A program made the translations under genes and the position numbers. The notes beneath the pieces were generated by a model. That model did no database searches. It saw only the letters and a program-made list of their open reading frames with translations, and had not been told where the DNA came from. This document shows, piece after piece, positions 1 to 64,000 of a stretch of DNA of 64,000 nt. Each line of letters starts with the position of its first letter. Positions within the stretch are counted from its first letter, which is position 1. This stretch comes from Hamadaea flava (lineage in GTDB: Bacteria > Actinomycetota > Actinomycetes > Mycobacteriales > Micromonosporaceae). The stretch covers positions 6,200,001 through 6,264,000 of the forward strand of contig NZ_JAMZDZ010000001.1 of the NCBI RefSeq assembly GCF_024172085.1, given 5' to 3'.

Positions 1-219
1 CTCCTCGCTGGACGGCATCAGGTGGGCGTATCGCCGGAGCGTGAAGGCAGGGTCGGAGTGTTGGTGAACACTCACGCCTACGGCTTCCCCGCCGCACACT
101 GCCCGACATTCGACCTGCGCCACCTGTCAGGCGGCGAGCTGTTCAACACGTACGCCGACTCGTTCGACCGTGTGTGGTCCAGTGGCAAGCCCATCTGGGG
201 CGGCCTCGTGGCAGGCTAG
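1..219 (+). CDS. C-terminal fragment of an XRE-type regulator with a DUF5919-like domain (partial)
   Basis: The frame is open from base 1 to the TAG at 217-219, so the gene begins outside the window. The visible 72 residues contain NTHAYGFPAAHCPTFDLR and GGELFNTYADSFDRVW, which resemble the C-terminal ligand or sensor part of actinobacterial helix-turn-helix proteins with a DUF5919 domain. The NUDIX gene starts five bases after the stop, so the two are probably one transcript: a regulator followed by a nucleotide hydrolase. The DNA-binding end is not visible, so the regulator call rests on family resemblance only. Confidence 0.6.
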   Translation, partial: LLAGRHQVGVSPEREGRVGVLVNTHAYGFPAAHCPTFDLRHLSGGELFNTYADSFDRVWSSGKPIWGGLVAG

Positions 220-223
220 GGGA

Positions 224-694
224 GTGGCACGTATCGAACATTTCCACGACCCTCAAGCCTCGAAGCCGAACACGATTGTCTCCGCCGTCACCGTTCACGT
301 TGTGGACGAGCACGGGCGCATCTTGCTCATCCAGCGAACCGACAATGGCCTCTGGGCGCTTCCGGGTGGAGCGCAGGAGTTCGGCGAGTACATCGCCGAG
401 ACTGCGGTCCGTGAGACGCTCGAAGAGACTGGCGTGACGGTGCGCGTGACCGACATCGTGGGCGTCTATACCAACCCGAACCACGTTGTGGAGTTCAGTG
501 ATGGCGAGGTCCGCCAGCAGTTCTCGATCTGTTTCCGTGGTGAGTACGTCTCCGGCGAGCCGACCACAAGCGAGGAGTCATCGCGCGTCAGGTGGGTGCC
601 GCACGCAGAACTGGACTCGCTTGACATCCACCCCTCGATGAGGCTGCGCATCGATCACGGCTACGAGGACCGGACGAAGCCCTATATCGGCTGA
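224..694 (+). CDS. NUDIX hydrolase
   Basis: About 156 residues. The Nudix box is clear: GG-x5-E-x7-RETLEETG, about residues 50-70, with the glutamates that bind Mg2+ in this family. Such enzymes cleave nucleoside diphosphates linked to another group; the substrate cannot be read from sequence. The GTG at 224 is preferred because it directly follows the stop of the upstream regulator and sits behind an AGGGGA stretch. A more upstream GTG at 170 lies inside the regulator gene. A second NUDIX gene behind a regulator occurs at 29000, so the regulator-NUDIX pairing appears twice in this window. Confidence 0.88.
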   Translation: MARIEHFHDPQASKPNTIVSAVTVHVVDEHGRILLIQRTDNGLWALPGGAQEFGEYIAETAVRETLEETGVTVRVTDIVGVYTNPNHVVEFSDGEVRQQFSICFRGEYVSGEPTTSEESSRVRWVPHAELDSLDIHPSMRLRIDHGYEDRTKPYIG

Positions 695-1188
695 GCGGCC
701 CGCTCCACGCGGTCGATCGCGGCCAGCAGAGTCGGCCGAGCCCGCACCCAGAATCGGGTTACGAGGTGATCGGGGCCGTAGCGTTCGCCGATCTCGTCCA
801 GCCGTGTAGTCACGTCGATCGGAGCGCCGTCGGGCGTAGTGGTCATGTCGGCGTACCACAGCGCGTCAGCAGTGATGGAGTGCTCCTGCTCGAACTCCGC
901 GACCAGAGCCGCAGCGAGACCACGCTCCTCCGCCTCGAACAGCGCACAGGAGTGGTACGCCACCAGCGCGGCGAGACGGGGAGACTGGCCCTGTTGGAGG
1001 AGCCACCGAGCGCCGTCAAGCGAGTGAAAGCCAGTGTGCGCGATGTCCGGCGCGTACCCGATGTCATGCAGCCAGGCAGCAGCGACGAGCAAGTCGCGGT
1101 CCTTCTCCGGGACCACCCGGGCGATCTCGCGGGCTTTTGCCGCTACGCCCTGTACATGTTGCCAACGCCTGGGTAGGGAGGCCGCCAA
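682..1188 (-). CDS. HD-domain protein (putative phosphohydrolase)
   Basis: 168 residues, convergent with the NUDIX gene and overlapping its last 13 bases. The motif WLHDIGYAPDI (about residues 39-49) with a following H-x-DGARWL and YHS fits the metal-binding HD superfamily, whose members usually hydrolyse phosphomonoesters or phosphodiesters of nucleotides. The likely start is the TTG at 1188, because an in-frame TAG lies just upstream and leaves almost no room for an earlier start. The N-terminus begins abruptly at the PRRWQHV helix. Neighbouring NUDIX and HD genes suggest nucleotide-pool or signal turnover, which is an inference. Confidence 0.8.
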   Translation of the reverse strand: MAASLPRRWQHVQGVAAKAREIARVVPEKDRDLLVAAAWLHDIGYAPDIAHTGFHSLDGARWLLQQGQSPRLAALVAYHSCALFEAEERGLAAALVAEFEQEHSITADALWYADMTTTPDGAPIDVTTRLDEIGERYGPDHLVTRFWVRARPTLLAAIDRVERAAQPI

Positions 1189-1348
1189 CTCCTACGCAGC
1201 ATGTCCCGACGTCCATTCGACCAGTTCAGGCACGCTGGGGAGCCTATACACGGCCCAGATCTCCCGCTACGGACGGCTATGGAGCCCAAGTCGTCCCAAG
1301 TCGTCCGCGCAGACACTGGGCGACCGTGCCGCTCCGGCTAGACGATCA

Positions 1349-1612
1349 TCAGGATTGTTCCGTTTGTTCTTGGTTCTGGTCCAGCATCACCCCTAGGAGA
1401 GCGTGCGGCAGGCGCTTGCGGGCTCCAAGGATTTCCAGGCCAAGAACATGGCCCTCGGTGTCGAGATCCAGGTTGAACATGCCGTCTTTGATGTCGAACG
1501 GTATGACGCGTTCTGCCGCTGCGGGCGGGACCGGGTGTTCCAGATAGATGTACGCCGCATCTGCGTCGGAGTCGTAGGTGCAGAGCAGCGAGACGCGCGC
1601 CTTGATGTACAT
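1349..1612 (-). CDS. DUF2283 family protein
   Basis: 87 residues from the ATG at 1612 (MYIKARVSLL...). The segment YDSDADAAYIYL followed by a hydrophobic strand, FDIKDGMFNLDLD and GHVLGLEIL is the hallmark of DUF2283, a small beta-rich family of unknown function often found in islands and beside toxin-antitoxin genes. The frame continues upstream to 1684, but that extension (MAVPGADRTLAGHQ...) does not look like the family. No strong ribosome binding site precedes the ATG, so the start is moderately certain. Confidence 0.75.
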   Translation of the reverse strand: MYIKARVSLLCTYDSDADAAYIYLEHPVPPAAAERVIPFDIKDGMFNLDLDTEGHVLGLEILGARKRLPHALLGVMLDQNQEQTEQS

Positions 1613-1977
1613 GGACACCAGGCTGGCATAGGACGGGTGCCGTTGGTGCCCCGCGAGGGTGCGGTCTGCGCCGGGGACAGCCACGGGCGGGTGCCTGTGA
1701 GAACTTTCTTTACGTCTTCAAGGCGGCCCTCCGGGCCGCATGCGCCGTCGCCGAAGGGGGCCGGGCCAACGGCCCGCCGCTCGCCGGGAACGGACCTACG
1801 GCCTGGCGGCCTCGGCCCGCCCGGCGGCGGTGTTAGCCCCCGCGACGGCGCAACGCAGGACAGGGCCGACAATCGCGGAGGCAATCGACGCCAAGGCTGA
1901 CGAGCCATAGACCAGAGCGACGGCGTCATCCAGCTCAACCGCGATCGTGGGGTGGACCGAATCGGCCGGCAAGAGCG
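1613..1977. other. Intergenic stretch, GC-rich, no convincing gene
   Basis: Between the DUF2283 gene and the nested palindrome lies very GC-rich DNA with several short GGCC-containing inverted repeats (about 1728-1850). On the minus strand the part from about 1985 down to 1800 reads open for some 60 codons (ending ...VAGANTAAGRAEAARP) without a credible start. This could be a decayed coding fragment. Nothing else is supportable. Confidence 0.3.
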
Positions 1978-2161
1978 TGCCTCCGGCGGGAGCGCTCGGG
2001 CTCCAGGATGGCTGAGCACCATCCCGTCACCGACGACCCAGGCGGAGCCGACCCGGAACCTGCCCTCCTGGTCAAGGTCGTTCGGCAAGTGTGGCGCTCC
2101 ACCTTGACCAGGAGGGCAGAACCCGGGTCCACCAGTGTGTGGGTGACGGCGACGGGATGGC
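1978..2161. repeat. Nested palindromic element, copy A
   Basis: The parts in order are: a 35-bp block at 1978-2012 that matches 33 of 35 bases with copy B; an outer left arm (CCATCCCGT...GACCCA, 2019-2041); an inner left arm at 2060-2078; a 22-nt loop at 2079-2100; a perfect 19-bp inner right arm at 2101-2119; and an outer right arm (TGGGTGACGG...GGGATGG, to 2161) that is the approximate inverse of the outer left arm. The loop starts CGTTC and ends GCTCC, as in copy B. It lies just upstream of a small membrane-protein gene. This could be a non-autonomous mobile element, a recombination site or a structured regulatory element. Confidence 0.7.
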
Positions 2162-2220
2162 CGTAGATGCCAGCTCGCGCCGGTTAAGGTTTGTTCAGGT
2201 TCCGCCATGCTCGAACGGGA

Positions 2221-2718
2221 GTGACGTCGTTGAAGGCTGAAACGCTCGCATCGATCGTCGTTGCGCTGCCGTCATTTCTGACGGCTGTCCTGTCGGCGAA
2301 GGTGGCAGCTTCTCGCCGAAGCCAAGCAGACCAGATGCTCCGGACACTCAAGGAGGAGACAGAGCTGGCGGATGCATTGCCCGAGGGGAGCGTGGCTCAG
2401 CAGGTGTTACGCCAACATGCAGACTTCGCGGCTCCGCTTTACGTCAGAATGCGGGTTGCAGACGCGCTGATCAAGGTCGACAAGACCGGAATCATTCTCG
2501 GAATCATCTTGATCACGATCGGCGCTGGCCTTGCCTGGTTTCTCATCGCGAAAGGCGGTTGGCTACTGTGGTTGACCCCGGTGCCGCTGGCGTTCCTCCT
2601 TTTCGGCATCGTGGGCTTCTTCTACGAATTGTCCGGCGGTAAGCATGGTGACAAGATCCGGAAGGAACTTGCTGGCGAGAGCCCCGGCGGCACCGAGCCA
2701 ACCGGATCCCCCGCCTAG
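2221..2718 (+). CDS. Small membrane protein with two C-terminal transmembrane helices
   Basis: 165 residues from the GTG at 2221; a TTG at 2191 would add ten. An N-terminal hydrophobic stretch is followed by a charged helical region (about residues 25-65). Then come two strong membrane helices, IILGIILITIGAGLAWFLI and WLLWLTPVPLAFLLFGIVG, and a polar tail ending GGTEPTGSPA. No family is recognised. The gene lies between palindrome copy A and half copy C, which have the same orientation, so it looks like a cassette bracketed by repeats. Function unknown. Confidence 0.65.
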   Translation: MTSLKAETLASIVVALPSFLTAVLSAKVAASRRSQADQMLRTLKEETELADALPEGSVAQQVLRQHADFAAPLYVRMRVADALIKVDKTGIILGIILITIGAGLAWFLIAKGGWLLWLTPVPLAFLLFGIVGFFYELSGGKHGDKIRKELAGESPGGTEPTGSPA

Positions 2719-2783
2719 ACGGAAGCCCTACCGGCACGGCAGCTCGGCTAGTCGCGGCAACGAATCCGCCAGCCCGACGCTCG

Positions 2784-2842
2784 ACCTTGACGGGGCGGTG
2801 GGACCTGTGTCCGCGTTGTGGGTCGACGGCCAACGGGATGGC
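2784..2842. repeat. Nested palindromic element, half copy C
   Basis: This segment has the right half only: ACCTTGAC of the inner right arm at 2784-2791, then the outer right arm TTGTGGGTCGACGG...ACGGGATGGC ending at 2842. It closely matches the same parts of copies A and B. The matching left arm is absent; upstream is the end of the membrane-protein gene. The half copy is in the same orientation as copy A. Confidence 0.55.
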
Positions 2843-2851
2843 ACCGTGGAG

Positions 2852-3322
2852 TCAAGCGGGAGTTGACGATCGCCCTGACGGAAGTGGCCAGAACTTGGGC
2901 GGGGCAGTCGACGGGTCCGTAACTTCCAGTCGACTTCCTGGCGTCGGGTCGATTCCTTTGAGTTTGATCAAGCGCTGTGAGGGTGCCGTAGCAAGCACGT
3001 CCAGCGCGATCGGCAGACCAGCGCAGACCGATCCGATGGCGACACCGAGCCCTTGGAGGCCGTTGATCTTATGGCTGTACTGGATGCGGTGTAGGCCCGA
3101 TCTGGCGATCGCTTCCACTTCTAGCTGACGGCTCAACTGTCTGGAATCGTTCGTCAGGATGGCATGGAAACCCTCTTGAGCGGCTCGATCGTAGAGGTCC
3201 AAATCGCCGGTTCCAGACCAGCCTGCCAGGTCGATCACGTGTGCGATCTCATGATGAGTAACGAAGGTGATGATGGCCCGGTGGAGCGGTCGTGCCACGT
3301 TCTCATCAAGTAGGACCCTCAA
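2852..3322 (-). CDS. PIN-like toxin, VapC45-type
   Basis: 156 residues. The N-terminus MRVLLDENVARPL, the central HVIDLAGWSGTGDLDLYDRA, and ILTNDSRQL supply the spaced acidic residues of PIN-like RNases of the VapC45/Mut7-C group (D6, E7, a central D/D pair, then a late D). Such toxins cut RNA when freed from their antitoxin. The gene overlaps the upstream antitoxin gene by four bases (ATGA), the usual sign of translational coupling in toxin-antitoxin operons. The last 30 or so residues after KLKGIDPTPGS look like a read-through tail and may not be part of the fold. Confidence 0.75.
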   Translation of the reverse strand: MRVLLDENVARPLHRAIITFVTHHEIAHVIDLAGWSGTGDLDLYDRAAQEGFHAILTNDSRQLSRQLEVEAIARSGLHRIQYSHKINGLQGLGVAIGSVCAGLPIALDVLATAPSQRLIKLKGIDPTPGSRLEVTDPSTAPPKFWPLPSGRSSTPA

Positions 3323-3957
3323 GCCGCTTCACGCACCGGCTGGTAGGAGTCGACGTAGTTGGCGAAGTCCGCAGCGTCCAAGGCTGCTTCTCGCGAGACG
3401 CCCGCGTAGAAGTCGTCGATCCTCTCCGGCGCGATTCCGTCACGCACGAGCGCAGCCACCTCTGCAGAGGGGATGCGAGTACCCGCGATCACAGGTTCCC
3501 CACCGCGAACCCCCGGCACTACGCGTACGTGGTCCCTGGGCTCGAAGAGGTCCGGGATGCTCCGTCCGTTTCGATAGAAGGGGCGCAGTACATCGACCAT
3601 TTCGGCGATGACCGTGTGGCCCCTCCGCTTGACGAGGTCCACCGCCTGATCTGGCGCAACTAGATAGATCGTGCTGCCGTCCGAAACAAGCTGGTACTCG
3701 GACAGGTGCTGCCGCTCGCCGAGGTCCACTCGGAGCGTATCGAGGGCCTTCCGAATCTTCTGAAGTGAAGCGTCGTTCCGAAGCTTCACACAGGTGCGCA
3801 GAGCGACGATGTCCCGGAAGGAGTACAAGATCGGCTTGTCTGGCGACAGCTCCGGCCGGAGGATGGGCTCGCCCTTGGGCGGAGGCTTACGCCAGTGAGC
3901 GAGCTGCGCCATCGTTGCCCCAGACAGGGCGGCAGCCATCTTTGGCTCGTAGCTCAT
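3319..3957 (-). CDS. VapB45-type antitoxin with MerR-like N-terminus and DUF433 domain
   Basis: 212 residues. The N-terminal 100 residues (SYEPKMAAALSGATMAQLAHW, then YSFRDIVALRTCVKLR) resemble a MerR-like winged helix that binds DNA. The C-terminal 80 residues (EPVIAGTRIPSAEVAALVRDGIAPERIDDFY) are a DUF433 domain. This order is that of mycobacterial VapB45 (Rv2018), which pairs with a PIN-like toxin. The start ATG at 3957 is preceded by a strong GAGGGGAAGGGGG. The antitoxin probably represses its own promoter. Confidence 0.78.
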   Translation of the reverse strand: MSYEPKMAAALSGATMAQLAHWRKPPPKGEPILRPELSPDKPILYSFRDIVALRTCVKLRNDASLQKIRKALDTLRVDLGERQHLSEYQLVSDGSTIYLVAPDQAVDLVKRRGHTVIAEMVDVLRPFYRNGRSIPDLFEPRDHVRVVPGVRGGEPVIAGTRIPSAEVAALVRDGIAPERIDDFYAGVSREAALDAADFANYVDSYQPVREAA

Positions 3958-4436
3958 AACGTTGCACCCCCTTCCCCTCTGATACAGACGATCGCATATG
4001 GCGGCCGTGGCGTGCAGTCCGCCGACCGGTCAGAGCCGTTTATTGCTGTCTTGTTTCTATTAACACTAAAGCTCTGGAAAGTGTCACGTTGCCCGTTCTG
4101 ATCATGGCGCTCCGCGCGTATCGCCCTGGAGTACATCGGGCGCACATGAGGCTGTGAACGTCGGCAAGACACCATGATCAGAGGCAAGGCCGGATGCACC
4201 CCAGCGAGCGCGCCCGAACTTGTGTGCTGGTCGTATGCCGAAGACCCAGTTCCGCTTCGACCGTATTGGCCGTGGCACCGTGCTGGGCCGTCTCTGGGCC
4301 GTCTGGGCCGCCACCGGGCCGCCACCGGGCCGCCACCGGGCCGCCAAAAGGCGACCAACGACGACCAACGAGAACCAAGAATGCCGTGAATACGCCCAGC
4401 TCAGAACGCTGGAAACCGACTTGATCAGGAGGGCGA
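3958..4436. other. Intergenic region between vapB45-like gene and rnpB
   Basis: No convincing gene. It holds the promoter of the toxin-antitoxin pair (minus strand, directly above 3957), an 11-bp inverted repeat TCTGATCATGG / CCATGATCAGA at 4097-4107 and 4172-4182, and the short tandem repeat at 4305-4345. The 3' flank of rnpB lies at the right end. Open frames here run into the RNase P RNA gene and are not believed. Confidence 0.5.
4305..4345. repeat. 11-bp tandem repeat
   Basis: The unit GGGCCGCCACC occurs three times exactly, then a partial GGGCCGCC. It is preceded by degenerate GGGCCGTCT units. It lies downstream of the rnpB 3' end. Probably a slippage repeat. Confidence 0.75.
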
Positions 4437-4837
<401 letters not shown>

Positions 4838-4997
4838 TCGTACTGACAAGGATACTGATCAGGCTCGCGCGGAGTCGATCAGGGACCTGTGGACACGACA
4901 CACCGGTGGATCACGACGGTAAGTTCATGATCGCGCGGACAGTGAGCGCGGAGAGTGAGCGGGTAGGGGAGTGAGCGGGGGGCCTGGGGAGGCGTAG

Positions 4998-5759
4998 GTG
5001 CAGGCGCATCAGGTTGTGGTGTTGCTGGCGGCCGGGTTCGGCGCGGGTGCGGTCAATGCCGCGGCGGGCGGTGGTTCGCTCATCAGTTTCCCGGCGCTGA
5101 TCGCGACCGGTTTGCCGCCGAAAATCGCGAACGTCACGAATTCGGTGGCGGTCTGTCCGGGCTATCTCGCGAGCGTCGCGGGGAGCTGGCGGGATGTCGG
5201 CGGGGAACGGCGTACGTTGGTGCGCCTGCTCCCGACGATCGCGCTCGGCACGGCCACCGGCTGCGCGCTGCTGCTCGTCACGTCGGCGGAGGCGTTCGAG
5301 CGGGTGGTTCCGTTTCTGGTGCTCGCGGCGGCCGCGGTGCTTGCGTTCCAGGATCGGCTCAAGGCCCTGGTGGGTCATCCCCATCAGATGAGTACGCGAA
5401 AACGAGCGTTCGCCCTCCACGGGCTGGTCGGGCTCGGCTGTGTGTACGGCGGGTACTTCGGGGCGGCGCTCGGCGTGATGCTGGTGGCGGTGTTGGGGCT
5501 GCTCGTCTCCGGGTCGCTGCGGCAGATCACCGCGATGAAGAACGTGGTCTCCGCCGCCGAGGGGCTCGTGACGATCGCGTACTTCGCGGTCTTCGCGGAT
5601 GTCGAGTGGACCGCGGTCGCCCTGCTCGCCCCGGCGACGATCGCGGGCGGGTACGCCGGTGCGCGGATCGCCCGCCGGATCCCGCAGCGGATTCTGCGCG
5701 CGGGCATCGTGGCGTACGCCGTTCTCATCGCGGTCGTGTTGTTCGTGCGCGCCTTCTGA
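4998..5759 (+). CDS. TauE/SafE family membrane transporter
   Basis: 253 residues, start GTG at 4998. The first helix contains AAGFGAGAVNAAAGGGSLISFPAL, the signature repeat of the TauE/SafE (sulfite exporter) family. A second such repeat follows mid-protein after GLGCVYGGYFGAALGVMLVA. About eight hydrophobic segments are visible. Family members export sulfite, sulfoacetate or similar anions; the substrate here is not known. The gene is followed after 42 bases by another membrane-protein gene in the same direction. Confidence 0.88.
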   Translation: MQAHQVVVLLAAGFGAGAVNAAAGGGSLISFPALIATGLPPKIANVTNSVAVCPGYLASVAGSWRDVGGERRTLVRLLPTIALGTATGCALLLVTSAEAFERVVPFLVLAAAAVLAFQDRLKALVGHPHQMSTRKRAFALHGLVGLGCVYGGYFGAALGVMLVAVLGLLVSGSLRQITAMKNVVSAAEGLVTIAYFAVFADVEWTAVALLAPATIAGGYAGARIARRIPQRILRAGIVAYAVLIAVVLFVRAF

Positions 5760-5801
5760 GGCCGCTGCGATCTACCATCGTCGAAGGAGAAGGGCGGTGC
5801 C

Positions 5802-6842
5802 ATGTCTACTTCGGCCTCCGATCGCGACCACCTGATCGCCGCTTCGTTGAGTCTCGTCGCCATCGCCGGCCTGCATCTGGACGGGTGGGCGCATGCGAAC
5901 CGCCCCGGTCTGGAGACCTTCTTCACGCCGTGGCACGCCGTGCTCTATTCCGGTTTCGTGCTCAGCGCGGCCTGGCTCATCCTGCTCGGGGTACGCCTCG
6001 GCGGTCGCTCCGCCGGCGCGGTGGCCTGGTGGAGTGCGCTGCCTAAGGCGTACAAGTCGGGGATCGTGGGGGTGGCGATCTTCGCGGCCGGCGGCGCGGG
6101 CGACATGCTGTGGCACACGCTTTTCGGCGTGGAGACGGGCGTGGACGCGCTGCTGAGTCCGACGCACCTGGTCCTGCTCGTGGGCGGAATGCTGGTGTTC
6201 TCGTCGCCGGCGGTGGCCGCGGCGCGCGACTTCACGGGGCGGTGGCCGGGTGTCGCCGCGATCGCCTTGTCCACCGCGTCGATCGCGGGGGCCGGCGCCT
6301 TCTTCCTGAGTTATCTGGAGGTGTTCCAGTGGCCGCGGGCGTCGCAGCTCTACGTCCCGAACGGGGCGAATGAGGGCAGCGCGGTGCTCGGGTTCGGCGG
6401 GTATCTCGCGAACACGGCCGCGATCGTCGTGGCGATTCTGCTGCTGCGCCGGTTCCTGGCGCGCCCGCCGCTCGGCGTGCTGACGGCGGTTACCGCGGTG
6501 GTGGCGATCGGCGGCGCGGCGTTCACCGAATTCGCCTATCCGGAGCCGATCGTGGGTGCGATCCTCGGCGCGGTGGCGGCCGACGTCGCGCTCGCCGTCC
6601 TGCCGTGGCCCTGGGACCGCTGGCTCGTGCTGGGCGCGCTCGCTCCGCTCGCGATCTGGAGCGGGCAGCTGATCGGCGTCGAGGTGGGCGTCGGCATCGG
6701 TTGGACCGTGGAACTGTGGGCCGGAGTCGTCGCGCTCTGTAGTCTCGCGGGGCTGAGTCTGGCGTTGCTCACCCGCCCGCGTGACGTTTCGACGGCGCGT
6801 CGGGACGAGCCTGTCACGACCGAGGCCACCCTCGTCGGGTGA
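5802..6842 (+). CDS. Multi-pass membrane protein with a duplicated histidine motif
   Basis: 346 residues with about ten hydrophobic helices. No characterised family is recognised. Two segments look like an internal repeat: D-G-W-A-H followed by GLETFFTPWHAVLYSG (about residues 26-50), and D-M-L-W-H followed by GVETGVDALLSPTHLVLL (about residues 103-130). Both keep Asp, His, Gly-x-Glu-Thr, Pro-x-His and a final Gly, which could form a paired metal or haem site in the membrane. The start ATG at 5802 has GAAGGAGAAGG upstream. A short GAGGCC/GGCCTC hairpin follows the stop. Confidence 0.7.
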   Translation: MSTSASDRDHLIAASLSLVAIAGLHLDGWAHANRPGLETFFTPWHAVLYSGFVLSAAWLILLGVRLGGRSAGAVAWWSALPKAYKSGIVGVAIFAAGGAGDMLWHTLFGVETGVDALLSPTHLVLLVGGMLVFSSPAVAAARDFTGRWPGVAAIALSTASIAGAGAFFLSYLEVFQWPRASQLYVPNGANEGSAVLGFGGYLANTAAIVVAILLLRRFLARPPLGVLTAVTAVVAIGGAAFTEFAYPEPIVGAILGAVAADVALAVLPWPWDRWLVLGALAPLAIWSGQLIGVEVGVGIGWTVELWAGVVALCSLAGLSLALLTRPRDVSTARRDEPVTTEATLVG

Positions 6843-7113
6843 GGCCTCTTTCGGCCTCCCTTGTCGACGGCCGAGGGCTGATTCCGTGCTGCCGCAGTGC
6901 TTTTCGCCGCGTACGCCGAATGGTGTGAGTGGTCATTCGACTGTCCGTCCATCATCGCCGGAGAAAAGAATTCTCCGATTTTTCGCTGAAATACGCACTC
7001 ATGGCCGAATTGCGATGCATAGTGACGTTGAGCAACAGCGGCAAAAGTGCCGAGGTTGCACAAACGTCCGCAGCGGGCGAAGGGCCTGTCGGACGCATCC
7101 GTAAGGAGGAGAG

Positions 7114-7770
7114 ATGGCCGAAGCTAGGAAGGCCACCCGACCGGCGGCGAAGAAGACCACCGCCAAGAAGACGGCGGCCAAGGCGCCGGCCGGCCGCGCC
7201 GCAGCGGTCAAGAAGTCCGCTGCGAAGAAGACCACCGCCGCCAAGAAGGCGACGGCGAAGAAGACGACCGCGGCCGCCGCGAAGAAGGCGACGGCGAAGA
7301 AGACCACCGCCAAGAAGACGGTGGCCGCGAAGAAGACCACGGCGAAGCGTGTGACCGCGGCCGTGAAGAAGTCGACGCGCCCGGCGGCGAAGAAGACGAC
7401 CGCCGCGAAGAAGGCGGCGGCTAAGAAGACCACGCGTCCGGCGGCGAAGAAGACGACGGCCGCGAAGAAGACCACTGCCGCCAAGAAGGCGACGGCGAAG
7501 AAGACGACCGCGGCGGCGAAGAAGACCACCGCGGCCAAGAAGACCACCGCCAAGCGGACCACGGCGGCGGCGAAGAAGACGACCGCGGCCAAGAAGGCCA
7601 CGGCGAAGAAGACGACGGCCGCGAAGAAGACCACGCGTCCGGCGGCGAAGAAGACGACCGCGGCGAAGAAGACGACGCGTCCGGCGGCCAAGAAGACCAC
7701 CCGTCCGGCGGCCAAGAAGACGGCGGCGAAGAAGACGACTGCGAAGCGGACGACCTCGCGTATGCGCTGA
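7114..7770 (+). CDS. Lys/Ala-rich histone H1-like protein
   Basis: 218 residues made almost entirely of Lys, Ala and Thr (repeating KKTTAAKK, with occasional RPAA), from ATG 7114 behind AAGGAGGAGA. This low-complexity basic composition resembles eukaryotic histone H1 tails and the C-terminal arms of actinobacterial HU proteins, which bind DNA or RNA and are often acetylated. There is no globular HU domain, so this is a stand-alone tail protein. The repetition invites length variation between strains. Confidence 0.8.
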   Translation: MAEARKATRPAAKKTTAKKTAAKAPAGRAAAVKKSAAKKTTAAKKATAKKTTAAAAKKATAKKTTAKKTVAAKKTTAKRVTAAVKKSTRPAAKKTTAAKKAAAKKTTRPAAKKTTAAKKTTAAKKATAKKTTAAAKKTTAAKKTTAKRTTAAAKKTTAAKKATAKKTTAAKKTTRPAAKKTTAAKKTTRPAAKKTTRPAAKKTAAKKTTAKRTTSRMR

Positions 7771-7777
7771 CGTCCGT

Positions 7778-7807
7778 CGGGCCGCCGGATGCACGGCCGG
7801 CGGCCCG
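7778..7807 (+). terminator. Hairpin after the H1-like gene
   Basis: CGGGCCGCCG and CGGCGGCCCG form a 10-bp stem with a short loop, just after the stop codon at 7770. No T-run follows, as is common in high-GC genomes. Confidence 0.6.
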
Positions 7808-7856
7808 AAGCATGTCTCGACCCGCGTCGGGTGCACGGCACTGGTAGGAATGTGCC

Positions 7857-9242
7857 GTGGTCACCCGACGCGTTTTCGCCTCCGCCATCGACTTCGGGCC
7901 GCTGCGCGGGGAGCTTCACCTGCCGGACTCGTTCCCGGCTCCGGCCCAGGCCGAGGCGCAGGCCGCCGCGGCCGCGCCCAGACTCCCCGCGCTCGACCGG
8001 ACCGACGTCGAGTTCGTCACCATCGACCCGCCCGGTTCGCGGGACCTCGATCAGGCGGTCTGCCTGCGGCGCCGCGGTTCCGGTTTCCAGGTGTCGTACG
8101 CCATCGCCGACGTCCTGAGCGCGGTGCCCATCGGGGGCGCCCTGGAAGCCGAGACCTGGAAACGAGGGCAGACCGTGTATCTGCCCGACGGCAATGTGCC
8201 ACTGCATCCCGTGGTGCTGAGCGAGGGCGCGGCCAGCCTTCTGCCCGAGCAGGAACGGGCCGCCGTCGTGTGGACGATCGACCTCGACGCCAGCGGCGTC
8301 ACGGAGGGCGTACGCGTCGAGCGGGCCCGGGTCCGCAGCCGTGCGAAGCTGGCATACGCGAATGTGCAGCGCGAGGTGGACAAGGGGAACCTGCCCGAGC
8401 CGATCGCGCTGCTGCCCGAGATCGGCCGGCTGCTCGTCGAGCAGGGACTCCAGCGCGGGGCGATCAACCTGCCGATGCCTGAGCAGGACGTCGTGGTGTC
8501 GAAGTCGGGATTCCGGCTCGAACTCCGCCCGCCGCTGGTGGTGGAGGAGTGGAATGCGCAGATCTCGCTGCTCACCGGCATGGCAGCGGCCCAGTTGATG
8601 CTCAAGGGCGGGATCGGGCTGCTGCGGACGATGCCCTATCCGACGCCGGAGGCGCTGGCCAAACTGCGTACGGCCGCGGTCGGACTCGGGACCGACTGGC
8701 CCGACGGGATCAGCGTCGGCCGGGTCCTGGCCGGACTCGACCCGAAGAATCCCCGAGCGGCCGCGTTCGTCGACCAGACCGCCGAGACGCTGCGCGGCGC
8801 GGGCTACACCGCGTTCGACGGCGTACGCCCGGAGCAGACCGACCACGGCGGCGTCGCCGGGGCGTACGCCCACGTGACGGCACCGCTGCGCCGCCTGGCC
8901 GACCGGTACGCCACCGAGGCCGCCCTGGCGATCTTCGAGAACCGGGGGGTGCCGGACGAGATCCGGGCGGCCCTGCCGAAGCTGCCCGAGGTGATGGCCG
9001 AGACGGGGCGGGTCGCGTCCGCCGCCGACCGTGGTGCGATCGACCTGGCCGAGGCGCTGCTGCTCAAGGACCGAGTGGGCGAGGTCTTCGAGGCGGCCGT
9101 GGTCGACGACGACCAGATCGCGCTCGACGATCCGCCCGTACGCGCCCGCTGCACCGGGGAGCTGACGCCGGGGGAGCGCGCACGCGTTCGGCTCACCGAC
9201 GCCGACCCGGTCAAGCGGCTGGTCCGCTTCGCCGCCGCCTGA
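7857..9242 (+). CDS. RNB-domain ribonuclease (RNase II/R family)
   Basis: 461 residues. The motif TIDPPGSRDLDQAVCL (about residues 53-68) is the RNB active site with its Asp residues that bind Mg2+. YAIADV and a later YAHVTAPLRRLADRY complete the fold. RNB enzymes degrade RNA processively from the 3' end. At 461 residues it is shorter than RNase R and lacks obvious N-terminal cold-shock domains, the form common in actinobacteria. The start is the GTG at 7857. Confidence 0.88.
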   Translation: MVTRRVFASAIDFGPLRGELHLPDSFPAPAQAEAQAAAAAPRLPALDRTDVEFVTIDPPGSRDLDQAVCLRRRGSGFQVSYAIADVLSAVPIGGALEAETWKRGQTVYLPDGNVPLHPVVLSEGAASLLPEQERAAVVWTIDLDASGVTEGVRVERARVRSRAKLAYANVQREVDKGNLPEPIALLPEIGRLLVEQGLQRGAINLPMPEQDVVVSKSGFRLELRPPLVVEEWNAQISLLTGMAAAQLMLKGGIGLLRTMPYPTPEALAKLRTAAVGLGTDWPDGISVGRVLAGLDPKNPRAAAFVDQTAETLRGAGYTAFDGVRPEQTDHGGVAGAYAHVTAPLRRLADRYATEAALAIFENRGVPDEIRAALPKLPEVMAETGRVASAADRGAIDLAEALLLKDRVGEVFEAAVVDDDQIALDDPPVRARCTGELTPGERARVRLTDADPVKRLVRFAAA

Positions 9243-9274
9243 CAGCGGCTCCCTTTTCGCTGCTCCGTTTCGCT

Positions 9275-9333
9275 GCGGATCACGGTTACGCAGGCCATCT
9301 CGGGCTCCGGAGGCATGCGTGACCGTGATCCGC
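9275..9333. repeat. 59-bp palindromic intergenic element, copy 1
   Basis: The arms GCGGATCACGGTTACGCA and TGCGTGACCGTGATCCGC pair around a spacer containing GGCCATCTCGGGCTCC. Copy 2 at 21999-22057 is the same length, in the opposite orientation, and matches across arms and spacer. It sits between the RNB gene and the F420 reductase gene. It looks like a REP-type or MITE-like element that may double as a terminator. Confidence 0.72.
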
Positions 9334-9445
9334 ACGTATTCCCGCCGAAGGCGGGCGAGCGGGGCGTGCGCAGGGCGAGAGGGGCGGAGTGATGTGGGCG
9401 GGAATCTCTGGAGTGGAGGAGATACCCGCCGGTAGGGTCGGACGC

Positions 9446-10138
9446 ATGGCTCTCGACGCGATCTCTCTCCCCGACGTCTCCGGTCTGACGGTCGGCATCC
9501 TCGGCGGCACCGGCGACCAGGGTCGCGGGCTGGCGTACCGGCTCGCCCGGGCGGGCCAGCGCATCGTGATCGGTTCCCGGTCGGCGGAGCGGGCGAACGC
9601 GTCCGCCGCGGAGATCCGCGAACTGGCCGGCGGGTCGGCGGACGTGACGGGCGCGGACAACGCGGCGGTCGCGGCCGGGTCCGACGTCGTGATCGTGGCC
9701 GTGCCGTGGGACGGCCACGGCGACCTGCTGACCTCGCTGCGTGAGCCGCTGGCCGGCAAGCTCGTCGTGGACTGCGTCAACCCGCTCGGCTTCGACAAGC
9801 AGGGGCCGTACGCGCTGCGCGTACCGGAGGGGAGTGCGGCCGAGCAGGCGGCGGGGTTGCTGCCGGACTCGACCGTTTGCGCAGCCTTCCACCACGTGAG
9901 CGCCTCGTTGCTGGCCGACCCCGAGGTCGACGCGATGCAGCTCGACGTCCTGGTGCTGGGCGAGGACCGGGAGAAGGTCGCCGTCGTGCAGGCTCTGGCG
10001 AATCGCATTCCCGGCATGCGCGGGGTGTACGCCGGCCGCCTGCGGAATGCGCATCAGGTCGAGGCGTTCACCGCCAATCTGATCGCCATCAACAAGCGCT
10101 ACAAGTCGCACGCGGGAATTCGCGTCACCGACGTCTGA
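9446..10138 (+). CDS. npdG: NADPH-dependent F420 reductase
   Basis: 230 residues from ATG 9446. The N-terminal VGILGGTGDQGRGLAYRLA is the Rossmann NADP-binding site of F420:NADP oxidoreductases. Further family features are IGSRSAERA, VIVAVPWDGH, VVDCVNPLGFDKQGPYAL and AAFHHVSA. The enzyme moves hydride between NADPH and coenzyme F420, an actinobacterial redox cofactor. The open frame extends to 9389, but residues before MALDAISL are not family-like. No good Shine-Dalgarno precedes the ATG; TAGGGT lies at about -10, so a leaderless start is possible. Confidence 0.88.
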   Translation: MALDAISLPDVSGLTVGILGGTGDQGRGLAYRLARAGQRIVIGSRSAERANASAAEIRELAGGSADVTGADNAAVAAGSDVVIVAVPWDGHGDLLTSLREPLAGKLVVDCVNPLGFDKQGPYALRVPEGSAAEQAAGLLPDSTVCAAFHHVSASLLADPEVDAMQLDVLVLGEDREKVAVVQALANRIPGMRGVYAGRLRNAHQVEAFTANLIAINKRYKSHAGIRVTDV

Positions 10139-10149
10139 ACGGACGTGTG

Positions 10150-10185
10150 AGAAAGGCGGCCGTCATTCCCACGGTCGCCTTTCTC
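10150..10185. terminator. Bidirectional terminator between npdG and panB
   Basis: AGAAAGGCGGCCGT pairs with ACGGTCGCCTTTCT around a seven-base loop, with one mismatch. The two flanking genes converge here and the A/T-rich stem ends suit both directions. Confidence 0.8.
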
Positions 10186-10196
10186 TACCGGTGCGA

Positions 10197-11033
10197 TTAG
10201 AAAGTGTGTTCGGACGCTGGGAAGACTCCGCCCCGGACTTCCTCGGCGTACTGGCGGACCGCGTTCGTGAGAACGGTGTTCAGGTCGGCGTACCGCTTGA
10301 CGAAGCGCGGCGCCGCCCCGGTCCGCAGCCCGGCCATGTCCTGCCAGACCAGCACCTGGCCGTCGCAGTCAGGCCCGGCGCCGATCCCGATCGTGGGGAT
10401 GTCCAGCTCATGCGTGACCTGCTTGGCGACCTCGCCCGGGACCATCTCCAGGACGACGGAGAACGCGCCCGCCTCGGCCACGGCACGGGCGTCGGCCAGG
10501 ATCTGCTCGGCCGCCGCACCCCGGCCCTGTACGCGATAGCCGCCGAGGACGTGCTCGCTCTGCGGGGTGAACCCGATGTGGGCCATGACCGGTACGCCGG
10601 CCTGCGTGAGCGCCTCGATCGCGGCGGCACTGCGCCGGCCGCCTTCGAGCTTGACGGCGTGGCAGCCGCCCTCCTTGAGGAACCGCACGCCCGTGCGCAG
10701 CGCCTGGGTGGGGCCCTCCTCGTAGGAGCCGAACGGCAGGTCGCCGACGACGAGGGCGCGCTTGGTGGCCCGCGTCACCGCGCGTACCAGGGGGAGCAGT
10801 TCGTCGACGGTCACGGGCAGCGTGGTCTCGTAGCCGAAGACGTTGTTGGCGGCCGAGTCGCCGACCAGCAGGACGGGGATCCCGGCGGTGTCGAACAGGG
10901 CGGCGGTGTACTGGTCGTAGGAGGTGAGCATGGCCCACTTCTCCCCGCGTTCCTTCGCCAGCAGCAGGTCGCGAGTGCGTACGCGCTTGGTGGCCGGCCC
11001 GCCGTAGAGGGACGGGATTTCTGACTGGGACAT
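10197..11033 (-). CDS. panB: 3-methyl-2-oxobutanoate hydroxymethyltransferase
   Basis: 278 residues. PanB makes ketopantoate from alpha-ketoisovalerate and methylenetetrahydrofolate, the first committed step of pantothenate and CoA synthesis. Visible motifs: [47 protein letters not shown]-like [22 protein letters not shown] and [15 protein letters not shown]. Start ATG 11033 is preferred because GGAG lies six bases upstream; ATG 11045 is an alternative. It faces the npdG gene across a terminator. Confidence 0.95.
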
Positions 11034-11259
11034 CGGCGTCTCCATAGGTGTGTCTCGAGGCCGCGAGGTGCGGTCCCCGGATGAGGTGATCGTCCCACTT
11101 TGCGCAGCGCCCCGGTTAACCTTCGTGCAACATCTCACAGGGCTTCCGCCCGTCTGCTACGCGGCGGGTCAGGCCCGACGGCCCCGCGGGCGGCAGGCCG
11201 GGGGCGCGTGGAAAGATTGACGGGATATCCGATCCGATTCCCAGGGGGTTGGCCCGACC

Positions 11260-12936
<1,677 letters not shown>

Positions 12937-12937
12937 C

Positions 12938-13384
12938 TTGTCCGAGTACGAATCTGGCGGCTCACGCAAGCGTTCCCCGGCGCGCTTCGTCTACCACGTC
13001 AGCCTGCGCTGGTCCGACCTGGACGCCTACGGGCACGTTAACAACGCGCGGTTCCTCACGCTGTATGAGGAGGCGCGGGTCGCGATGATGTTCGTGGGCG
13101 CCCGGTCGGCCGGGCTGTCCACATTCGAGGAAGGCGTCGTGGTCTCCCGGCACGAGGTGGACTACCTCCGGCCAGTGGACTACGGCGATCCGGTCCGGAT
13201 CGAGATGTGGATCGACGAACTGCGGCCGTCCCGGTTCACCGTCTGCTACGAGCTGTTCGACGGCGACGTGCTGGCCAGCCGGGCGCGCTCGATCCTGGTC
13301 CCGTTCGACCTGGACAAGGGCCGCCCGCGCCGGCTTTCCGATCCCGAGCAGGAGTTCCTGCGGCCATGGATCTCCGCTTCCTAG
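12938..13384 (+). CDS. Acyl-CoA thioesterase, hotdog fold
   Basis: 148 residues. The motif RWSDLDAYGHVNNARFLTLYEEAR (residues about 24-47) carries the catalytic Asp of 4-hydroxybenzoyl-CoA-type thioesterases. It starts with TTG two bases after the ettA stop, so it is co-transcribed and probably coupled to ettA. The substrate is unknown. Confidence 0.85.
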   Translation: MSEYESGGSRKRSPARFVYHVSLRWSDLDAYGHVNNARFLTLYEEARVAMMFVGARSAGLSTFEEGVVVSRHEVDYLRPVDYGDPVRIEMWIDELRPSRFTVCYELFDGDVLASRARSILVPFDLDKGRPRRLSDPEQEFLRPWISAS

Positions 13385-14001
13385 CCCGGCTCGCCCGGTT
13401 CGACCCGCAAGCTCTGGTCCGTGTCCGGCCGGCCGGGCCCAACCGGGTCGCGCTGTGGGGCATGCTGCCGTGGGGCGTACTGGTCACTCGGACCATTCCT
13501 GGTTTCACCTCGGCCGACCGCACGTTCGCCGTGGCAGAGCTGCTCGCCGGGGCCGCGCATCCGCGCGTGCGCGACAGCGAGTGGCGGTGGCCGCTCCCGT
13601 CGGCGGCCGCCGAATCCGTCGAGGTCCTGCCCGCCCAAGTGGTACGCGATATCGCCCGAGCCGCGGCGGAGACCCTGCGCCAGGCGTCCACCGGTGGCGT
13701 CGGCGGCCAGGCGGTCGGCTCCCGGCGACTGCGCGACGCGTTGCTCGATCATGTCGCCGTGACGGTCACCGTCGACGTCGCGGACTGGTCCGGGCGGCCG
13801 ATCGAGATACCGCAACGGCTCGTGCAGGCCGTCACGCGGATGGGGCTGCTCGACGCTGATGACGTCGATCCGGCGACTCGTGACGTGACCGCGACTGTCG
13901 ATGAGGTCGACGTGCTGGTGGCCGGTCCGTGGATCGGGTTGTCCGCACCGGCCGGTGTCGCCTGGTATCGGCCGTCCGCGCCGACGCTACGCCCCTTGTA
14001 G
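13366..14001 (+). CDS. Conserved hypothetical protein downstream of thioesterase
   Basis: 211 residues from ATG 13366, which overlaps the thioesterase gene by 19 bases, so the two are coupled. A segment PNRVALWGMLPWGVLVTRTI near residue 25 and VVRDIARAAAETLRQAS in the middle suggest a soluble alpha/beta protein. No named family is recognised. Spacing suggests a three-gene operon with ettA and the thioesterase. Confidence 0.72.
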   Translation: MDLRFLARLARFDPQALVRVRPAGPNRVALWGMLPWGVLVTRTIPGFTSADRTFAVAELLAGAAHPRVRDSEWRWPLPSAAAESVEVLPAQVVRDIARAAAETLRQASTGGVGGQAVGSRRLRDALLDHVAVTVTVDVADWSGRPIEIPQRLVQAVTRMGLLDADDVDPATRDVTATVDEVDVLVAGPWIGLSAPAGVAWYRPSAPTLRPL

Positions 14002-14199
14002 AGGCTGTCGCGATTTCGCTGCGCCCCTCGCCAGCCCTTACGCGACTACGTTGCACTATCGGCCATTCGGCCCATCATCGCTGAACCGAACGGATCGTGG
14101 ATGCGGTTGGGGGGCTGCCAGAAGTCGTACTTCCAGGTAACGTTCAGCCTCGGGATCACACGCAAGGTAACCGTTCGGATCCATAGAGGAGCGCGAGCA

Positions 14200-14787
14200 A
14201 TGCCGTGGTGGTCAGTTGCGTCATGGTTTACACCAAGTCGTTCGTTGCGCCATCACACGGGGGATCACGAGTCGTCGCTGCGGGCTGCCGCGTGCGAGGA
14301 TCTCGGCCGGAACGCGTTCGCCGTCCCGGACGACCTGTCCACACTGGACCTCGGTCCGGCGCCGGGCGCCGTCTCTCCGGTCACGCTTTCCCGGATCGCG
14401 ACCGCGTTAAACCTCCTCGATGTCCGATATCTCTCCGACGGCTTCGGCAACCTCCTCGCGATGTGGGAGCGGCACGCGCTGCTGTACACAATGGAAGGTC
14501 CCGATGACGAGATCCTGGTCATCCGGGCCAGACCGCACGCCACCGTCCCGCTCGACTTCGCCGACCGGGCGTACCGGGCGGTCAACGAGTGGAACCACGT
14601 CAACCGGTTCGCCAAGGCGTACGTGGGGGATCCGACCGACGGCGGGCAGTTGCCCATCTACGCCGAGACGCAGGTCCCGTTGAACGCCGGGGCGCACGAC
14701 GCCCTGCTGGTCGAACTGGTCGAATGCGGAGCCTCGGTGGCCACCGAGTTCGTCGACTGGCTGCACTCGGAGGCGGCGCTCATCTAA
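14200..14787 (+). CDS. YbjN-domain protein
   Basis: 195 residues from ATG 14200, behind AGAGGAGCG. The core from about residue 60 (LSRIATALNLLDVRYLSDGFGNLLAMWERHALLYTMEG) through WNHVNRFAKAYV to VATEFVDWLH matches the YbjN/type III chaperone-like fold, with its three-stranded sheet and closing helices. YbjN proteins are small regulators or chaperones of poorly known role. The frame extends to 14101 without coding character. Confidence 0.82.
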   Translation: MPWWSVASWFTPSRSLRHHTGDHESSLRAAACEDLGRNAFAVPDDLSTLDLGPAPGAVSPVTLSRIATALNLLDVRYLSDGFGNLLAMWERHALLYTMEGPDDEILVIRARPHATVPLDFADRAYRAVNEWNHVNRFAKAYVGDPTDGGQLPIYAETQVPLNAGAHDALLVELVECGASVATEFVDWLHSEAALI

Positions 14788-14791
14788 CCCG

Positions 14792-16045
14792 TTACCGCAG
14801 CGGAAACAGGCCGATGCGGCCGTGGTACTCGTGGCCGAGCTGGTCGGTGTCCGACCCGACGAGCAGGCCCTGCTTGCATACGACGAACGCGCGGAGTCCC
14901 TCGCCGCGGCTGCGCGTGGGGTTCCACGACATCGCCTCGCCCGAGTCGGGATCGATCGCGGCGATGCCCGGCCGGCTGACCGCCCCGAACCCGGCGTCCT
15001 CGTGCCCATACGGGTTGTCCAGCCAGCGCTGATGCCCGCCCACGTAGATCGCGGTGCCGGTGATGGCGACGGCGTACAGCGAATCGCCGCCGGTGTGGTT
15101 GACCCAGGTCGGCTCGCGGTCGCCGGAGGCGTACGTCTCGAACCGGGCGGCGGTGTCGCACAGCAGGTCGGGAGCTGACATACGGCCGGTCGTCACGACG
15201 ACGAAGTACTCGCCGTCGGGGGAGAAGTCGACGTCGCGCATATACGTGTCGAACTGCCGCCGGCAGCGGGGGTTGTACGCGTCGGTGCTCCAGTCGGCCA
15301 ACCGCACCGCCGGCCGCGAGATGTCCAGCAGCGCCACCTGTACGCGTTTCTGCCCGAGCGCCTGGGTCAGCGCGCCGATGACGGCCAGCCGGTCGCCGGC
15401 CGGACTGATCGCCAAGCCCTCGACCTTCGCCCGGCCGATCTCGGGCGCGCGCAGCTTCGCGTCGAACGACCGGTCCAGCGCACCCGTACGCGCGTCGATC
15501 CGGGCCAGCGCCGTCCGGGCGACGTCGTCGGCATAGTCGAACCACCCGCCCACGTACGCCCACCCGCCCCGCACGGCGATCGCGCGTACGTCGCCGGCGA
15601 CCCAGGCGTCGAAGCCGGCCGACGGCCGCCCGGTGGCGAGGTCGAGCCGGGCCAGGCCGGGGTTCGTGACCCCGTTCACCTTGTCGAAGCCGCCGCCGAC
15701 CAGGACGCTGTTGTCCGGGCCGGGAGCCAGCGCCCACACCGGTCCGTCCAGATCGGCCTGAAACGGCAGTACGCGCCCGTTGGTGAGGCTGAAAGCCATG
15801 AGGTTCCCGCGCTCGTAGCCGGTTCCGCCGTCGGCGCTGCTGACCTCGCTGAAGTCACCGCCGACCACGGCGACGTCGCCGACGACGGTCATCGCGTGCA
15901 CCGCGCCGTCGCGGATGTGCGGCGTCCAGTCGACCGGGTTGGTCGCCACGACCGGCTGGTAGTCCGCGCCCTCAGCGGGCGAGAAACTCGAACCGGTCAA
16001 CAACGTCAGAAGTGCGGCGAAAGCGAGGAAAAGCCGACGTCTCAT
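14792..16045 (-). CDS. Secreted beta-propeller protein
   Basis: 417 residues. The N-terminus MRRRLFLAFAALLTLLTGSS is a signal peptide cleaved around SPAEGA. Repeats such as VVGDVAVVGGDFSEV, LVGGGFDKVNG, YVGGWFDYADDVARTALARIDARTGA and IYVGGHQRWL recur at about 40-45 residue spacing, as in propeller proteins with delta-60-like blades. It is an extracytoplasmic protein of unknown ligand. It converges with the YbjN gene with only four bases between the two stops. The start ATG 16045 was chosen to begin at the signal peptide; the frame runs to 16141. Confidence 0.78.
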   Translation of the reverse strand: MRRRLFLAFAALLTLLTGSSFSPAEGADYQPVVATNPVDWTPHIRDGAVHAMTVVGDVAVVGGDFSEVSSADGGTGYERGNLMAFSLTNGRVLPFQADLDGPVWALAPGPDNSVLVGGGFDKVNGVTNPGLARLDLATGRPSAGFDAWVAGDVRAIAVRGGWAYVGGWFDYADDVARTALARIDARTGALDRSFDAKLRAPEIGRAKVEGLAISPAGDRLAVIGALTQALGQKRVQVALLDISRPAVRLADWSTDAYNPRCRRQFDTYMRDVDFSPDGEYFVVVTTGRMSAPDLLCDTAARFETYASGDREPTWVNHTGGDSLYAVAITGTAIYVGGHQRWLDNPYGHEDAGFGAVSRPGIAAIDPDSGEAMSWNPTRSRGEGLRAFVVCKQGLLVGSDTDQLGHEYHGRIGLFPLR

Positions 16046-16138
16046 GCATAGGTAACGAGACAGGGTGATGGTGCGAAGCGTGCGCGGGCTACAGCACTGT
16101 GGGAGTGCTGCGGCGGCGGACATTCCGTCCGCATTCAC

Positions 16139-16262
16139 CATGCTGTGCTTGCCGATTCATGACCAATGCTTGAGCCGAGGAGCGTGGCTCAGGCATTGGT
16201 CATGCTGTGCTTGCCGATTCATGACCAATGCTTGAGCCGAGGAGCGTGGCTCAAGCATTGGT
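16139..16262. repeat. 62-bp tandem duplication carrying a terminator hairpin
   Basis: Units 16139-16200 and 16201-16262 are identical except at one base. Each contains a long hairpin (ATGACCAATGC...GCATTGGTCAT with GAGCC/GGCTC inside). The right arm of the second unit encodes the last codons and stop of the truncated haemoglobin gene. The hairpin is therefore a terminator partly inside the gene, duplicated in tandem. Confidence 0.85.
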
Positions 16263-16622
16263 CATGAAGTAGGCAGCCCGCTCGAGGTAGTCCCACAGGG
16301 TCTGCTCCAGCTCCGGCTCCAGGCCCAGCGAGTCGACCGCCACCCGCATGTGTTTGAGCCAGGCGTCGCGAGCCTCGGCGTCCACCGTGAAGGGCGCGTG
16401 GCGTATGCGGAGCCGCGGGTGCCCGCGCTCGTCCGAGTACGTCGTCGGCCCGCCCCAGTACTGGATCAGGAACTTGGTGAGCCGGTCGCGCGCCGGGCCG
16501 AGGTCCTCCTCCGGGTACATCGGGCGGAGCAGCGGGTCGTCGGCGACCCCGGCGTAGAAGGCGTCCACCAGCTTCCGGAAGGTCGGCTCGCCGCCGAACT
16601 GTTCGTACAGGCTGACCGTCAC
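16251..16622 (-). CDS. glbO: Group II truncated haemoglobin
   Basis: 123 residues from GTG 16622. SLYEQFGGEPTFRKLVDAFYAGVADDPLLRPMYPEEDL is the typical A to E helix region. FLIQYWGGPTTYSDERGHPRLRIRHAPF contains the distal Tyr/Trp region and the proximal His, and a conserved Trp occurs in LWDYLERAAYFM. The family binds O2 in actinobacteria and is mostly cytoplasmic. An upstream frame extension to 16658 lacks homology. Confidence 0.92.
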   Translation of the reverse strand: MTVSLYEQFGGEPTFRKLVDAFYAGVADDPLLRPMYPEEDLGPARDRLTKFLIQYWGGPTTYSDERGHPRLRIRHAPFTVDAEARDAWLKHMRVAVDSLGLEPELEQTLWDYLERAAYFMTNA

Positions 16623-16665
16623 GCCCTCAATCTTGCCAGGCGGTCGGCCGGACGGCACATCAAGA

Positions 16666-18039
16666 TCAGGCGGCGGCGACCGGCTGTGCGGTGCTCGGCT
16701 TCGGGGCGGCCTCGGCCAGCGCCCGGTCGAACAGCTCCCGGCTGGGCCAGGTCATCGCGACGGTGATGATGAGGATGAGACCGAGAACACTCCACAGCCC
16801 GATCGCGGTCGGCACCCGCAGGTGCCAGTTGGAGAGCATGCCGGCCGCGATGATGCCGCCGCCCTGGCAGAGCTGGAGGCCCATCTGCATGACGCCGAAG
16901 GCCCGTGCGCGGTAGCCCTCCGGCAGCACCCGGACGAACAAGGCGTTCGCCGTCGGCAGCATGCCTGCCGCGAAGAATCCGCAGAGCGCCGACATCAAAC
17001 AAACGCCGAGCAGGCCGGGCTGCAGCAGGGATGGGATCAGGACTGCCGGGATGGCCAGCGAGAAGGGCAGCAACAGGCGACGCCGCCGGGCCGGGCTGAG
17101 CGCCCGGGTCAGGATCAGCGCGCCGAGGGCGGCGCCGACCGGCGAAGACATCATGATCAGGCCCTGCCAGAGGCCCCGATTGGCGGTGGAGACGCCGTCC
17201 AACTGGTTGGCCCAGGCCGCGCCCAGACCCTCCGGGACCGTCGTGAAGAGCATGGCGCTGAACACCAGCAGCGCGATCGAGCGCATCGTGGTGGAGCTGA
17301 ACACCATCCGGAAGCCCTCGCCGGTCTCCCGGATCAGGTGGTGCTGCCCGGAGACGACGATCGGCGGGCGGGCGGTGACCCAGAGGGTCAAGAGCACGGC
17401 CGAGGCGGCGAAGGTTGCCGCGTCGAACACCAGCGCTCCCCGCGGGCTGACCGCCGCCAGGAGGCCGCCGACGAGATAGCCGCCGACCTGGGCGATCTGC
17501 CCGGCGGTGAGGTTCAGCGCGGTGCCGACCGGCAACTGGTCGCCCGGCAGGATCTGGGGCAGCAGCGCCGACCGGGCCGCCTGCGCGGGCGGGCTGGCGA
17601 GTGAGGCCAGGAAGAGCAGCACCAACATGCCCCACAGCGGCATTCCAGGAACGGCGACCAGCGCCACCAGGCACATCCGGGCCACGTCGCACAGGATCAT
17701 CACGTTGCGGTACGCGTACCGCTCGGCGAGGGTGGCCAGCACCGGTCCGGCGATCAGCCACGGTGCGTAGCTCAGCGCGAAGGCGACCGCCGAGAGACCG
17801 GGCGACCCCGTCTGGCTGAAGACGAGCGCAGTGATCGCCGCTTTGGCGAAATAGTCCCCGACGAGGGAGAGCATGTTCGCCGTGAAGACCGTCCGATATT
17901 CGCCGCCGGCCAGCACCTCGCGATAGGTCGCAGAGCGTTCATCCTGTGCGGGTGCTTTCCGCGCGCCATCCTCGGGGGTGGTCCGGGACACCGTGGAGCC
18001 TCCAGTTTTCGCGAACGGCGGTGCATATGGGTCGGTCAC
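16666..18039 (-). CDS. MFS transporter
   Basis: 457 residues with about 12 membrane segments. The region after the second helix (ERYAYRNVMILCDVARM) and the helices LVGDYFAKAAITALVFSQTGSPGLSAVAFALSYAPWLIAGPV resemble the EntS/MFS_3-type exporters used for drugs or siderophores. There are 43 bases to the glbO start downstream, so the two may be co-transcribed. Substrate unknown. Confidence 0.85.
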   Translation of the reverse strand: MTDPYAPPFAKTGGSTVSRTTPEDGARKAPAQDERSATYREVLAGGEYRTVFTANMLSLVGDYFAKAAITALVFSQTGSPGLSAVAFALSYAPWLIAGPVLATLAERYAYRNVMILCDVARMCLVALVAVPGMPLWGMLVLLFLASLASPPAQAARSALLPQILPGDQLPVGTALNLTAGQIAQVGGYLVGGLLAAVSPRGALVFDAATFAASAVLLTLWVTARPPIVVSGQHHLIRETGEGFRMVFSSTTMRSIALLVFSAMLFTTVPEGLGAAWANQLDGVSTANRGLWQGLIMMSSPVGAALGALILTRALSPARRRRLLLPFSLAIPAVLIPSLLQPGLLGVCLMSALCGFFAAGMLPTANALFVRVLPEGYRARAFGVMQMGLQLCQGGGIIAAGMLSNWHLRVPTAIGLWSVLGLILIITVAMTWPSRELFDRALAEAAPKPSTAQPVAAA

Positions 18040-18151
18040 CGCGTCGCAATTTGGGCGACGAACGACGTTCCTGTGGTGCTATGAGTCCCGATTCTGCCCG
18101 AATAGCTGAGGCTTGGCTAGTCCCCACGGATGACGTCCACCGGTACCCGGC

Positions 18152-19195
18152 CTATACCGGGGCGGGACCGCGTACGCCGTTCTCCCCGTCACCAGGAGTG
18201 CTGGGGCGCAGCCCACGGGACGCCGCGATGGTGGCCGCGATGCCGGAGCTCTCCAGCGCCTCGGTCATCCGGCGGCGCAGCTCGCGCAGGATGCGGGCAT
18301 GGGTGTCGTTGGTGGTCTTGGCGATCACGCGGACGGTCGCGCCGTCGACGGTCACCGCCTCGATCCCGGCCACCTCCGGCGGCTCCAGGAAGTCGTCGGC
18401 GTACGCCGGATCCTCGGCGAACCGCAGCAGCGCCGTCCGCAGTACGCTCACCGCCTCGTCCACGCCGGCGAAGCCGATCGGCAGATCGACGATGGCGACG
18501 GCGTGCCCCTGGCTCTTGTTGCCGACCCGGATGATCTCGCCGTTGCGGACGTACCAGACGATGCCCTGACCGTCGCGGATCGTGATGGTACGCAGCCCGA
18601 CCGCCTCGACGACGCCGACGACGTCGCCCACGTCGACCGTGTCGCCTACGCCGTACTGGTCCTCCAGCAACATGAACAACCCGGCGATGAGGTCCTTGAC
18701 CAGCGACTGCGCGCCGAAACCGAGCGCGGCGCCGACGATGCCGAGACCCGCCACCAGCGGTGTCAGGTTGATGCCCAACTCGGCCAGAACCATCAGCCCG
18801 GCGATGGAGAAGACCGTGACGGTGACGAAGCTGCGCAGCACCGAGCCGATCGCCGCCGCCCGCTGACGTCGCCGTTCGGGGAACAACGACGTCGGCTCGG
18901 TCAGCGAGGAGGGCAGCTTCTCCCGCAGCGGGCGCAGGATCGTGGGGATCTTGCCCTCACCCGCCCGGTCCGTCATCCGCGTGATCGTCCGGTGCAGGAC
19001 CGCGCGGAGGATCAGGGCCAGCACGACGATCAGCACGATGCGGGCCGGCTTGATCACCCACAGGCTCGCCTCGGCCACCTTCGCGTTCTTGAACCAGTCG
19101 TAGAACTGCATGCAGGCGCTGTCGCCGTCGCAGTCGACCGTGGGCGTCGGGGAGGGAGTGGCATCGGCGAGGAATTGAAGGAGTAGCGCGGTCAC
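18152..19195 (-). CDS. MscS-family mechanosensitive channel
   Basis: 347 residues with three N-terminal helices. The pore helix region GLGIVGAALGFGAQSLVKDLIAGLFMLLEDQYGVGDTVDVGDVVGVVEAVGLRTITIR is characteristic of MscS, with the beta domain after it. MscS channels release solutes on osmotic downshock. A possible extended -10 lies directly upstream of the GTG at 19195, so the mRNA could be leaderless. The C-terminal tail (about 30 residues) is variable. Confidence 0.92.
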   Translation of the reverse strand: MTALLLQFLADATPSPTPTVDCDGDSACMQFYDWFKNAKVAEASLWVIKPARIVLIVVLALILRAVLHRTITRMTDRAGEGKIPTILRPLREKLPSSLTEPTSLFPERRRQRAAAIGSVLRSFVTVTVFSIAGLMVLAELGINLTPLVAGLGIVGAALGFGAQSLVKDLIAGLFMLLEDQYGVGDTVDVGDVVGVVEAVGLRTITIRDGQGIVWYVRNGEIIRVGNKSQGHAVAIVDLPIGFAGVDEAVSVLRTALLRFAEDPAYADDFLEPPEVAGIEAVTVDGATVRVIAKTTNDTHARILRELRRRMTEALESSGIAATIAASRGLRPSTPGDGENGVRGPAPV

Positions 19196-19392
19196 GAGAC
19201 GTTAGTACAGCACGGTCGACTGAGAGATCCAGTCCGCCGGTAATTTCCGGCATTTCCGACGCGTTGGGCTACATGGCGGTGAATTCTTCGCCCGAAGTCG
19301 AAAAAGGTCGTGCGTTTAGCACATCCGTCGGTCACGATTGTCACAGGCCCCCCGGCCGGGGGAACGACAACGGCGCGAGAAGGGTGACGGCG

Positions 19393-19914
19393 ATGCCTGA
19401 CATACGACACATGAAGAGCTCAGCAGCACTGGTCCTGAACGCGACTTATGAGCCCTTGTGTGTCGTCACTGTTCGACGCGCCGCGATCCTGATCCTGTCC
19501 GGCAAAGCCGTCTGTGTGGCCGACGGCGACGGCGTGCTCCACAGCACCCGCCGGGCCCTGCCGATCCCTTTGGTGATAAGGCTTCAGCGCTACGTGCGCG
19601 TGCCTTACCGGACGCATGTCGGCCTGTCCCGCCGGGCGATCTTCGCCCGCGACGGCGGTCGCTGCGTCTACTGCCTCGGCCCGGCCGAGACGATCGACCA
19701 TGTGATGCCGAAGTCCAAAGGCGGCGGCCATCACTGGGAGAACGTCGTGGCGGCCTGCGCCAAGTGCAACCACTCCAAGGGCGACAAGACGCTGGCCGAG
19801 CTCGGTTGGCGGCTGCCCGCCCAGCCCGCCGCCCCACGCGGCGCCGCGTGGCGGGTGCTTGGTCACCGGGCCCCCGACCCGAGGTGGGAGGAGTGGCTGG
19901 CCCCAGCCCTCTGA
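19393..19914 (+). CDS. HNH endonuclease family protein
   Basis: 173 residues from ATG 19393. The C-terminal half contains CVYCLGPAETIDHVMPKSKGGGHHWENVVAACAKCNHSKGDK, a zinc-bound HNH fold with two CxxC pairs. The N-terminal VLNATYEPLCVVTVRRAAILILSGKA is typical of a widespread actinobacterial HNH protein. It cuts nucleic acids in general; the target is not known. It converges with the sortase gene across a strong terminator. The frame extends to 19264 without homologous character. Confidence 0.88.
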   Translation: MPDIRHMKSSAALVLNATYEPLCVVTVRRAAILILSGKAVCVADGDGVLHSTRRALPIPLVIRLQRYVRVPYRTHVGLSRRAIFARDGGRCVYCLGPAETIDHVMPKSKGGGHHWENVVAACAKCNHSKGDKTLAELGWRLPAQPAAPRGAAWRVLGHRAPDPRWEEWLAPAL

Positions 19915-19936
19915 CCTGCTTTCCGACTTACTTTCG

Positions 19937-19962
19937 AGGGGTACGCCCACCGGCGTACCCCT
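19937..19962. terminator. Bidirectional terminator between HNH and sortase genes
   Basis: GGGGTACGCC and GGCGTACCCC form a perfect 10-bp stem around a short loop, followed by TTGTTT. The flanking genes converge. Confidence 0.85.
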
Positions 19963-19966
19963 TGTT

Positions 19967-20596
19967 TCATGCCTTGTGGACCTCGATGAGCGAGGCGAAG
20001 ACGATGACGTTGCTCGCGTAGCCGAGGTCTCCGCCCACCCACGATCCGCCGCAGGTGATGAGCCGCAGTCCGGGCCGGGAGTAGTCGGTGTAGACGCGCT
20101 TGGCCGGCAGGTCCGACTTGCGGAAGGTCTCGACGGAATTGACCTCGAAGACCGCGACGTTGCGATCGCGCCGGGTGATCTCGATGCGCGCGCCGGCTTT
20201 GAGATCGCCGAGCTTGTGGAAGACCGCCGGGCGGTCGTGGGTGTCTACGTGGCCGACCAGAATGGCCGGGCCGTACTGACCAGGACTCGGCCCTTCGGTG
20301 AACCACCCGGCCTCATTGGTGAGCGACAGCGAGGGGACGGCGATGGCGCCGTCCCGATCCCGGCCGACGCCGTGCACGGTGGCCCGGACGCCGATCGACG
20401 GGATCACGATCCGGGTCGGCCGGCTCGGCCCGAGCACCGGGAACTCGCCCGGCGGGGCCTTGGTGCCCGCGCCGAACAGGTCGGGCAGTGAGAACGCACC
20501 GGTGGCCTGGCCCAGCCCGACACCCGCGCAGAAGATCCCGGCGAGCACGAGCAGACCGGCCAGCCACCCTGTCCACCGGCCGGTCCGGCGGCTCAC
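19967..20596 (-). CDS. Class F sortase
   Basis: 209 residues with an N-terminal membrane anchor (WLAGLLVLAGIFCAGVGLG). The transpeptidase core has RIVIPSIGVRATVHGVG, AILVGHVDTHDRPAVFHKLGDLKAG and LRLITCGGSW. The His of GHVD and the Cys of ITCGG are the catalytic pair. Sortases also use an Arg on the next strand, which in many class F enzymes follows TGHY; here the text reads GDLGYASNVIVF and the Arg is not in that place. The gene overlaps by four bases with the upstream putative substrate gene, a dedicated enzyme-substrate pair. Confidence 0.88.
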   Translation of the reverse strand: MSRRTGRWTGWLAGLLVLAGIFCAGVGLGQATGAFSLPDLFGAGTKAPPGEFPVLGPSRPTRIVIPSIGVRATVHGVGRDRDGAIAVPSLSLTNEAGWFTEGPSPGQYGPAILVGHVDTHDRPAVFHKLGDLKAGARIEITRRDRNVAVFEVNSVETFRKSDLPAKRVYTDYSRPGLRLITCGGSWVGGDLGYASNVIVFASLIEVHKA

Positions 20597-21102
20597 TGCC
20601 GGACTTCGCGCCGCCGGCGGGCCGTCCAGAAGGCCAGCGCGCCACCGGCCGCCATCGCGGCGAGGCCACCGGCGAGCAGCGCGGTACCGCCACCACCGTG
20701 AGCAAGATAACCACCGCCGGTGTTCGGGCCCTTGGTCGGCGTCGACGAGGCGCTGATCACCCAGACGGTCGTGGTCGCGGTGCTGCCGCTGGCACAGGTC
20801 AATTTGACTGAGTATCCGGCGGGCTTCTTATCCGACGGGATGGTCGCGGATCCGATGAGGAACCCCTTCTCCGGGGTCAGCGTGACCGTGCCGAACGCGG
20901 TGGAGGTGGCCTTCGCGGCGTTCGGGTTCGCGCCACAGCTACCGCGCAACGCCACCTGGTATCCGGCGAGGATGGTCGACGGGTTCACCTCGATGAAGAC
21001 GGTGTCGGCATGGGCCGGCACCGCCGGTCCCAACAGGAGTGTCGCGGCTCCGGCGAGCAACGCGGCGCCCCCCACGGCTAGGCGGGACAGAACAGCCCTC
21101 AT
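20593..21102 (-). CDS. Secreted, membrane-anchored protein with LPXTG-like C-terminus (probable sortase F substrate)
   Basis: 169 residues. A signal peptide (LAVGGAALLAGAATLLLGP to AHA) precedes a beta-rich domain with two Cys (SCGANP and LTCASG), typical of small actinomycete surface proteins. The tail is GPNTGGGYLAH, then a Gly/Ala-rich hydrophobic helix, then ARRRREVRQ: the layout of a cell-wall sorting signal with an atypical PNTGG pentapeptide. Immediate coupling to the class F sortase supports this. Confidence 0.8.
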   Translation of the reverse strand: MRAVLSRLAVGGAALLAGAATLLLGPAVPAHADTVFIEVNPSTILAGYQVALRGSCGANPNAAKATSTAFGTVTLTPEKGFLIGSATIPSDKKPAGYSVKLTCASGSTATTTVWVISASSTPTKGPNTGGGYLAHGGGGTALLAGGLAAMAAGGALAFWTARRRREVRQ

Positions 21103-21264
21103 GGCGATTCCTCTCGTATGTCCTGCTCGTCATCCTTACAGAGATTCGTAACCGCTTTACGAGATTGGCGGGATTTCTCGGCGTACCCCGCCACGCTGGG
21201 TGATCGCCGGTAGGTTTAGCTTTAGGAGGTCCACCGTCCTGTTGGACGCCTTTATTGGGGGGCG

Positions 21265-21561
21265 TTGATCTTGGATATTGCGCAGACCGTTCTCACCTTC
21301 GTCGTGGCGCCACTCGCCGTGATCGTGGTGGTCGCGGCTCTCGTGTACGCCGGAAGCGGCAAGAGTCGCGCCAAGCGCTACCGGCCGGGCCGGTCCTTCG
21401 ACTCGGCGCCGGTCTGGTTCACCTCCTCGGCCCACGCGTCCGGCGAGGAGCCCGGTGAGCACGCGCAGGCGGCGTTGCCTGCGGCGACCGGCAGCGAGCT
21501 GGCCACGGCCGCGACGGCCACGGCACCCGGCGTGACGGGAGGCGCAAGTGACCGCTGGTGA
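21265..21561 (+). CDS. Small single-pass membrane protein upstream of DUF5130 gene
   Basis: 98 residues from TTG 21265 behind GGGGGGC. One N-terminal helix (LTFVVAPLAVIVVVAALVYA) precedes a cytoplasmic Arg-rich and then Ala/Thr-rich tail. It overlaps the DUF5130 gene by 14 bases, so the two are coupled. No named family. Confidence 0.7.
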   Translation: MILDIAQTVLTFVVAPLAVIVVVAALVYAGSGKSRAKRYRPGRSFDSAPVWFTSSAHASGEEPGEHAQAALPAATGSELATAATATAPGVTGGASDRW

Positions 21562-21940
21562 CGACACCCAGACCCCGCCGGCCGACGGTCCGTTCACGAC
21601 CCGGCAGCTGCTCCGCCTCGACGAGGCGCTGAAGCAGGCCGACCAGACGACCGGCCTCTCGTTCAGCATCTACTGCGGACGCCTCGACGAGCCCGTCCGC
21701 GAAGCGGCCGAGAAGCTGCACGGCGAACTCGCCGAACCGGCCCGCTCGGTACTCCTGGCGGCCTCGCCGGAGCAGCGCCAGCTGGAGATCGTGACCGGGG
21801 AGCAGGCGCGCAAGCGGCTGCACGACCGCGACTGCAAGCTCGCGGCGTTCTCGATGGCCGCCGCGTTCAACGGCGGCGACCTCGCGGGCGGCTTCATCAG
21901 CGGGCTCGCGATGCTCGTGAACCTCGCCGGCCGCTCGTAA
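21548..21940 (+). CDS. DUF5130 family protein
   Basis: 130 residues. FSIYCGRLDEPVREAAEKLHGEL and GEQARKRLHDRDCKLAAFSMAAAFNGGDLAGGFISGLAMLV match DUF5130, a TPM-like actinobacterial family of unknown function that is often next to pepN, as here. The conserved Arg/Asp-Cys segment may form the functional surface. It is followed by a clear terminator. Confidence 0.85.
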   Translation: MTAGDDTQTPPADGPFTTRQLLRLDEALKQADQTTGLSFSIYCGRLDEPVREAAEKLHGELAEPARSVLLAASPEQRQLEIVTGEQARKRLHDRDCKLAAFSMAAAFNGGDLAGGFISGLAMLVNLAGRS

Positions 21941-21955
21941 CTCAGCACACACTCA

Positions 21956-21986
21956 AACGGCCCCGCTCGCCACGAGCGGGGCCGTT
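21956..21986 (+). terminator. Terminator after DUF5130 gene
   Basis: AACGGCCCCGCTCG pairs perfectly with the following CGAGCGGGGCCGTT around a short loop. Confidence 0.88.
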
Positions 21987-21998
21987 CTCGTATTCCCC

Positions 21999-22057
21999 GC
22001 GGATCACGGTTACGCATGCTTCCGCGGCCTGAAATGGCCTGCGTAACCGTGATCTGC
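21999..22057. repeat. 59-bp palindromic intergenic element, copy 2 (inverted)
   Basis: This is the reverse complement of the element at 9275-9333, same length, with only a handful of differences, including the spacer. It lies between the DUF5130 terminator and the end of pepN, 12.7 kb from copy 1. Confidence 0.72.
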
Positions 22058-22105
22058 AGCTGTCGCAGGCGCGTCGGCGGCGCGGGCCGCCGACGCGTCA
22101 GAGCG

Positions 22106-24667
22106 TCAGACGGCGGCGCTGTCGCACGCCCGAGCGGCCAGCGCCCGCTCGACGGAGTCCTTGCCCTCGGCGATGAGCCGCCGCAGCGGGGCCGGGTGCC
22201 CGTCCTGCGCCAGCCACGCCTCGGTGGCCGCCACCGTCTCCGGGCTCACCTGCATCGCCGGGTACCCGAGGACGAGGAACTCCTGCGCCGGCTCGCTGTC
22301 GCGCTTGGCCCAGATCTCCGCCGCCACGTCCAGGTACTTCTGGGCGTACGGCTTGGTCAGCTCGACCTGCGTGGAGTGCTGGAAGCCGAGCAGCAGCGCC
22401 CGGGAACGCCAGTTGGCCGGCTCGGCGTCGCCGGTCAGCTCGGCCCAGACCTCGGCCTTCACCGCCGGGTCCGGCTGGAGGGCGTACGCCGTAGCCGACT
22501 CCTTGTCACCGCTGGCCGTCTCGTCGGCGGCGTGCTCGTTCTGGATGTCGTCGCCGGTGAGCACCCCGAGCGCGGAGAGCGCCTGGACGAGCTGCCACCG
22601 CAGTTCGCCGGTGATGGTCAGCCCCTCCGGTACGCCGTCGCCGTCCAGCCAGCCCTTGAGCACGGCGGCTTCCGCCGGCTGCCGGGCCGCCCCGATGAAC
22701 GTACGCGCCCAGATGAGCTGCGTGCCGCTGCCCGGTTCGGCCGAGGCGACGACCTCACGAGCCGTCGCGGCCAGGCGCGCCCAGCCCTCGGGCGCCCACG
22801 CCGGGTCGGCGTAGAACGTCAGCGCCGTCCGCAGCTGGTTGAGCGTCGCGGTGACGAGCGACGAGTCGGTCTCGACCGGCAGACCCGAGACGACCTGGGT
22901 GAGGTAGTCCCGCGCGGCCAGTTCGGCGTCCCGGACCATGTCCCAGGTCGCCGTCCAGCACAGCGCGCGGGTCAGCGACGACTCGAAGCCGCCGATGTGG
23001 TTGACGACGGTCTCCAGGGACCGGTCGTCCAGCCGCAGCTTCAGGTAGGAGTAGTCGCCCTCGTTCAGTACGAGCACGTCGGCGGCGCGTACGCCGGTCA
23101 ACGCGGAGATCGTCGTCGACGCCCCCGCGACGTCCACCTCGAGCACGTCCCGGCGGACGAGCTTGCCGCCGTCGGCCAGGTCGTAGAGGCCGACCCCGAT
23201 CCGGTGCGTACGCAGGACGGGGTGGCTGTCCGGCGCGGACTGCCGAACGACGACCGACTCGTAGGTGCCGTCCGCCGCGATCTCCACGACCGGGGTCAGG
23301 GTGTTGACCTGGGCCGTCTTCAGCCACTGGTCGGCGAAGTCGGTCAGCTCCCGGCCCGAGGCCGTCTCCAGCTCGGTCAGCAGATCGGTGAACGTGGCGT
23401 TCGACCAGGCGTGCTTGGCGAAGTACGCCCGCAGCCCCGTGACGAACGCGTCGATCCCGACGTACGCGACGAGCTGCTTGATGACCGAGGCGCCCTTGGC
23501 GTACGTGATGCCGTCGAAGTTGACCTCGACCGCCGCGACGTCGGGCATCTCGCAGTAGACGGGGTGGGTCGAGGACATCTGGTCCTGGCGGTAGCCCCAG
23601 TTCTTGCGGATCGACAGGAACGTCGTCCAGGCGTCGACGAACCGGGTGTTCTCCGTGTTGGCCCAGTGCGAGGCCCACTCGGCGAACGACTCGTTCAGCC
23701 ACAGGTCGTCCCACCAGCGCATGGTGACCAGGTCGCCGAACCACATGTGCGCCATCTCGTGCAGGATCGTGTTGGCGCGCTGTTCCTTCTCGTAGTCGGT
23801 GACGGCCGACCGGAAGATGAACCAGGTCTCGGCGTTGGTGATGCAGCCGAAGTTCTCCATCGCGCCGGCGTTGAACTCCGGGACGATCAGCTGGTCGTAC
23901 TTCGGCAGCGGGTAGCGCACGCCGAACTGCTGGTGGAAGAAGTCGAAGCCCTGCTTGGTGAGCAGGAAGATGTCATCCGGGTCGAGGTACTGCGCCATGC
24001 TCTGACGGCAGAAGATGCCCAGGTCGATGCCGTCGTGCTCGTCGCGTACCTCGTGGTAGGGGCCGGCGCACAGCGCGGTCACGTAGGTGCTCATCTTGGC
24101 CGACTCGGCGAAATGCACGACCTGCGCGCCGACGTCGGTCTTCTCGACCCGGTCGACGACCGAGTTGGAGACGACCTTCCAATGCGCCGGGGCGGTCACG
24201 TGCCAGGTGTAGGTCGCCTTGAGATCGGGCTGGTCGAAGCACGCGTACGCCTTCTGGGCGTCCTGCGTCTCGAACTGGCTGTAGAGGTAGACCTCCTTGT
24301 CGACCGGGTCCACCGCGCGGTGCAGGCCCTGGCCGGAGGTCGAGTAGTCGAAGTCGGCGTCGACGACGAGCCGGTTCTGCGCGGCGAGACCGGTCAGGAC
24401 CAGGCCGGTGCTGTCGGACCAGCCGGAGACGTCGACCGGCGAGCCGTTGAGCGTCGCGCTGCGTACCGACCGGGCGGCGAGCTCGATGAAGGTCTGCGCG
24501 CCGGGTTCGGCGCAGTCGAAGGCGACCTCGGTGACAGTCCGGAAGGTTCCGTCTCCGGGATTGCCGGAGCCGTCGGTGAGATCGATCGTGATGTCGTACG
24601 TGCCCACCGTCAGCAGACGGGCTCGCTCGACCGCCTCCGCCTGGGTGAGGTTGCGCACTCCTGCCAC
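22106..24667 (-). CDS. pepN: Aminopeptidase N (M1 family)
   Basis: 853 residues from GTG 24667, which has AAGGAG nine bases upstream. The M1 signatures are FNAGAMENFGC (exopeptidase GxMEN) and HEMAHMWFGDLVTMRWWDDLWLNESFAEW (zinc site HExxH-x18-E). The C-terminal ERAP-like helical domain fills the second half. It removes N-terminal residues from peptides in the cytoplasm. An extension of 11 codons to 24700 precedes the Shine-Dalgarno and is rejected. Confidence 0.96.
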   Translation of the reverse strand: MAGVRNLTQAEAVERARLLTVGTYDITIDLTDGSGNPGDGTFRTVTEVAFDCAEPGAQTFIELAARSVRSATLNGSPVDVSGWSDSTGLVLTGLAAQNRLVVDADFDYSTSGQGLHRAVDPVDKEVYLYSQFETQDAQKAYACFDQPDLKATYTWHVTAPAHWKVVSNSVVDRVEKTDVGAQVVHFAESAKMSTYVTALCAGPYHEVRDEHDGIDLGIFCRQSMAQYLDPDDIFLLTKQGFDFFHQQFGVRYPLPKYDQLIVPEFNAGAMENFGCITNAETWFIFRSAVTDYEKEQRANTILHEMAHMWFGDLVTMRWWDDLWLNESFAEWASHWANTENTRFVDAWTTFLSIRKNWGYRQDQMSSTHPVYCEMPDVAAVEVNFDGITYAKGASVIKQLVAYVGIDAFVTGLRAYFAKHAWSNATFTDLLTELETASGRELTDFADQWLKTAQVNTLTPVVEIAADGTYESVVVRQSAPDSHPVLRTHRIGVGLYDLADGGKLVRRDVLEVDVAGASTTISALTGVRAADVLVLNEGDYSYLKLRLDDRSLETVVNHIGGFESSLTRALCWTATWDMVRDAELAARDYLTQVVSGLPVETDSSLVTATLNQLRTALTFYADPAWAPEGWARLAATAREVVASAEPGSGTQLIWARTFIGAARQPAEAAVLKGWLDGDGVPEGLTITGELRWQLVQALSALGVLTGDDIQNEHAADETASGDKESATAYALQPDPAVKAEVWAELTGDAEPANWRSRALLLGFQHSTQVELTKPYAQKYLDVAAEIWAKRDSEPAQEFLVLGYPAMQVSPETVAATEAWLAQDGHPAPLRRLIAEGKDSVERALAARACDSAAV

Positions 24668-24776
24668 GGGGGCAACTCCTTGTCGAATAAATGGAAACAC
24701 GGGTAAGCACCCACTGTTTCTTGGACCCTAACACCGGAGCGTGTGGCCAACGTGGCCCTCTGTCGTTGAGCAATAC

Positions 24777-25034
24777 ATGGCTGAAAACAATGCCGCGCCT
24801 TGGACTATGCGGGTCCACCCGGCCGAGGTGGCCGCCTGCCGTGGCACCATCCACTTCGACGTCCGCCCCGGCCAGTGGGCCGACCCCGAACTAGTGGATC
24901 TTCTCGCCCCGCCGATCGTCGTCCGCGCCCACCTGGGCAACGGCCGCCACCGCGCGAGCGAGGCCCTCGCCCAGCGCATCCCGCATTACGTGCCCACGTG
25001 GCGAGACCTGGCCGGGGCGCTCGCCCCGGCTTGA
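24777..25034 (+). CDS. Small conserved hypothetical protein
   Basis: 85 residues from ATG 24777. TIHFDVRPGQWADPELVDLLAPPIVVRAHLGNGRHRASEALAQRIPHYVPTWRDLA suggests a small folded alpha/beta protein, with no family recognised. Codon third positions are strongly G/C, which supports coding. It lies 25 bases before the DUF1015 gene in the same direction, and divergent from pepN. Confidence 0.6.
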   Translation: MAENNAAPWTMRVHPAEVAACRGTIHFDVRPGQWADPELVDLLAPPIVVRAHLGNGRHRASEALAQRIPHYVPTWRDLAGALAPA

Positions 25035-25059
25035 GTCGGCAGCGGTATTTTCGAGCACC

Positions 25060-26268
25060 ATGACGGTTGTGCACCCGATCTCTCGCGCCTGGCTCGCCAC
25101 GCCCACCGGCAACACCGGAGCGCAGAACTACGACGAGTTCGCCGACGACGCCGAGATCACCGCGATCATCGAGGCCGACCCGGCCAGCGCGCTGGCGATC
25201 GAGATGCCCCACCTGGCACCCGACTCCCTCGGCAGCAGCTTCCTCGACGCGCTGCCGGCCGCGCAGCGCCGACTCGCCGCCCTGCAGGAGTCCGGCGCGC
25301 TCAGCTCGGCCGACGAGGTGGTCGTCGTCTACCGGATCACCGCCCCCGACGGCGCGGTCGGCTACGGCCTCTGGGCGATGGTCGACACCGACCAGATCTC
25401 CACCAGCGCCGACGAGCCCGGCCTGGTCATCCGCAACGAAGACGTCTTCCTCGCCAAGGTCAAGGAACGCGTCGCGCTCTTCCAGGCCATCGGCCACCTG
25501 CTCAGCCCGGTCCTGCTCCTCCAGACCGCCCGAGGCGACGAACTGCACGCCGCGCTCGCCGCCGCTGTCGCGGATCTCGGTCCGTCCGCCGCCAGCGACG
25601 TCGACCCCGCTGGGCGTATCCACGAAATCTGGCCGGTGAGCGGGACCGACCCCCTGGCCGCGAGTCTCGCGGGCCTCGCGGGCGGCGGCGAGCTGGTCGT
25701 CGCTGACGGCAACCACCGGTCTCTCGCGGCCCAGGTCGGCGAGCTGCCGCGGTTCCTCGCAGTCGTGACCACCCCGGCGTCGGTGGCCATCCAGCCTTAC
25801 AACCGCCTGCTCGCGGAGCTCCCGCTGCCGCCGAACGAGCTGGTCTCGACGCTGGAGAAAACCGGCGCCACGGTCACCGCGCTCAGCGGCCCGGTCACGG
25901 TCCCAGCCACCCGCGGCACCATCCACTTGTACGCACAAAGCGGCCACTGGAGCATCGTGCTGCCCCCGTCGGCCGGAGTGCCCGACGTGGAGAACCTCGA
26001 CCACGCCCTGGTCGAGCGGCTGGTCTTCAGCGAAGCGCTGGCCCTCGACCCCGGCGACAAGCGCATCACCTACGTCGGCGGCGACTACCCGGCCGACTGG
26101 CTCGCCGGCGAAGTCGACGCGGGCCGCGCCGCCCTCGCGATCCTGATCGCACCCGTGACCGTGGCCGACTTCGTGGCCGTGAACCTCGCCCGGGAGAAGC
26201 TCCCGCGCAAGTCGACCTGGTTCACCCCGAAAGCCCGCGCCGGCCTCGTCACCGCCCAGCTCTCCTAG
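25060..26268 (+). CDS. DUF1015 family protein
   Basis: 402 residues. Family hallmarks are the central GELVVADGNHRSLAA and the C-terminal VNLAREKLPRKSTWFTPKARAGLV. Members of DUF1015 have a SpoU/HTH-like annotation history and no settled function. The ATG at 25060 is followed by VVHPISRAWLATP. A strong terminator follows. Confidence 0.85.
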   Translation: MTVVHPISRAWLATPTGNTGAQNYDEFADDAEITAIIEADPASALAIEMPHLAPDSLGSSFLDALPAAQRRLAALQESGALSSADEVVVVYRITAPDGAVGYGLWAMVDTDQISTSADEPGLVIRNEDVFLAKVKERVALFQAIGHLLSPVLLLQTARGDELHAALAAAVADLGPSAASDVDPAGRIHEIWPVSGTDPLAASLAGLAGGGELVVADGNHRSLAAQVGELPRFLAVVTTPASVAIQPYNRLLAELPLPPNELVSTLEKTGATVTALSGPVTVPATRGTIHLYAQSGHWSIVLPPSAGVPDVENLDHALVERLVFSEALALDPGDKRITYVGGDYPADWLAGEVDAGRAALAILIAPVTVADFVAVNLAREKLPRKSTWFTPKARAGLVTAQLS

Positions 26269-26274
26269 CGGTTT

Positions 26275-26310
26275 CCGGTTGATCATGAACCTTCGGTCAT
26301 GATCAACCGG
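26275..26310 (+). terminator. Terminator after DUF1015 gene
   Basis: CCGGTTGATCATGA and TCATGATCAACCGG form a perfect 14-bp stem with an eight-base loop, a few bases beyond the stop. Confidence 0.8.
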
Positions 26311-26444
26311 CGTGTCGTGTTCCTGGCGCCCTGATCAACTCCGCAGCTCACTGATGACCTTGCTCGCTTGCTGGGGGATATCCATGCGGGGTCCCGTTGC
26401 GCTTCGTGTAGTATTCGCTGGGCGCTTCCCACGGGGAGCGCTAC

Positions 26445-26518
26445 GCGGGCGTAGCTCAATGGTAGAGCCTCAGTCTTCCAAACTGATTACGTGAGTTCGA
26501 TTCTCATCGCCCGCTCCA
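26445..26518 (+). tRNA. tRNA-Gly (anticodon UCC)
   Basis: 74 nt with an encoded CCA end. The acceptor arms GCGGGCG and CGCCCGC pair, the D arm is GCTC/GAGC, the anticodon stem is TCAGT/ACTGA with TCC at 26477-26479, and the T arm is GTGAG-TTCGATT-CTCAT. Its 3' 47 bases are duplicated at 33481-33527, so it is the integration target of the island to its right. A GAGGCCCAGGTC/GACCTGGGCCTC hairpin follows. Confidence 0.95.
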
Positions 26519-26520
26519 CA
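26474..26520. repeat. attL: 47-bp repeat in tRNA-Gly
   Basis: Begins at TCTTCCAAACTG in the anticodon stem-loop and ends two bases beyond the CCA end. It is identical to 33481-33527. Confidence 0.85.
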
Positions 26521-26617
26521 TGTGAGGCCCAGGTCACGGACATGATCCGAGACCTGGGCCTCATCCGTTAGCGCATCGGCCCTTGTCGTCCAAGCTGGAT
26601 CAATTCGGTCCTGAGAA

Positions 26618-26770
26618 TCACCGCCAACGCGGTCGGGACTGTGCCCACACCAGTGCGGCGATCTCGTCAGTGCACGATGAGCAGAAGATGTCGTTCTTGC
26701 GCGCGGCGACCCTGTGACACCACGAGCACATCCTCTCGGGTGGCCGGCAGTGTCGCCATGACCCGAGCAT
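26618..26770 (-). CDS. Small zinc-ribbon protein
   Basis: 50 residues from ATG 26770 (or GTG 26773), with GGAAGGGG at a suitable distance upstream. The sequence has RMCSWCHRVAARKNDIFCSSC, that is two CxxC pairs 11 residues apart, with a further Cys in WRHCRPPER. This is the layout of small zinc ribbons common in actinophages and islands. The role is unknown; DNA or RNA binding is an inference. The gene was found by reading the minus strand directly. Confidence 0.6.
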   Translation of the reverse strand: MLGSWRHCRPPERMCSWCHRVAARKNDIFCSSCTDEIAALVWAQSRPRWR

Positions 26771-27287
26771 CACGAACCCGCCCCTTCCACGGGATTCATG
26801 GGACTGAAGAGCCCGGAGCAGCTGATCTTGGCGGACTGTGTGCTGGTATCGGGGCCCGATCGCCTCAGGAGGCCGGCTTTACGAGTGGATCGAACGGCAT
26901 CATGTCGCCTGCGCGCCTCAACCAAGCTGGCGTCACGCCGACGAACTCCTCCTTTGACTGGCGACCGGACCGCTAAAGCGACGGTGGTCCCTGTTGCTGA
27001 TTCGCCGCGAGCTCCACATTCGTCCCCGACAGGCTGCTGGACATGCCGGTCTCCAGGAAGACGTCGATGGCTGCCGTTGGTCACATGTGGCGGGCCATGT
27101 CCCCGTCCTGCGTCCGCGGGATGGCCATGCCAACCTTCTTCGCGCAGAAGTCGATGACCGCATCGAGGCTGGAGACGCAGGATTACCAGCTCCGTACACA
27201 CGGTAACCTTGATCGAATTCGAGACCATCGACCCGACCTCCTTGGCCTCTTGATAGTTCACCAAATAAACCGACGCCTATATAGATG
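26771..27287. other. Leader region with decayed or tiny genes upstream of the GntR operon
   Basis: On the minus strand, the stretch holds the decayed gene at 26973-27228 and a possible 23-codon reading frame at 26865-26936 (start GTG, AAAGGAGGAG upstream, product about MTPAWLRRAGDMMPFDPLVK). Both are weak. No plus-strand gene is supported before the GntR start. Confidence 0.3.
26973..27228 (-). pseudogene. Probable frameshifted small gene
   Basis: AAGGAGG precedes ATG 27228 (MVSNSIKVTVCTELV). After about 15 codons the coding signal moves to another frame, which reads SSLDAVIDFCAKKVGMAIP then RTQDGDMARHM. In that frame nearly every third position is G or C. It meets a TGA, and then continues AIDVFLETGMSSSLSGTNVE to the TAG at 26973. 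One frameshift and one stop would have to be repaired. Two separate tiny genes are the alternative. Confidence 0.4.
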
Positions 27288-27382
27288 TAAGACATCTTAC
27301 GAGCCCCATGAAGCCCTGGCAAGATGTCTTACATGCCGAGGTGCGCTAGTCGCCTAGCGCACGTACGCTGGAGTTGTCTTAC
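27288..27382 (+). promoter_or_regulatory. GntR operator cluster
   Basis: The palindrome TAAGACATCTTA is at 27288-27299, CAAGATGTCTTA at 27320-27331, and a half site TTGTCTTAC at 27374-27382, all just upstream of the GntR gene. GntR/UTRA repressors bind such sites and usually repress their own operon, so autoregulation is likely. Confidence 0.7.
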
Positions 27383-27402
27383 GTCGTACAAGCAGGTGAG
27401 CA

Positions 27403-28182
27403 GTGGTGTCGGTGATCGAACCGTCCAAGTCGCAATACGTCCAGATCGCCGAACTTCTTCAGCGGCGTATCGACGACGGCACGTATCCGCCTGGTTCTGT
27501 CCTGCCGAGCGAGCCCGATCTCGCGAATGAACTGAACGTCTCGCGAGTGACCGTCAACAAGGCGGTAACCCTGCTCAGGGCCAGTGGCGCGGTGAAGGTG
27601 CGGCGTGGAGCGGGCACCTTCGTTCGCAGCCTGCCGAAGATCCCCCGTGATGCGGTGGCCCGCTTCGCGGCGCGAGGCCAGGGCACCGGAGCCGGTCAGG
27701 TCGAGATCACGAAGCTCAACCTGCAATCACGTACGGCCTACCTGCACATCGGCGAGGTGACGGCACCGCCGGAGGTAGACCGGCTTCTCCAGCTCAACGG
27801 CCGGCCCGCGCTCGTTCGCAGCCGGGTCCTGTTCGCCAACGAGGAGCCGACGCAGCTCGCCGACTCGTACTACCCGTGGGCGCTCGTCAAGAACAGCAAC
27901 CTGACCGAGCCGGACGTCGGAAAAGGCGGCTCGTACGGACGCCTCGCAGACCTGGGACACGGACCCGTCCGGTTCACCGAGGACATCAACGTCCGCATGC
28001 CCACAGACGACGAACGCCGGAGGCTGGAGATCGAGCCGACGCTGCCCGTCTTCGAGATCACGCATGTCGCGTACGCCGAAGGCGATCAACCGGTCAGCGT
28101 GACGATCCACGTCATGCCCGGCCACCTCTGGACTCTGCGCTACGGCTGGAACGACATGGCCGGCGAAGGCGCGCAAGGATGA
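27403..28182 (+). CDS. GntR-family regulator with UTRA domain
   Basis: 259 residues. The N-terminal winged helix YVQIAELLQRRIDDGTYPPGSVLPSEPDLANELNVSRVTVNKAVTLLRASGAV is typical GntR; the rest (LNGRPALVRSRVLFANEEPTQLADSYYPW to VTIHVMPGHLW) is a UTRA ligand domain. Proteins of this type control integrative elements (the KorSA class) as well as metabolism. It starts with GTG GTG behind AGGTGAG and overlaps the next gene by four bases, leading a three-gene operon. Confidence 0.92.
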   Translation: MVSVIEPSKSQYVQIAELLQRRIDDGTYPPGSVLPSEPDLANELNVSRVTVNKAVTLLRASGAVKVRRGAGTFVRSLPKIPRDAVARFAARGQGTGAGQVEITKLNLQSRTAYLHIGEVTAPPEVDRLLQLNGRPALVRSRVLFANEEPTQLADSYYPWALVKNSNLTEPDVGKGGSYGRLADLGHGPVRFTEDINVRMPTDDERRRLEIEPTLPVFEITHVAYAEGDQPVSVTIHVMPGHLWTLRYGWNDMAGEGAQG

Positions 28183-29003
28183 TCGAGGTCAGATCCGCCA
28201 CGGCTGCTGCTCCTGGTCGCCCGGAGAATGAGGATGCCGTCTTCCAAGTCGGGAACCTGGTCGGAGTTCTCGATGGCGTCACGCAAGCTGATGGGGTCGA
28301 CTCCGGATGCATCCATGGAGCAGCTTGGTACGTGCGCCGTCTTGCTAGGCGGCTCGCCGAGCAGCACAGCGCCGACCCCGCCAAGCCGTTGAAGGAGATC
28401 CTGGCTGAGGCCATCTCGGCGGTGCGTGACGACCACCCTGACTGCGACCTCACCGCACCGACCACGCCGGCCGCGACCGTCTGCCTTGTGCGAGTCGACG
28501 CGGGTCGCTTCGACTATCTGGTCTTGTGCGACGTGACCCTGGTGCTGGAAGTCGAGGGTGAGGTCCAGGCCATCACCGACGACCGCTTTGAGCAGATCAT
28601 TACCCGGCTGCGCCGGGCGCCCGCCGACTCAGATGACGCGTTCGCGGCCAACCGCGGCTACACCCCGGGTAAGTGGGACTTCACCAACCGCGACGGCGGT
28701 TACTGGATCGCTGCCGCTGAACCCGCCGCTGCCGCGCACGCGATCACCGGAAGCCTGCCAGCGCACGGTGATGGAAGCCCTAGCCGGATCGCGCTCCTGA
28801 CGGACGGAGCCGCCTGCGCCGTCGACTCGCTCGGCATCTTGACCTGGCCAGCCTTGTTGAAGGTCCTCAGCGACGAAGGGCCGAGCGAACTCATCCGTCA
28901 GGTACGCGAGGCGGAGCGCCGCCGCAATGCCGCCGGCCGCGTCGTGGGTAAGCCACACGACGATGCGACCGCAGCCGTTCTGGTCATCACGGAGGAACCA
29001 TGA
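28179..29003 (+). CDS. PP2C-like phosphatase domain protein
   Basis: 274 residues from ATG 28179 (ATGA overlap with the GntR gene). NEDAVFQVGNLVGVLDGVTQADG, IALLTDGA and the C-terminal KPHDDATAAVLVI follow the order of PP2C motifs: Asp-Gly, Thr-Asp-Gly and Asp-Asp-Ala-Thr. PP2C enzymes remove phosphate from Ser/Thr using two metal ions. The protein target is unknown. It ends with an ATGA overlap into the NUDIX gene, so the three genes are tightly coupled. Confidence 0.75.
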   Translation: MIEVRSATAAAPGRPENEDAVFQVGNLVGVLDGVTQADGVDSGCIHGAAWYVRRLARRLAEQHSADPAKPLKEILAEAISAVRDDHPDCDLTAPTTPAATVCLVRVDAGRFDYLVLCDVTLVLEVEGEVQAITDDRFEQIITRLRRAPADSDDAFAANRGYTPGKWDFTNRDGGYWIAAAEPAAAAHAITGSLPAHGDGSPSRIALLTDGAACAVDSLGILTWPALLKVLSDEGPSELIRQVREAERRRNAAGRVVGKPHDDATAAVLVITEEP

Positions 29004-29425
29004 CCCTGCCCCGCCACTCCGTCAGCGTCACTGGAGTCGTCGTAGACGATCAGGACCGTGTTCTCGTCATCCAGCGGCGCGACAACGGCCGATGGGAACT
29101 GCCAGGCGGAGTTCTGGAGCTGGACGAGTCCATCCCGGACGGCATGAAGCGCGAAGTCCTGGAGGAGACGGGCGTCCACGTCGAACCTGTACGCCTCACT
29201 GGCGTCTACAAGAACATTAAGGTCGGCGTCGTCGCCCTGGTGTTTCTCGCTCGCTACGTCTCCGGCACGCCGATCACCACAGACGAGTCGCAGGCCGTCG
29301 AATGGTGGACCGTCGATGATGTCCGAGCCAGGATGCCGGAAGTCTACGCCGTCAGAGCGCTCGATGCGCTTCAGGCCACTAGTCCCGCCGTCCGAATCCA
29401 TGATGGAGTGACGCTAATCGGTTAG
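29000..29425 (+). CDS. NUDIX hydrolase
   Basis: 141 residues. The Nudix box GGVLELDESIPDGMKREVLEETG (about residues 37-59) is intact: G-x5-E-x7-REVLEETG. It is the last gene of the GntR-PP2C-NUDIX operon. Substrate unknown. Its Nudix box and flanking strands (VLVIQRRDNGRWELPGG) resemble those of the NUDIX protein at 224-694 (ILLIQRTDNGLWALPGG), so the two may be distant paralogues. Confidence 0.9.
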   Translation: MTLPRHSVSVTGVVVDDQDRVLVIQRRDNGRWELPGGVLELDESIPDGMKREVLEETGVHVEPVRLTGVYKNIKVGVVALVFLARYVSGTPITTDESQAVEWWTVDDVRARMPEVYAVRALDALQATSPAVRIHDGVTLIG

Positions 29426-29523
29426 AGCTACATCGTCCGGTCACTCAGAACGATGCTTACGGGCCGATCCTCTGTGATCGCCCGTGACATACTCATGGCG
29501 CTCCGTCACATCCCTCTACGCTG

Positions 29524-30753
29524 ATGGTGGTGGCCGTGCCCGAAGCAGACGACTTGGACGTAGTTGATCAGCTTGCAGATGCGATCGACGAGCCCGAGGA
29601 GGATTCGTCCAGCCCCTTCTTCGTCAGCAAGAAGGCAGCCGCAGTTCTCAAGCACGAGATCTTGCGTCAGTACGTGACGCCATTTGTGAGTAAGATCGGA
29701 CTATACGCTAAGGATCGTAGGGTCGTATTCCTCGATGGGTATGCAGGTCCGGGAACCTATTCGGACGGCACTCCGGGCTCTCCTGCCCTCATTCTCGGAT
29801 CTGCTCAATCGGTGGCGGCGTTTCGCACGCTCGAATGCTACTTTGTGGAGCGTAGTCGGCAGGATTATCTGCGGCTGAGGGCGCTCGTGGAGCAACTGTC
29901 GGCGACTGGAATCGTGGCCGAAGCACTGAAGGGGCGCGTCGAGAGCCACCTTGATTACGTACTGGAGAAGGCTAAGGGCGCGCCGCTGCTAGCCTTTCTG
30001 GATCCGTTCGGCCTCGGAATCAGCTTCGAGGACCTTACCCAGAAGATATTTGGCCCTGCGCGGCCCCATGTCGCAGGTGGCACCGAGGTCCTCCTGAACT
30101 TCTCTTCGAACGCCGTTCGACGGATCGGCGGGCTGCTCCTGACGGAAAAGGCAGTGAAAAATCGCGATGTCACGCTCGCTCGAATGGACGAGGTATGCGG
30201 CGGTGATTGGTGGCGGGCGGTCTTCCTTGCTGCGCCCGACAATGCATCGGCGGTCGAGGCAATAGCGAATGGATACGCCGACCGAGTATGCAGGCAGGTC
30301 GGTGCCGTTGCATGGACAGTTGCCGTTCGAAACCGTAGGCATCACCAGCCGATCTATCACCTTGTGTTCTTCACACGGCACTGGGACGGCGTCTGGCTAT
30401 TCGGCGAGGCAAACTCCATTGCCCAGGCGGCTTGGCGACGTGAATGCGCGCCGCCGCATGTTCCGGACGACAACGCACTTTTCGATCTCGGTGATCCCTT
30501 CGACGCCGAAGAGGCGACACGGGAGGAGAGCTGGGTAATTGAGGTCATGGCAAATATTCAAAGACTTCTTGCCGAGATTGGTGCGTTCCAGCTACAAAGC
30601 TTCCACGCTGCTGTGCTTGGGAGCGCCATCGATCATGCACGCAAAAAGCACATCCGGGAGGCGGTTAAGCGTCTGTACAAGGCGGGCGCGACTGGATGTG
30701 ATGGCAAGGGAGACGTCGAGAAATTTGTGCTTACACCCTCGACTGCCGCCTAG
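29524..30753 (+). CDS. tcmP: Three-Cys-motif partner protein TcmP
   Basis: 409 residues. After an acidic N-terminus, SPFFVSKKAAAVLKHEILRQYVTPFVSKIG leads into VVFLDGYAGPGTYSDGTPGSP, a methyltransferase-like glycine loop, then LLAFLDPFGLG. This is the TcmP family, named for its constant neighbour, the three-Cys-motif protein, which lies next to it here. Codon use is less G/C-rich than in the surrounding chromosome, a sign of transfer. The pair converges and overlaps by four bases. Function of the family is not established. Confidence 0.88.
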   Translation: MVVAVPEADDLDVVDQLADAIDEPEEDSSSPFFVSKKAAAVLKHEILRQYVTPFVSKIGLYAKDRRVVFLDGYAGPGTYSDGTPGSPALILGSAQSVAAFRTLECYFVERSRQDYLRLRALVEQLSATGIVAEALKGRVESHLDYVLEKAKGAPLLAFLDPFGLGISFEDLTQKIFGPARPHVAGGTEVLLNFSSNAVRRIGGLLLTEKAVKNRDVTLARMDEVCGGDWWRAVFLAAPDNASAVEAIANGYADRVCRQVGAVAWTVAVRNRRHHQPIYHLVFFTRHWDGVWLFGEANSIAQAAWRRECAPPHVPDDNALFDLGDPFDAEEATREESWVIEVMANIQRLLAEIGAFQLQSFHAAVLGSAIDHARKKHIREAVKRLYKAGATGCDGKGDVEKFVLTPSTAA

Positions 30754-31514
30754 ACTCGTAAGAGTTCGTGCCCGACATATGTGTCAGGCATCTCGTCCCA
30801 GACTTGTCCGTCTAGGACGCGGCCACCTGACTTCGGGGTTGGTCCACCCCACTGCTTGAAGAAGAAGGGAACGTTGCTGCGTACGCAGACGTCTCGCAGC
30901 TGGCGAATTGCGGCCGCATCGACGGCCCGATACTGAGGCCCGCTCTCGCCGCCGGCTATGACCCAGTCGATATTCCGTAGGTGTAGATCCGGCAGTGCTC
31001 CCAGGAGCGGCTCACAGGAAAGAAATCGAACTGCTGCGGGAACGTCTCGCAAATGATCCGCTCTGTTAACGACCTTATTGTTCTCGATGGAGACGCCGAC
31101 CCATACATTCGCTGGCCAGTCAATCAATCCCGCTAGTCGCCGAAGGCGTAGGGAGCGCTTGGTCAGTATCTGATAGGTGTGCTGTGGAGTTTCACGCATC
31201 GTATCGAAGACGTCGGCGATGAACGAGAGTGGAACCTTCGCGTGGAAGAGGTCGCTCATGGAGTTAACGAACACCAGGCGAGGCCGTTTCCATCGACGTG
31301 GCAAAGCGAGCGAGTCATGATGCAGCGTCACGCCAAATCCGGGGCCCGACGTCCGCGGGTCGCCGTCGTTCTGGTACCTGGGCTGACCCATAGCCTTCAG
31401 TCGTTTTGCCAAGGTCAGGGCGTAGCAGTTGTCGCATCCAGCCGACACACGATCGCATCCAGTTGACGGATTCCACGTGGCCTCGGTCCATTCGATCTGG
31501 CTGCGATCTCCCAT
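30750..31514 (-). CDS. Three-Cys-motif protein, phage Gp37/Gp68 family (DUF5131)
   Basis: 254 residues from ATG 31514 behind GGAAGGATACC. IEWTEATWNPSTGCDRVSAG followed by CDNCYA gives C-x6-C-x2-C, the family's three-cysteine site that may hold an Fe-S cluster. VFVNSMSDLFH, YQILTKRS, VWVGVSIEN, LSCEPLLG and WVIAGGESG follow in the usual order. The pattern recalls radical SAM enzymes, although the cysteine spacing differs from the canonical one. It converges with tcmP. Confidence 0.92.
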   Translation of the reverse strand: MGDRSQIEWTEATWNPSTGCDRVSAGCDNCYALTLAKRLKAMGQPRYQNDGDPRTSGPGFGVTLHHDSLALPRRWKRPRLVFVNSMSDLFHAKVPLSFIADVFDTMRETPQHTYQILTKRSLRLRRLAGLIDWPANVWVGVSIENNKVVNRADHLRDVPAAVRFLSCEPLLGALPDLHLRNIDWVIAGGESGPQYRAVDAAAIRQLRDVCVRSNVPFFFKQWGGPTPKSGGRVLDGQVWDEMPDTYVGHELLRV

Positions 31515-31561
31515 GGTCGTATCCTTCCGCGGACCTGTCGGAAAAGCAGGAACTGTAGGGC

Positions 31562-31954
31562 GTGTCAACCACAGTTTTAGTCAGGCTAACCTACCCTTGC
31601 GGGTTTGTCGAACGTTCGTTCGATGATAAGTGGGAAGTCTGTGGATCATGCGGGCATCGCACGCTAACAATATTCCTGGATGGACAGCCTCGTCGGGCTG
31701 AGCGGTCAGAATCTCTTCGGCCAGCCGACGAGTTGCCCTGCGCGAATTCTCCCTGGGAAGGTCAACGGCAGTCGAACGCTCGTGACGCAGCACGTTCGAT
31801 GGACTTGATTGCCGAATTCTTCTCTACAGGATCAAGGCGGCCCGCAAGCGGCCCGCAAGCGGGCCGCGCCGTGCCGCTTTCGCCGCCGCGGCTATACCTT
31901 CGGCCCGCCGCGCGGCGGCGGCCGGCGCACAGTTGGCGACGTCCGGCATCCTGA
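31562..31954 (+). CDS. Possible small cysteine-containing protein, 3' part doubtful
   Basis: The GTG at 31562 opens a frame whose first 85 residues look coding (LTYPCGFVERSFDDKWEVCGSCGHRTLTIFLDGQ, a C-x-n-CxxC pattern, then ARSMDLIAEFF). Beyond about 31830 it runs into GC-rich repeat-like DNA. It is divergent from the DUF5131 gene with 47 bases between the starts. It could be a real gene with a degenerate end. Confidence 0.35.
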   Translation: MSTTVLVRLTYPCGFVERSFDDKWEVCGSCGHRTLTIFLDGQPRRAERSESLRPADELPCANSPWEGQRQSNARDAARSMDLIAEFFSTGSRRPASGPQAGRAVPLSPPRLYLRPAARRRPAHSWRRPAS

Positions 31955-32054
31955 GGAACTACGGCATCATGTCATCGACGATGAGTGCCAGAGCGACGAC
32001 GCCAAGCCGTTCCGGTCGTCATCGGCGCGGTCGACTCGGGCTGTTGAAGACCTG
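31830..32054. other. Intergenic GC-rich DNA before palindrome copy B
   Basis: Contains several GGCCCGCAAGC and CGGCGGC runs and short inverted repeats. It shares GCCAGAGCGACG... (near 31988) with the flank of copy A near 1907, so homology between the two loci reaches beyond the palindrome. No gene is supported. Confidence 0.35.
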
Positions 32055-32283
32055 TGCCTCCGGCGGGGGCGCTCCGGCTCCAGGATGGCCGACGCGCGTA
32101 CGCGACGAGAGGTAAGGGAGTGGTTGAGCTGGGGTATGCCATCCCGCCCGCCATCGACCCAGGCTGAAGCCTTCAAGATTCCCCTGAGCGGGTCAAGGTC
32201 GTTCAGTCGTGGAGTGCTCCACCTTGACCCGCTCAGGGGAATCTTGACCACGGTGTGTGGGTCGACGGCAGACGGGATGGCAT
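32055..32283. repeat. Nested palindromic element, copy B
   Basis: The 35-bp block is at 32055-32089 (33 of 35 bases as in copy A). The outer left arm GCCATCCCGCCCGCC...GACCCA spans 32138-32162 and the inner left arm 32173-32199. The loop at 32200-32220 starts CGTTC and ends GCTCC. The inner right arm at 32221-32247 is a perfect 27-bp complement, and the outer right arm TGTGTGGGTCGACGG...GGGATGGC ends at 32281. The inner arms share only about nine bases with copy A, yet both pair perfectly. It lies just upstream of the zinc-ribbon gene in the tRNA-Gly island. Confidence 0.72.
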
Positions 32284-32346
32284 CAGGCGGGTGGCGTGCG
32301 TGCGGCTACCGCTGTACGTAACGCTCACCCCGCTTGGGAGTACTCC

Positions 32347-32979
32347 ATGGCAGGGGCCTACATCTGCGGTTACCGTGATGGAGTGTCCGCCCCACCTGCG
32401 CGCTTCGACGAGGCGGCCCAGCCCGTCCAGTACCTGCCACGTGACGGGGCACTGGTGCGCTGTCCGCGGTGCGACGGCCGTGCGGTAGTTCGGTCTTGTC
32501 GCGTGACCTGTTCGAGTTGCGGATATGTCGGGGACTCCGGCCGGTCGTATCCCGGGCCGGTGTGGATCCATGCGTCAGGCCGGTGTGGCGCCTGTGGGCG
32601 GAGGCTGACCTACCAGGCCAGCCGTTCGCGCTGGTCGGGTCAACCCCGCACGCGATGGCTGCGCTGCCCCTGCGGCAAGGCGACCCGGCTACCGCTGACG
32701 GTGCACGCGGTGACTGGCGGCCGGGAGGGGGTCGACCCGTGTTCGGGTCTGCCCTTGTGGCTGGCGGTGCCGTTTCGCGGTCGGGTGCTGTGGGCGATCA
32801 ACGCCGACCACCTGACCTTCCTGGAGAACTACGTCGCCGCAGACCTTCGTGAGACCGCCCCCGGCAACAGCAGGTTGGCCAGCCGGATTCCGGCCTGGAT
32901 CAAGTCGGCCAAGAACCGCGACGACATTCTGCGAGCACTCGCCCGCCTGCGGGCAAGGCTGGACGATCCGCAGCAGTGA
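32347..32979 (+). CDS. Conserved zinc-ribbon protein
   Basis: 210 residues from ATG 32347. Two zinc ribbons are visible: CPRCDG with CSSCG (about residues 38-60), and CGACGRR with CPCG (about 80-110). The C-terminal half, LWAINADHLTFLENYVAADLRE with SRLASRIPAWIKSAKNRDDILRALARLRARL, matches a widespread bacterial family of unknown function with N-terminal ribbons and a C-terminal helical domain. It is carried by the island, downstream of palindrome B. Confidence 0.75.
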   Translation: MAGAYICGYRDGVSAPPARFDEAAQPVQYLPRDGALVRCPRCDGRAVVRSCRVTCSSCGYVGDSGRSYPGPVWIHASGRCGACGRRLTYQASRSRWSGQPRTRWLRCPCGKATRLPLTVHAVTGGREGVDPCSGLPLWLAVPFRGRVLWAINADHLTFLENYVAADLRETAPGNSRLASRIPAWIKSAKNRDDILRALARLRARLDDPQQ

Positions 32980-32995
32980 CCCGCGGGGGTCGGCA

Positions 32996-33376
32996 ATGCT
33001 CCCGTGGCAGCATGTCGTCGTGATCGTGCCGCTGATTCCCGATACGGCCGCCTGGGACTGGGATATCCTCTCGTACAACGGGGCAACTCTCGTCCTGGCC
33101 GCCGCGCCCGACCTGACATACGGCCATCACTTCGAAGTGGCGTTCACGGATCTGAGCTATTTGGCGCTGCCCGCCAGTTTCGACAATCCCGAGTTCCGTG
33201 AGCCCACCGCCGAGGAGACGGCATACGTCGCGCGGTGTATCGGCGAGCAACCGAGGGTGCTCGTGGCTTTTGATATCGACGCGATGTCGGGCGGTGGCAA
33301 GGTGTCGTGTCTTGTGGCGGCGGACGCTTGCGAGGTCCGTGAAGGGTTCGTTCCGCGCGGAGGCGTGGGCCATTAG
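32996..33376 (+). CDS. Hypothetical protein at the right end of the island
   Basis: 126 residues from ATG 32996, 16 bases after the zinc-ribbon gene, so probably co-transcribed. VAFTDLSYLALPASFDNPEFREPTAEETAYVARCIGEQPRVLVAFDIDAMSGGGKVSCLVAADACEV suggests a small beta-rich fold. No family recognised. GC-rich third positions support coding. Confidence 0.6.
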   Translation: MLPWQHVVVIVPLIPDTAAWDWDILSYNGATLVLAAAPDLTYGHHFEVAFTDLSYLALPASFDNPEFREPTAEETAYVARCIGEQPRVLVAFDIDAMSGGGKVSCLVAADACEVREGFVPRGGVGH

Positions 33377-33480
33377 CGGGCCATTAGGCGGTTCCGCGGA
33401 CGGTCGCCAACGGTCATGATCGGGCATATCGGCAGTGCGTCTGAGCAGACGTTTCGGGTATCACGGTCAGTTGATCGAGT

Positions 33481-33527
33481 TCTTCCAAACTGATTACGTG
33501 AGTTCGATTCTCATCGCCCGCTCCACA
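33481..33527. repeat. attR: 47-bp copy of the tRNA-Gly 3' end
   Basis: Identical to 26474-26520, so only the anticodon loop to CCA end is present and no tRNA can be made. A GAAGCCCAGGTC/GACCTGGGCTTC hairpin follows, probably the original tRNA terminator. Confidence 0.85.
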
Positions 33528-33558
33528 CATGAAGCCCAGGTCACTGACCTGGGCTTCA

Positions 33559-34239
33559 TCATGCCCAGGCCCGAGAGCCTTCGAGCTGGACGACCACCCC
33601 GGCGTCGGTGGACCGGAGGCTCAGGCAGAGCACGCGTTGATCGATGAGCCAGCCCAGCTTGCGACAGTCCGATGCGTCGTCGCCTAGGTTCCAGCCGCGC
33701 TCGACGAGGTGATCGCGAAGTCGCCGTTCGATCGCCTCGGTGGAATCGGCTCGGGTGCTGCTGATGGTGATGTTGCGATAGCAAACCGCCATCCCGCAGT
33801 CGTCGCCTTCGTCTGACGCGATCGTCAAGCCGTCGGGCAGCGGGGACAGCACGCTGGGACTGGTGTGCAGCTCCTCAGAGTCGACCATGAGGAGCATGGC
33901 CGGCGCGCATAGGCAGAACAGCCCGGCCAGGTGAAGAGCGAGGACGATGTACGCCGCCTTCGCAGTGGCGGCCGGCGTCGTCGCCTGGAACGAGCGCCGT
34001 TCTATCGAGCGGCCGATCGCGATGAGCGCGAGCGCCGCGAGCGGGTATGCGAAAAGCATGTCGGTGCCGCCGGGCAGGGGCAGTCCGCGCGCCAGTCCGA
34101 AGACGATCCCGACGGGCACGAGCACGAGCATCGCGCCCACGATGATGCCGATGAGGCGGGTCCGGGTGATCGCCGCCCAACCGAGCAGCGGCAACAGCAT
34201 CGTGACGCAGGCGATGATGACGAGGTCGGCGAGGGGCAT
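33559..34239 (-). CDS. Membrane protein with extracytoplasmic C-terminal domain
   Basis: 226 residues from ATG 34239. About four hydrophobic helices (LADLVIIACVTMLLPLLGWAA, IIVGAMLVLVPVGIVFGLA, YPLAALALIAIGR, IVLALHLAGLFCLCAPAMLL) are followed by about 110 soluble residues with four Cys. No known family. First chromosomal gene right of the island. Confidence 0.65.
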   Translation of the reverse strand: MPLADLVIIACVTMLLPLLGWAAITRTRLIGIIVGAMLVLVPVGIVFGLARGLPLPGGTDMLFAYPLAALALIAIGRSIERRSFQATTPAATAKAAYIVLALHLAGLFCLCAPAMLLMVDSEELHTSPSVLSPLPDGLTIASDEGDDCGMAVCYRNITISSTRADSTEAIERRLRDHLVERGWNLGDDASDCRKLGWLIDQRVLCLSLRSTDAGVVVQLEGSRAWA

Positions 34240-34363
34240 CGCCGCATCGTATGCAGATCCCGCGTTGTCCGGGGTCGTGTATGAATTTTGTGCATCGAAT
34301 GTAGTCGACGTCTCTAGCCTCGGTTGCTGTCCACAAGTGACCAACCTCGACAGGAGGCGTCCG

Positions 34364-35416
34364 GTGAGCTCTCTCCGACTACGTGGGGCGCTCGTCGCGC
34401 TCGCGGCAACGGCCCTGGTCGTGACCGCGGGGGCGACGGCTCTCGCGGCGAGCACGTCGACTTTCCCGCTGGCCGACCCTGACACCGTCCTGGCGAAGGA
34501 CGGCTCGTACGTCACCTATGGCACGACCGTCGGCGCCGGGAAGGGTACGCGTTGCGGCGCGACCGGCCGGCTGTTCGTGCCCGTTCTCGTCCACGGCTCC
34601 GGCAGTGCTGTCGGCATGGCCAACTGTGCGGCGTACGACGCGCTTCCGTCTGGGCCGGGTGCCTGGGCTGAGCCCGACGGTGCGATCTGGGCACCGGGTG
34701 TCGCGCGGTTCGGCGACCGGTTCTTCATGTTCTATACGGCCTCCCGCAAGGGCTCCGGCCAGAAATGCATCGGCCGGGCGATTTCCAGTAGCGCTCGCGG
34801 TCCGTTCGTCAACCAGGGCGAATGGGCCTGCCCCGACGCGGGTCGGTGGGCGCTCGACGCCAATCCCTTCGTTGCCGGCGGGAATCTGTATGTGACCTAC
34901 CGGGATGACGCGATCGCGACGGGTGCGGAGACCGGCATCTCCACCGTCCGGACCGACAGCGAGGGCCGTGCGATCTGGGACACCCGGCGCGACATGCTCA
35001 AGAGCACCGACATCACCTGGGATACCGCGAAGACCAGCGGTGGTACGCATGTCGTGGAGAACCCGTCGATGTGGAAGGCCGCCGACGGGGACTGGTACCT
35101 GATGTACTCGGGCAACAACTGGGACAGCCCCCGGTACGCGACCGGCATCGCGAACTGCGGTACCACCCCGCTGCCGGGCTCGCGCTGTACGCCCATCCGC
35201 GAGGGTGTGGCGCGTCCCTTCTTCGGCTTCACCGGAGCGGCCGGGCTCAACCCGATCCGCGGTCTTCCCGGCAATCATCAGGGTCCCGGCGGGATGGACG
35301 TCTTCACCGCCGCCGACGGCACCTACCGCGTGGTCTGGCACTGGTGGGACGGGGCCACCCGGTTCCCGATGACCGGCGTGCTGACCCGGCCCTCCTCCGG
35401 CTTCCTCGTGTCCTGA
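34364..35416 (+). CDS. Secreted glycoside hydrolase family 43-like protein
   Basis: 350 residues from GTG 34364 behind AGGAGG. A signal peptide (ALVALAATALVVTAGATALA) is followed by FPLADPDTVLAKDGSYVTYGTT, DGAIWAPGVARFGDRFFMFYTAS, ALDANPFVAGGNLYVTYRDD and HVVENPSMWKAADGDWYLMYSGN. These carry the Asp, Asp and Glu acids expected in five-bladed GH43 propellers, which trim arabinans and xylans. This fits the arabinose operon 7 kb downstream. Confidence 0.85.
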   Translation: MSSLRLRGALVALAATALVVTAGATALAASTSTFPLADPDTVLAKDGSYVTYGTTVGAGKGTRCGATGRLFVPVLVHGSGSAVGMANCAAYDALPSGPGAWAEPDGAIWAPGVARFGDRFFMFYTASRKGSGQKCIGRAISSSARGPFVNQGEWACPDAGRWALDANPFVAGGNLYVTYRDDAIATGAETGISTVRTDSEGRAIWDTRRDMLKSTDITWDTAKTSGGTHVVENPSMWKAADGDWYLMYSGNNWDSPRYATGIANCGTTPLPGSRCTPIREGVARPFFGFTGAAGLNPIRGLPGNHQGPGGMDVFTAADGTYRVVWHWWDGATRFPMTGVLTRPSSGFLVS

Positions 35417-35443
35417 CCGCTGCTTCGACAAAGGAGATCCGTG

Positions 35444-36277
35444 ATGCCAATCAGTAGACGACGCGCGCTCGGCCTGGCCGGTGGCGCCGCCCTCGCCGGA
35501 GCTACCGGCGCGCTGGGCCTGGCCGAGTCCGCCGGTGCGGCGACCGCTTGGCGAAACCTCGGCGTCGTCACCGCCAACATCGGCCGAGACAACCTCGGCC
35601 AGCGGGAGGCCGCGATCGTCGCCGTCCGCAACGCCCTCAGCATGGAAGGTCCCCAGGACCGGCCGCTCGTCGGCTGGCAGGAGATCGGCGAGGGCGACGG
35701 CGACGAGAAGGAGAAGGGCTGGATCAACGAGCACTTCGGGCCGTACTACAACAACCTGCACCTGAACGACGGCGGGCACCTCGTCCCGATGTCCGTGCCC
35801 AAGGTGTACACGGTGCTCGCCCAGCGGGTCACACCGGTTCACCCGGGCAAGGAAGGGGTTTCGCCGAACCGAGTCATCACCGAGGTCCTCCTGGGCGCGG
35901 CCGACGACCCGGCGCTCAAGTTCGCCTTCGTCAACACGCACTTCGTGGCCGGGGCGTACAACGGGAAGGAAGACCCGTATGAGGCGTGGCGGGACCGGAT
36001 GTGGGCGCTGCACTTCGACACCCTCCGGAACACCGTCATGGAATATTGGCGTACGCGTGGCTATCCGGTGATCTGGACCGGCGACACCAACCGTGACCCG
36101 ATGCCGAAGCTGTACCCAGAGCGGGAGACGCGGGCCTTCGGCTCCGGCATCGATCACATCGGCTGGATCCAGGGCACGAACGGCGTACAGATCCAGCTGC
36201 GGAACACGAAGGTCGTCCCGATGAACGTCGACGGCCACGACGCCCGGGTGGCGGTGCTCCAGCTCCGCCGGGTCTGA
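35444..36277 (+). CDS. Secreted endonuclease/exonuclease/phosphatase-fold protein
   Basis: 277 residues from ATG 35444 (AAAGGAG upstream; GTG 35441 is possible). The N-terminus has RRRALGLAGGAALAG, a Tat-like signal. The EEP core is visible in VVTANIGRDN, VGWQEIGEGD, FAFVNTHFV, VIWTGDTNRDPM and NVDGHDARVAVLQL, with the Glu, His and Asp residues of the metal-dependent phosphodiesterase site. It follows the GH43 gene by 27 bases and may be co-transcribed. Target unknown. Confidence 0.82.
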   Translation: MPISRRRALGLAGGAALAGATGALGLAESAGAATAWRNLGVVTANIGRDNLGQREAAIVAVRNALSMEGPQDRPLVGWQEIGEGDGDEKEKGWINEHFGPYYNNLHLNDGGHLVPMSVPKVYTVLAQRVTPVHPGKEGVSPNRVITEVLLGAADDPALKFAFVNTHFVAGAYNGKEDPYEAWRDRMWALHFDTLRNTVMEYWRTRGYPVIWTGDTNRDPMPKLYPERETRAFGSGIDHIGWIQGTNGVQIQLRNTKVVPMNVDGHDARVAVLQLRRV

Positions 36278-36399
36278 CGCGCCGACCTTTCGCGCCCGGC
36301 ATTCCTCGGTGGGATGCCGGGCGTCGACGCAGTTTCTGTTATCGATCTGTTTCGCGTGCATCTCCTACATGAGGATCACCGGATCGATCGGGGAGAGAC

Positions 36400-38184
36400 A
36401 TGTCAAGGTCAGCAACAACAAGCAGCCGGGCAACGGGGTTCAGCCTGGGCAGATCCGCCCGCGTCGCAGTGGCGTCAGTGGCGGCCGGCGTACTGGTGAT
36501 GGCCGGAATCGTCGCCGGAGGCACCGCGGCCAACGCGGCGACGGTGGCGGCTTTCCCCGGCGCCGCGGTTCCGGCGATGTATGCGACCGGCGGCCGCGGT
36601 GGCGACGTCTACCACGTCACCAATCTCACCGACAACGCCGGCAGCCCGCAGGCGGGATCACTGCGATACGGCATCACGACCGTTCCCAGCGGTGGCCGGA
36701 CGATCGTCTTCGACGTGGCAGGCACCATCAAGCTGTCGCCGGCCGGGCGGCAGGGCTGGCTGACGATCAACGCGAGCAACCTGACCATCGCCGGGCAGAC
36801 CGCGCCCAAACCCGGCATCACGATCATGGGCCAGGCCACGAAGGTCACCGGGAAGAACGTCATCATCCGGCACGTGAAGTTCCGGCCCGGCAAGGATCAG
36901 GCCAATCCAGAGTCGGCGACCAACGACGGGATCTGGATCACTGGGGACAGCGTCATCGTCGACCACGTCTCGGTCAGTTGGGCCGACGACGAGGGGATCA
37001 GCGTCAGCGACGCCGCCGGTCAGGTCACGGTGCAGTACGCCATCGTGTCCGACGGGCTCAATTACAACGGTCACAGCTACGGAGCCCTGGTCGGCAGCGA
37101 CGTCACCGGCTCGAACGTCGCGTACCACCACAACCTGTTCGCCCACCAGGTCAGCCGGCTGCCGCGGCTAGGCAACGAGACCGGTGCGGTGAACAACGTC
37201 GAGTGGAGCAACAACGTCATCTTCGAGGGCAAGGGCTACAGCGGTGCCGACCAGCTCGCCAACGGCAACTTCGTCGGCAACACCTACCTGCGGCAGAATT
37301 CCAGCAATCCTGAGGTCTACACCGGGGCCACCGGAACGGCGGCGTACATCTCGGGCAACCGAGCCGACTATGACGGCGACTCGAACCTGACCAACGGCGT
37401 GGACATCGCCTGGGACCGGTTCACCAGCGTGCCGACGCACAACTCCAGCCGTTTCACCGTCCCCAACGTGACCACCGAGTCGGCCGGTGCCGCGCTGACC
37501 AAGGTCCTCGACAGCTCCGGCGCGTTCTGGTGGGCGCGCGACGCCGTCGACACCCGGGTGATCAGCGACACCCGCTCGACCAGCGGCTCGGTCATCAACG
37601 ATCCCAACTCTACCGAGTGGAACAACCTTTGGAACGCCGCGCAGGTGAGCAGCCCCAGCGGCTGGGACACCGACCGCGACGGTATGCCGAACGCCTGGGA
37701 GGCGGCGGCCGGGCTGAACCCGAGCGCCGACGACCACAACGGCGACGCGGACGGCGACGGGTACCGCAACATCGAGGAGTACCTCGACTACGCCGCTCAG
37801 GGCAGCAAGACTCTGCCGACGACCTCGCCCACCACTTCGCCGACGGCGTCCACCTCACCGTCGACCGTACCCACGACGCCCCCGCCCGGTGGTGCGTGCT
37901 CGGCTGCGTACCAGACGGTCAATTCTTGGCCGGATGGATTCCAAGGTGAGGTGACGGTGACGGCCGGCACCGCGGCGATCAGCGGTTGGAGCGTCAAATG
38001 GACGCTTGCCGGCGGCCAGACGGTCAGCCAGACCTGGAACGGCCGACTCGCCGTGAGCGGCACGGCGGCGACGGTGACCAACGAGTCCTACAACGGGGCG
38101 TTGGCGGCGGGAGCGTCGACCACGTTCGGCTTCACCGCAGCCGGCACCGCGACCGCACCGACGATGACCTGCACCAGCCCGTAG
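36400..38184 (+). CDS. Secreted pectate lyase (PL1-like) with C-terminal CBM2
   Basis: 594 residues. Signal peptide to about residue 47. A right-handed beta-helix follows, with GGRGGDVYHVTNLTDN, GSLRYGI, IVFDVAGTIKL, NVIIRHVKFRPG and VDHVSVSWADDEGISV. An acidic Asp/Asn-rich calcium-binding stretch (DTDRDGMPNAWE then DADGDGYRNIEEYL) comes next, then a Thr/Ser/Pro linker, then a CBM2 cellulose-binding domain with CSAAYQTVNSWPDGFQGEVTV and WSVKWTLAGGQTVSQTWNG. It cleaves pectin while held on cellulose. Confidence 0.9.
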   Translation: MSRSATTSSRATGFSLGRSARVAVASVAAGVLVMAGIVAGGTAANAATVAAFPGAAVPAMYATGGRGGDVYHVTNLTDNAGSPQAGSLRYGITTVPSGGRTIVFDVAGTIKLSPAGRQGWLTINASNLTIAGQTAPKPGITIMGQATKVTGKNVIIRHVKFRPGKDQANPESATNDGIWITGDSVIVDHVSVSWADDEGISVSDAAGQVTVQYAIVSDGLNYNGHSYGALVGSDVTGSNVAYHHNLFAHQVSRLPRLGNETGAVNNVEWSNNVIFEGKGYSGADQLANGNFVGNTYLRQNSSNPEVYTGATGTAAYISGNRADYDGDSNLTNGVDIAWDRFTSVPTHNSSRFTVPNVTTESAGAALTKVLDSSGAFWWARDAVDTRVISDTRSTSGSVINDPNSTEWNNLWNAAQVSSPSGWDTDRDGMPNAWEAAAGLNPSADDHNGDADGDGYRNIEEYLDYAAQGSKTLPTTSPTTSPTASTSPSTVPTTPPPGGACSAAYQTVNSWPDGFQGEVTVTAGTAAISGWSVKWTLAGGQTVSQTWNGRLAVSGTAATVTNESYNGALAAGASTTFGFTAAGTATAPTMTCTSP

Positions 38185-38255
38185 CGATCGGCCCGCCGCC
38201 GTGCCGCTCGTCGGGCGCACGGCGGCGGGGCCAGGTCTGGCGGCATCATGGTCAG

Positions 38256-38846
38256 GTGATCAATGGCGAACCCGACGACGTCGCACGCTACGTCACCGGA
38301 GGAACACGTCGGTACCTCGACCTGCTGCATGGCAGGTTTCTCTCGCGTCCAGACGACCAGCGCGCCGAATTCGTCCGTGCGTTGGTTCACGATTCCCAGA
38401 CGATCAGCGACGAGCATCTTGCCCTCCTCCTGACGGGGCGCTTGGACTTGGGCGGCTGGCAGCCGAGAATCGTCGCGGCGTGGCTCGTCGGCATAGGCCG
38501 ACGCGCCACGTTCCGGAGGCCGATCGGCGAGCTGCTGCTGGCGAGCGACATGACCTATGCGGGCCAGGGATACTGTGTCGCCCTGGCGGCACTGGGCACG
38601 GAGGAAGACGCCCGCATTCTTGCCGAATACCTCGATCGCTACCTGCCGCAGATCGAGCGTCGATACGACCAGCGCTGGGCGATGGCTGCTTTGGTCCATC
38701 TCGACTCGGTACGCGGAACCCACATCGCGGATTCATACCTGACTGTCGACGGACCCTGGCAGCGTTGGGTGAATGGGCTTCCCAATCAGCCTATTGAGTT
38801 CGAGTACCTGCGGTCCCGAATCGCTGATGCGTGCGCGCTCCAGTGA
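38256..38846 (+). CDS. DUF6000 family protein
   Basis: 196 residues from GTG 38256. RYVTGGTRRYLDLLHGRFLSRP, WQPRIVAAWLVGIGRRATFRRPIGELLLASDMTYAGQGYCVALAALGTEEDARIL and YDQRWAMAALVHLDSVRGT match DUF6000, a helical family of unknown function. It lies in the space between the pectate lyase and the epoxide hydrolase. Confidence 0.8.
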   Translation: MINGEPDDVARYVTGGTRRYLDLLHGRFLSRPDDQRAEFVRALVHDSQTISDEHLALLLTGRLDLGGWQPRIVAAWLVGIGRRATFRRPIGELLLASDMTYAGQGYCVALAALGTEEDARILAEYLDRYLPQIERRYDQRWAMAALVHLDSVRGTHIADSYLTVDGPWQRWVNGLPNQPIEFEYLRSRIADACALQ

Positions 38847-38933
38847 TGCTGCGACGGTGCAGGAACGGATCTCGCCCGAAACGTCGAAGCCCGGACCTGC
38901 GCGAGGCGGGTCCGGGCTTTCCGAAACGAGCGG

Positions 38934-40067
38934 CTAGAGCTCGGCGACGAATTCGCGAATGTCGCCGACATAAAGGTCGGTCGCCTCGTGGGCGGCGTAG
39001 TGCCCACCGGCGTTGCGCGGGCCGCCCTTCGGGAGGTCGGCGTCGTACTTGCGCCAGCGGACGACGTTCGCGTGGTCGCGCTCGACCAGCGGCCGGATCG
39101 ACTGGAAGTCGCCGGCGAAGATGGCCACGCCCAGCGGTGTGGTCGTCGGGCCTTCCGGCTTCTCGTCGGTGTGGGCGTCCTCGTAGTAGAAGCGGATCGC
39201 CGAGCCGGAGGTGCCGGTCAGCCAGTAGATCGCGGTGTTGGCGATGACGAAGTCCGCGTCGAGCGATTCGCCCATGAGCTGGGCGTTCCAGGCGAGCAGG
39301 CCCACCGGCGAGTCGGCCAGCGCGAACGCGAGGGTCTGCGGCTGCTGCGAGTGGAGAACGTTGAACGAGAACATGTTCTCGTAGAACCACTGCAGGTGCT
39401 GGAGGGCGGCGTAGTCCTCGGGGCCGAACGTCGCGAACTCGGCCGAGTCGCCGGACGGGAACGAGAACGCCTGCGTCACGTGGACGCCGATCACCTTGTC
39501 GGGCGCGACGCGGCCCATTTCCGGCGCGATCATCGAACCGGCGTCGTTGCCCGCCGCGACGTAGCGCTCGTAACCGAGGCGGTTCATCAGCTCGACCCAG
39601 GCGCGGGTGGTGCGGAAGCGGTTCCAGCCCGCCGAGCGGGTCGGGCCGGAGAAGCCGAAGCCGGGCAGCGACGGGATCACCAGGTGGAAGGCCGGCGCCG
39701 CCGAGTCGGCCGGGTTGGTGAGCGGCTCGATGACGTCCAGGAACTCGACGACCGAGCCGGGCCAGCCGTGCGTGAGGATCATCGGCGTCGCGTCCTCGCG
39801 CGGCGAGCGTACGTGCAGGAAGTGGATGTCTTCGCCGTCGATCTCGGTGGTGAACTGCGGGTACGCGTTCAGCCGAGCCTCCAGCGCCCGCCAGTCGAAC
39901 GTCGTCCGCCAGTGCTCGACGAGCGTGCGTACGCGGTCGTTGGTCATGCCGTGGGAACCGTCGGCCCCGGGCAGCTCGTTCGGCCAGATGATCCGGTCGA
40001 GGCGGGCGGCGAGGTCGTCGAGCTGCGCCTGGGCGACGTCGACGCGGAAGGGGCGGATCGCGGTCAT
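38934..40067 (-). CDS. Epoxide hydrolase, alpha/beta-hydrolase fold
   Basis: 377 residues from ATG 40067 behind GGAGG. The N-terminal domain FRVDVAQAQLDDLAARLDRIIWPNE is the epoxide hydrolase cap-linked N-terminus. The core has ILTHGWPGSVVEFLDVIEPL (oxyanion HGWPGS), AAGNDAGSMIAPEMG (nucleophile Asp) and a late GGHYAAHEATD (catalytic His). Probably removes reactive or xenobiotic epoxides. Two operator-like palindromes overlie its promoter. Confidence 0.9.
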   Translation of the reverse strand: MTAIRPFRVDVAQAQLDDLAARLDRIIWPNELPGADGSHGMTNDRVRTLVEHWRTTFDWRALEARLNAYPQFTTEIDGEDIHFLHVRSPREDATPMILTHGWPGSVVEFLDVIEPLTNPADSAAPAFHLVIPSLPGFGFSGPTRSAGWNRFRTTRAWVELMNRLGYERYVAAGNDAGSMIAPEMGRVAPDKVIGVHVTQAFSFPSGDSAEFATFGPEDYAALQHLQWFYENMFSFNVLHSQQPQTLAFALADSPVGLLAWNAQLMGESLDADFVIANTAIYWLTGTSGSAIRFYYEDAHTDEKPEGPTTTPLGVAIFAGDFQSIRPLVERDHANVVRWRKYDADLPKGGPRNAGGHYAAHEATDLYVGDIREFVAEL

Positions 40068-40086
40068 CGGAGCCTCCAACTGGAGC

Positions 40087-40134
40087 GGAATGTTTCGTTC
40101 CGTCTCAGCATAGCAGAACGGAACGCTCCATTCC
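40087..40134 (-). promoter_or_regulatory. Tandem TetR-type operators over the epoxide hydrolase promoter
   Basis: GGAATGTTTCGTTCC (40087-40101) and GGAACGCTCCATTCC (40120-40134) are both GGAA-Y-G-N3-C-R-TTCC palindromes, centres 33 bp apart. On the minus strand TTGGAA and TATGCT form a promoter with an 18-bp spacer that covers the upstream site. A repressor of TetR type is likely, but no such gene is in the window. Confidence 0.7.
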
Positions 40135-40239
40135 AATGCCGATGACGGGGCAGGTCAGGTTCATTCACCTGTCCGGCTCGGTTAAACGGCGGTTTGCTGG
40201 AGCATCCGGCAACGAACGGCGACAAACGGGAGGTGGACG

Positions 40240-40653
40240 GTGTCCGGATCGGTGCTTCATCGAGTAGCCATGGCGTTCGGCCTGGCGGCGGCAGTCGTGA
40301 TCACACCGGTGAGCGCACACGCGGGGCAGGTGGCCAAGGCCCTGATTGTCGGTGGCTTGGGGGTGGAGGGCGACGGCTTCTACAGCGAGCTGGTCGCGGT
40401 CACGACCTTCGCGATCCGGCTGCCGGTGCCGCAGCCGACCGAGGTCGACGTCACCGTCTTCGACGTGGACGGGACGGTGCTGGGAGGCACCAGTACGCAG
40501 GACGCCCCCCAGTTCGGCTACGACATCTGCCTGACGCATGCGCTCCATCGGGGCGGCGTACCGGTCGGGGTGGTCGGCATCAGCGGCGATGGGATCGATC
40601 AAGACGACATGATTGCGGCGGCCGGCCGCACAGGGTTTGCCATTACTGACTGA
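40240..40653 (+). CDS. Small secreted protein
   Basis: 137 residues from GTG 40240 (GGGAGG upstream). Signal peptide MAFGLAAAVVITPVSAHAG is followed by a small beta-rich domain with VDVTVFDVDGTVLGG. No known family. Divergent from the epoxide hydrolase gene. Confidence 0.65.
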   Translation: MSGSVLHRVAMAFGLAAAVVITPVSAHAGQVAKALIVGGLGVEGDGFYSELVAVTTFAIRLPVPQPTEVDVTVFDVDGTVLGGTSTQDAPQFGYDICLTHALHRGGVPVGVVGISGDGIDQDDMIAAAGRTGFAITD

Positions 40654-40799
40654 ACGGGCGACCGAATCAGCACTGGAGTGCACTGTGGAATGGCCCATTC
40701 CCGAACGGGGTACGCCCCACGCCTGAGATGCTCGCAATGCCTGGTGATCGTCGGGTACGTTGCCGAACACCCAGTTCAACGTACCCCTGGAGCGCCATT

Positions 40800-41246
40800 G
40801 TGTTGAAGCGTGCCTCGATGCTGATCGCCGCCTCCGTCGCGAGTCTCGCGGTCGTGCTGCCCTCGTCCCCGGCATTCGCGGCCAACCCGCGAATCATGTT
40901 CACGAAGGTCGTCGTGGACCCGTCCGGAAAGGACACGACGGCCAATTCGCAGCTCGTCCGTGAGGTCGCCACGCTCAAGAACACCACGAGCAAGGCGATC
41001 ACGCTGACGAACTGGACCGTGCGCGACAAGTCCAACCACGTCTACAAGTTCGGCACGTTCACGCTGGGCGCCGGCAAGTCGGTGCGCCTGCACACCGGCA
41101 AGGGCGCCAACACCAGCACCGACCGCTACTGGGGGCTCGGCTGGTACGTCTGGAACAACACCGGCGACGCGGCGTACGTGCGGGACGCGTCCGGGCGGGC
41201 GGTCGACTCCTGCTCGTGGGGCAACGTCGACGTCAAGTACTGCTGA
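40800..41246 (+). CDS. Secreted lamin-tail-domain protein
   Basis: 148 residues from GTG 40800. After a signal peptide (MLIAASVASLAVVLPSSPAFAAN) the mature protein has LVREVATLKNTTSKAITLTNWTVRDKSNHVYKFGTFTLGAGKSVRLHTGKG and WYVWNNTGDAAYVRDASG, typical of the lamin tail domain, an Ig-like module found in secreted bacterial proteins. Binding partner unknown. Confidence 0.85.
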   Translation: MLKRASMLIAASVASLAVVLPSSPAFAANPRIMFTKVVVDPSGKDTTANSQLVREVATLKNTTSKAITLTNWTVRDKSNHVYKFGTFTLGAGKSVRLHTGKGANTSTDRYWGLGWYVWNNTGDAAYVRDASGRAVDSCSWGNVDVKYC

Positions 41247-41293
41247 TCGCATTGGGCCGCTGGAACAACCTCCAGCGGCCCCTCAGCGACGAG

Positions 41294-42355
41294 TCAGCAA
41301 TAGAGGTTGCCGCCCGCGGTCGTACCGAGGATCTGGACGAACTGCTGGTACGCCGTGACGCGGCTCTGCACCTGGCCGGGGTTGCCGCCGTTGCATTCGA
41401 GCGAGCCGTTGATGCTGCGGATGGTCTCGCCGAAACCGGCTCCGTTGACCATCGCGTTATGCGCCGTCATCGTGCCCGGCCCGGTCTGGGTGTTCCAGTA
41501 CCAGAGCGCCGTACGCCAAGCGACCGCCGCGTCGGTCTCGACGAGCCACGGGTTGGTGAGCAGCGGGAGACCGAGCGCGTCGCCGGCGGCCTTGTAGTTG
41601 AAGTTCCAGCTCAGCTGGATCGGGCCGCGGCCGTAGTAGTTGGCCGCGCCGGCCGGGCAGCCGTACGACTGGCTCAGGTCGCAATAGGTGCCCCGGTTGA
41701 TCTCCGTGATGTAGACGAGTCCACCGGTTTCGTGGTTGACGTTGGCGAGGAAGGCCGCGGCCTCCTGGCGGCGTACGGTGTCGGTGCCCGTGGCGGCGAA
41801 CGCCGGGTAGGAGCTGAGGGCCGCGACGAGACCCTGGTACGTGTAGAAGGAGTTCCGGCTCGGGAACATCTGGTTGAACTGGATTTCGCTGACGACGAAG
41901 CCGCCCGGGTTGGTAGGCGGGGGAGTGGTGCCGCCGCCGCTGCAGGCGTACGGGTCCCAGTACCAGGTGCTGATCGTGGGGTCATAGCCGGGATTGCCGT
42001 GCTCGGCGATGTAGTAGTTGCCGTTCGTGTAGCGGACGATCGCACCGGTGTCGTACCAGGTGCCGGCGGTCCAGTTCGGATAGGCGCAACCGCCGCCGGG
42101 CGGCGGCGTCGATCCGCCGCACGTGCCCTGGTCGGCCCAGACGTCCGCGCCGCCCGGGGTCTCGTTCTGCGTCCACCACTTGGCCCGCCAGTTGTGGCCG
42201 TTGTAGGAGGCCGTCATCCCGCCTGTGTAGACCGCCGAGGACTGCCAAGGCGTCACGCAGTCCGCCGCCGTGGCCATGCCGGCGGGCAGCACCGCTACCA
42301 CCGCGCCGGCGATCGTGATCATGAGTGTCGCCGCCAGAACGCGTACGCGCGACAT
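41294..42355 (-). CDS. Secreted chitinase, GH19, with two carbohydrate-binding modules
   Basis: 353 residues from ATG 42355, behind GAAGGAG. After a signal peptide come two CBM5/12-type modules: WQSSAVYTGGMTASYNGHNWRAKWWTQNETPG, then WTAGTWYDTGAIVRYTNGNYYIAEHGN. The GH19 catalytic domain follows, with FLANVNHETGGLVYITE (catalytic Glu) and YYGRGPIQLSWNFNY. It hydrolyses chitin, chiefly of fungi. It diverges from the arabinose transporter operon. Confidence 0.93.
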   Translation of the reverse strand: MSRVRVLAATLMITIAGAVVAVLPAGMATAADCVTPWQSSAVYTGGMTASYNGHNWRAKWWTQNETPGGADVWADQGTCGGSTPPPGGGCAYPNWTAGTWYDTGAIVRYTNGNYYIAEHGNPGYDPTISTWYWDPYACSGGGTTPPPTNPGGFVVSEIQFNQMFPSRNSFYTYQGLVAALSSYPAFAATGTDTVRRQEAAAFLANVNHETGGLVYITEINRGTYCDLSQSYGCPAGAANYYGRGPIQLSWNFNYKAAGDALGLPLLTNPWLVETDAAVAWRTALWYWNTQTGPGTMTAHNAMVNGAGFGETIRSINGSLECNGGNPGQVQSRVTAYQQFVQILGTTAGGNLYC

Positions 42356-42487
42356 CGATACTCCTTCCCGCAGGAATATATTGATGCGCATACGTTACAT
42401 GGTTTTAGCAAAGTTCCCTAACAGTTTCCGTCGTAACCCAACCGTTACCGAATTCCCGTTGACCGTGAGCTGGGTCACGGCAAAAGA

Positions 42488-42556
42488 TGTGAGCGTTAAC
42501 AACCCCCATCTACCTCTGGAAACAACTCGCATCGCGCAGAAATGTGAGCGTTAACA
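42488..42556 (+). promoter_or_regulatory. Two LacI-type operators upstream of the arabinose transporter
   Basis: TGTGAGCGTTAACA occurs at 42488-42501 and at 42543-42556, 55 bp apart, each followed by T/ACCCCC. A third copy, in reverse orientation, lies at 47711-47724 over the araB start. The regulator at 46677 is the likely ligand. The spacing of the first two sites could allow loop formation. Confidence 0.82.
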
Positions 42557-42578
42557 TCCCCCGTTCCTGAGGAGTGCC

Positions 42579-43703
42579 ATGAAGATCGCGAAGCTGGCCG
42601 CGGCTGCGGCCGGCCTGCTCATCGCGGCGGGCCTGACGGCCTGTGGCGACACCACGAAGACGATCGACCAGCAGTCGAGCGCCGGCGCCGCCGGAGCGCT
42701 CGTCGGCGTCACGATGCCCACCAAGTCCTCGGAGCGGTGGATCCACGACGGGGACAACCTCAAGAGCCAGCTCGAGGCGCTCGGGTACAAGGTGGACCTC
42801 CAGTACGCCGAGAACGACATCCCCACCCAGGTCAACCAGATCGAGAACCAGATCACCAAGGGCGCGAAGCTGCTGATCGTCGCCTCGATCGACGGGACCG
42901 CGCTGACCACGCAGCTGCAGGAGGCGGCGGACAAGAAGATCCCGGTGATCGCGTACGACCGGCTGATCCGCAAGTCGCCCAACGTGGACTATTACGCGAC
43001 CTTCGACAACTACAAGGTCGGCGTGCAGCAGGCGACCTCGTTGCTGGTCGGGCTCGGCCTGAAGAAGCAGGACGGCACCGACGGCACCGCGAAGGGCCCG
43101 TTCAACATCGAGCTGTTCGCCGGGTCGCCGGACGACAACAACGCCACCTTCTTCTTCAACGGCGCGATGGACACCCTCAAGCCGTACATCGACAAGGGCA
43201 CCCTCGTCGTCAAGAGCGGGGAGACCGAGTTCAGGACGGTCGCGATCCTGCGCTGGGACCCGATGACGGCCCAGCGACGCATGGAGGACCTGCTCACGAA
43301 GGCGTACGCCAAGGGCGGCAAGGTCCAGGGCGTGCTGTCGCCCTACGACGGTCTGTCGATCGGCATCCTGTCGGCGCTGAAGAGCAACGGCTACGGCACG
43401 GCCGGTCAGCCCTACCCGATCGTGACCGGCCAGGACGCCGAGGTCGCCTCGGTGAAGTCGATCATCGCCGGTGAGCAGTACGCGACGATCTACAAGGACA
43501 CCCGCGAGTTGGCGAAGGTCACCGTGAAGATGGCCGACGCGGTCCTCAAGGGCGGCAAGCCCGAGGTCAACAACACCAAGGACTACGACAACGGCGTGAA
43601 GGTCGTCCCGTCCTACCTGCTCGAGCCGGTGGTGGTCTACAAGGACAACTACCAGAAGGCGCTCATCGACACCGGCTACTACACGGCCGACCAGCTCAAG
43701 TAG
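42579..43703 (+). CDS. Sugar ABC transporter substrate-binding lipoprotein, ChvE-like
   Basis: 374 residues. A lipoprotein signal ([13 protein letters not shown], lipobox LTAC) is followed by [39 protein letters not shown], typical of the multiple-monosaccharide binding proteins. With the ATPase and permease downstream this is a ChvE-MmsAB-type importer, which takes up arabinose, galactose or glucose. The operon's araBDA genes point to L-arabinose. Confidence 0.92.
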
Positions 43704-43712
43704 CACGAGTGT

Positions 43713-43741
43713 CCGGCCGGGCCGTGCGACGGCCCGGCCGG
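43713..43741 (+). terminator. Intra-operon hairpin after the binding-protein gene
   Basis: CCGGCCGGGCC pairs with GGCCCGGCCGG around a seven-base loop. Such a stem may lower expression of the ATPase and permease relative to the binding protein. Confidence 0.75.
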
Positions 43742-43836
43742 GCATGCGATCACCGACCTGCGGCCGGCGCTCGCAGGCCTGAGACTGAGCCAGCCGATGA
43801 CCGGCCGAGGGCCGGTCAAGAGCGAGGGAGATCACC

Positions 43837-45360
43837 GTGATCCTGCAGATGCGGGACATCACCAAGACGTTCCCCGGGGTCATCGCGCTCAAGGACGTCA
43901 ACCTGACGGTACGCCGCGGCGAGATCCACGCGATCTGCGGCGAGAACGGCGCCGGGAAGTCGACGCTGATGAAGGTGCTGTCGGGTGTCTACCCGCACGG
44001 CTCCTACTCGGGTGACATCGAGTTCGACGGCGAGCCGTGCCGGTTCGCCGACATCCGGGGCAGCGAGCGGCGCGGGATCGTCATCATCCATCAGGAACTG
44101 GCGCTCTGCCCGAACCTCTCGATCGAGGAGAACATCTTCCTCGGCAACGAGCGCGCCAGGCACGGCGTCATCGACTGGATGCGTACGCACTCCGAGGCGG
44201 CCGCGTTGCTTCAGCGGGTGGGGCTGTCCGAGCATCCGGCGACGCCGGCCATGGACCTCGGGGTCGGCAAGCAGCAACTGGTCGAGATCGCCAAGGCGCT
44301 GTCCAAAGAGGTCCGGCTGCTGATCCTCGACGAGCCGACCGCCGCGCTGAACGACGAGGACTCCGCACACCTGCTGGATCTCCTGCGGGGCCTGCGCGAC
44401 GAGGGGATCACCTGCGTGATCATCTCGCACAAGCTGAACGAGATCGAGGCGATCGCCGACTCCGTGACGATCCTGCGGGACGGCCGCACCATCGAGACCC
44501 TCGACATGGTGAACGACAACGTCACCGAGGACCGCATCATCGCCGGGATGGTCGGCCGGGACCTGGAGCACCGCTTCCCCGAGCATGTGCCGAACATCGG
44601 CGAGGAGGTGCTGCGGATCGAGGACTGGACGGTGCACAGCCCGACTCAGCACGGCCGGGTCGTCGTCGCCGGTGCGAACCTGCGGCTGCGGCGCGGCGAG
44701 ATCGTCGGGCTGGCCGGGCTGATGGGCGCCGGCCGGACCGAGCTGGCGATGAGCGTGTTCGGGCGCAGTTACGGCATCGGCATCTCCGGCCGCGTCTACA
44801 AGGACGGCGTCGAGGTGCATCTGCGTACGGTGCGGGACGCGATCCGCCACGGCATCGCGTACGCCACGGAGGACCGCAAGCGCTACGGCCTGAACCTCAT
44901 CGAGGACATCAAGCGCAACGTGTCGGCGGCCGCGCTGACGAAGCTGGCCACCGCGGGCTGGGTCCACGAGAACGAGGAGTACCGGGTCGCCACCGGATTT
45001 CAGGCGAGCATGAACATCAAGGCGCCGACCGTCTCGGCGATCACCGGGAAGCTCAGCGGCGGCAACCAGCAGAAGGTCGTGCTGTCGAAGTGGCTGTTCA
45101 CCGACGCCGACGTGCTGATCCTCGACGAGCCCACCCGGGGCATCGACGTCGGGGCCAAGTACGAGATCTATTCGATCATCAACCAGATGGCCGACCAGGG
45201 CAAAGCGGTGTTGGTGATCTCCTCCGAGCTGCCCGAGCTGCTCGGCGTCTGCGATCGCGTCTACGCGATGTCGGCCGGCCGGATCACCGGCGAGGTCGCC
45301 CGCGCCGAGGCGACGCCGGAGCGGCTCATGCAGTACATGACCAAGGTGAAGGAGCAGTAG
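43837..45360 (+). CDS. mmsA: Sugar ABC transporter ATP-binding protein (two ABC domains)
   Basis: 507 residues. Walker [11 protein letters not shown]-loop and [22 protein letters not shown] form the first domain; [25 protein letters not shown] and [16 protein letters not shown] with [19 protein letters not shown] form the second. This double-domain layout is that of monosaccharide importers such as MmsA, AraG and XylG. Start GTG 43837. Confidence 0.94.
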
Positions 45361-45365
45361 TCACC

Positions 45366-46631
45366 ATGACCAGCGTCGGCCCTACGACCGGCCCGAGCAC
45401 CGCCGTCCCGGTGGTGCCGGAACCTCAGGCCGCGGCACCGGACCGATTCGGTGGCCGGCACTTCACGGCGAACCTTCGCCAGAACGGCATCTACATCGCG
45501 TTCGCGCTGATCATCGTGCTGTTCGAGATCCTGACCCGCGGCGACCTGCTGACCCCGCAGAACGTGTCGAACCTGGTCGTGCAGAACTCGTACATCCTGA
45601 TCCTGGCGATCGGGATGATCCTGATCATCATCTCCGGGCACATCGACCTGTCCGCCGGTTCGGTGGTCGCCGTGACCGGGGCGATCTCGGCCGTGCTGAT
45701 GGTCAACCACGATGTGCCGTGGCCGCTGGCCCTGCTCATCACGGTGCTCGCCGGAGCCGCCATCGGCGCGTGGCAGGGCTACTGGGTGGCGTACTTCGGC
45801 ATCCCGGCGTTCATCGTGACGCTGGCCGGCATGCTCGTCTTCCGGGCGCTGACCCTGTCGGTCCTGGGCAACCAGGGCATCGGGCCGTTCCCGGACGAGG
45901 TGCGGACGATCGCCAACGGCTTCATGCCGACCTATCTCGGCAACATCGGGCTCGGCCCGCTCGACGGCGCAGACCTGTTCACCCTGATCCTCGGGGTCGG
46001 GCTGGTGGCGGGGATCGTCGCGACGCAGTGGAGCGGCCGGGTCGGGCGTACGCGCTACGGGCAGTCGGTCGAGCCGTTCGCGCTGTTCATCGCGAAGATC
46101 GTCGTCGCCGCGATCGTGGTCATGTTCGTCATCGTCCAGCTCGCCCGGGCCAAGAACCTACCGTGGGTGCTGGTGCTGCTCGCGGTGCTGGTCCTGGCGT
46201 ACTCGCTGCTGACGAACCGGGCCGTGTTCGGCCGCCACATCTACGCCATCGGCGGCAACCTCAACGCGGCCACGCTGTCCGGCATCAAGGTCAAGTCGGT
46301 CACCTTCTGGCTGTTCGTCAACATGGGCGTCCTGGCCGCCGTGGCCGGCATCGTCTTCGCCGGCCGGCTCAACCAGGCCGGTCCCACCGCGGGCAACGGC
46401 TTCGAGCTGGACGCGATCGCGGCCGCGTTCATCGGCGGCGCGGCGGTCCAGGGCGGCGTGGGCAAGGTGGTCGGCGCGATCACCGGCGGCCTCATCATGG
46501 GAGTCATCAACAACGGCATGTCGCTCATCGGCGCACCCAGCGAGCAGGTGATGCTCTTCAAGGGGCTCGTGCTGCTGGCGGCGGTCGCGTTCGACGTGTT
46601 CACCAAGCGCCGCGCAGGGGCCGCGCGCTGA
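45366..46631 (+). CDS. mmsB: Sugar ABC transporter permease
   Basis: 421 residues from ATG 45366, five bases after the ATPase stop. Ten or so helices, with SYILILAIGMILIIISGHIDLSAGSVVAVTGAISAVLM and YAIGGNLNAATLSGIKVKSVTFWLF, as in MmsB/XylH permeases. It is longer than average because of an extra loop near residues 220-250. Confidence 0.93.
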   Translation: MTSVGPTTGPSTAVPVVPEPQAAAPDRFGGRHFTANLRQNGIYIAFALIIVLFEILTRGDLLTPQNVSNLVVQNSYILILAIGMILIIISGHIDLSAGSVVAVTGAISAVLMVNHDVPWPLALLITVLAGAAIGAWQGYWVAYFGIPAFIVTLAGMLVFRALTLSVLGNQGIGPFPDEVRTIANGFMPTYLGNIGLGPLDGADLFTLILGVGLVAGIVATQWSGRVGRTRYGQSVEPFALFIAKIVVAAIVVMFVIVQLARAKNLPWVLVLLAVLVLAYSLLTNRAVFGRHIYAIGGNLNAATLSGIKVKSVTFWLFVNMGVLAAVAGIVFAGRLNQAGPTAGNGFELDAIAAAFIGGAAVQGGVGKVVGAITGGLIMGVINNGMSLIGAPSEQVMLFKGLVLLAAVAFDVFTKRRAGAAR

Positions 46632-46676
46632 GCCGAAGTAAGATCACCGGGCGAGGATCGGGGGAGGACGGAGACG

Positions 46677-47678
46677 ATGGCAGAGCAGCAGCCGCCGGTC
46701 ATGGCCGACGTCGCCAAGCTGGCCGGGGTCTCCCACCAGACCGTGTCCCGCGTCCTCAACGACCATCGCAACGTGCGGCCGGAGACCCGGTCCCGGGTGC
46801 TGGCGGCGATCGAGGAACTGGGCTACCGGCCCAACTCCGCCGCCCGCACCCTGGTCACCCGCAAGTCGCAGACGCTCGGCGTGATCAGCTTCGACACCAC
46901 CCTCTACGGGCCCGCCTCGATGCTGTACGGGATCGAGCAGGCGGCCCGAGCGGCGAACTACTTCGTCAGCATCGCCAGCCTCCGCTCGATCGATCGCGGG
47001 TCGCTCCTGGACGCCGTCGGGCGGCTGCGCGATCAGGCCGTCGAGGGGATCGTCGTGATCGCCCCGCAGACGCCCGTGGCGGGCGCGCTGGAGGTCGCTG
47101 CGTCTGGCGTACCACTTGTCGGAGTAGCTTGCGGCGCCTCGGAGAACGTGCCGACCGTCGGCATCGACCAGCGCGGTGGCGGCGAGCTGGTCACGCGGCA
47201 CCTGCTGGAGCGCGGGCACCGCACGGTCCACCACGTGGCCGGGCCGCTGGAATGGCTGGACGCGGTGGGCCGGCTGGAGGGCTGGCGCGCGGAGCTGACG
47301 CGGGCCGGCGCGCCGGTGCCGGAGCCGGTGACGGGCGACTGGAGCGCGGAGTCGGGGTACGCGGCGGGCCGGCGGCTGGCGGCGGACCCGGAGGTGACCG
47401 CGGTCTTCTGCGCCAACGACCACATGGCGCTCGGCCTGTTGCGCGCGTTCCACGAGGTGGGCCGGTCGGTCCCGGGGGACGTGAGCGTGGTCGGCTTCGA
47501 CGACATCCCCGAGACGTCGTTCTTCCAGCCGCCGTTGACGACCGTACGCCAGGACTTCGGCGAGCTGGGCCGGCTGTCGCTCCGCCTGCTGGTGGACCGG
47601 CTGACCGGCGGCGGTTCGGGGCCGCCTGAGCATGTCGAGTTGCCCCCGACGCTGATCATCCGCGAGAGCACCCGCTGA
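46677..47678 (+). CDS. LacI-family regulator of arabinose use
   Basis: 333 residues. The N-terminal MADVAKLAGVSHQTVSRVLNDHRNVRPETRSRVLAAIEELGY is a LacI DNA-binding head, and the rest a periplasmic-binding-like ligand domain. It lies 45 bases after mmsB and 27 before araB, inside the arabinose locus. The three TGTGAGCGTTAACA sites are its likely operators; L-arabinose is the likely inducer, which is an inference. Confidence 0.92.
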   Translation: MAEQQPPVMADVAKLAGVSHQTVSRVLNDHRNVRPETRSRVLAAIEELGYRPNSAARTLVTRKSQTLGVISFDTTLYGPASMLYGIEQAARAANYFVSIASLRSIDRGSLLDAVGRLRDQAVEGIVVIAPQTPVAGALEVAASGVPLVGVACGASENVPTVGIDQRGGGELVTRHLLERGHRTVHHVAGPLEWLDAVGRLEGWRAELTRAGAPVPEPVTGDWSAESGYAAGRRLAADPEVTAVFCANDHMALGLLRAFHEVGRSVPGDVSVVGFDDIPETSFFQPPLTTVRQDFGELGRLSLRLLVDRLTGGGSGPPEHVELPPTLIIRESTR

Positions 47679-47705
47679 AAGCCCGTCGACCCCCGAAGGA
47701 CTGCC

Positions 47706-49418
47706 ATGAATGTTAACGCTCACAGTTACGAGGATCGCTACGTCGTCGGTGTGGACTTCGGTACGCTGTCCGGCCGCGCCGTCGTGGTCCGGGTGTCCGA
47801 CGGCGCGGAGGTGGGCACCGGCGTCCATGAGTACGCCCACGGCGTGGTGGAGCGCGAGCTGCCGGGCACGGGCCAGAAGCTGCCGCCGGACTGGGCGTTG
47901 CAGAGCCCGCGGGACTGGCTGGACGTGCTGCGGATCGCCGTCCCGGCGGCGCTGGCCGACGGCGGAGTCGATCCCGCGCGCGTGATCGGCATCTCGACCG
48001 ACTTCACCGCGTGCACCGTTCTCCCGACCACTATGGACGGTACGCCGTTGTGCGAGCTGCCGGAGCTGGCCGGGCGTCCGCACGCCTGGCCGAAGCTGTG
48101 GAAGCACCACGCCGCGCAGAAGCAAGCCGACCGGATCAACCGGCTGGCGCATGAGCGCGGCGAGCCGTGGATCGCGCGCTACGGCGGCAAGATCTCCTCC
48201 GAGTGGCAGTACGCCAAAGCGCTCCAGGTGCTCGAGGAGGACCCGCTCGTCTACGAGCGCACCGAGCGGTGGATCGAGGCGGCCGACTGGATCGTCTGGC
48301 AGCTCACCGGAATCGAGACCCGCAACACCTGCACCGCCGGGTACAAGGGGATCTTCCAGGACGGCAGCTACCCGTCGCCGGACTACCTCGCGGCGCTGCA
48401 CCCCTCGTTCGTGGACTTCCCTGAGACGCGATTGTCGAAGACGCTGTCCCCGCTGGGCGCGCTGGTCGGCGGCCTGGTCGACATCGGGACCGGCCTGCCG
48501 ATCGGCATCGCGGTCGCCACCGGCAACGTGGACGCGCACGTCACCGCGCCCGCCGCGCAGGCGGTCGAGAACGGCCGGCTGCTGGCCATCATGGGCACCT
48601 CCACCTGCCACGTCCTCAACGGGTCGGCCCTCGTCGACGTGCCCGGCATCTGTGGCGTCGTCGACGGCGGGATCACCGCGGGCTCGTTCGGCTACGAAGC
48701 CGGGCAGAGCGCGGTCGGCGACATCTTCGCCTGGTGGCTGCGGACCGGCGTGCCGGAGGCGTACCAGCGGGAGGCGGCCGCGAACGGGGAATCCCTGCAC
48801 GACCTGCTCGGCCGCAAGTCCGCCGGGCAGCCGGTCGGCGCGCACGGGCTCGTCGCCCTGGACTGGATGGGCGGGAACCGCTCGATCCTGGTCGACCACG
48901 ACCTGTCCGGCATCATCGCCGGGCTCACCCTCGCCACCCGGCCCGAGGAGATCTACCGGGCGCTGCTGGAGGCGACGGCGTACGGGACGCGGGTGATCAT
49001 CGAGAACTTCGAGAAACACGGGATTCCGGTCACCGAGTTCATCGTCGCGGGCGGGCTCAAACAGAACGCCCTGCTCATGCAGATCTACGCCGACGTGCTG
49101 CGGCGTCCCGTCTCGGTCGCCCGCTCCGACCAGGGCCCGGCCCTCGGGTCGGCCATCCACGCGGCGGTCGCGGCGGGGGCGTACCCGGACGTGGTCGCCG
49201 CCGCCGCGGCGATGGGCGGCGTCGAGACCGCCGCCTACGAGCCCGACCACGCCAACTCCGACGTCTACGACCAGCTCTTCGCGGAATACCGCCTGCTCCA
49301 CGACACCTTCGCGGGTCGAGGTCTGCTCCACCGCCTGCGGGAGATCCGCAACACCGCCCTCACGCCGGCGCCTGATCGAGATCAGGCCGGAAGCATCGCG
49401 GAAGGAACGCTCCGATGA
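47706..49418 (+). CDS. araB: Ribulokinase
   Basis: 570 residues. FGTLSGRAVVVRV and FTACTVLPTTMDGTPLCEL are FGGY-kinase signatures; FEKHGIPVTEFIVAGGLKQNALLMQIYADVLRRPVSV is the C-terminal ATP site of ribulokinase. It phosphorylates L-ribulose after isomerisation of arabinose. The start codon is overlaid by an operator copy. It overlaps araD by four bases. Confidence 0.95.
   Translation: MNVNAHSYEDRYVVGVDFGTLSGRAVVVRVSDGAEVGTGVHEYAHGVVERELPGTGQKLPPDWALQSPRDWLDVLRIAVPAALADGGVDPARVIGISTDFTACTVLPTTMDGTPLCELPELAGRPHAWPKLWKHHAAQKQADRINRLAHERGEPWIARYGGKISSEWQYAKALQVLEEDPLVYERTERWIEAADWIVWQLTGIETRNTCTAGYKGIFQDGSYPSPDYLAALHPSFVDFPETRLSKTLSPLGALVGGLVDIGTGLPIGIAVATGNVDAHVTAPAAQAVENGRLLAIMGTSTCHVLNGSALVDVPGICGVVDGGITAGSFGYEAGQSAVGDIFAWWLRTGVPEAYQREAAANGESLHDLLGRKSAGQPVGAHGLVALDWMGGNRSILVDHDLSGIIAGLTLATRPEEIYRALLEATAYGTRVIIENFEKHGIPVTEFIVAGGLKQNALLMQIYADVLRRPVSVARSDQGPALGSAIHAAVAAGAYPDVVAAAAAMGGVETAAYEPDHANSDVYDQLFAEYRLLHDTFAGRGLLHRLREIRNTALTPAPDRDQAGSIAEGTLR
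47711..47724 (+). promoter_or_regulatory. Operator overlapping the araB start
   Basis: TGTTAACGCTCACA, the reverse complement of the two operators at 42488 and 42543, occupies codons 2-7 of araB. Repressor bound here would block elongation or an internal promoter. Confidence 0.75.
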
Positions 49419-50095
49419 CTCTCCAACTGGTACGCCGGCAGGTGTGTGAGTTGCACGCCGAACTGGTCCGCTACGGACTCGTCGTGTGGACCGCGGGGAA
49501 CGTGTCGGCCCGCGTACCAGGCGAGGACCTGATGGTGATCAAACCGTCGGGCGTCGGATACGACGAGCTGACCCCGGAGGCGATGGTCGTGTGCGACCTG
49601 GACGGCAACCTCGTCGCGGGCGACTACGCGCCGTCCAGCGACACCGCCGCCCACGCCTACGTCTACCGGCATCGACCGGACGTCGGCGGCGTCGTGCACA
49701 CCCACTCCACGTACGCCAGCGCCTGGGCCGCGCGCGGCGAGCCGGTGCCCTGCGTACTGACCGCGATGGCGGACGAGTTCGGCGGGGAGATCCCGGTCGG
49801 GCCGTTCGCCCTGATCGGCGGGGACGACATCGGCCGCGGCATCGTCGAGACCCTCGACGGCCACCGCTCCCCGGCCGTGCTCATGCGCAACCACGGGGTG
49901 TTCACCATCGGGCGTACCGCGAAGGCCGCCGTGAAGGCCGCCGTGATGACCGAGGACGTCGCCCGGACGGTCCACCTCGCCCGTGCGTACGGCGAACCCG
50001 TGCCCATCGACGGCAAGGACGTCGATGCCCTGTACGACCGGTACCAGAACGTCTACGGCCAGCGATCCACAACGGACGGAGCAATTGTGAGATGA
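49415..50095 (+). CDS. araD: L-ribulose-5-phosphate 4-epimerase
   Basis: 226 residues. [33 protein letters not shown] (zinc-binding His pair HTHS) and [12 protein letters not shown] are family features. It converts L-ribulose 5-phosphate to D-xylulose 5-phosphate. It overlaps both araB and araA by four bases. Confidence 0.95.
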
Positions 50096-51588
50096 CGACA
50101 TCCGATTACCGCATCTGGTTCCTGACCGGCAGCCAGGGCCTCTACGGTGACGAGACGCTCCGGCAGGTCGCCGAGCAGTCCCAGCAGATCGCCCGCGCGC
50201 TGGCCGAGCGGCTGCCCGCCACGCTGGAGTGGCGCCCGGTGCTGACCGACGCCGCGGAGATCCGGCGCGTGATGCTGGCCGCCAACGCCGACGACACCTG
50301 CGTCGGCGTGATCGCGTGGATGCACACCTTCTCCCCGGCGAAGATGTGGATCGCCGGCCTCGACGCGCTTGCCAAGCCGCTGCTGCACCTGCACACTCAG
50401 GCCAACCAGGAACTGCCCTGGGCGACCATCGACATGGACTTCATGAACCTGAACCAGGCGGCGCACGGCGACCGTGAGTTCGGGTACATCCAGTCCCGGC
50501 TGGGCGTGGCACGCAAGACCGTCGCCGGGCACGTCGACGACCCGTCGGTGGCCGAGCGGATCAGCACGTGGGCGCGGGCCGCCACCGGAGCCTTCGAGAT
50601 GAAGACCCTGAAGCTGGCCCGGTTCGGCGACAACATGCGCGACGTCGCGGTGACGGAGGGCGACAAGGTCGAGGCCCAGCGCCGCTTCGGCGTCTCGGTG
50701 AACACGTACGGCGTCAACGATCTCGTCGCCGTGGTCGACGGAGTCGAGGACTTCCGCGTCAGCGAACTGGTCAAGGAGTACGAGGCGACCTATCGGGTGG
50801 CCGAGGCGCTGCGCGCCGGCGGCGAGCGCCACGACTCGCTCCGGTACGCCGCCCGCATCGAGCTGGGCCTCCGCGAGTTCCTGACGGCCGGCGGCTTCCG
50901 GGCGTTCACGACGAACTTCGAAGACCTCGGCGGCCTGCGGCAGCTGCCGGGCCTGGCCGTGCAGCGGCTGATGGCAGACGGGTACGGCTTCGGCGGCGAA
51001 GGCGACTGGAAGACCGCCGTCCTCGTCCGCACGCTCAAGACGGCGGCGGCCGGGCTGCCCGGCGGCACGTCGTTCATGGAGGACTACACCTACCACCTGG
51101 CCCCCGGTCAGGAGCTGGTCCTGGGCGCGCACATGCTGGAGATCTGCCCGTCGATCGCCGGCACCATGCCGACCTGTGAGATCCATCCGCTGTCCATCGG
51201 CGGCCGGGAAGACCCGGTCCGGCTCGTCTTCGACGCCCAGGCCGGTCCGGCCGTCGTCGCCGGGCTCGCCGACATGGGCGACCGGTTCCGCCTGGTCGCC
51301 AACGAGATCGACGTCGTCCCACCGCCCCAGCCGCTGCCGAAGCTCCCCGTCGCCCGTGCGGTCTGGCGGCCACGGCCGGAGCTGCGTACATCGGCCGAGG
51401 CGTGGCTGACCGCAGGTGCGCCGCACCACACGGTCTTCTCCGCCGCGGTCGGCGTCGACCTGCTCACCGACCTCGCCGAGATGACCGGGGTCGAGCTGCT
51501 CGTCATCGACGCCGACACGACGATGCGGCAGTTCACCAAGGAACTCCGCTGGAATCAGGCGTACTACCGCCTAGCCGCCGGCCTCTAA
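50092..51588 (+). CDS. araA: L-arabinose isomerase
   Basis: 498 residues. [18 protein letters not shown] is the N-terminal signature. [33 protein letters not shown] and [25 protein letters not shown] hold the catalytic and metal residues. It makes L-ribulose from L-arabinose, the first step of the pathway. Last gene of the operon. Confidence 0.96.
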
Positions 51589-51603
51589 CCTCCGCCGCTC
51601 TCC

Positions 51604-51671
51604 CGCGTTGATCATGGAGTTAACCGTTGTGTCGACGGTGTGTCACCACCGGAAACGCCATGATCAACGCG
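51604..51671. repeat. Inverted repeat after araA
   Basis: CGCGTTGATCATGG and CCATGATCAACGCG are perfect 14-bp inverted arms with about 40 bases between. The right arm overlaps the tail of the convergent gene. It probably acts as a terminator. The tips TGATCATG/CATGATCA recur at 26275-26310 and 4097-4182. Confidence 0.6.
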
Positions 51672-52380
51672 AGAGGGAGAGGGCTAGGGCGGCGAGGATG
51701 GCGAGGGCGTAGGCGAAGGAGGCGGCGGCGATCAGGCGTACTCGGGTCGGCTCGGTCCACGGCAGCCGCGCCGCCAGCCAGGCGATCGCGGGCAACACCA
51801 GCACGCCGTGCAGGCTCACGCCGTGGAGCGGCTTCAAGAAGCCACCCAACTGGTACGCCGACTGCTGCTCGCCGGAGTTCACCAGCGTCACGCCCCGGGC
51901 GATCATCGCCGCGCCGGAGGCGAGCGCGATGATCATCGTGGCGAACCCCGTACGCAACGCCAGCCGCAGGCTCGGTGACTGGGCGGGGTCGCCGCGGAAG
52001 GCGTACCAAGCCATGGCGAGCAGGACCGCCACGAGAATGAAGCCGCCCGCGGCCAGCATCATCGCGATGGCCCGATTGACCGGGGTCTCCATGTTGAAGT
52101 GTGAGGGGACCCCGCGCCAGGCCTGGACGGTGATGCCCGCGACCTCGACCACGCAGTCGGCCGCGAACACCGCGAGCAGCCAGCGAGGCGCGCGGAGGTA
52201 GCCGCTGAGCCAGGTGACGGTGAGTAGCGTCAGGCCGAAGGACAGCCCGAACGTCGTGGGCTTGCGCCAGGAGACCGGGCCTTCCCACGGACCGCCGTCG
52301 ATCGCGAAGACGAGCAGATGGAAGAGTCCGCTGGCGATCAGCGCGAGACCGACGGCGTAGCAGCGGCGGCGGAGGGTCAT
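51664..52380 (-). CDS. Multi-pass membrane protein
   Basis: 238 residues with about seven hydrophobic segments (ALIASGLFHLLVF, LSFGLTLLTVTWL, MLAAGGFILVAVLLAMAWYAF and others). WEGPVSWRKPTTFGLSFG is a conserved-looking loop. No family function known. Divergent from the esterase gene; convergent with araA. Confidence 0.7.
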   Translation of the reverse strand: MTLRRRCYAVGLALIASGLFHLLVFAIDGGPWEGPVSWRKPTTFGLSFGLTLLTVTWLSGYLRAPRWLLAVFAADCVVEVAGITVQAWRGVPSHFNMETPVNRAIAMMLAAGGFILVAVLLAMAWYAFRGDPAQSPSLRLALRTGFATMIIALASGAAMIARGVTLVNSGEQQSAYQLGGFLKPLHGVSLHGVLVLPAIAWLAARLPWTEPTRVRLIAAASFAYALAILAALALSLSR

Positions 52381-52434
52381 GCCTGCGATCCTCGCGGGCA
52401 GAGCGCGACGCCGCGTCCTGCCCTAGGCGGCATC

Positions 52435-52460
52435 GCGTCTACTCCCGAGGGAGTACACGC
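52435..52460. promoter_or_regulatory. 26-bp near-perfect palindrome in a divergent promoter
   Basis: The centre is TACTCCCGAGGGAGTA, flanked by GCGTC and CACGC. Such symmetric sites are typical of NarL/LuxR-type response regulators. It could control the membrane protein to the left, the esterase to the right, or both. Confidence 0.6.
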
Positions 52461-52557
52461 CGCCCAGACTACTTAGTCGCTTATGGAGTAGGCCCTACCG
52501 CGAACCGGATGGGTAACCGGCGTGTGCCGGTGAGCAAAGCTGATCATGCTGGGTCTC

Positions 52558-53745
52558 ATGAATCCTTTGAAGACAGCCGCTCTGGCAGTCGCGGCTGCGC
52601 TGGCGCTGGTGGCTTCGTCCGCCGCACCGGTACAGGCGCAATCCTGGCGTGGCACGGTCGTTTCGCGTACTCCGGTCTTCGGAATGGATCCGGAGCAGGT
52701 CAAGGACTTCCTCACGCCCATCGGCGTCTGGGTGCCCGAAGCCCGGCACGGCGTGGACGCGTACCGGATCGTGTACCGCACGGTCGATGTGCACGGACGC
52801 AGCACGACCGCTAGCACCCTCGTGGTGCTGCCACGCGACGGTGCGCGTCGGCTGAAGCCGGCGGTTTGGCTGCACGGCACGCAATCCGACCGGCAGGACG
52901 CGCCCTCGGTGAGTCCATGCTGCGATCGCGCGGCAGGTGTGCTGTTCGCTTCGTTGGGCTATGCCGCGACGGCACCGGATTACCTCGGCCTGGGCGAGGG
53001 CCCGGGCACACATCCCTACTTCCACGCCCCGACGATGGTGAGCGCATCCATCGACGCTCTGCGCGCGACGAGAGCGGTTGCGGCGCGATCCGGCCGACTG
53101 GTCACCGGAGCGACCTCAGTCTCCGGCTTCTCCGAAGGCGCCAATGCCGCCTTCCTCCTGGCCAAAGCCTTGCAAGACGGAGCTGACCGGAGGTTCTCCT
53201 TGGGTGCGTTGGCACCGATCAGCGGCGCCTACCGGCTGTTCGACATCGAGTGGCCGGCCGCCCTGGGCGGCGACGTCGACCCCGCCGCGGCCGCGTACTA
53301 CCTGGCCTACCTCACAGTCGCGTGGGACCGCGTCTACGACCTCTACGACGACGAGTCGGAGGTCTTCCAGGCCCCGTACGCCGGCCATGTCGCGGAGTTG
53401 TTCGACGGGGAACACACGATGGACGAAACACTCGACGCGCTGCCCGCGGCACCAGGCGACCTGCTCCAGCAGGAGTACGCCGACCGGCTGATCCGCCCGA
53501 CCGGCCTCCTGGCGAAAGCCGCCGAAGTCAACGACGTGGCATGCCGCGATTTCGCCCCAACGGCACCGGTACGCATGTACGCGGCGCATGGCGATCCGGA
53601 GGCCGTCTTCGCCAACAGCCTCGCCTGTCAGGAGTCCCTGCGCGGCGCCGACGTGAGCCTGACGGACGTGGGCGACGTCAACCACGTCACGTCCCTCGTG
53701 CTGTCGGTCCCCCAGGTCGCACGATGGTTCGCGACGCTGGTCTGA
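52558..53745 (+). CDS. Secreted lipase/esterase
   Basis: 395 residues from ATG 52558; ATG 52546 is a possible earlier start. A signal peptide (LAVAAALALVASSAAPVQA) precedes an alpha/beta hydrolase with WLHGTQSD, TAPDYLGLGEGPGTHPY, VSGFSEGANAAF (nucleophile Ser in GFSEG) and a late DVNHVTSL that could supply the His. It resembles the secretory lipases of actinomycetes. Substrate unknown. Confidence 0.82.
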   Translation: MNPLKTAALAVAAALALVASSAAPVQAQSWRGTVVSRTPVFGMDPEQVKDFLTPIGVWVPEARHGVDAYRIVYRTVDVHGRSTTASTLVVLPRDGARRLKPAVWLHGTQSDRQDAPSVSPCCDRAAGVLFASLGYAATAPDYLGLGEGPGTHPYFHAPTMVSASIDALRATRAVAARSGRLVTGATSVSGFSEGANAAFLLAKALQDGADRRFSLGALAPISGAYRLFDIEWPAALGGDVDPAAAAYYLAYLTVAWDRVYDLYDDESEVFQAPYAGHVAELFDGEHTMDETLDALPAAPGDLLQQEYADRLIRPTGLLAKAAEVNDVACRDFAPTAPVRMYAAHGDPEAVFANSLACQESLRGADVSLTDVGDVNHVTSLVLSVPQVARWFATLV

Positions 53746-53797
53746 CCGGGCTTGCCTCGTCGGCTGCCGAACTCCAGTGCGGTAGCCGACGAGGCAC

Positions 53798-54406
53798 TCA
53801 GAGGTCGATCGGGTTCGAGCAGAACAGGTGCTGGACCGATGTCGTGGAGCTGAGGTGCGGCACCGTCTCGTCGGCGGCCAGGCCCTTCGCCTCGGACGCG
53901 CGGACGACGCCGAGACAGAAAACGATCTGCTCGACCGGATCCGGCAGCGAGATCGCGCCGTCGCCGTAGTCGTCGCCGTAAGGATGGTTGCGCTTCAGCG
54001 GCAGCGGCACCGTGAGCTGCTCGCCGACCGACTGGCCCGGCGGGACCTTCGTGACGCCGACCCGGAACGCCTGCGCCCAGCTCACCTTGTCGGTGTCGGG
54101 CATGGCGAAGGCCCGCTTGCCGATCTCGACCACATGCGTGCCGCTACGCCCGACGATGTAGACGGCGTTGGGATCCGTCTTGCCGCCCGCCGGTACGCGA
54201 TTCAGCACGAGCAGCTCATCCGGAGACTGATTGGTCAGCTGGTACGTGATGTGCACCGACTGGCCCTCGACGCGGACGTCGGCGGTGAACCCGACCGCCG
54301 GCGGAGCACCGCTCGCGGGCGGGTCGGCGGGCTCGGCCGGAGCGGCCGAACAGCCGCCCAGGAGCGCCGCCAGCCCACCCGCGAACAACCTCTTAGTACG
54401 CGTCAC
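53798..54406 (-). CDS. Lipoprotein downstream of the WXG-RTX-M91 gene
   Basis: 202 residues with lipobox LGGC after RLFAGGLAALLGGCS. The mature part is a beta-rich domain (VRVEGQSVHITYQLTNQSPDELLVLNR) with two late Cys. It overlaps the metallopeptidase gene by 14 bases, so it is its immediate partner. It could be an immunity or accessory lipoprotein, which is an inference. Confidence 0.65.
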   Translation of the reverse strand: MTRTKRLFAGGLAALLGGCSAAPAEPADPPASGAPPAVGFTADVRVEGQSVHITYQLTNQSPDELLVLNRVPAGGKTDPNAVYIVGRSGTHVVEIGKRAFAMPDTDKVSWAQAFRVGVTKVPPGQSVGEQLTVPLPLKRNHPYGDDYGDGAISLPDPVEQIVFCLGVVRASEAKGLAADETVPHLSSTTSVQHLFCSNPIDL

Positions 54407-56240
54407 GGTGCGGCGCCCCCATTTCCTCGCGGAGGCCGTTCTCCGTCAGGTCGAAGCGGTGCTTCGAGTAGATGTTGGTCGGCGTGTTCGGGTCGCCGTC
54501 CTCGTCGATCGGCAGGCCGGCCGCTTCGCGCTCCCGGTTGGGCACACCGGGATTGTCCGGGCCGGAGTAGTCGCCGGGCGCGAGGGAATCGTTCATGTAG
54601 TCGTAGACGTGCGCCATCTCGTGGTACAGCACGGCCACCGGCGGACCTTGGACCGTCTGCCCGTTGCCCATGGTCAGCTCGTCCAGGTGCACGTTGAGGT
54701 TGATGGTGTTGTCGCCGCCGGAGTGGCTGGCGGTGCTGTTGTTCGGGTCGGCGGGGTTGTTGTACTCCTTGATCGTCAGGGAGTCGCCGTCATCGTGCCA
54801 GAGCCACCAGCCGCCCTCGGTCTTGTCGTGCCCGGCCTGCAACTCGGTCAGCATCTGCTGGCCGCGCGGCGAGGACGCCAGCATGTCCAGGTCGGCCTCG
54901 ATACGCGCCTTGAACTCCGGCGAGCCCTCGACGTTGATGAAGGTCTGGAAGTCCTTGATCTCGACGGTCACGTTCTGCTCGGCGCCGACCGAGGTGTCGT
55001 TCTTCTCCCCGAACACCTTGTCCTGGCCGGTCCCGCCATAGGTCGTGTCGTTGTCGCGACCGGCGTAGACCACGTCGTCGCCGGCCCCGGCGCGGAGGGT
55101 GTCGTTGCCTCGGCCGCCGGAGATGATGTCGTTGCCGGCCCCGCCGTAGATCGCGTCGTCGCCCTTGCCGCCCTCGAGGTAGTCCTGACCCTCGCCGCCG
55201 CTGATCTGGTCGCGGCCGTCGAGCCCGTAGACGGTGTCGTCGCCCATGCCGCCGGACAGGATGTTGTCGCCGAAGCCACCGTCCACATAGTCCCGATCGG
55301 CGCCGCCCGAGACGCGGTCGTTGCCCGCCCCGGCGGTGATCCGGTCCCGGCCGTCCAGCCCCAGGATCGTCTCGTCGCCGTCGCCGCCGGAGATGATGTC
55401 GTCGCCCTCGCCACCCAGCAGCGTCACGTGCACGTTGGTGCCCTTGGCCACGCTGATCGTGTCGTTGCCGTCGCCGCCGCGCACCACGATGTCGGCGCCG
55501 GCGGGGAAGTAGTACTTCGTGCCGTTGATCGTGACGATCTGCTGACCGGTCTTCGGGTCGACGCTGATCTGCACGTCGTCGTCGCCCGTGCCGGTGTTGA
55601 CGATGACCTTGTTGCCGTCGTAGATCACGCCGGTGTCGTTCGCCTCGGGCGGCATGGTGAACGGGTCGGTGCTGCCGTCGGCGACGGCCAGCCAGTTGGC
55701 GGCGACCGACTTGAACTTCGCCTGTGCCTTCGAGAAGTCGCTGACGCAGTCGTTCAGGATGTCGTCGAGATCGCCGCGGATCTGTGCGCACCGCGTCATC
55801 GAGTCATGGACGACCTTGGCCTCGGCGTCGTCCTCCGGGCTGAACGTCAGGTGATAGGTCCCGTCGTAGGTGAACTGGACCGAGACGACCTTGCCCCACT
55901 CCTCGGTGAGGTGCGACTGACTCGACCGCAGCGCACCCGCCGCCTTCTCCAGCGCGGCGGCGGCCGCGGTCGACGCCTCCTCGGCGGCGTCCAGATCGGC
56001 GATGAGCTTCTTGCGGTGACCGTCGAACGAGTCGGCCGCCGGACCCTCCCACGCGCCGTTGACCAGCGCCTTGGCCGCCCGGTCGACGTCGTCGGCCGAC
56101 GTCTTGACCGCGGTGGTCACGGCTCGCCACTGGGTCGCGCCGCTGTCCAGCTGATCGGGCCGCGCGTGCAGATCCCAGACATCCATCGTGGAGATCGGCG
56201 CGGGCTTCGTCGTCGTCGGGCCGTCCGGCTCGGGCCTCAC
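54393..56240 (-). CDS. WXG-type secreted metallopeptidase with RTX repeats (M91-like)
   Basis: 615 residues from GTG 56240, behind AGGAG. Residues 20-110 form a helical WXG100-like hairpin with W64-E-G66. Residues about 254-412 carry some 16 RTX nonapeptides (GGDGNDTIS and similar), which bind calcium. The C-terminal domain has LYHEMAHVYDYMN at about 538-550, a zincin HExxH site as in M91 peptidases. The N-terminal helper domain and the neighbouring EspC-like gene suggest type VII secretion. The target is unknown. Confidence 0.82.
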   Translation of the reverse strand: MRPEPDGPTTTKPAPISTMDVWDLHARPDQLDSGATQWRAVTTAVKTSADDVDRAAKALVNGAWEGPAADSFDGHRKKLIADLDAAEEASTAAAAALEKAAGALRSSQSHLTEEWGKVVSVQFTYDGTYHLTFSPEDDAEAKVVHDSMTRCAQIRGDLDDILNDCVSDFSKAQAKFKSVAANWLAVADGSTDPFTMPPEANDTGVIYDGNKVIVNTGTGDDDVQISVDPKTGQQIVTINGTKYYFPAGADIVVRGGDGNDTISVAKGTNVHVTLLGGEGDDIISGGDGDETILGLDGRDRITAGAGNDRVSGGADRDYVDGGFGDNILSGGMGDDTVYGLDGRDQISGGEGQDYLEGGKGDDAIYGGAGNDIISGGRGNDTLRAGAGDDVVYAGRDNDTTYGGTGQDKVFGEKNDTSVGAEQNVTVEIKDFQTFINVEGSPEFKARIEADLDMLASSPRGQQMLTELQAGHDKTEGGWWLWHDDGDSLTIKEYNNPADPNNSTASHSGGDNTINLNVHLDELTMGNGQTVQGPPVAVLYHEMAHVYDYMNDSLAPGDYSGPDNPGVPNREREAAGLPIDEDGDPNTPTNIYSKHRFDLTENGLREEMGAPHRDAY

Positions 56241-56271
56241 TATGCGTCTCCTGCCTTCGGGCCGTGCTCGG

Positions 56272-56610
56272 TCAGATCGGGATGTTGCGGTGATTGCGCT
56301 GCTGCTGCCGGGCCTTCGCCGCGGCGTCGTCATCAGCCTTCTTGTACGCGAACGCGATGCGGTAGAGCCGATCCATGTCGCCTTCGAGGACGGCGACGAG
56401 CCGCCCGATGGTGACGTCGGCGGCGTCGACCGTCTGGTCCTGAGCCTGAGCCACGGCAGCCGCCCCGATGCTGTCACCGAAAGCGGTCGCGGGCACGGCC
56501 AGCGGACCCTGCGCGGCCCGCCAGGCGTCGTCGATCTGCTGCGACGACCGCAGCATCTGGTCGGCGACCCGGGTCAACTCGACGGGGTCGGCGCGGACTT
56601 CATTGGACAC
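56272..56610 (-). CDS. EspC-like small secretion partner
   Basis: 112 residues from GTG 56610. VRADPVELTRVADQMLRSSQQIDDAWRAAQ and GRLVAVLEGDMDRLYRIAFAYKKADDDAA are amphipathic helices like those of EspC/WXG100-type proteins. It precedes the WXG-RTX-M91 gene by 31 bases and probably forms a helical heterodimer with its N-terminal domain for export. Confidence 0.75.
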   Translation of the reverse strand: MSNEVRADPVELTRVADQMLRSSQQIDDAWRAAQGPLAVPATAFGDSIGAAAVAQAQDQTVDAADVTIGRLVAVLEGDMDRLYRIAFAYKKADDDAAAKARQQQRNHRNIPI

Positions 56611-56715
56611 GTTCCCGAGCGTATCGACGGCCACGTCCGAGGTCGACCCGTCGGACTACGCCTGTGGATAAGTCACTGTGGACAGTGGCGGTGAGCTGCT
56701 ATTACTGCTGGCTTT

Positions 56716-56877
56716 CCCGCTGGGCGCGGCCCTTCCCGCTGGGCGCGGCCCTTCCCGCTGGGCGCGGCCCTTCCCGCTGGGCGCGGCCCTTCCCGCTGGG
56801 CGCGGCCCTTCCCGCTGGGCGCGGCCTTTTTCCGCTGGGCGCGGCCTTTTTCCGCTGGGCGCGGCCTTTCCCGCTGG
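56716..56877. repeat. 19-bp tandem repeat array
   Basis: The unit CCCGCTGGGCGCGGCCCTT occurs five times exactly from 56716, then three near copies of 19-20 bp in which the end becomes CCTTTTT, then a partial unit CCCGCTGG. It lies in the 380-bp gene-free stretch between the EspC-like gene and the next minus-strand gene. Its copy number should vary by slippage. Confidence 0.88.
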
Positions 56878-56993
56878 ATCAGGGATATGGGTCGAATCTT
56901 GGCCGATTTAGGGCCCACATCCCTGATCTGGTGCCCATGCCGAGAGGTGCCAATCCCGAGGCGTGCGGATTCCCGGGCTTGCGGCCAGGGGCG

Positions 56994-57569
56994 TCAGCCG
57001 ACGCCGCGCAACCAGTTCCAGGCCTCGACGAGCCAGCTGATCCGGGTGAGATAAGTGACTCCGGAGGCGGCCCAGAACAGCCCGGCGACCGCGTGCGAAA
57101 CCCAGGCGGAGCGGCGCACGCGGCCGAAGGTGCGCTCCAGGACGACCAGACCGAGCAGGCGGCTGAGGCCGAAGAGGAACGCGCCGACGACGAGGATCAC
57201 CACGAGGGCGAGGGCGGCCCCGGCCTGGTCGCCGGAGCTGGCCGACACGGCGAACAGACCCCAGCAGGCGACCAGTACGGCCGCGCCGACGAGGCTCCAG
57301 CGACCGCCGCGGCGTAGCTGGCGCAGTCGCTGCCGCAGTGGCACCGTGGGCTGCTTGAGGGGGCCCCGGGTGATGATCCCGGGCCCGCCGACGTCCGTCG
57401 GCTCCTCGAAGGTGAGGGTCGGCTCGCCGACCGACGCCGACCGGCCCACCGCCGCGACGCCGGGGGAGTAACCGACGTTTCCCGGCGAAGGGTGCAGGTG
57501 ATGCGTCGGCTCCTCGGTTGCCGAGAGATCGATGGTCTTGTCCAGACCATGGCGTTTCTGCTCGCTCAC
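56994..57569 (-). CDS. Membrane protein with two or three C-terminal helices
   Basis: 191 residues from GTG 57569, behind AGGGGAGGG. A polar N-terminal 90 residues precedes RGGRWSLVGAAVLVACWGLFAVSA, AGAALALVVILVVGAFLFGLSRLLGLVVL and WVSHAVAGLFWAASGVTYL. No family recognised. Confidence 0.72.
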   Translation of the reverse strand: MSEQKRHGLDKTIDLSATEEPTHHLHPSPGNVGYSPGVAAVGRSASVGEPTLTFEEPTDVGGPGIITRGPLKQPTVPLRQRLRQLRRGGRWSLVGAAVLVACWGLFAVSASSGDQAGAALALVVILVVGAFLFGLSRLLGLVVLERTFGRVRRSAWVSHAVAGLFWAASGVTYLTRISWLVEAWNWLRGVG

Positions 57570-57669
57570 GTGCCCTCCCCTGGCCCGACCGTGCGACGAC
57601 GCCCGACCGTGCGGCGACCCGAACAGCGTAGTTCTTCCCTGCGACAGTGCCACGGGCTACGGTCGAACC

Positions 57670-57858
57670 ATGGAACCGGACGTCGAGCGGGGCTTGCGAA
57701 GCCTCGTCGGAGCGGGATCGTCACAGGTCAGCGTGGTTGCCGCGATGAGGGCCCGGGATGCGAGCCGACCCACCGAGGAAGATCTCGCCCGCGCCGAGGA
57801 GTCCCTGCTGATCGTGCGCCGGGGCTGGGTGCCCCGAGACGAGCTGCCCCGCCGCTGA
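57670..57858 (+). CDS. Small hypothetical protein
   Basis: 62 residues from ATG 57670: a helical protein (RGLRSLVGAGSSQVSVVAAMRARDASRPTEEDLARAEESLLIVRRGWVP). No Shine-Dalgarno; possibly leaderless. It ends four bases before the rpiB stop, convergent. Confidence 0.6.
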   Translation: MEPDVERGLRSLVGAGSSQVSVVAAMRARDASRPTEEDLARAEESLLIVRRGWVPRDELPRR

Positions 57859-57862
57859 CGGA

Positions 57863-58331
57863 TTACGGCAGTTCCGGAACGATCCGCGTCTTCTCGTACT
57901 CGGCGACCTGGGCGATGCGCCGCGCGTGCCGGGGGTTCTGCGAGAACGGCGTCGCGAGGAAGGTCTCGGCGATGCTGGTCGCCTCGTCGAGCGTGTGCTG
58001 CCGGGCACCGATGCCGACGATGTTGGCGTCGTTGTGCTCGCGGCTGAGTTGGGCGGTTTCCACGTTCCAGGCCAGCGCGGCGCGTACGCCCTCGACCTTG
58101 TTCGCGGCGATCTGCTCGCCGTTGCCGGAGCCGCCGATGACGATCCCCAGGCTGCCCGGGTCGGCCACCACAGCGGCGCCGGTCGCGAGGCAGAAAGCGG
58201 GGTAGTCGTCGTCCGGGTCGAACGTGCTCGGGCCGATGTCGACGATCTCGTAACCGAGGCTGGCCAGGTGGCTGACGAGGTGCACCTTCAGCTCGTAGCC
58301 GGCGTGGTCGGATCCCAGGTAGACGCGCATG
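57863..58331 (-). CDS. rpiB: Ribose-5-phosphate isomerase B
   Basis: 156 residues from ATG 58331. VYLGSDHAGYELK, IVIGGSGNGEQIAANKVEGVRAAL and NDANIVGIGARQHT are RpiB signatures. The catalytic Cys of E. coli RpiB is replaced by Ser in this GGSGNG segment, as in other actinobacteria. It interconverts ribose and ribulose 5-phosphate. Upstream frame extension to 58480 runs across tRNA-Pro and is false. Confidence 0.93.
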
Positions 58332-58368
58332 GCGCTGAGTCTTCCAGCCCGTCGGCCGCGGAGGTTGT

Positions 58369-58442
58369 CGGGGTGGCCGGATTTGAACCGACGGCCTTCC
58401 GCTCCCAAAGCGGACGCGCTACCAAACTGCGCCACACCCCGA
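58369..58442 (-). tRNA. tRNA-Pro (anticodon UGG)
   Basis: On the minus strand it starts CGGGGTGTGGCGCAG and has the D arm, the anticodon stem CCGCT/AGCGG around TTTGGGA, and the T arm GTCGGTTCAAATC; it ends CACCCCGA. CCA is not encoded. It lies between rpiB and a small membrane-protein gene. Confidence 0.94.
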
Positions 58443-58597
58443 AGCGCCGCCCGTGGCGGCGCACGCGTCAGTCTATGCACAACGCGGGCGTACGCGCGTC
58501 ACCGGTTCCCGGGCACGGATCGCGGTGTCGCGAACAACTGCGGATCATTTTCGCGAATCGCCTTACGTGCCTCCGTCTGGGGCGTGACCATGAGTAG

Positions 58598-58858
58598 GTG
58601 ACCAGTGACTCCTCGTGGCTGAGCGATGTCGCCCGAGCATTCCAGGGCGACTGGTACGGCCCGCTCCTGGTCGCTCTGGCCTGCCTTGTCGCCGTGGTTC
58701 TCCTGGTACGCGCGACCGCTCCGGCGGTACGCCAGGCGACCACCACCCTGCACCGGCGGCGGCCCGCCGTCAGCCCGTATCCGGGCCGGCACGTCGCCCC
58801 GCCCGGGTGGAAGCCGGTGACCGGATTGGCGCGGAGCGGACAGGGCGAGGCCGGGTGA
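58598..58858 (+). CDS. Small membrane protein
   Basis: 86 residues from GTG 58598. A single helix (GPLLVALACLVAVVLLVRA) is followed by an Arg/Pro-rich tail. No family known. Confidence 0.55.
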   Translation: MTSDSSWLSDVARAFQGDWYGPLLVALACLVAVVLLVRATAPAVRQATTTLHRRRPAVSPYPGRHVAPPGWKPVTGLARSGQGEAG

Positions 58859-59249
58859 CCTCTTCCGGCGTACCCGCCGGAAACCTGCGTGAGCCGTCCT
58901 GTCGTATAGGCGACCCGTCGACCCTGTGGGGCGGCGGAGTTCGTCTCGGCGGGCAGTCGATGTCTGTTCCGCGGCGTCGCCGCGTGCGTGCCGTCACAAC
59001 CCCCGGTGGGGTTCAGTCCGTAGCAGCCGGGCGGGACTCCACCGGGCTTTTGTCCGGTTCGGCGAGGCGGCCGCCCCTGGGCTTTTGTCCGGTTTGACGC
59101 GGCCGGCAGGGGCTCGGGACGACTACGCAGTGTGACATCTGTCGGGAACGCCTGGCCCGATGCGGGCACTCGCCTATGTATTCGCCTACACTCGACCGGG
59201 CTTCAAGTAGCCCTTGCCACGTTGCCTGCATGATTCAAGGAGTACGTCT
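58859..59249. other. Leader region of tig
   Basis: No gene seen. GGGCTTTTGTCCGGTT occurs at 59044-59059 and again at 59079-59094, 35 bp apart, a direct repeat of unknown role. The tig promoter should lie between 59150 and 59230; TACACT near 59187 is a candidate -10. Confidence 0.4.
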
Positions 59250-60596
59250 GTGAAGAGCACCGTCGAGACTCTGAGCCCGACCCGGGTGCGGCTCGCCATC
59301 GAGGTGCCGTTCGCCGAGCTCGAGCCGAGCCTCATGAAGGCGTACCGGGAGATCGGCGCGCAGGTCACCATCCCCGGCTTCCGCAAGGGCAAGGTGCCGG
59401 CCCAGGTCATCGACCAGCGGGTCGGTCGCGGCGCGGTGCTGCAGGAGGCGGTCGAGGAGGCCATCCCGCAGCAGATCGTCGCCGCCGTGAAGGAGCACGA
59501 CGTCAAGCTGCTCGGCCGCCCGGAGGTCGACATCCAGGAGTTCGCCGACGGCCAGCCGCTGAAGTTCACCGCCGAGGTGGACGTCCGGCCCGAGGTCGAG
59601 CTGCCCGAGCTGTCCGCGATCTCCGTCGAGGTGGACCCGATCCAGATCGACGACAGCGAGATCGAGACCCAGGTCGACGGGCTGCGGCAGCGGTTCGCCA
59701 CGCTGAAGACGGTCGAGCGCGCCGCCGCTGACGGCGACTTCGTCCAGATCGACCTCCTGGCGACGGTCGACGGCGCCGAGGTCGAGGGCGGTCAGGCCAG
59801 CAACGTCTCGCACGAGGTCGGCTCCGGCCAGCTGCTGCCCGGCCTGGACGAGGTCCTCGTCGGCCTGTCGGCCGGCGACGAGCAGAGCTTCGTCACCCAG
59901 CTGGTGGGCGGCGACCACGCCGGCAAGGACGCGGACGTCAAGGTCACCGTCCGGACCGTCAAGGAGAAGGAACTCCCCGAGCTGGACGACGAGTTCGCCG
60001 GCCTGGCCAGCGAGTTCGACACTCTCGACGAGCTGCGCGGCAACCTGAGCGAGCGGCTGACCCGGGTCAAGAAGGTCGAGCAGCTCTACGCGGCTCGCGA
60101 CAAGGCGCTCACCGAGATCGTCAAGCTCAGCGGAGTCCCGGCCCCCGAGGGTGTGGTACGCGACGAGGTAGCCCAGCGCAAGCAGTCGATGGCGCAGGAG
60201 CTGGAGCGGGTCGGCGCCTCCCTCGCGGAGTACCTCGAGGCCGAGGAGAAGACCGAGGAGCAGATCGACGCCGAGCTGGCCGAGGCGGCCACCGAGGGCG
60301 TCAAGATCCAGCTCGTCCTCGACGCCCTGGCCGACGCCAACGACATCCAGGTCAGCGACGACGAGTTCGGGCACGAGATCGTGCACCGGGCGCAGCGCGT
60401 CGGCATGGCCCCGCAGGCCTACTACGACCAGCTGGTCCAGGCCGGTCTGGCCGCCTCCGTCTTCGGCGACGTGCGCCGGGGCAAGGCGCTCGCCCAGATC
60501 ATGGAGAGCGTGATCATGAAGGACACCGACGGGAACGTGCTGACCCTGGACGACCTCCGGGGTGCCGATGACCACGAGGGTCACGACCACGACTGA
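59250..60596 (+). CDS. tig: Trigger factor
   Basis: 448 residues from GTG 59250 behind CAAGGAG. The ribosome-binding signature GFRKGKVPAQVI is at about residues 43-54; the PPIase domain (DGDFVQIDLLATVDG, GSGQLLPGLDEVLVGLSAGDEQSF) and the helical C-terminal chaperone arms follow. It holds nascent chains at the ribosome exit. It lies upstream of the clpP-clpX genes, as in most bacteria. Confidence 0.97.
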   Translation: MKSTVETLSPTRVRLAIEVPFAELEPSLMKAYREIGAQVTIPGFRKGKVPAQVIDQRVGRGAVLQEAVEEAIPQQIVAAVKEHDVKLLGRPEVDIQEFADGQPLKFTAEVDVRPEVELPELSAISVEVDPIQIDDSEIETQVDGLRQRFATLKTVERAAADGDFVQIDLLATVDGAEVEGGQASNVSHEVGSGQLLPGLDEVLVGLSAGDEQSFVTQLVGGDHAGKDADVKVTVRTVKEKELPELDDEFAGLASEFDTLDELRGNLSERLTRVKKVEQLYAARDKALTEIVKLSGVPAPEGVVRDEVAQRKQSMAQELERVGASLAEYLEAEEKTEEQIDAELAEAATEGVKIQLVLDALADANDIQVSDDEFGHEIVHRAQRVGMAPQAYYDQLVQAGLAASVFGDVRRGKALAQIMESVIMKDTDGNVLTLDDLRGADDHEGHDHD

Positions 60597-60610
60597 CCGC
60601 GTACGCGGGA

Positions 60611-60647
60611 CGAGGGCGGCAGGGACGGCGAGTCTCGGCCGCCCTCG
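60611..60647 (+). terminator. Hairpin after tig
   Basis: GAGGGCGGC and GCCGCCCTC form a stem around about 18 bases. It may separate tig from the clp genes. Confidence 0.55.
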
Positions 60648-60760
60648 CTGCGTTGATCCAGACGCCTGCGCCCACAGCGAACACCAGGCGATCTGGGAAG
60701 GGTTCGTCGTAGCGAGGGGTTAGGGTCGGCGTACGACACTTGAACATCAGAAGGGTTGGC

Positions 60761-61375
60761 ATGAGCGAGCTTCACCTCCCACCGCAGATGCGGGGGTCCG
60801 ACCAAATCGGTCTCGGTCTCGACGACTCGATCTACAACCGGCTGCTCAAGGAACGCATCATCTTCCTGGGCAGCGAGGTCAACACGCAGGTGTCGAACCG
60901 GATCTGTGCTCAGCTGCTGCTGCTGTCGGCTGAAGACCCCGAGCGGGACATCACCATCTTCATCAACTCGCCGGGCGGGTCGGTCTACGACGGCATGGCG
61001 ATCTACGACGCCATGCAGTACGTACCGAACGACATCTCGACCGTCGCGCTGGGCATGGCGGCCAGCATGGGCCAGATGCTGCTGTGCGCGGGCGCCAAGG
61101 GCAAGCGGTACGCGTTGAAGCACGCCCGGATCATGATGCACCAGGCGTCCGGCGGCATCGGCGGCACCGCGGCCGACATCGCGATCCAGGCCGAGCAGAT
61201 GATCCAGACCAAGCGCCTGATGATCGACCTGATCGCGCAGCACACCGGGCAGACCGTCAGCCAGATCGAGCTCGACTCCGATCGGGACCGCTGGTTCACC
61301 GCCGAGGACGCCCGCGATTACGGTTTCATCGATCACGTCATCGAGGGTGTCTCCCCGGTGCCGGTGGGGAACTGA
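60761..61375 (+). CDS. clpP1: ATP-dependent Clp protease proteolytic subunit 1
   Basis: 204 residues from ATG 60761. FINSPGGSVYDGMAIYDAMQY, GMAASMGQMLL (catalytic Ser in ASMGQ) and RIMMHQASGG (catalytic His) are present, with the late Asp. Actinobacterial ClpP1 and ClpP2 form a mixed 14-mer. 15 bases separate it from clpP2. Confidence 0.95.
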   Translation: MSELHLPPQMRGSDQIGLGLDDSIYNRLLKERIIFLGSEVNTQVSNRICAQLLLLSAEDPERDITIFINSPGGSVYDGMAIYDAMQYVPNDISTVALGMAASMGQMLLCAGAKGKRYALKHARIMMHQASGGIGGTAADIAIQAEQMIQTKRLMIDLIAQHTGQTVSQIELDSDRDRWFTAEDARDYGFIDHVIEGVSPVPVGN

Positions 61376-61390
61376 AGGAGATAGAGCTAA

Positions 61391-62029
61391 ATGTCTGACT
61401 TCGCTCCGGTGACCAACCGGTACGTGCTGCCGCAGTTCGTCGAGAAGACGGCGCTCGGCGAGCGGGCCATGGACCCGTACTCGAAGCTCTTCGACGAGCG
61501 CGTGATCTTCCTGGGCGTCCAGGTCGACGACGCCTCCGCCAACGACATCATGGCGCAGCTGCTCGTCCTCGAGGCCCGGGACCCGGACCGGGACATCACG
61601 ATGTACATCAACTCGCCCGGTGGATCGTTCACGGCGATGACCGCCATCTACGACACCATGCAGTACATCCGCCCGGACATCATGACGGTCTGCCTCGGGC
61701 AGGCCGCCAGCGCCGCAGCCGTGCTGCTCGCGGCGGGGACGCCGGGTAAGCGTCTCGCCCTCACGAACTCCCGGATCATCATCCACCAGCCCGCCACCGA
61801 AGGTGGTTACGGGCAGGGCTCGGACATCGAGATCCAGGCGCGTGAGATCATGCGGATGCGGAACAACCTGGAGGAGCTGCTCGCCCGTCACTCGGGTCAG
61901 GAGCTCGACAAGGTCAAGAAGGACATCGACCGGGACAAGATTCTGACGGCGGACGAGGCCAAGGACTACGGTCTGGTCGACACTGTTCTCGCCAGCCGGA
62001 AGAAGACGCCGCTCGCGGCCGTTCGGTAA
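61391..62029 (+). CDS. clpP2: ATP-dependent Clp protease proteolytic subunit 2
   Basis: 212 residues. [36 protein letters not shown] (catalytic Ser in ASAAA) and [12 protein letters not shown] (His) are present. GAAGGAG precedes the ATG. Pairs with ClpP1 and is driven by ClpX or ClpC1. Confidence 0.95.
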
Positions 62030-62050
62030 GATCTCCACACAGCTCCACGC

Positions 62051-62096
62051 GAGTCAGGGAGCGCCTGCGGCGACACGCGAGGGCGCTCCCTGACTC
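62051..62096 (+). terminator. Strong hairpin between clpP2 and clpX
   Basis: GAGTCAGGGAGCGCC pairs with GGCGCTCCCTGACTC, a perfect 15-bp stem. clpX is probably transcribed separately, or by read-through. Confidence 0.8.
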
Positions 62097-62209
62097 GGTG
62101 AAACAAGCCGACAAAGGGTAACGTCAAGTCGGCAAAGACGCGCTCCCCGTCACCGGTGTCAGACCGACGGGCGGCGACAGCAGGGCCAACGGGCGAGGGA
62201 GAGTCGTAG

Positions 62210-63505
<1,296 letters not shown>

Positions 63506-63580
63506 TCAGCTGGGCTCGGCGTCCCAGAGTGCAGGAGAGCGCTCCCACGGACGCCCGCTCGCCGGTGTAGTTTCGACGGC

Positions 63581-64000
63581 ATGTCTCCGCGCTGGTCGGT
63601 AGCGACCATTTTCGCCGTCCACGGCTCCATCAGCGGCAGTCTCGCCGCCCGGATGCCCTGGATCGCCGATCATGTCGGTCTCGCCGGCGGTGGTGTCGGA
63701 AAGCTCGGGTACGCCCTGGTCATGCCGTCCGTCGGCGCGATTCTGACGATGCCCTTCGCCGGCCGCGTGGTGCATCGTCTGGGCGGTCGACGGGCCACCC
63801 TCCTGCTGCTCACCGGCTGGGCGCTGGCCCTGACCCTGATCTCCTTCATGCCCACGCTGCCCACGCTGGCGGTGGCCATGTTCCTCGCGGGCGCCTTCGC
63901 GGGAACAGCCGACATGGCGATGAACGCCGAGGGCATCGCGGTCGAGCGGCAGCTGGGCCGATCCATCATGTCGAGTCTGCACGGTGGCTGGAGCATCGGC
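63581..64000 (+). CDS. MFS transporter (partial, 3' end cut by window)
   Basis: 140 residues visible from ATG 63581. VHGSISGSLAARMPWIADHVGL, VMPSVGAILTMPFAGRVVHRLGGRRATLLLLTG and FLAGAFAGTADMAMNAEGIAVE resemble the N-terminal half of YbjJ-like MFS proteins. The gene continues past the window. Confidence 0.82.
   Translation, partial: MSPRWSVATIFAVHGSISGSLAARMPWIADHVGLAGGGVGKLGYALVMPSVGAILTMPFAGRVVHRLGGRRATLLLLTGWALALTLISFMPTLPTLAVAMFLAGAFAGTADMAMNAEGIAVERQLGRSIMSSLHGGWSIG

Follow-up and report, generated by a model that had tools for sequence, protein, structure and literature searches.

A nested palindrome with a fixed hairpin tip and freely changing arms: a possible single-strand origin of AICE-type elements

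A family of nested palindromes, with two full copies in the 64,000-nucleotide stretch of the Hamadaea flava genome analysed here (the window), changes the letters of its stems freely while pairing and the hairpin tip stay fixed. The strand that seems to be under selection is the complement of the one on which an earlier sequence-only reading had described the palindromes (the reader's strand), and is the minus strand for the window copies. The best explanation that we can offer, held tentatively and with the balance slightly against it, is that the palindrome is an orientation-specific, cis-acting hairpin of AICE-type elements, similar to sso or ssi sites, that primes second-strand synthesis on ssDNA.

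Direct reading of the window confirms two nested palindromes, copy A (2019-2160) and copy B (32139-32280), the minus strand being the one that probably folds in both, together with the right half of a third, copy C (2784-2841, minus strand), presumably a relic. Copy A consists of outer arms at 2019-2040 and 2140-2160, inner arms at 2060-2078 and 2101-2119 and a tip at 2079-2100; in copy B the inner arms lie at 32173-32199 and 32221-32247 and the tip at 32200-32220. The inner arms are perfectly paired over 19 bp in A and 27 bp in B and have GGTCAAGGT, adjoining the tip, in common. Both copies also share the tip CGTTC...GCTCC, the outer arms CCATCCCG...GACCCA and TGGGT...CGGGATGG, and a leading block on the plus strand, read from the sequence at 1978-2012 (GCCTCCGGCGGGAGC...CCAGGATGGC) and 32055-32089, that is identical at 33 of 35 bases and different at two. 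Of 135 distinct members of the family, 93 have a CCTCYRGCRG block upstream of the core, no more than 102 nt away. Folded as ssDNA with their leading blocks, the two full copies give z scores of -7.85 (1978-2161) and -8.54 (32055-32283), and none of 200 shuffles of either is as stable. Copy C is not matched at E 0.01 by R1, a covariance model that we built from 13 copies.

The pairing of these stems is retained across the family. In an alignment of 13 copies, 94.7% of cells pair and 21 of 41 pairs have changed on both sides; none of 500 shuffles reaches any of five pairing measures, and sliding the partner by one to three columns lowers pairing to 35-43%. Grouping of 109 distinct arm pairs at a likeness of at least 70% gives 24 clusters; these pairs were kept from 205 pattern matches by the presence of eight paired bases in ten, a filter that selects for pairing and not for the direction of mismatches. 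The first base pair of the tip loop covaries as well: among 63 distinct loops it is G-C in 32, A-T in 13, C-G in three and T-A in two, the 13 loops with a non-Watson-Crick first pair including some chance pattern matches. The sequence-only reading had offered selection on structure or copying of one arm from the other; the former is strongly supported by pairing, covariation and strand bias across homologues, and the data do not need the latter, which may nonetheless have played a part.

The mismatches that occur within the arms point to one strand. Counted as distinct cluster-position events, A.C mismatches in the letters of the reader's strand, which become G.T or G.U on its complement, number 60 against eight for G.T, and they are found in 19 of the 24 clusters against six for G.T, although events within one cluster are not fully independent. 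These stricter figures replace two earlier counts of 759 versus 157 (139 related copies) and 90 versus 19 (chance matches included). Folding energies favour the same strand: the consensus fold of the same 13 copies is -53.0 kcal/mol on the reader's strand versus -95.3 kcal/mol on its complement, and among 136 full-length folds the complement is the more stable in 133 with DNA parameters and in 131 with RNA parameters. Copies with other tip classes show a mismatch bias of 78 versus 14 (14 copies) in favour of the complement, and six distinct copies from one genome (G049) lean the opposite way, 5 versus 12. Deamination of an exposed strand could also yield the main bias, and would indicate the same strand. 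The earlier interpretation thus holds for selection on structure and for the accessory setting described below, but the strand that it described is the complement of the one seemingly selected.

Further copies, which the sequence-only reading had proposed to seek with a covariance model, are widespread, and their arms pair. R1 has matches in 43 of the 61 genomes examined from the window's family, and a single genome may hold as many as ten when both strands are counted. A tip pattern, AGGTCGTTC-N8-14-GCTCCACCT, occurs in at least 119 stretches among genome contigs, many with long paired arms and some by chance, and a stricter tip is present in seven of 296 sampled genomes of the phylum (the host genome included), against none for a reversed control pattern. 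The actinomycete copies are related, so that all such counts overstate independence. By blastn, seven plasmid records match copy A, that of Micromonospora rosaria pMR2 among them, and 19 match a Streptomyces copy. Phage records gave no match at E 1e-5 with the Streptomyces copy and one chance-level match at E 1 with copy A; among 14 pattern matches in viral contigs, paired arms are seen only in L139 and L143. In many loci of one group (L169-L181) the tip belongs to a second class, which includes a small additional hairpin (GTCAAGGCC...CTTGAC), while the outer arms and the leading block are of the same kind. A one-contig genome (G049, L195-L203) holds nine dispersed copies of about 300 bp with the same inner arms, different tips and unrelated flanks, whose loci have no match to seven AICE-type query proteins. 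These nine copies behave like a mobile or relic unit, and may represent a bare unit of about 300 bp that has spread on its own in this genome. No description of the hairpin was found in the accessible part of the openly licensed PMC literature.

Among the closest known systems are the AICEs pSAM2 and pMR2, the latter of which carries the palindrome. pMR2, listed among AICEs in PMC3364876, is a circular plasmid with integrase, excisionase, replication initiator, FtsK-type and UTRA genes, and its initiator is the RepSA query of all our searches. Its genes run in the order repSA-xis-int, and the palindrome lies just beyond int. In six Streptomyces loci (L062, L063, L082, L092, L093 and L132) the palindrome, a NUDIX gene and a UTRA regulator recur in this order, with matching orientations. 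Of 112 palindromes surveyed in the family (opposite-strand duplicates excluded), 36, from 22 genomes, lie on a contig with a RepSA gene no more than 20 kb away, the list of RepSA genes omitting most fragment rows; the other 76 do not, many of their contigs being short. Orientation, measured against the repSA gene, is nearly constant: 35 of the 36 palindromes run opposite to repSA, 31 of these being located 5' of the gene, whereas four follow a rep within a tandem array of genome G052. This genome supplies eight of the 36, five of them in one tandem array. Across the ten genomes from which the random expectation was derived, 14 of 31 palindromes lie near RepSA (eight of the 14 from G052) against 0.58 expected. 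Seen from the side of the initiator, a recognised palindrome lies within 20 kb of only 35 of the 88 long RepSA genes considered. At least one match to an AICE-type protein is found in 40 of 119 listed 8-kb loci, a count that includes NUDIX and has no control set, so that the argument is carried by the RepSA linkage test.

Some further observations concern these RepSA loci. The array in G052 (G052:C1:3883370-3947595; L191, L192 and L213) consists of AICE-like units about 16 kb apart with one palindrome each. Hairpins in 17 RepSA loci without a model match revealed nothing consistent, save in two loci of the same genome that lack the known tip (L250:980-1055 and L260:16796-16875), where the hairpins share another loop and differ in their arms; these are perhaps a second class with the same function. 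In a search for dso motifs that might fix the nick strand, seven of 28 RepSA loci proved to have CTTGATG downstream of rep, at a distance of 178-379 bp and on the antisense strand; this motif may be xis coding sequence.

In the window, the copies do lie only beside accessory genes, as the sequence-only reading had noted, and this is explained by their position inside integrated elements. Copy B lies within a 7-kb insertion at a tRNA-Gly gene (26445-26518), bounded by a perfect 47-bp repeat whose left copy (attL, 26474-26520, plus strand) covers the 3' half of the gene and whose right copy (attR) is at 33481-33527 (plus strand). The insertion carries a GntR/UTRA regulator (27403-28182, plus strand), a NUDIX gene (29000-29425, plus strand) and a cargo gene pair (29524-31568) made up of a PDC-M41A-like gene (a weak PADLOC match, plus strand) followed by a DUF5131/PDC-M41B gene (a strong match, minus strand). 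In a congener (G002), one tRNA-Gly gene bears a single att-like stretch (3 of 47 mismatched), after which come 30 bp resembling the right flank of B; the remainder of that flank resumes only 1.2 kb further on, which indicates a site without the B element but with something else nearby.

Copies A and C are flanked on one side by the RNase P RNA gene (rnpB, class A by Rfam match; 4437-4833, minus strand) and on the other, 5.3 kb away, by a perfect 36-bp copy of the 3' end of that gene; the att-like repeat occupies 4428-4463 (unstranded) at the gene and recurs identically about 0.9 kb left of the window (G000:C1:6199102-6199137). This element includes a NUDIX gene of the AICE nud type (170-694, plus strand) and an HD-domain gene of the mdp type (682-1188, minus strand). 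Within the same element, a PIN_10 and DUF433 gene pair at 2852-3957 resembles a toxin-antitoxin system. The nud and mdp genes are known accessory genes of AICEs, most known members of which integrate at tRNA 3' ends (PMC3218068, PMC3364876); the main text of PMC3218068 contains none of the terms 'palindrom', 'inverted repeat' or 'sso', so the hairpin is not described there under those words. Two of the palindromes in a second congener (G003) are some 2.3 kb distant from additional RNase P RNA 3' ends, and one of those in G002 has the RNase P RNA gene itself 1.8 kb away. The RNase P RNA gene is likely to be the integration target of a mobile element, with extra 3'-end copies in the host genome (G000) and G003. 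The Int, Xis, RepSA and TraB proteins of pMR2 have no match at E 1e-8 in the window and the 20 kb to its left, and RepSA is absent from the host genome. Given att-type direct repeats at RNA genes but no int, xis, repSA or traB, the A/C and B elements look like, at most, decayed AICEs. Elsewhere in the window (16139-16266), a 62-bp unit that holds its own inverted repeat is repeated about twice, at 98% likeness.

The same architecture, AGGTCGTTC-X...X'-GCTCCACCT, with unrelated arms and the same tip, is found outside Actinomycetota on one proteobacterial plasmid and in three CPR lineages: a proteobacterial assembly (L049), Saccharibacteria (L067), Berkelbacteria (L069 and L228) and Parcubacteria (L042), where the taxa of MAG contigs are as titled and misbinning is possible. 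Run without filters, R1 matches L049 at E 2e-8 over its full length, L067 at 3e-6 over part of the model, L042 at 6e-5 and L069 at 1e-3. Adding these four to the 13 copies gives a folded-strand alignment of 17 rows with an energy of -80.8 kcal/mol and double changes in 39 of 50 pairs. L049, L226 and L227 are one contig with overlapping ends, hence circular, of about 37.5 kb. It holds genes that by their sequence alone were named ParA-like, RepB-like and CHC2-type primase-like, and two hairpins, inverted and 5.3 kb apart. RSF1010 has a comparable inverted hairpin pair on one plasmid, the primase sites ssiA and ssiB, a likeness of arrangement. In L067, a recombinase adjoins a tRNA, a Replic_Relax protein is encoded and a DUF3768 gene stands beside the hairpin; the ORF beside the hairpin of L069 resembles that DUF3768 protein by eye. 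It is conceivable, though we regard it as doubtful, that the tip is a cross-phylum ssDNA start signal, read by a universal host enzyme and kept while the stems were fully rewritten. If so, it would serve quite generally to start the conversion of ssDNA, whether invading or displaced, into dsDNA.

Fixed orientation to the initiator, a single constrained strand, changing arms and a fixed tip together lead us to read the palindrome as a start site on ssDNA. RepSA would generate rolling-circle ssDNA of the element; the complement of the reader's strand would then fold into a long stem ending in AGGT-GGAG-C-X'...X-G-AACG-ACCT, and a conserved host enzyme, either primase or RNA polymerase, would recognise the tip and prime second-strand synthesis. 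Three parts of this model we infer: the nature of the folded molecule as ssDNA, its identity with the displaced strand and its role in priming. Rolling-circle elements require a single-strand origin and rely on enzymes of the host to use it (PMC5714925, PMC4595007), Streptomyces rolling-circle plasmids have an sso (PMC3583192) and the activity of ICEBs1 sso1 depends on its orientation (PMC4595007). What would be expected of such an origin, carriage by elements with a rolling-circle initiator and strong structure on one strand, is seen in the 36 palindromes near RepSA and in the 133 of 136 copies that fold better on the complement. Like the sso of rolling-circle plasmids and ICEBs1 sso1, the hairpin is a stem-loop of rolling-circle elements that is expected to act only as ssDNA; it differs from known sso in being one long nested stem with freely changing arms. 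TAGCGT, the ssoA loop hexamer, occurs in none of 135 copies on either strand, so that this mark of the ssoA type is lacking. The sso of the Streptomyces plasmid pIJ101 is sti, and this plasmid, also an actinomycete rolling-circle replicon, was considered as a palindrome carrier and rejected, having no tip match and a best R1 match of E 0.11, which is not significant (8,800 of 8,830 bases scanned).

Several points weigh against an sso. If CTTGATG were the nick site, the displaced strand would be the reader's, contrary to the sso model; by the usual rule for rolling-circle plasmids, in which the displaced strand has the sense of rep, it would be the constrained one. A site that follows closely on rep, along the direction in which rep is transcribed, would be exposed early, whereas a typical sso is not. 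The long RepSA genes without a recognised palindrome, the 76 of 112 palindromes with no RepSA within 20 kb, the opposite lean of the G049 copies, whose loci lack AICE-type matches, the negative result with pIJ101 and the tolerance of G.U, which also suits RNA, count against it too.

The main rival is a structured RNA, in which the complement of the reader's strand is transcribed and a long dsRNA with a fixed tip stabilises, processes or regulates element transcripts, perhaps, in the circular form, as read-through from the int operon across attP. The tolerance of G.U suits RNA at least as well as ssDNA; the 60 versus 8 asymmetry, the covariation in both the 13-row and 17-row alignments and the energy gap between strands, which is larger with RNA than with DNA parameters (mean -16.5 versus -7.4 kcal/mol), are all consistent with it. 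We nevertheless think it rather unlikely. No Rfam model beyond RNase P and two tRNAs has a match anywhere in the window at gathering score, and in E-value mode the hairpins attract only weak sub-threshold matches, mostly to miRNA models that reflect hairpin shape. The orientation of neighbouring genes is mixed (>E< 28, <E< 28, <E> 24 and >E> 24 among the 104 of 138 copies with both neighbours called by home-made ORF calls), and by eye alone the conserved edges show no promoter or U-tract. If it were an RNA, the family would be broad and uncatalogued.

Frpo is a single-stranded promoter, and a hairpin of that kind, bound as a folded strand by an RNA polymerase that both transcribes a downstream early gene and primes, would accord with L067 and L069, where the hairpin points at the DUF3768 gene or the ORF resembling it, each starting within about 100 bp. 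This is improbable, since int, the first gene at which the pMR2 hairpin points, has the opposite orientation, and since there is no conservation in the arms, the part in which promoter boxes would be expected. The common core of about 300 bp with unrelated flanks in the nine G049 copies, and the presence of as many as ten matches in one genome, with both strands included, would suit a dispersed non-autonomous transposable unit, a MITE-like palindrome. Against this, RepSA-linked copies are fixed in position and orientation, pairing is kept while arms change, and among 140 neighbour proteins (of 197 ORFs) no transposase family has more than three matches among the 25 families listed per set; we consider such a unit very improbable. 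Least probable of all is a terminator or insulator at the element end, a role that fits the mostly intergenic position of the copies and the placement of RepSA-linked ones at the end of the element, but that needs neither cross-phylum conservation of the tip nor a constant orientation to rep.

The palindrome is a usable marker of decayed elements, both window copies having led to insertions with perfect att repeats. If it is indeed an sso, AICEs, which are conjugative and common in antibiotic-producing actinomycetes, would gain a part of their replication that we did not find described in the accessible portion of the openly licensed PMC literature. It would also provide a single conserved structure for finding out by which host enzyme second-strand synthesis is begun in bacteria as distant as Streptomyces and Saccharibacteria.
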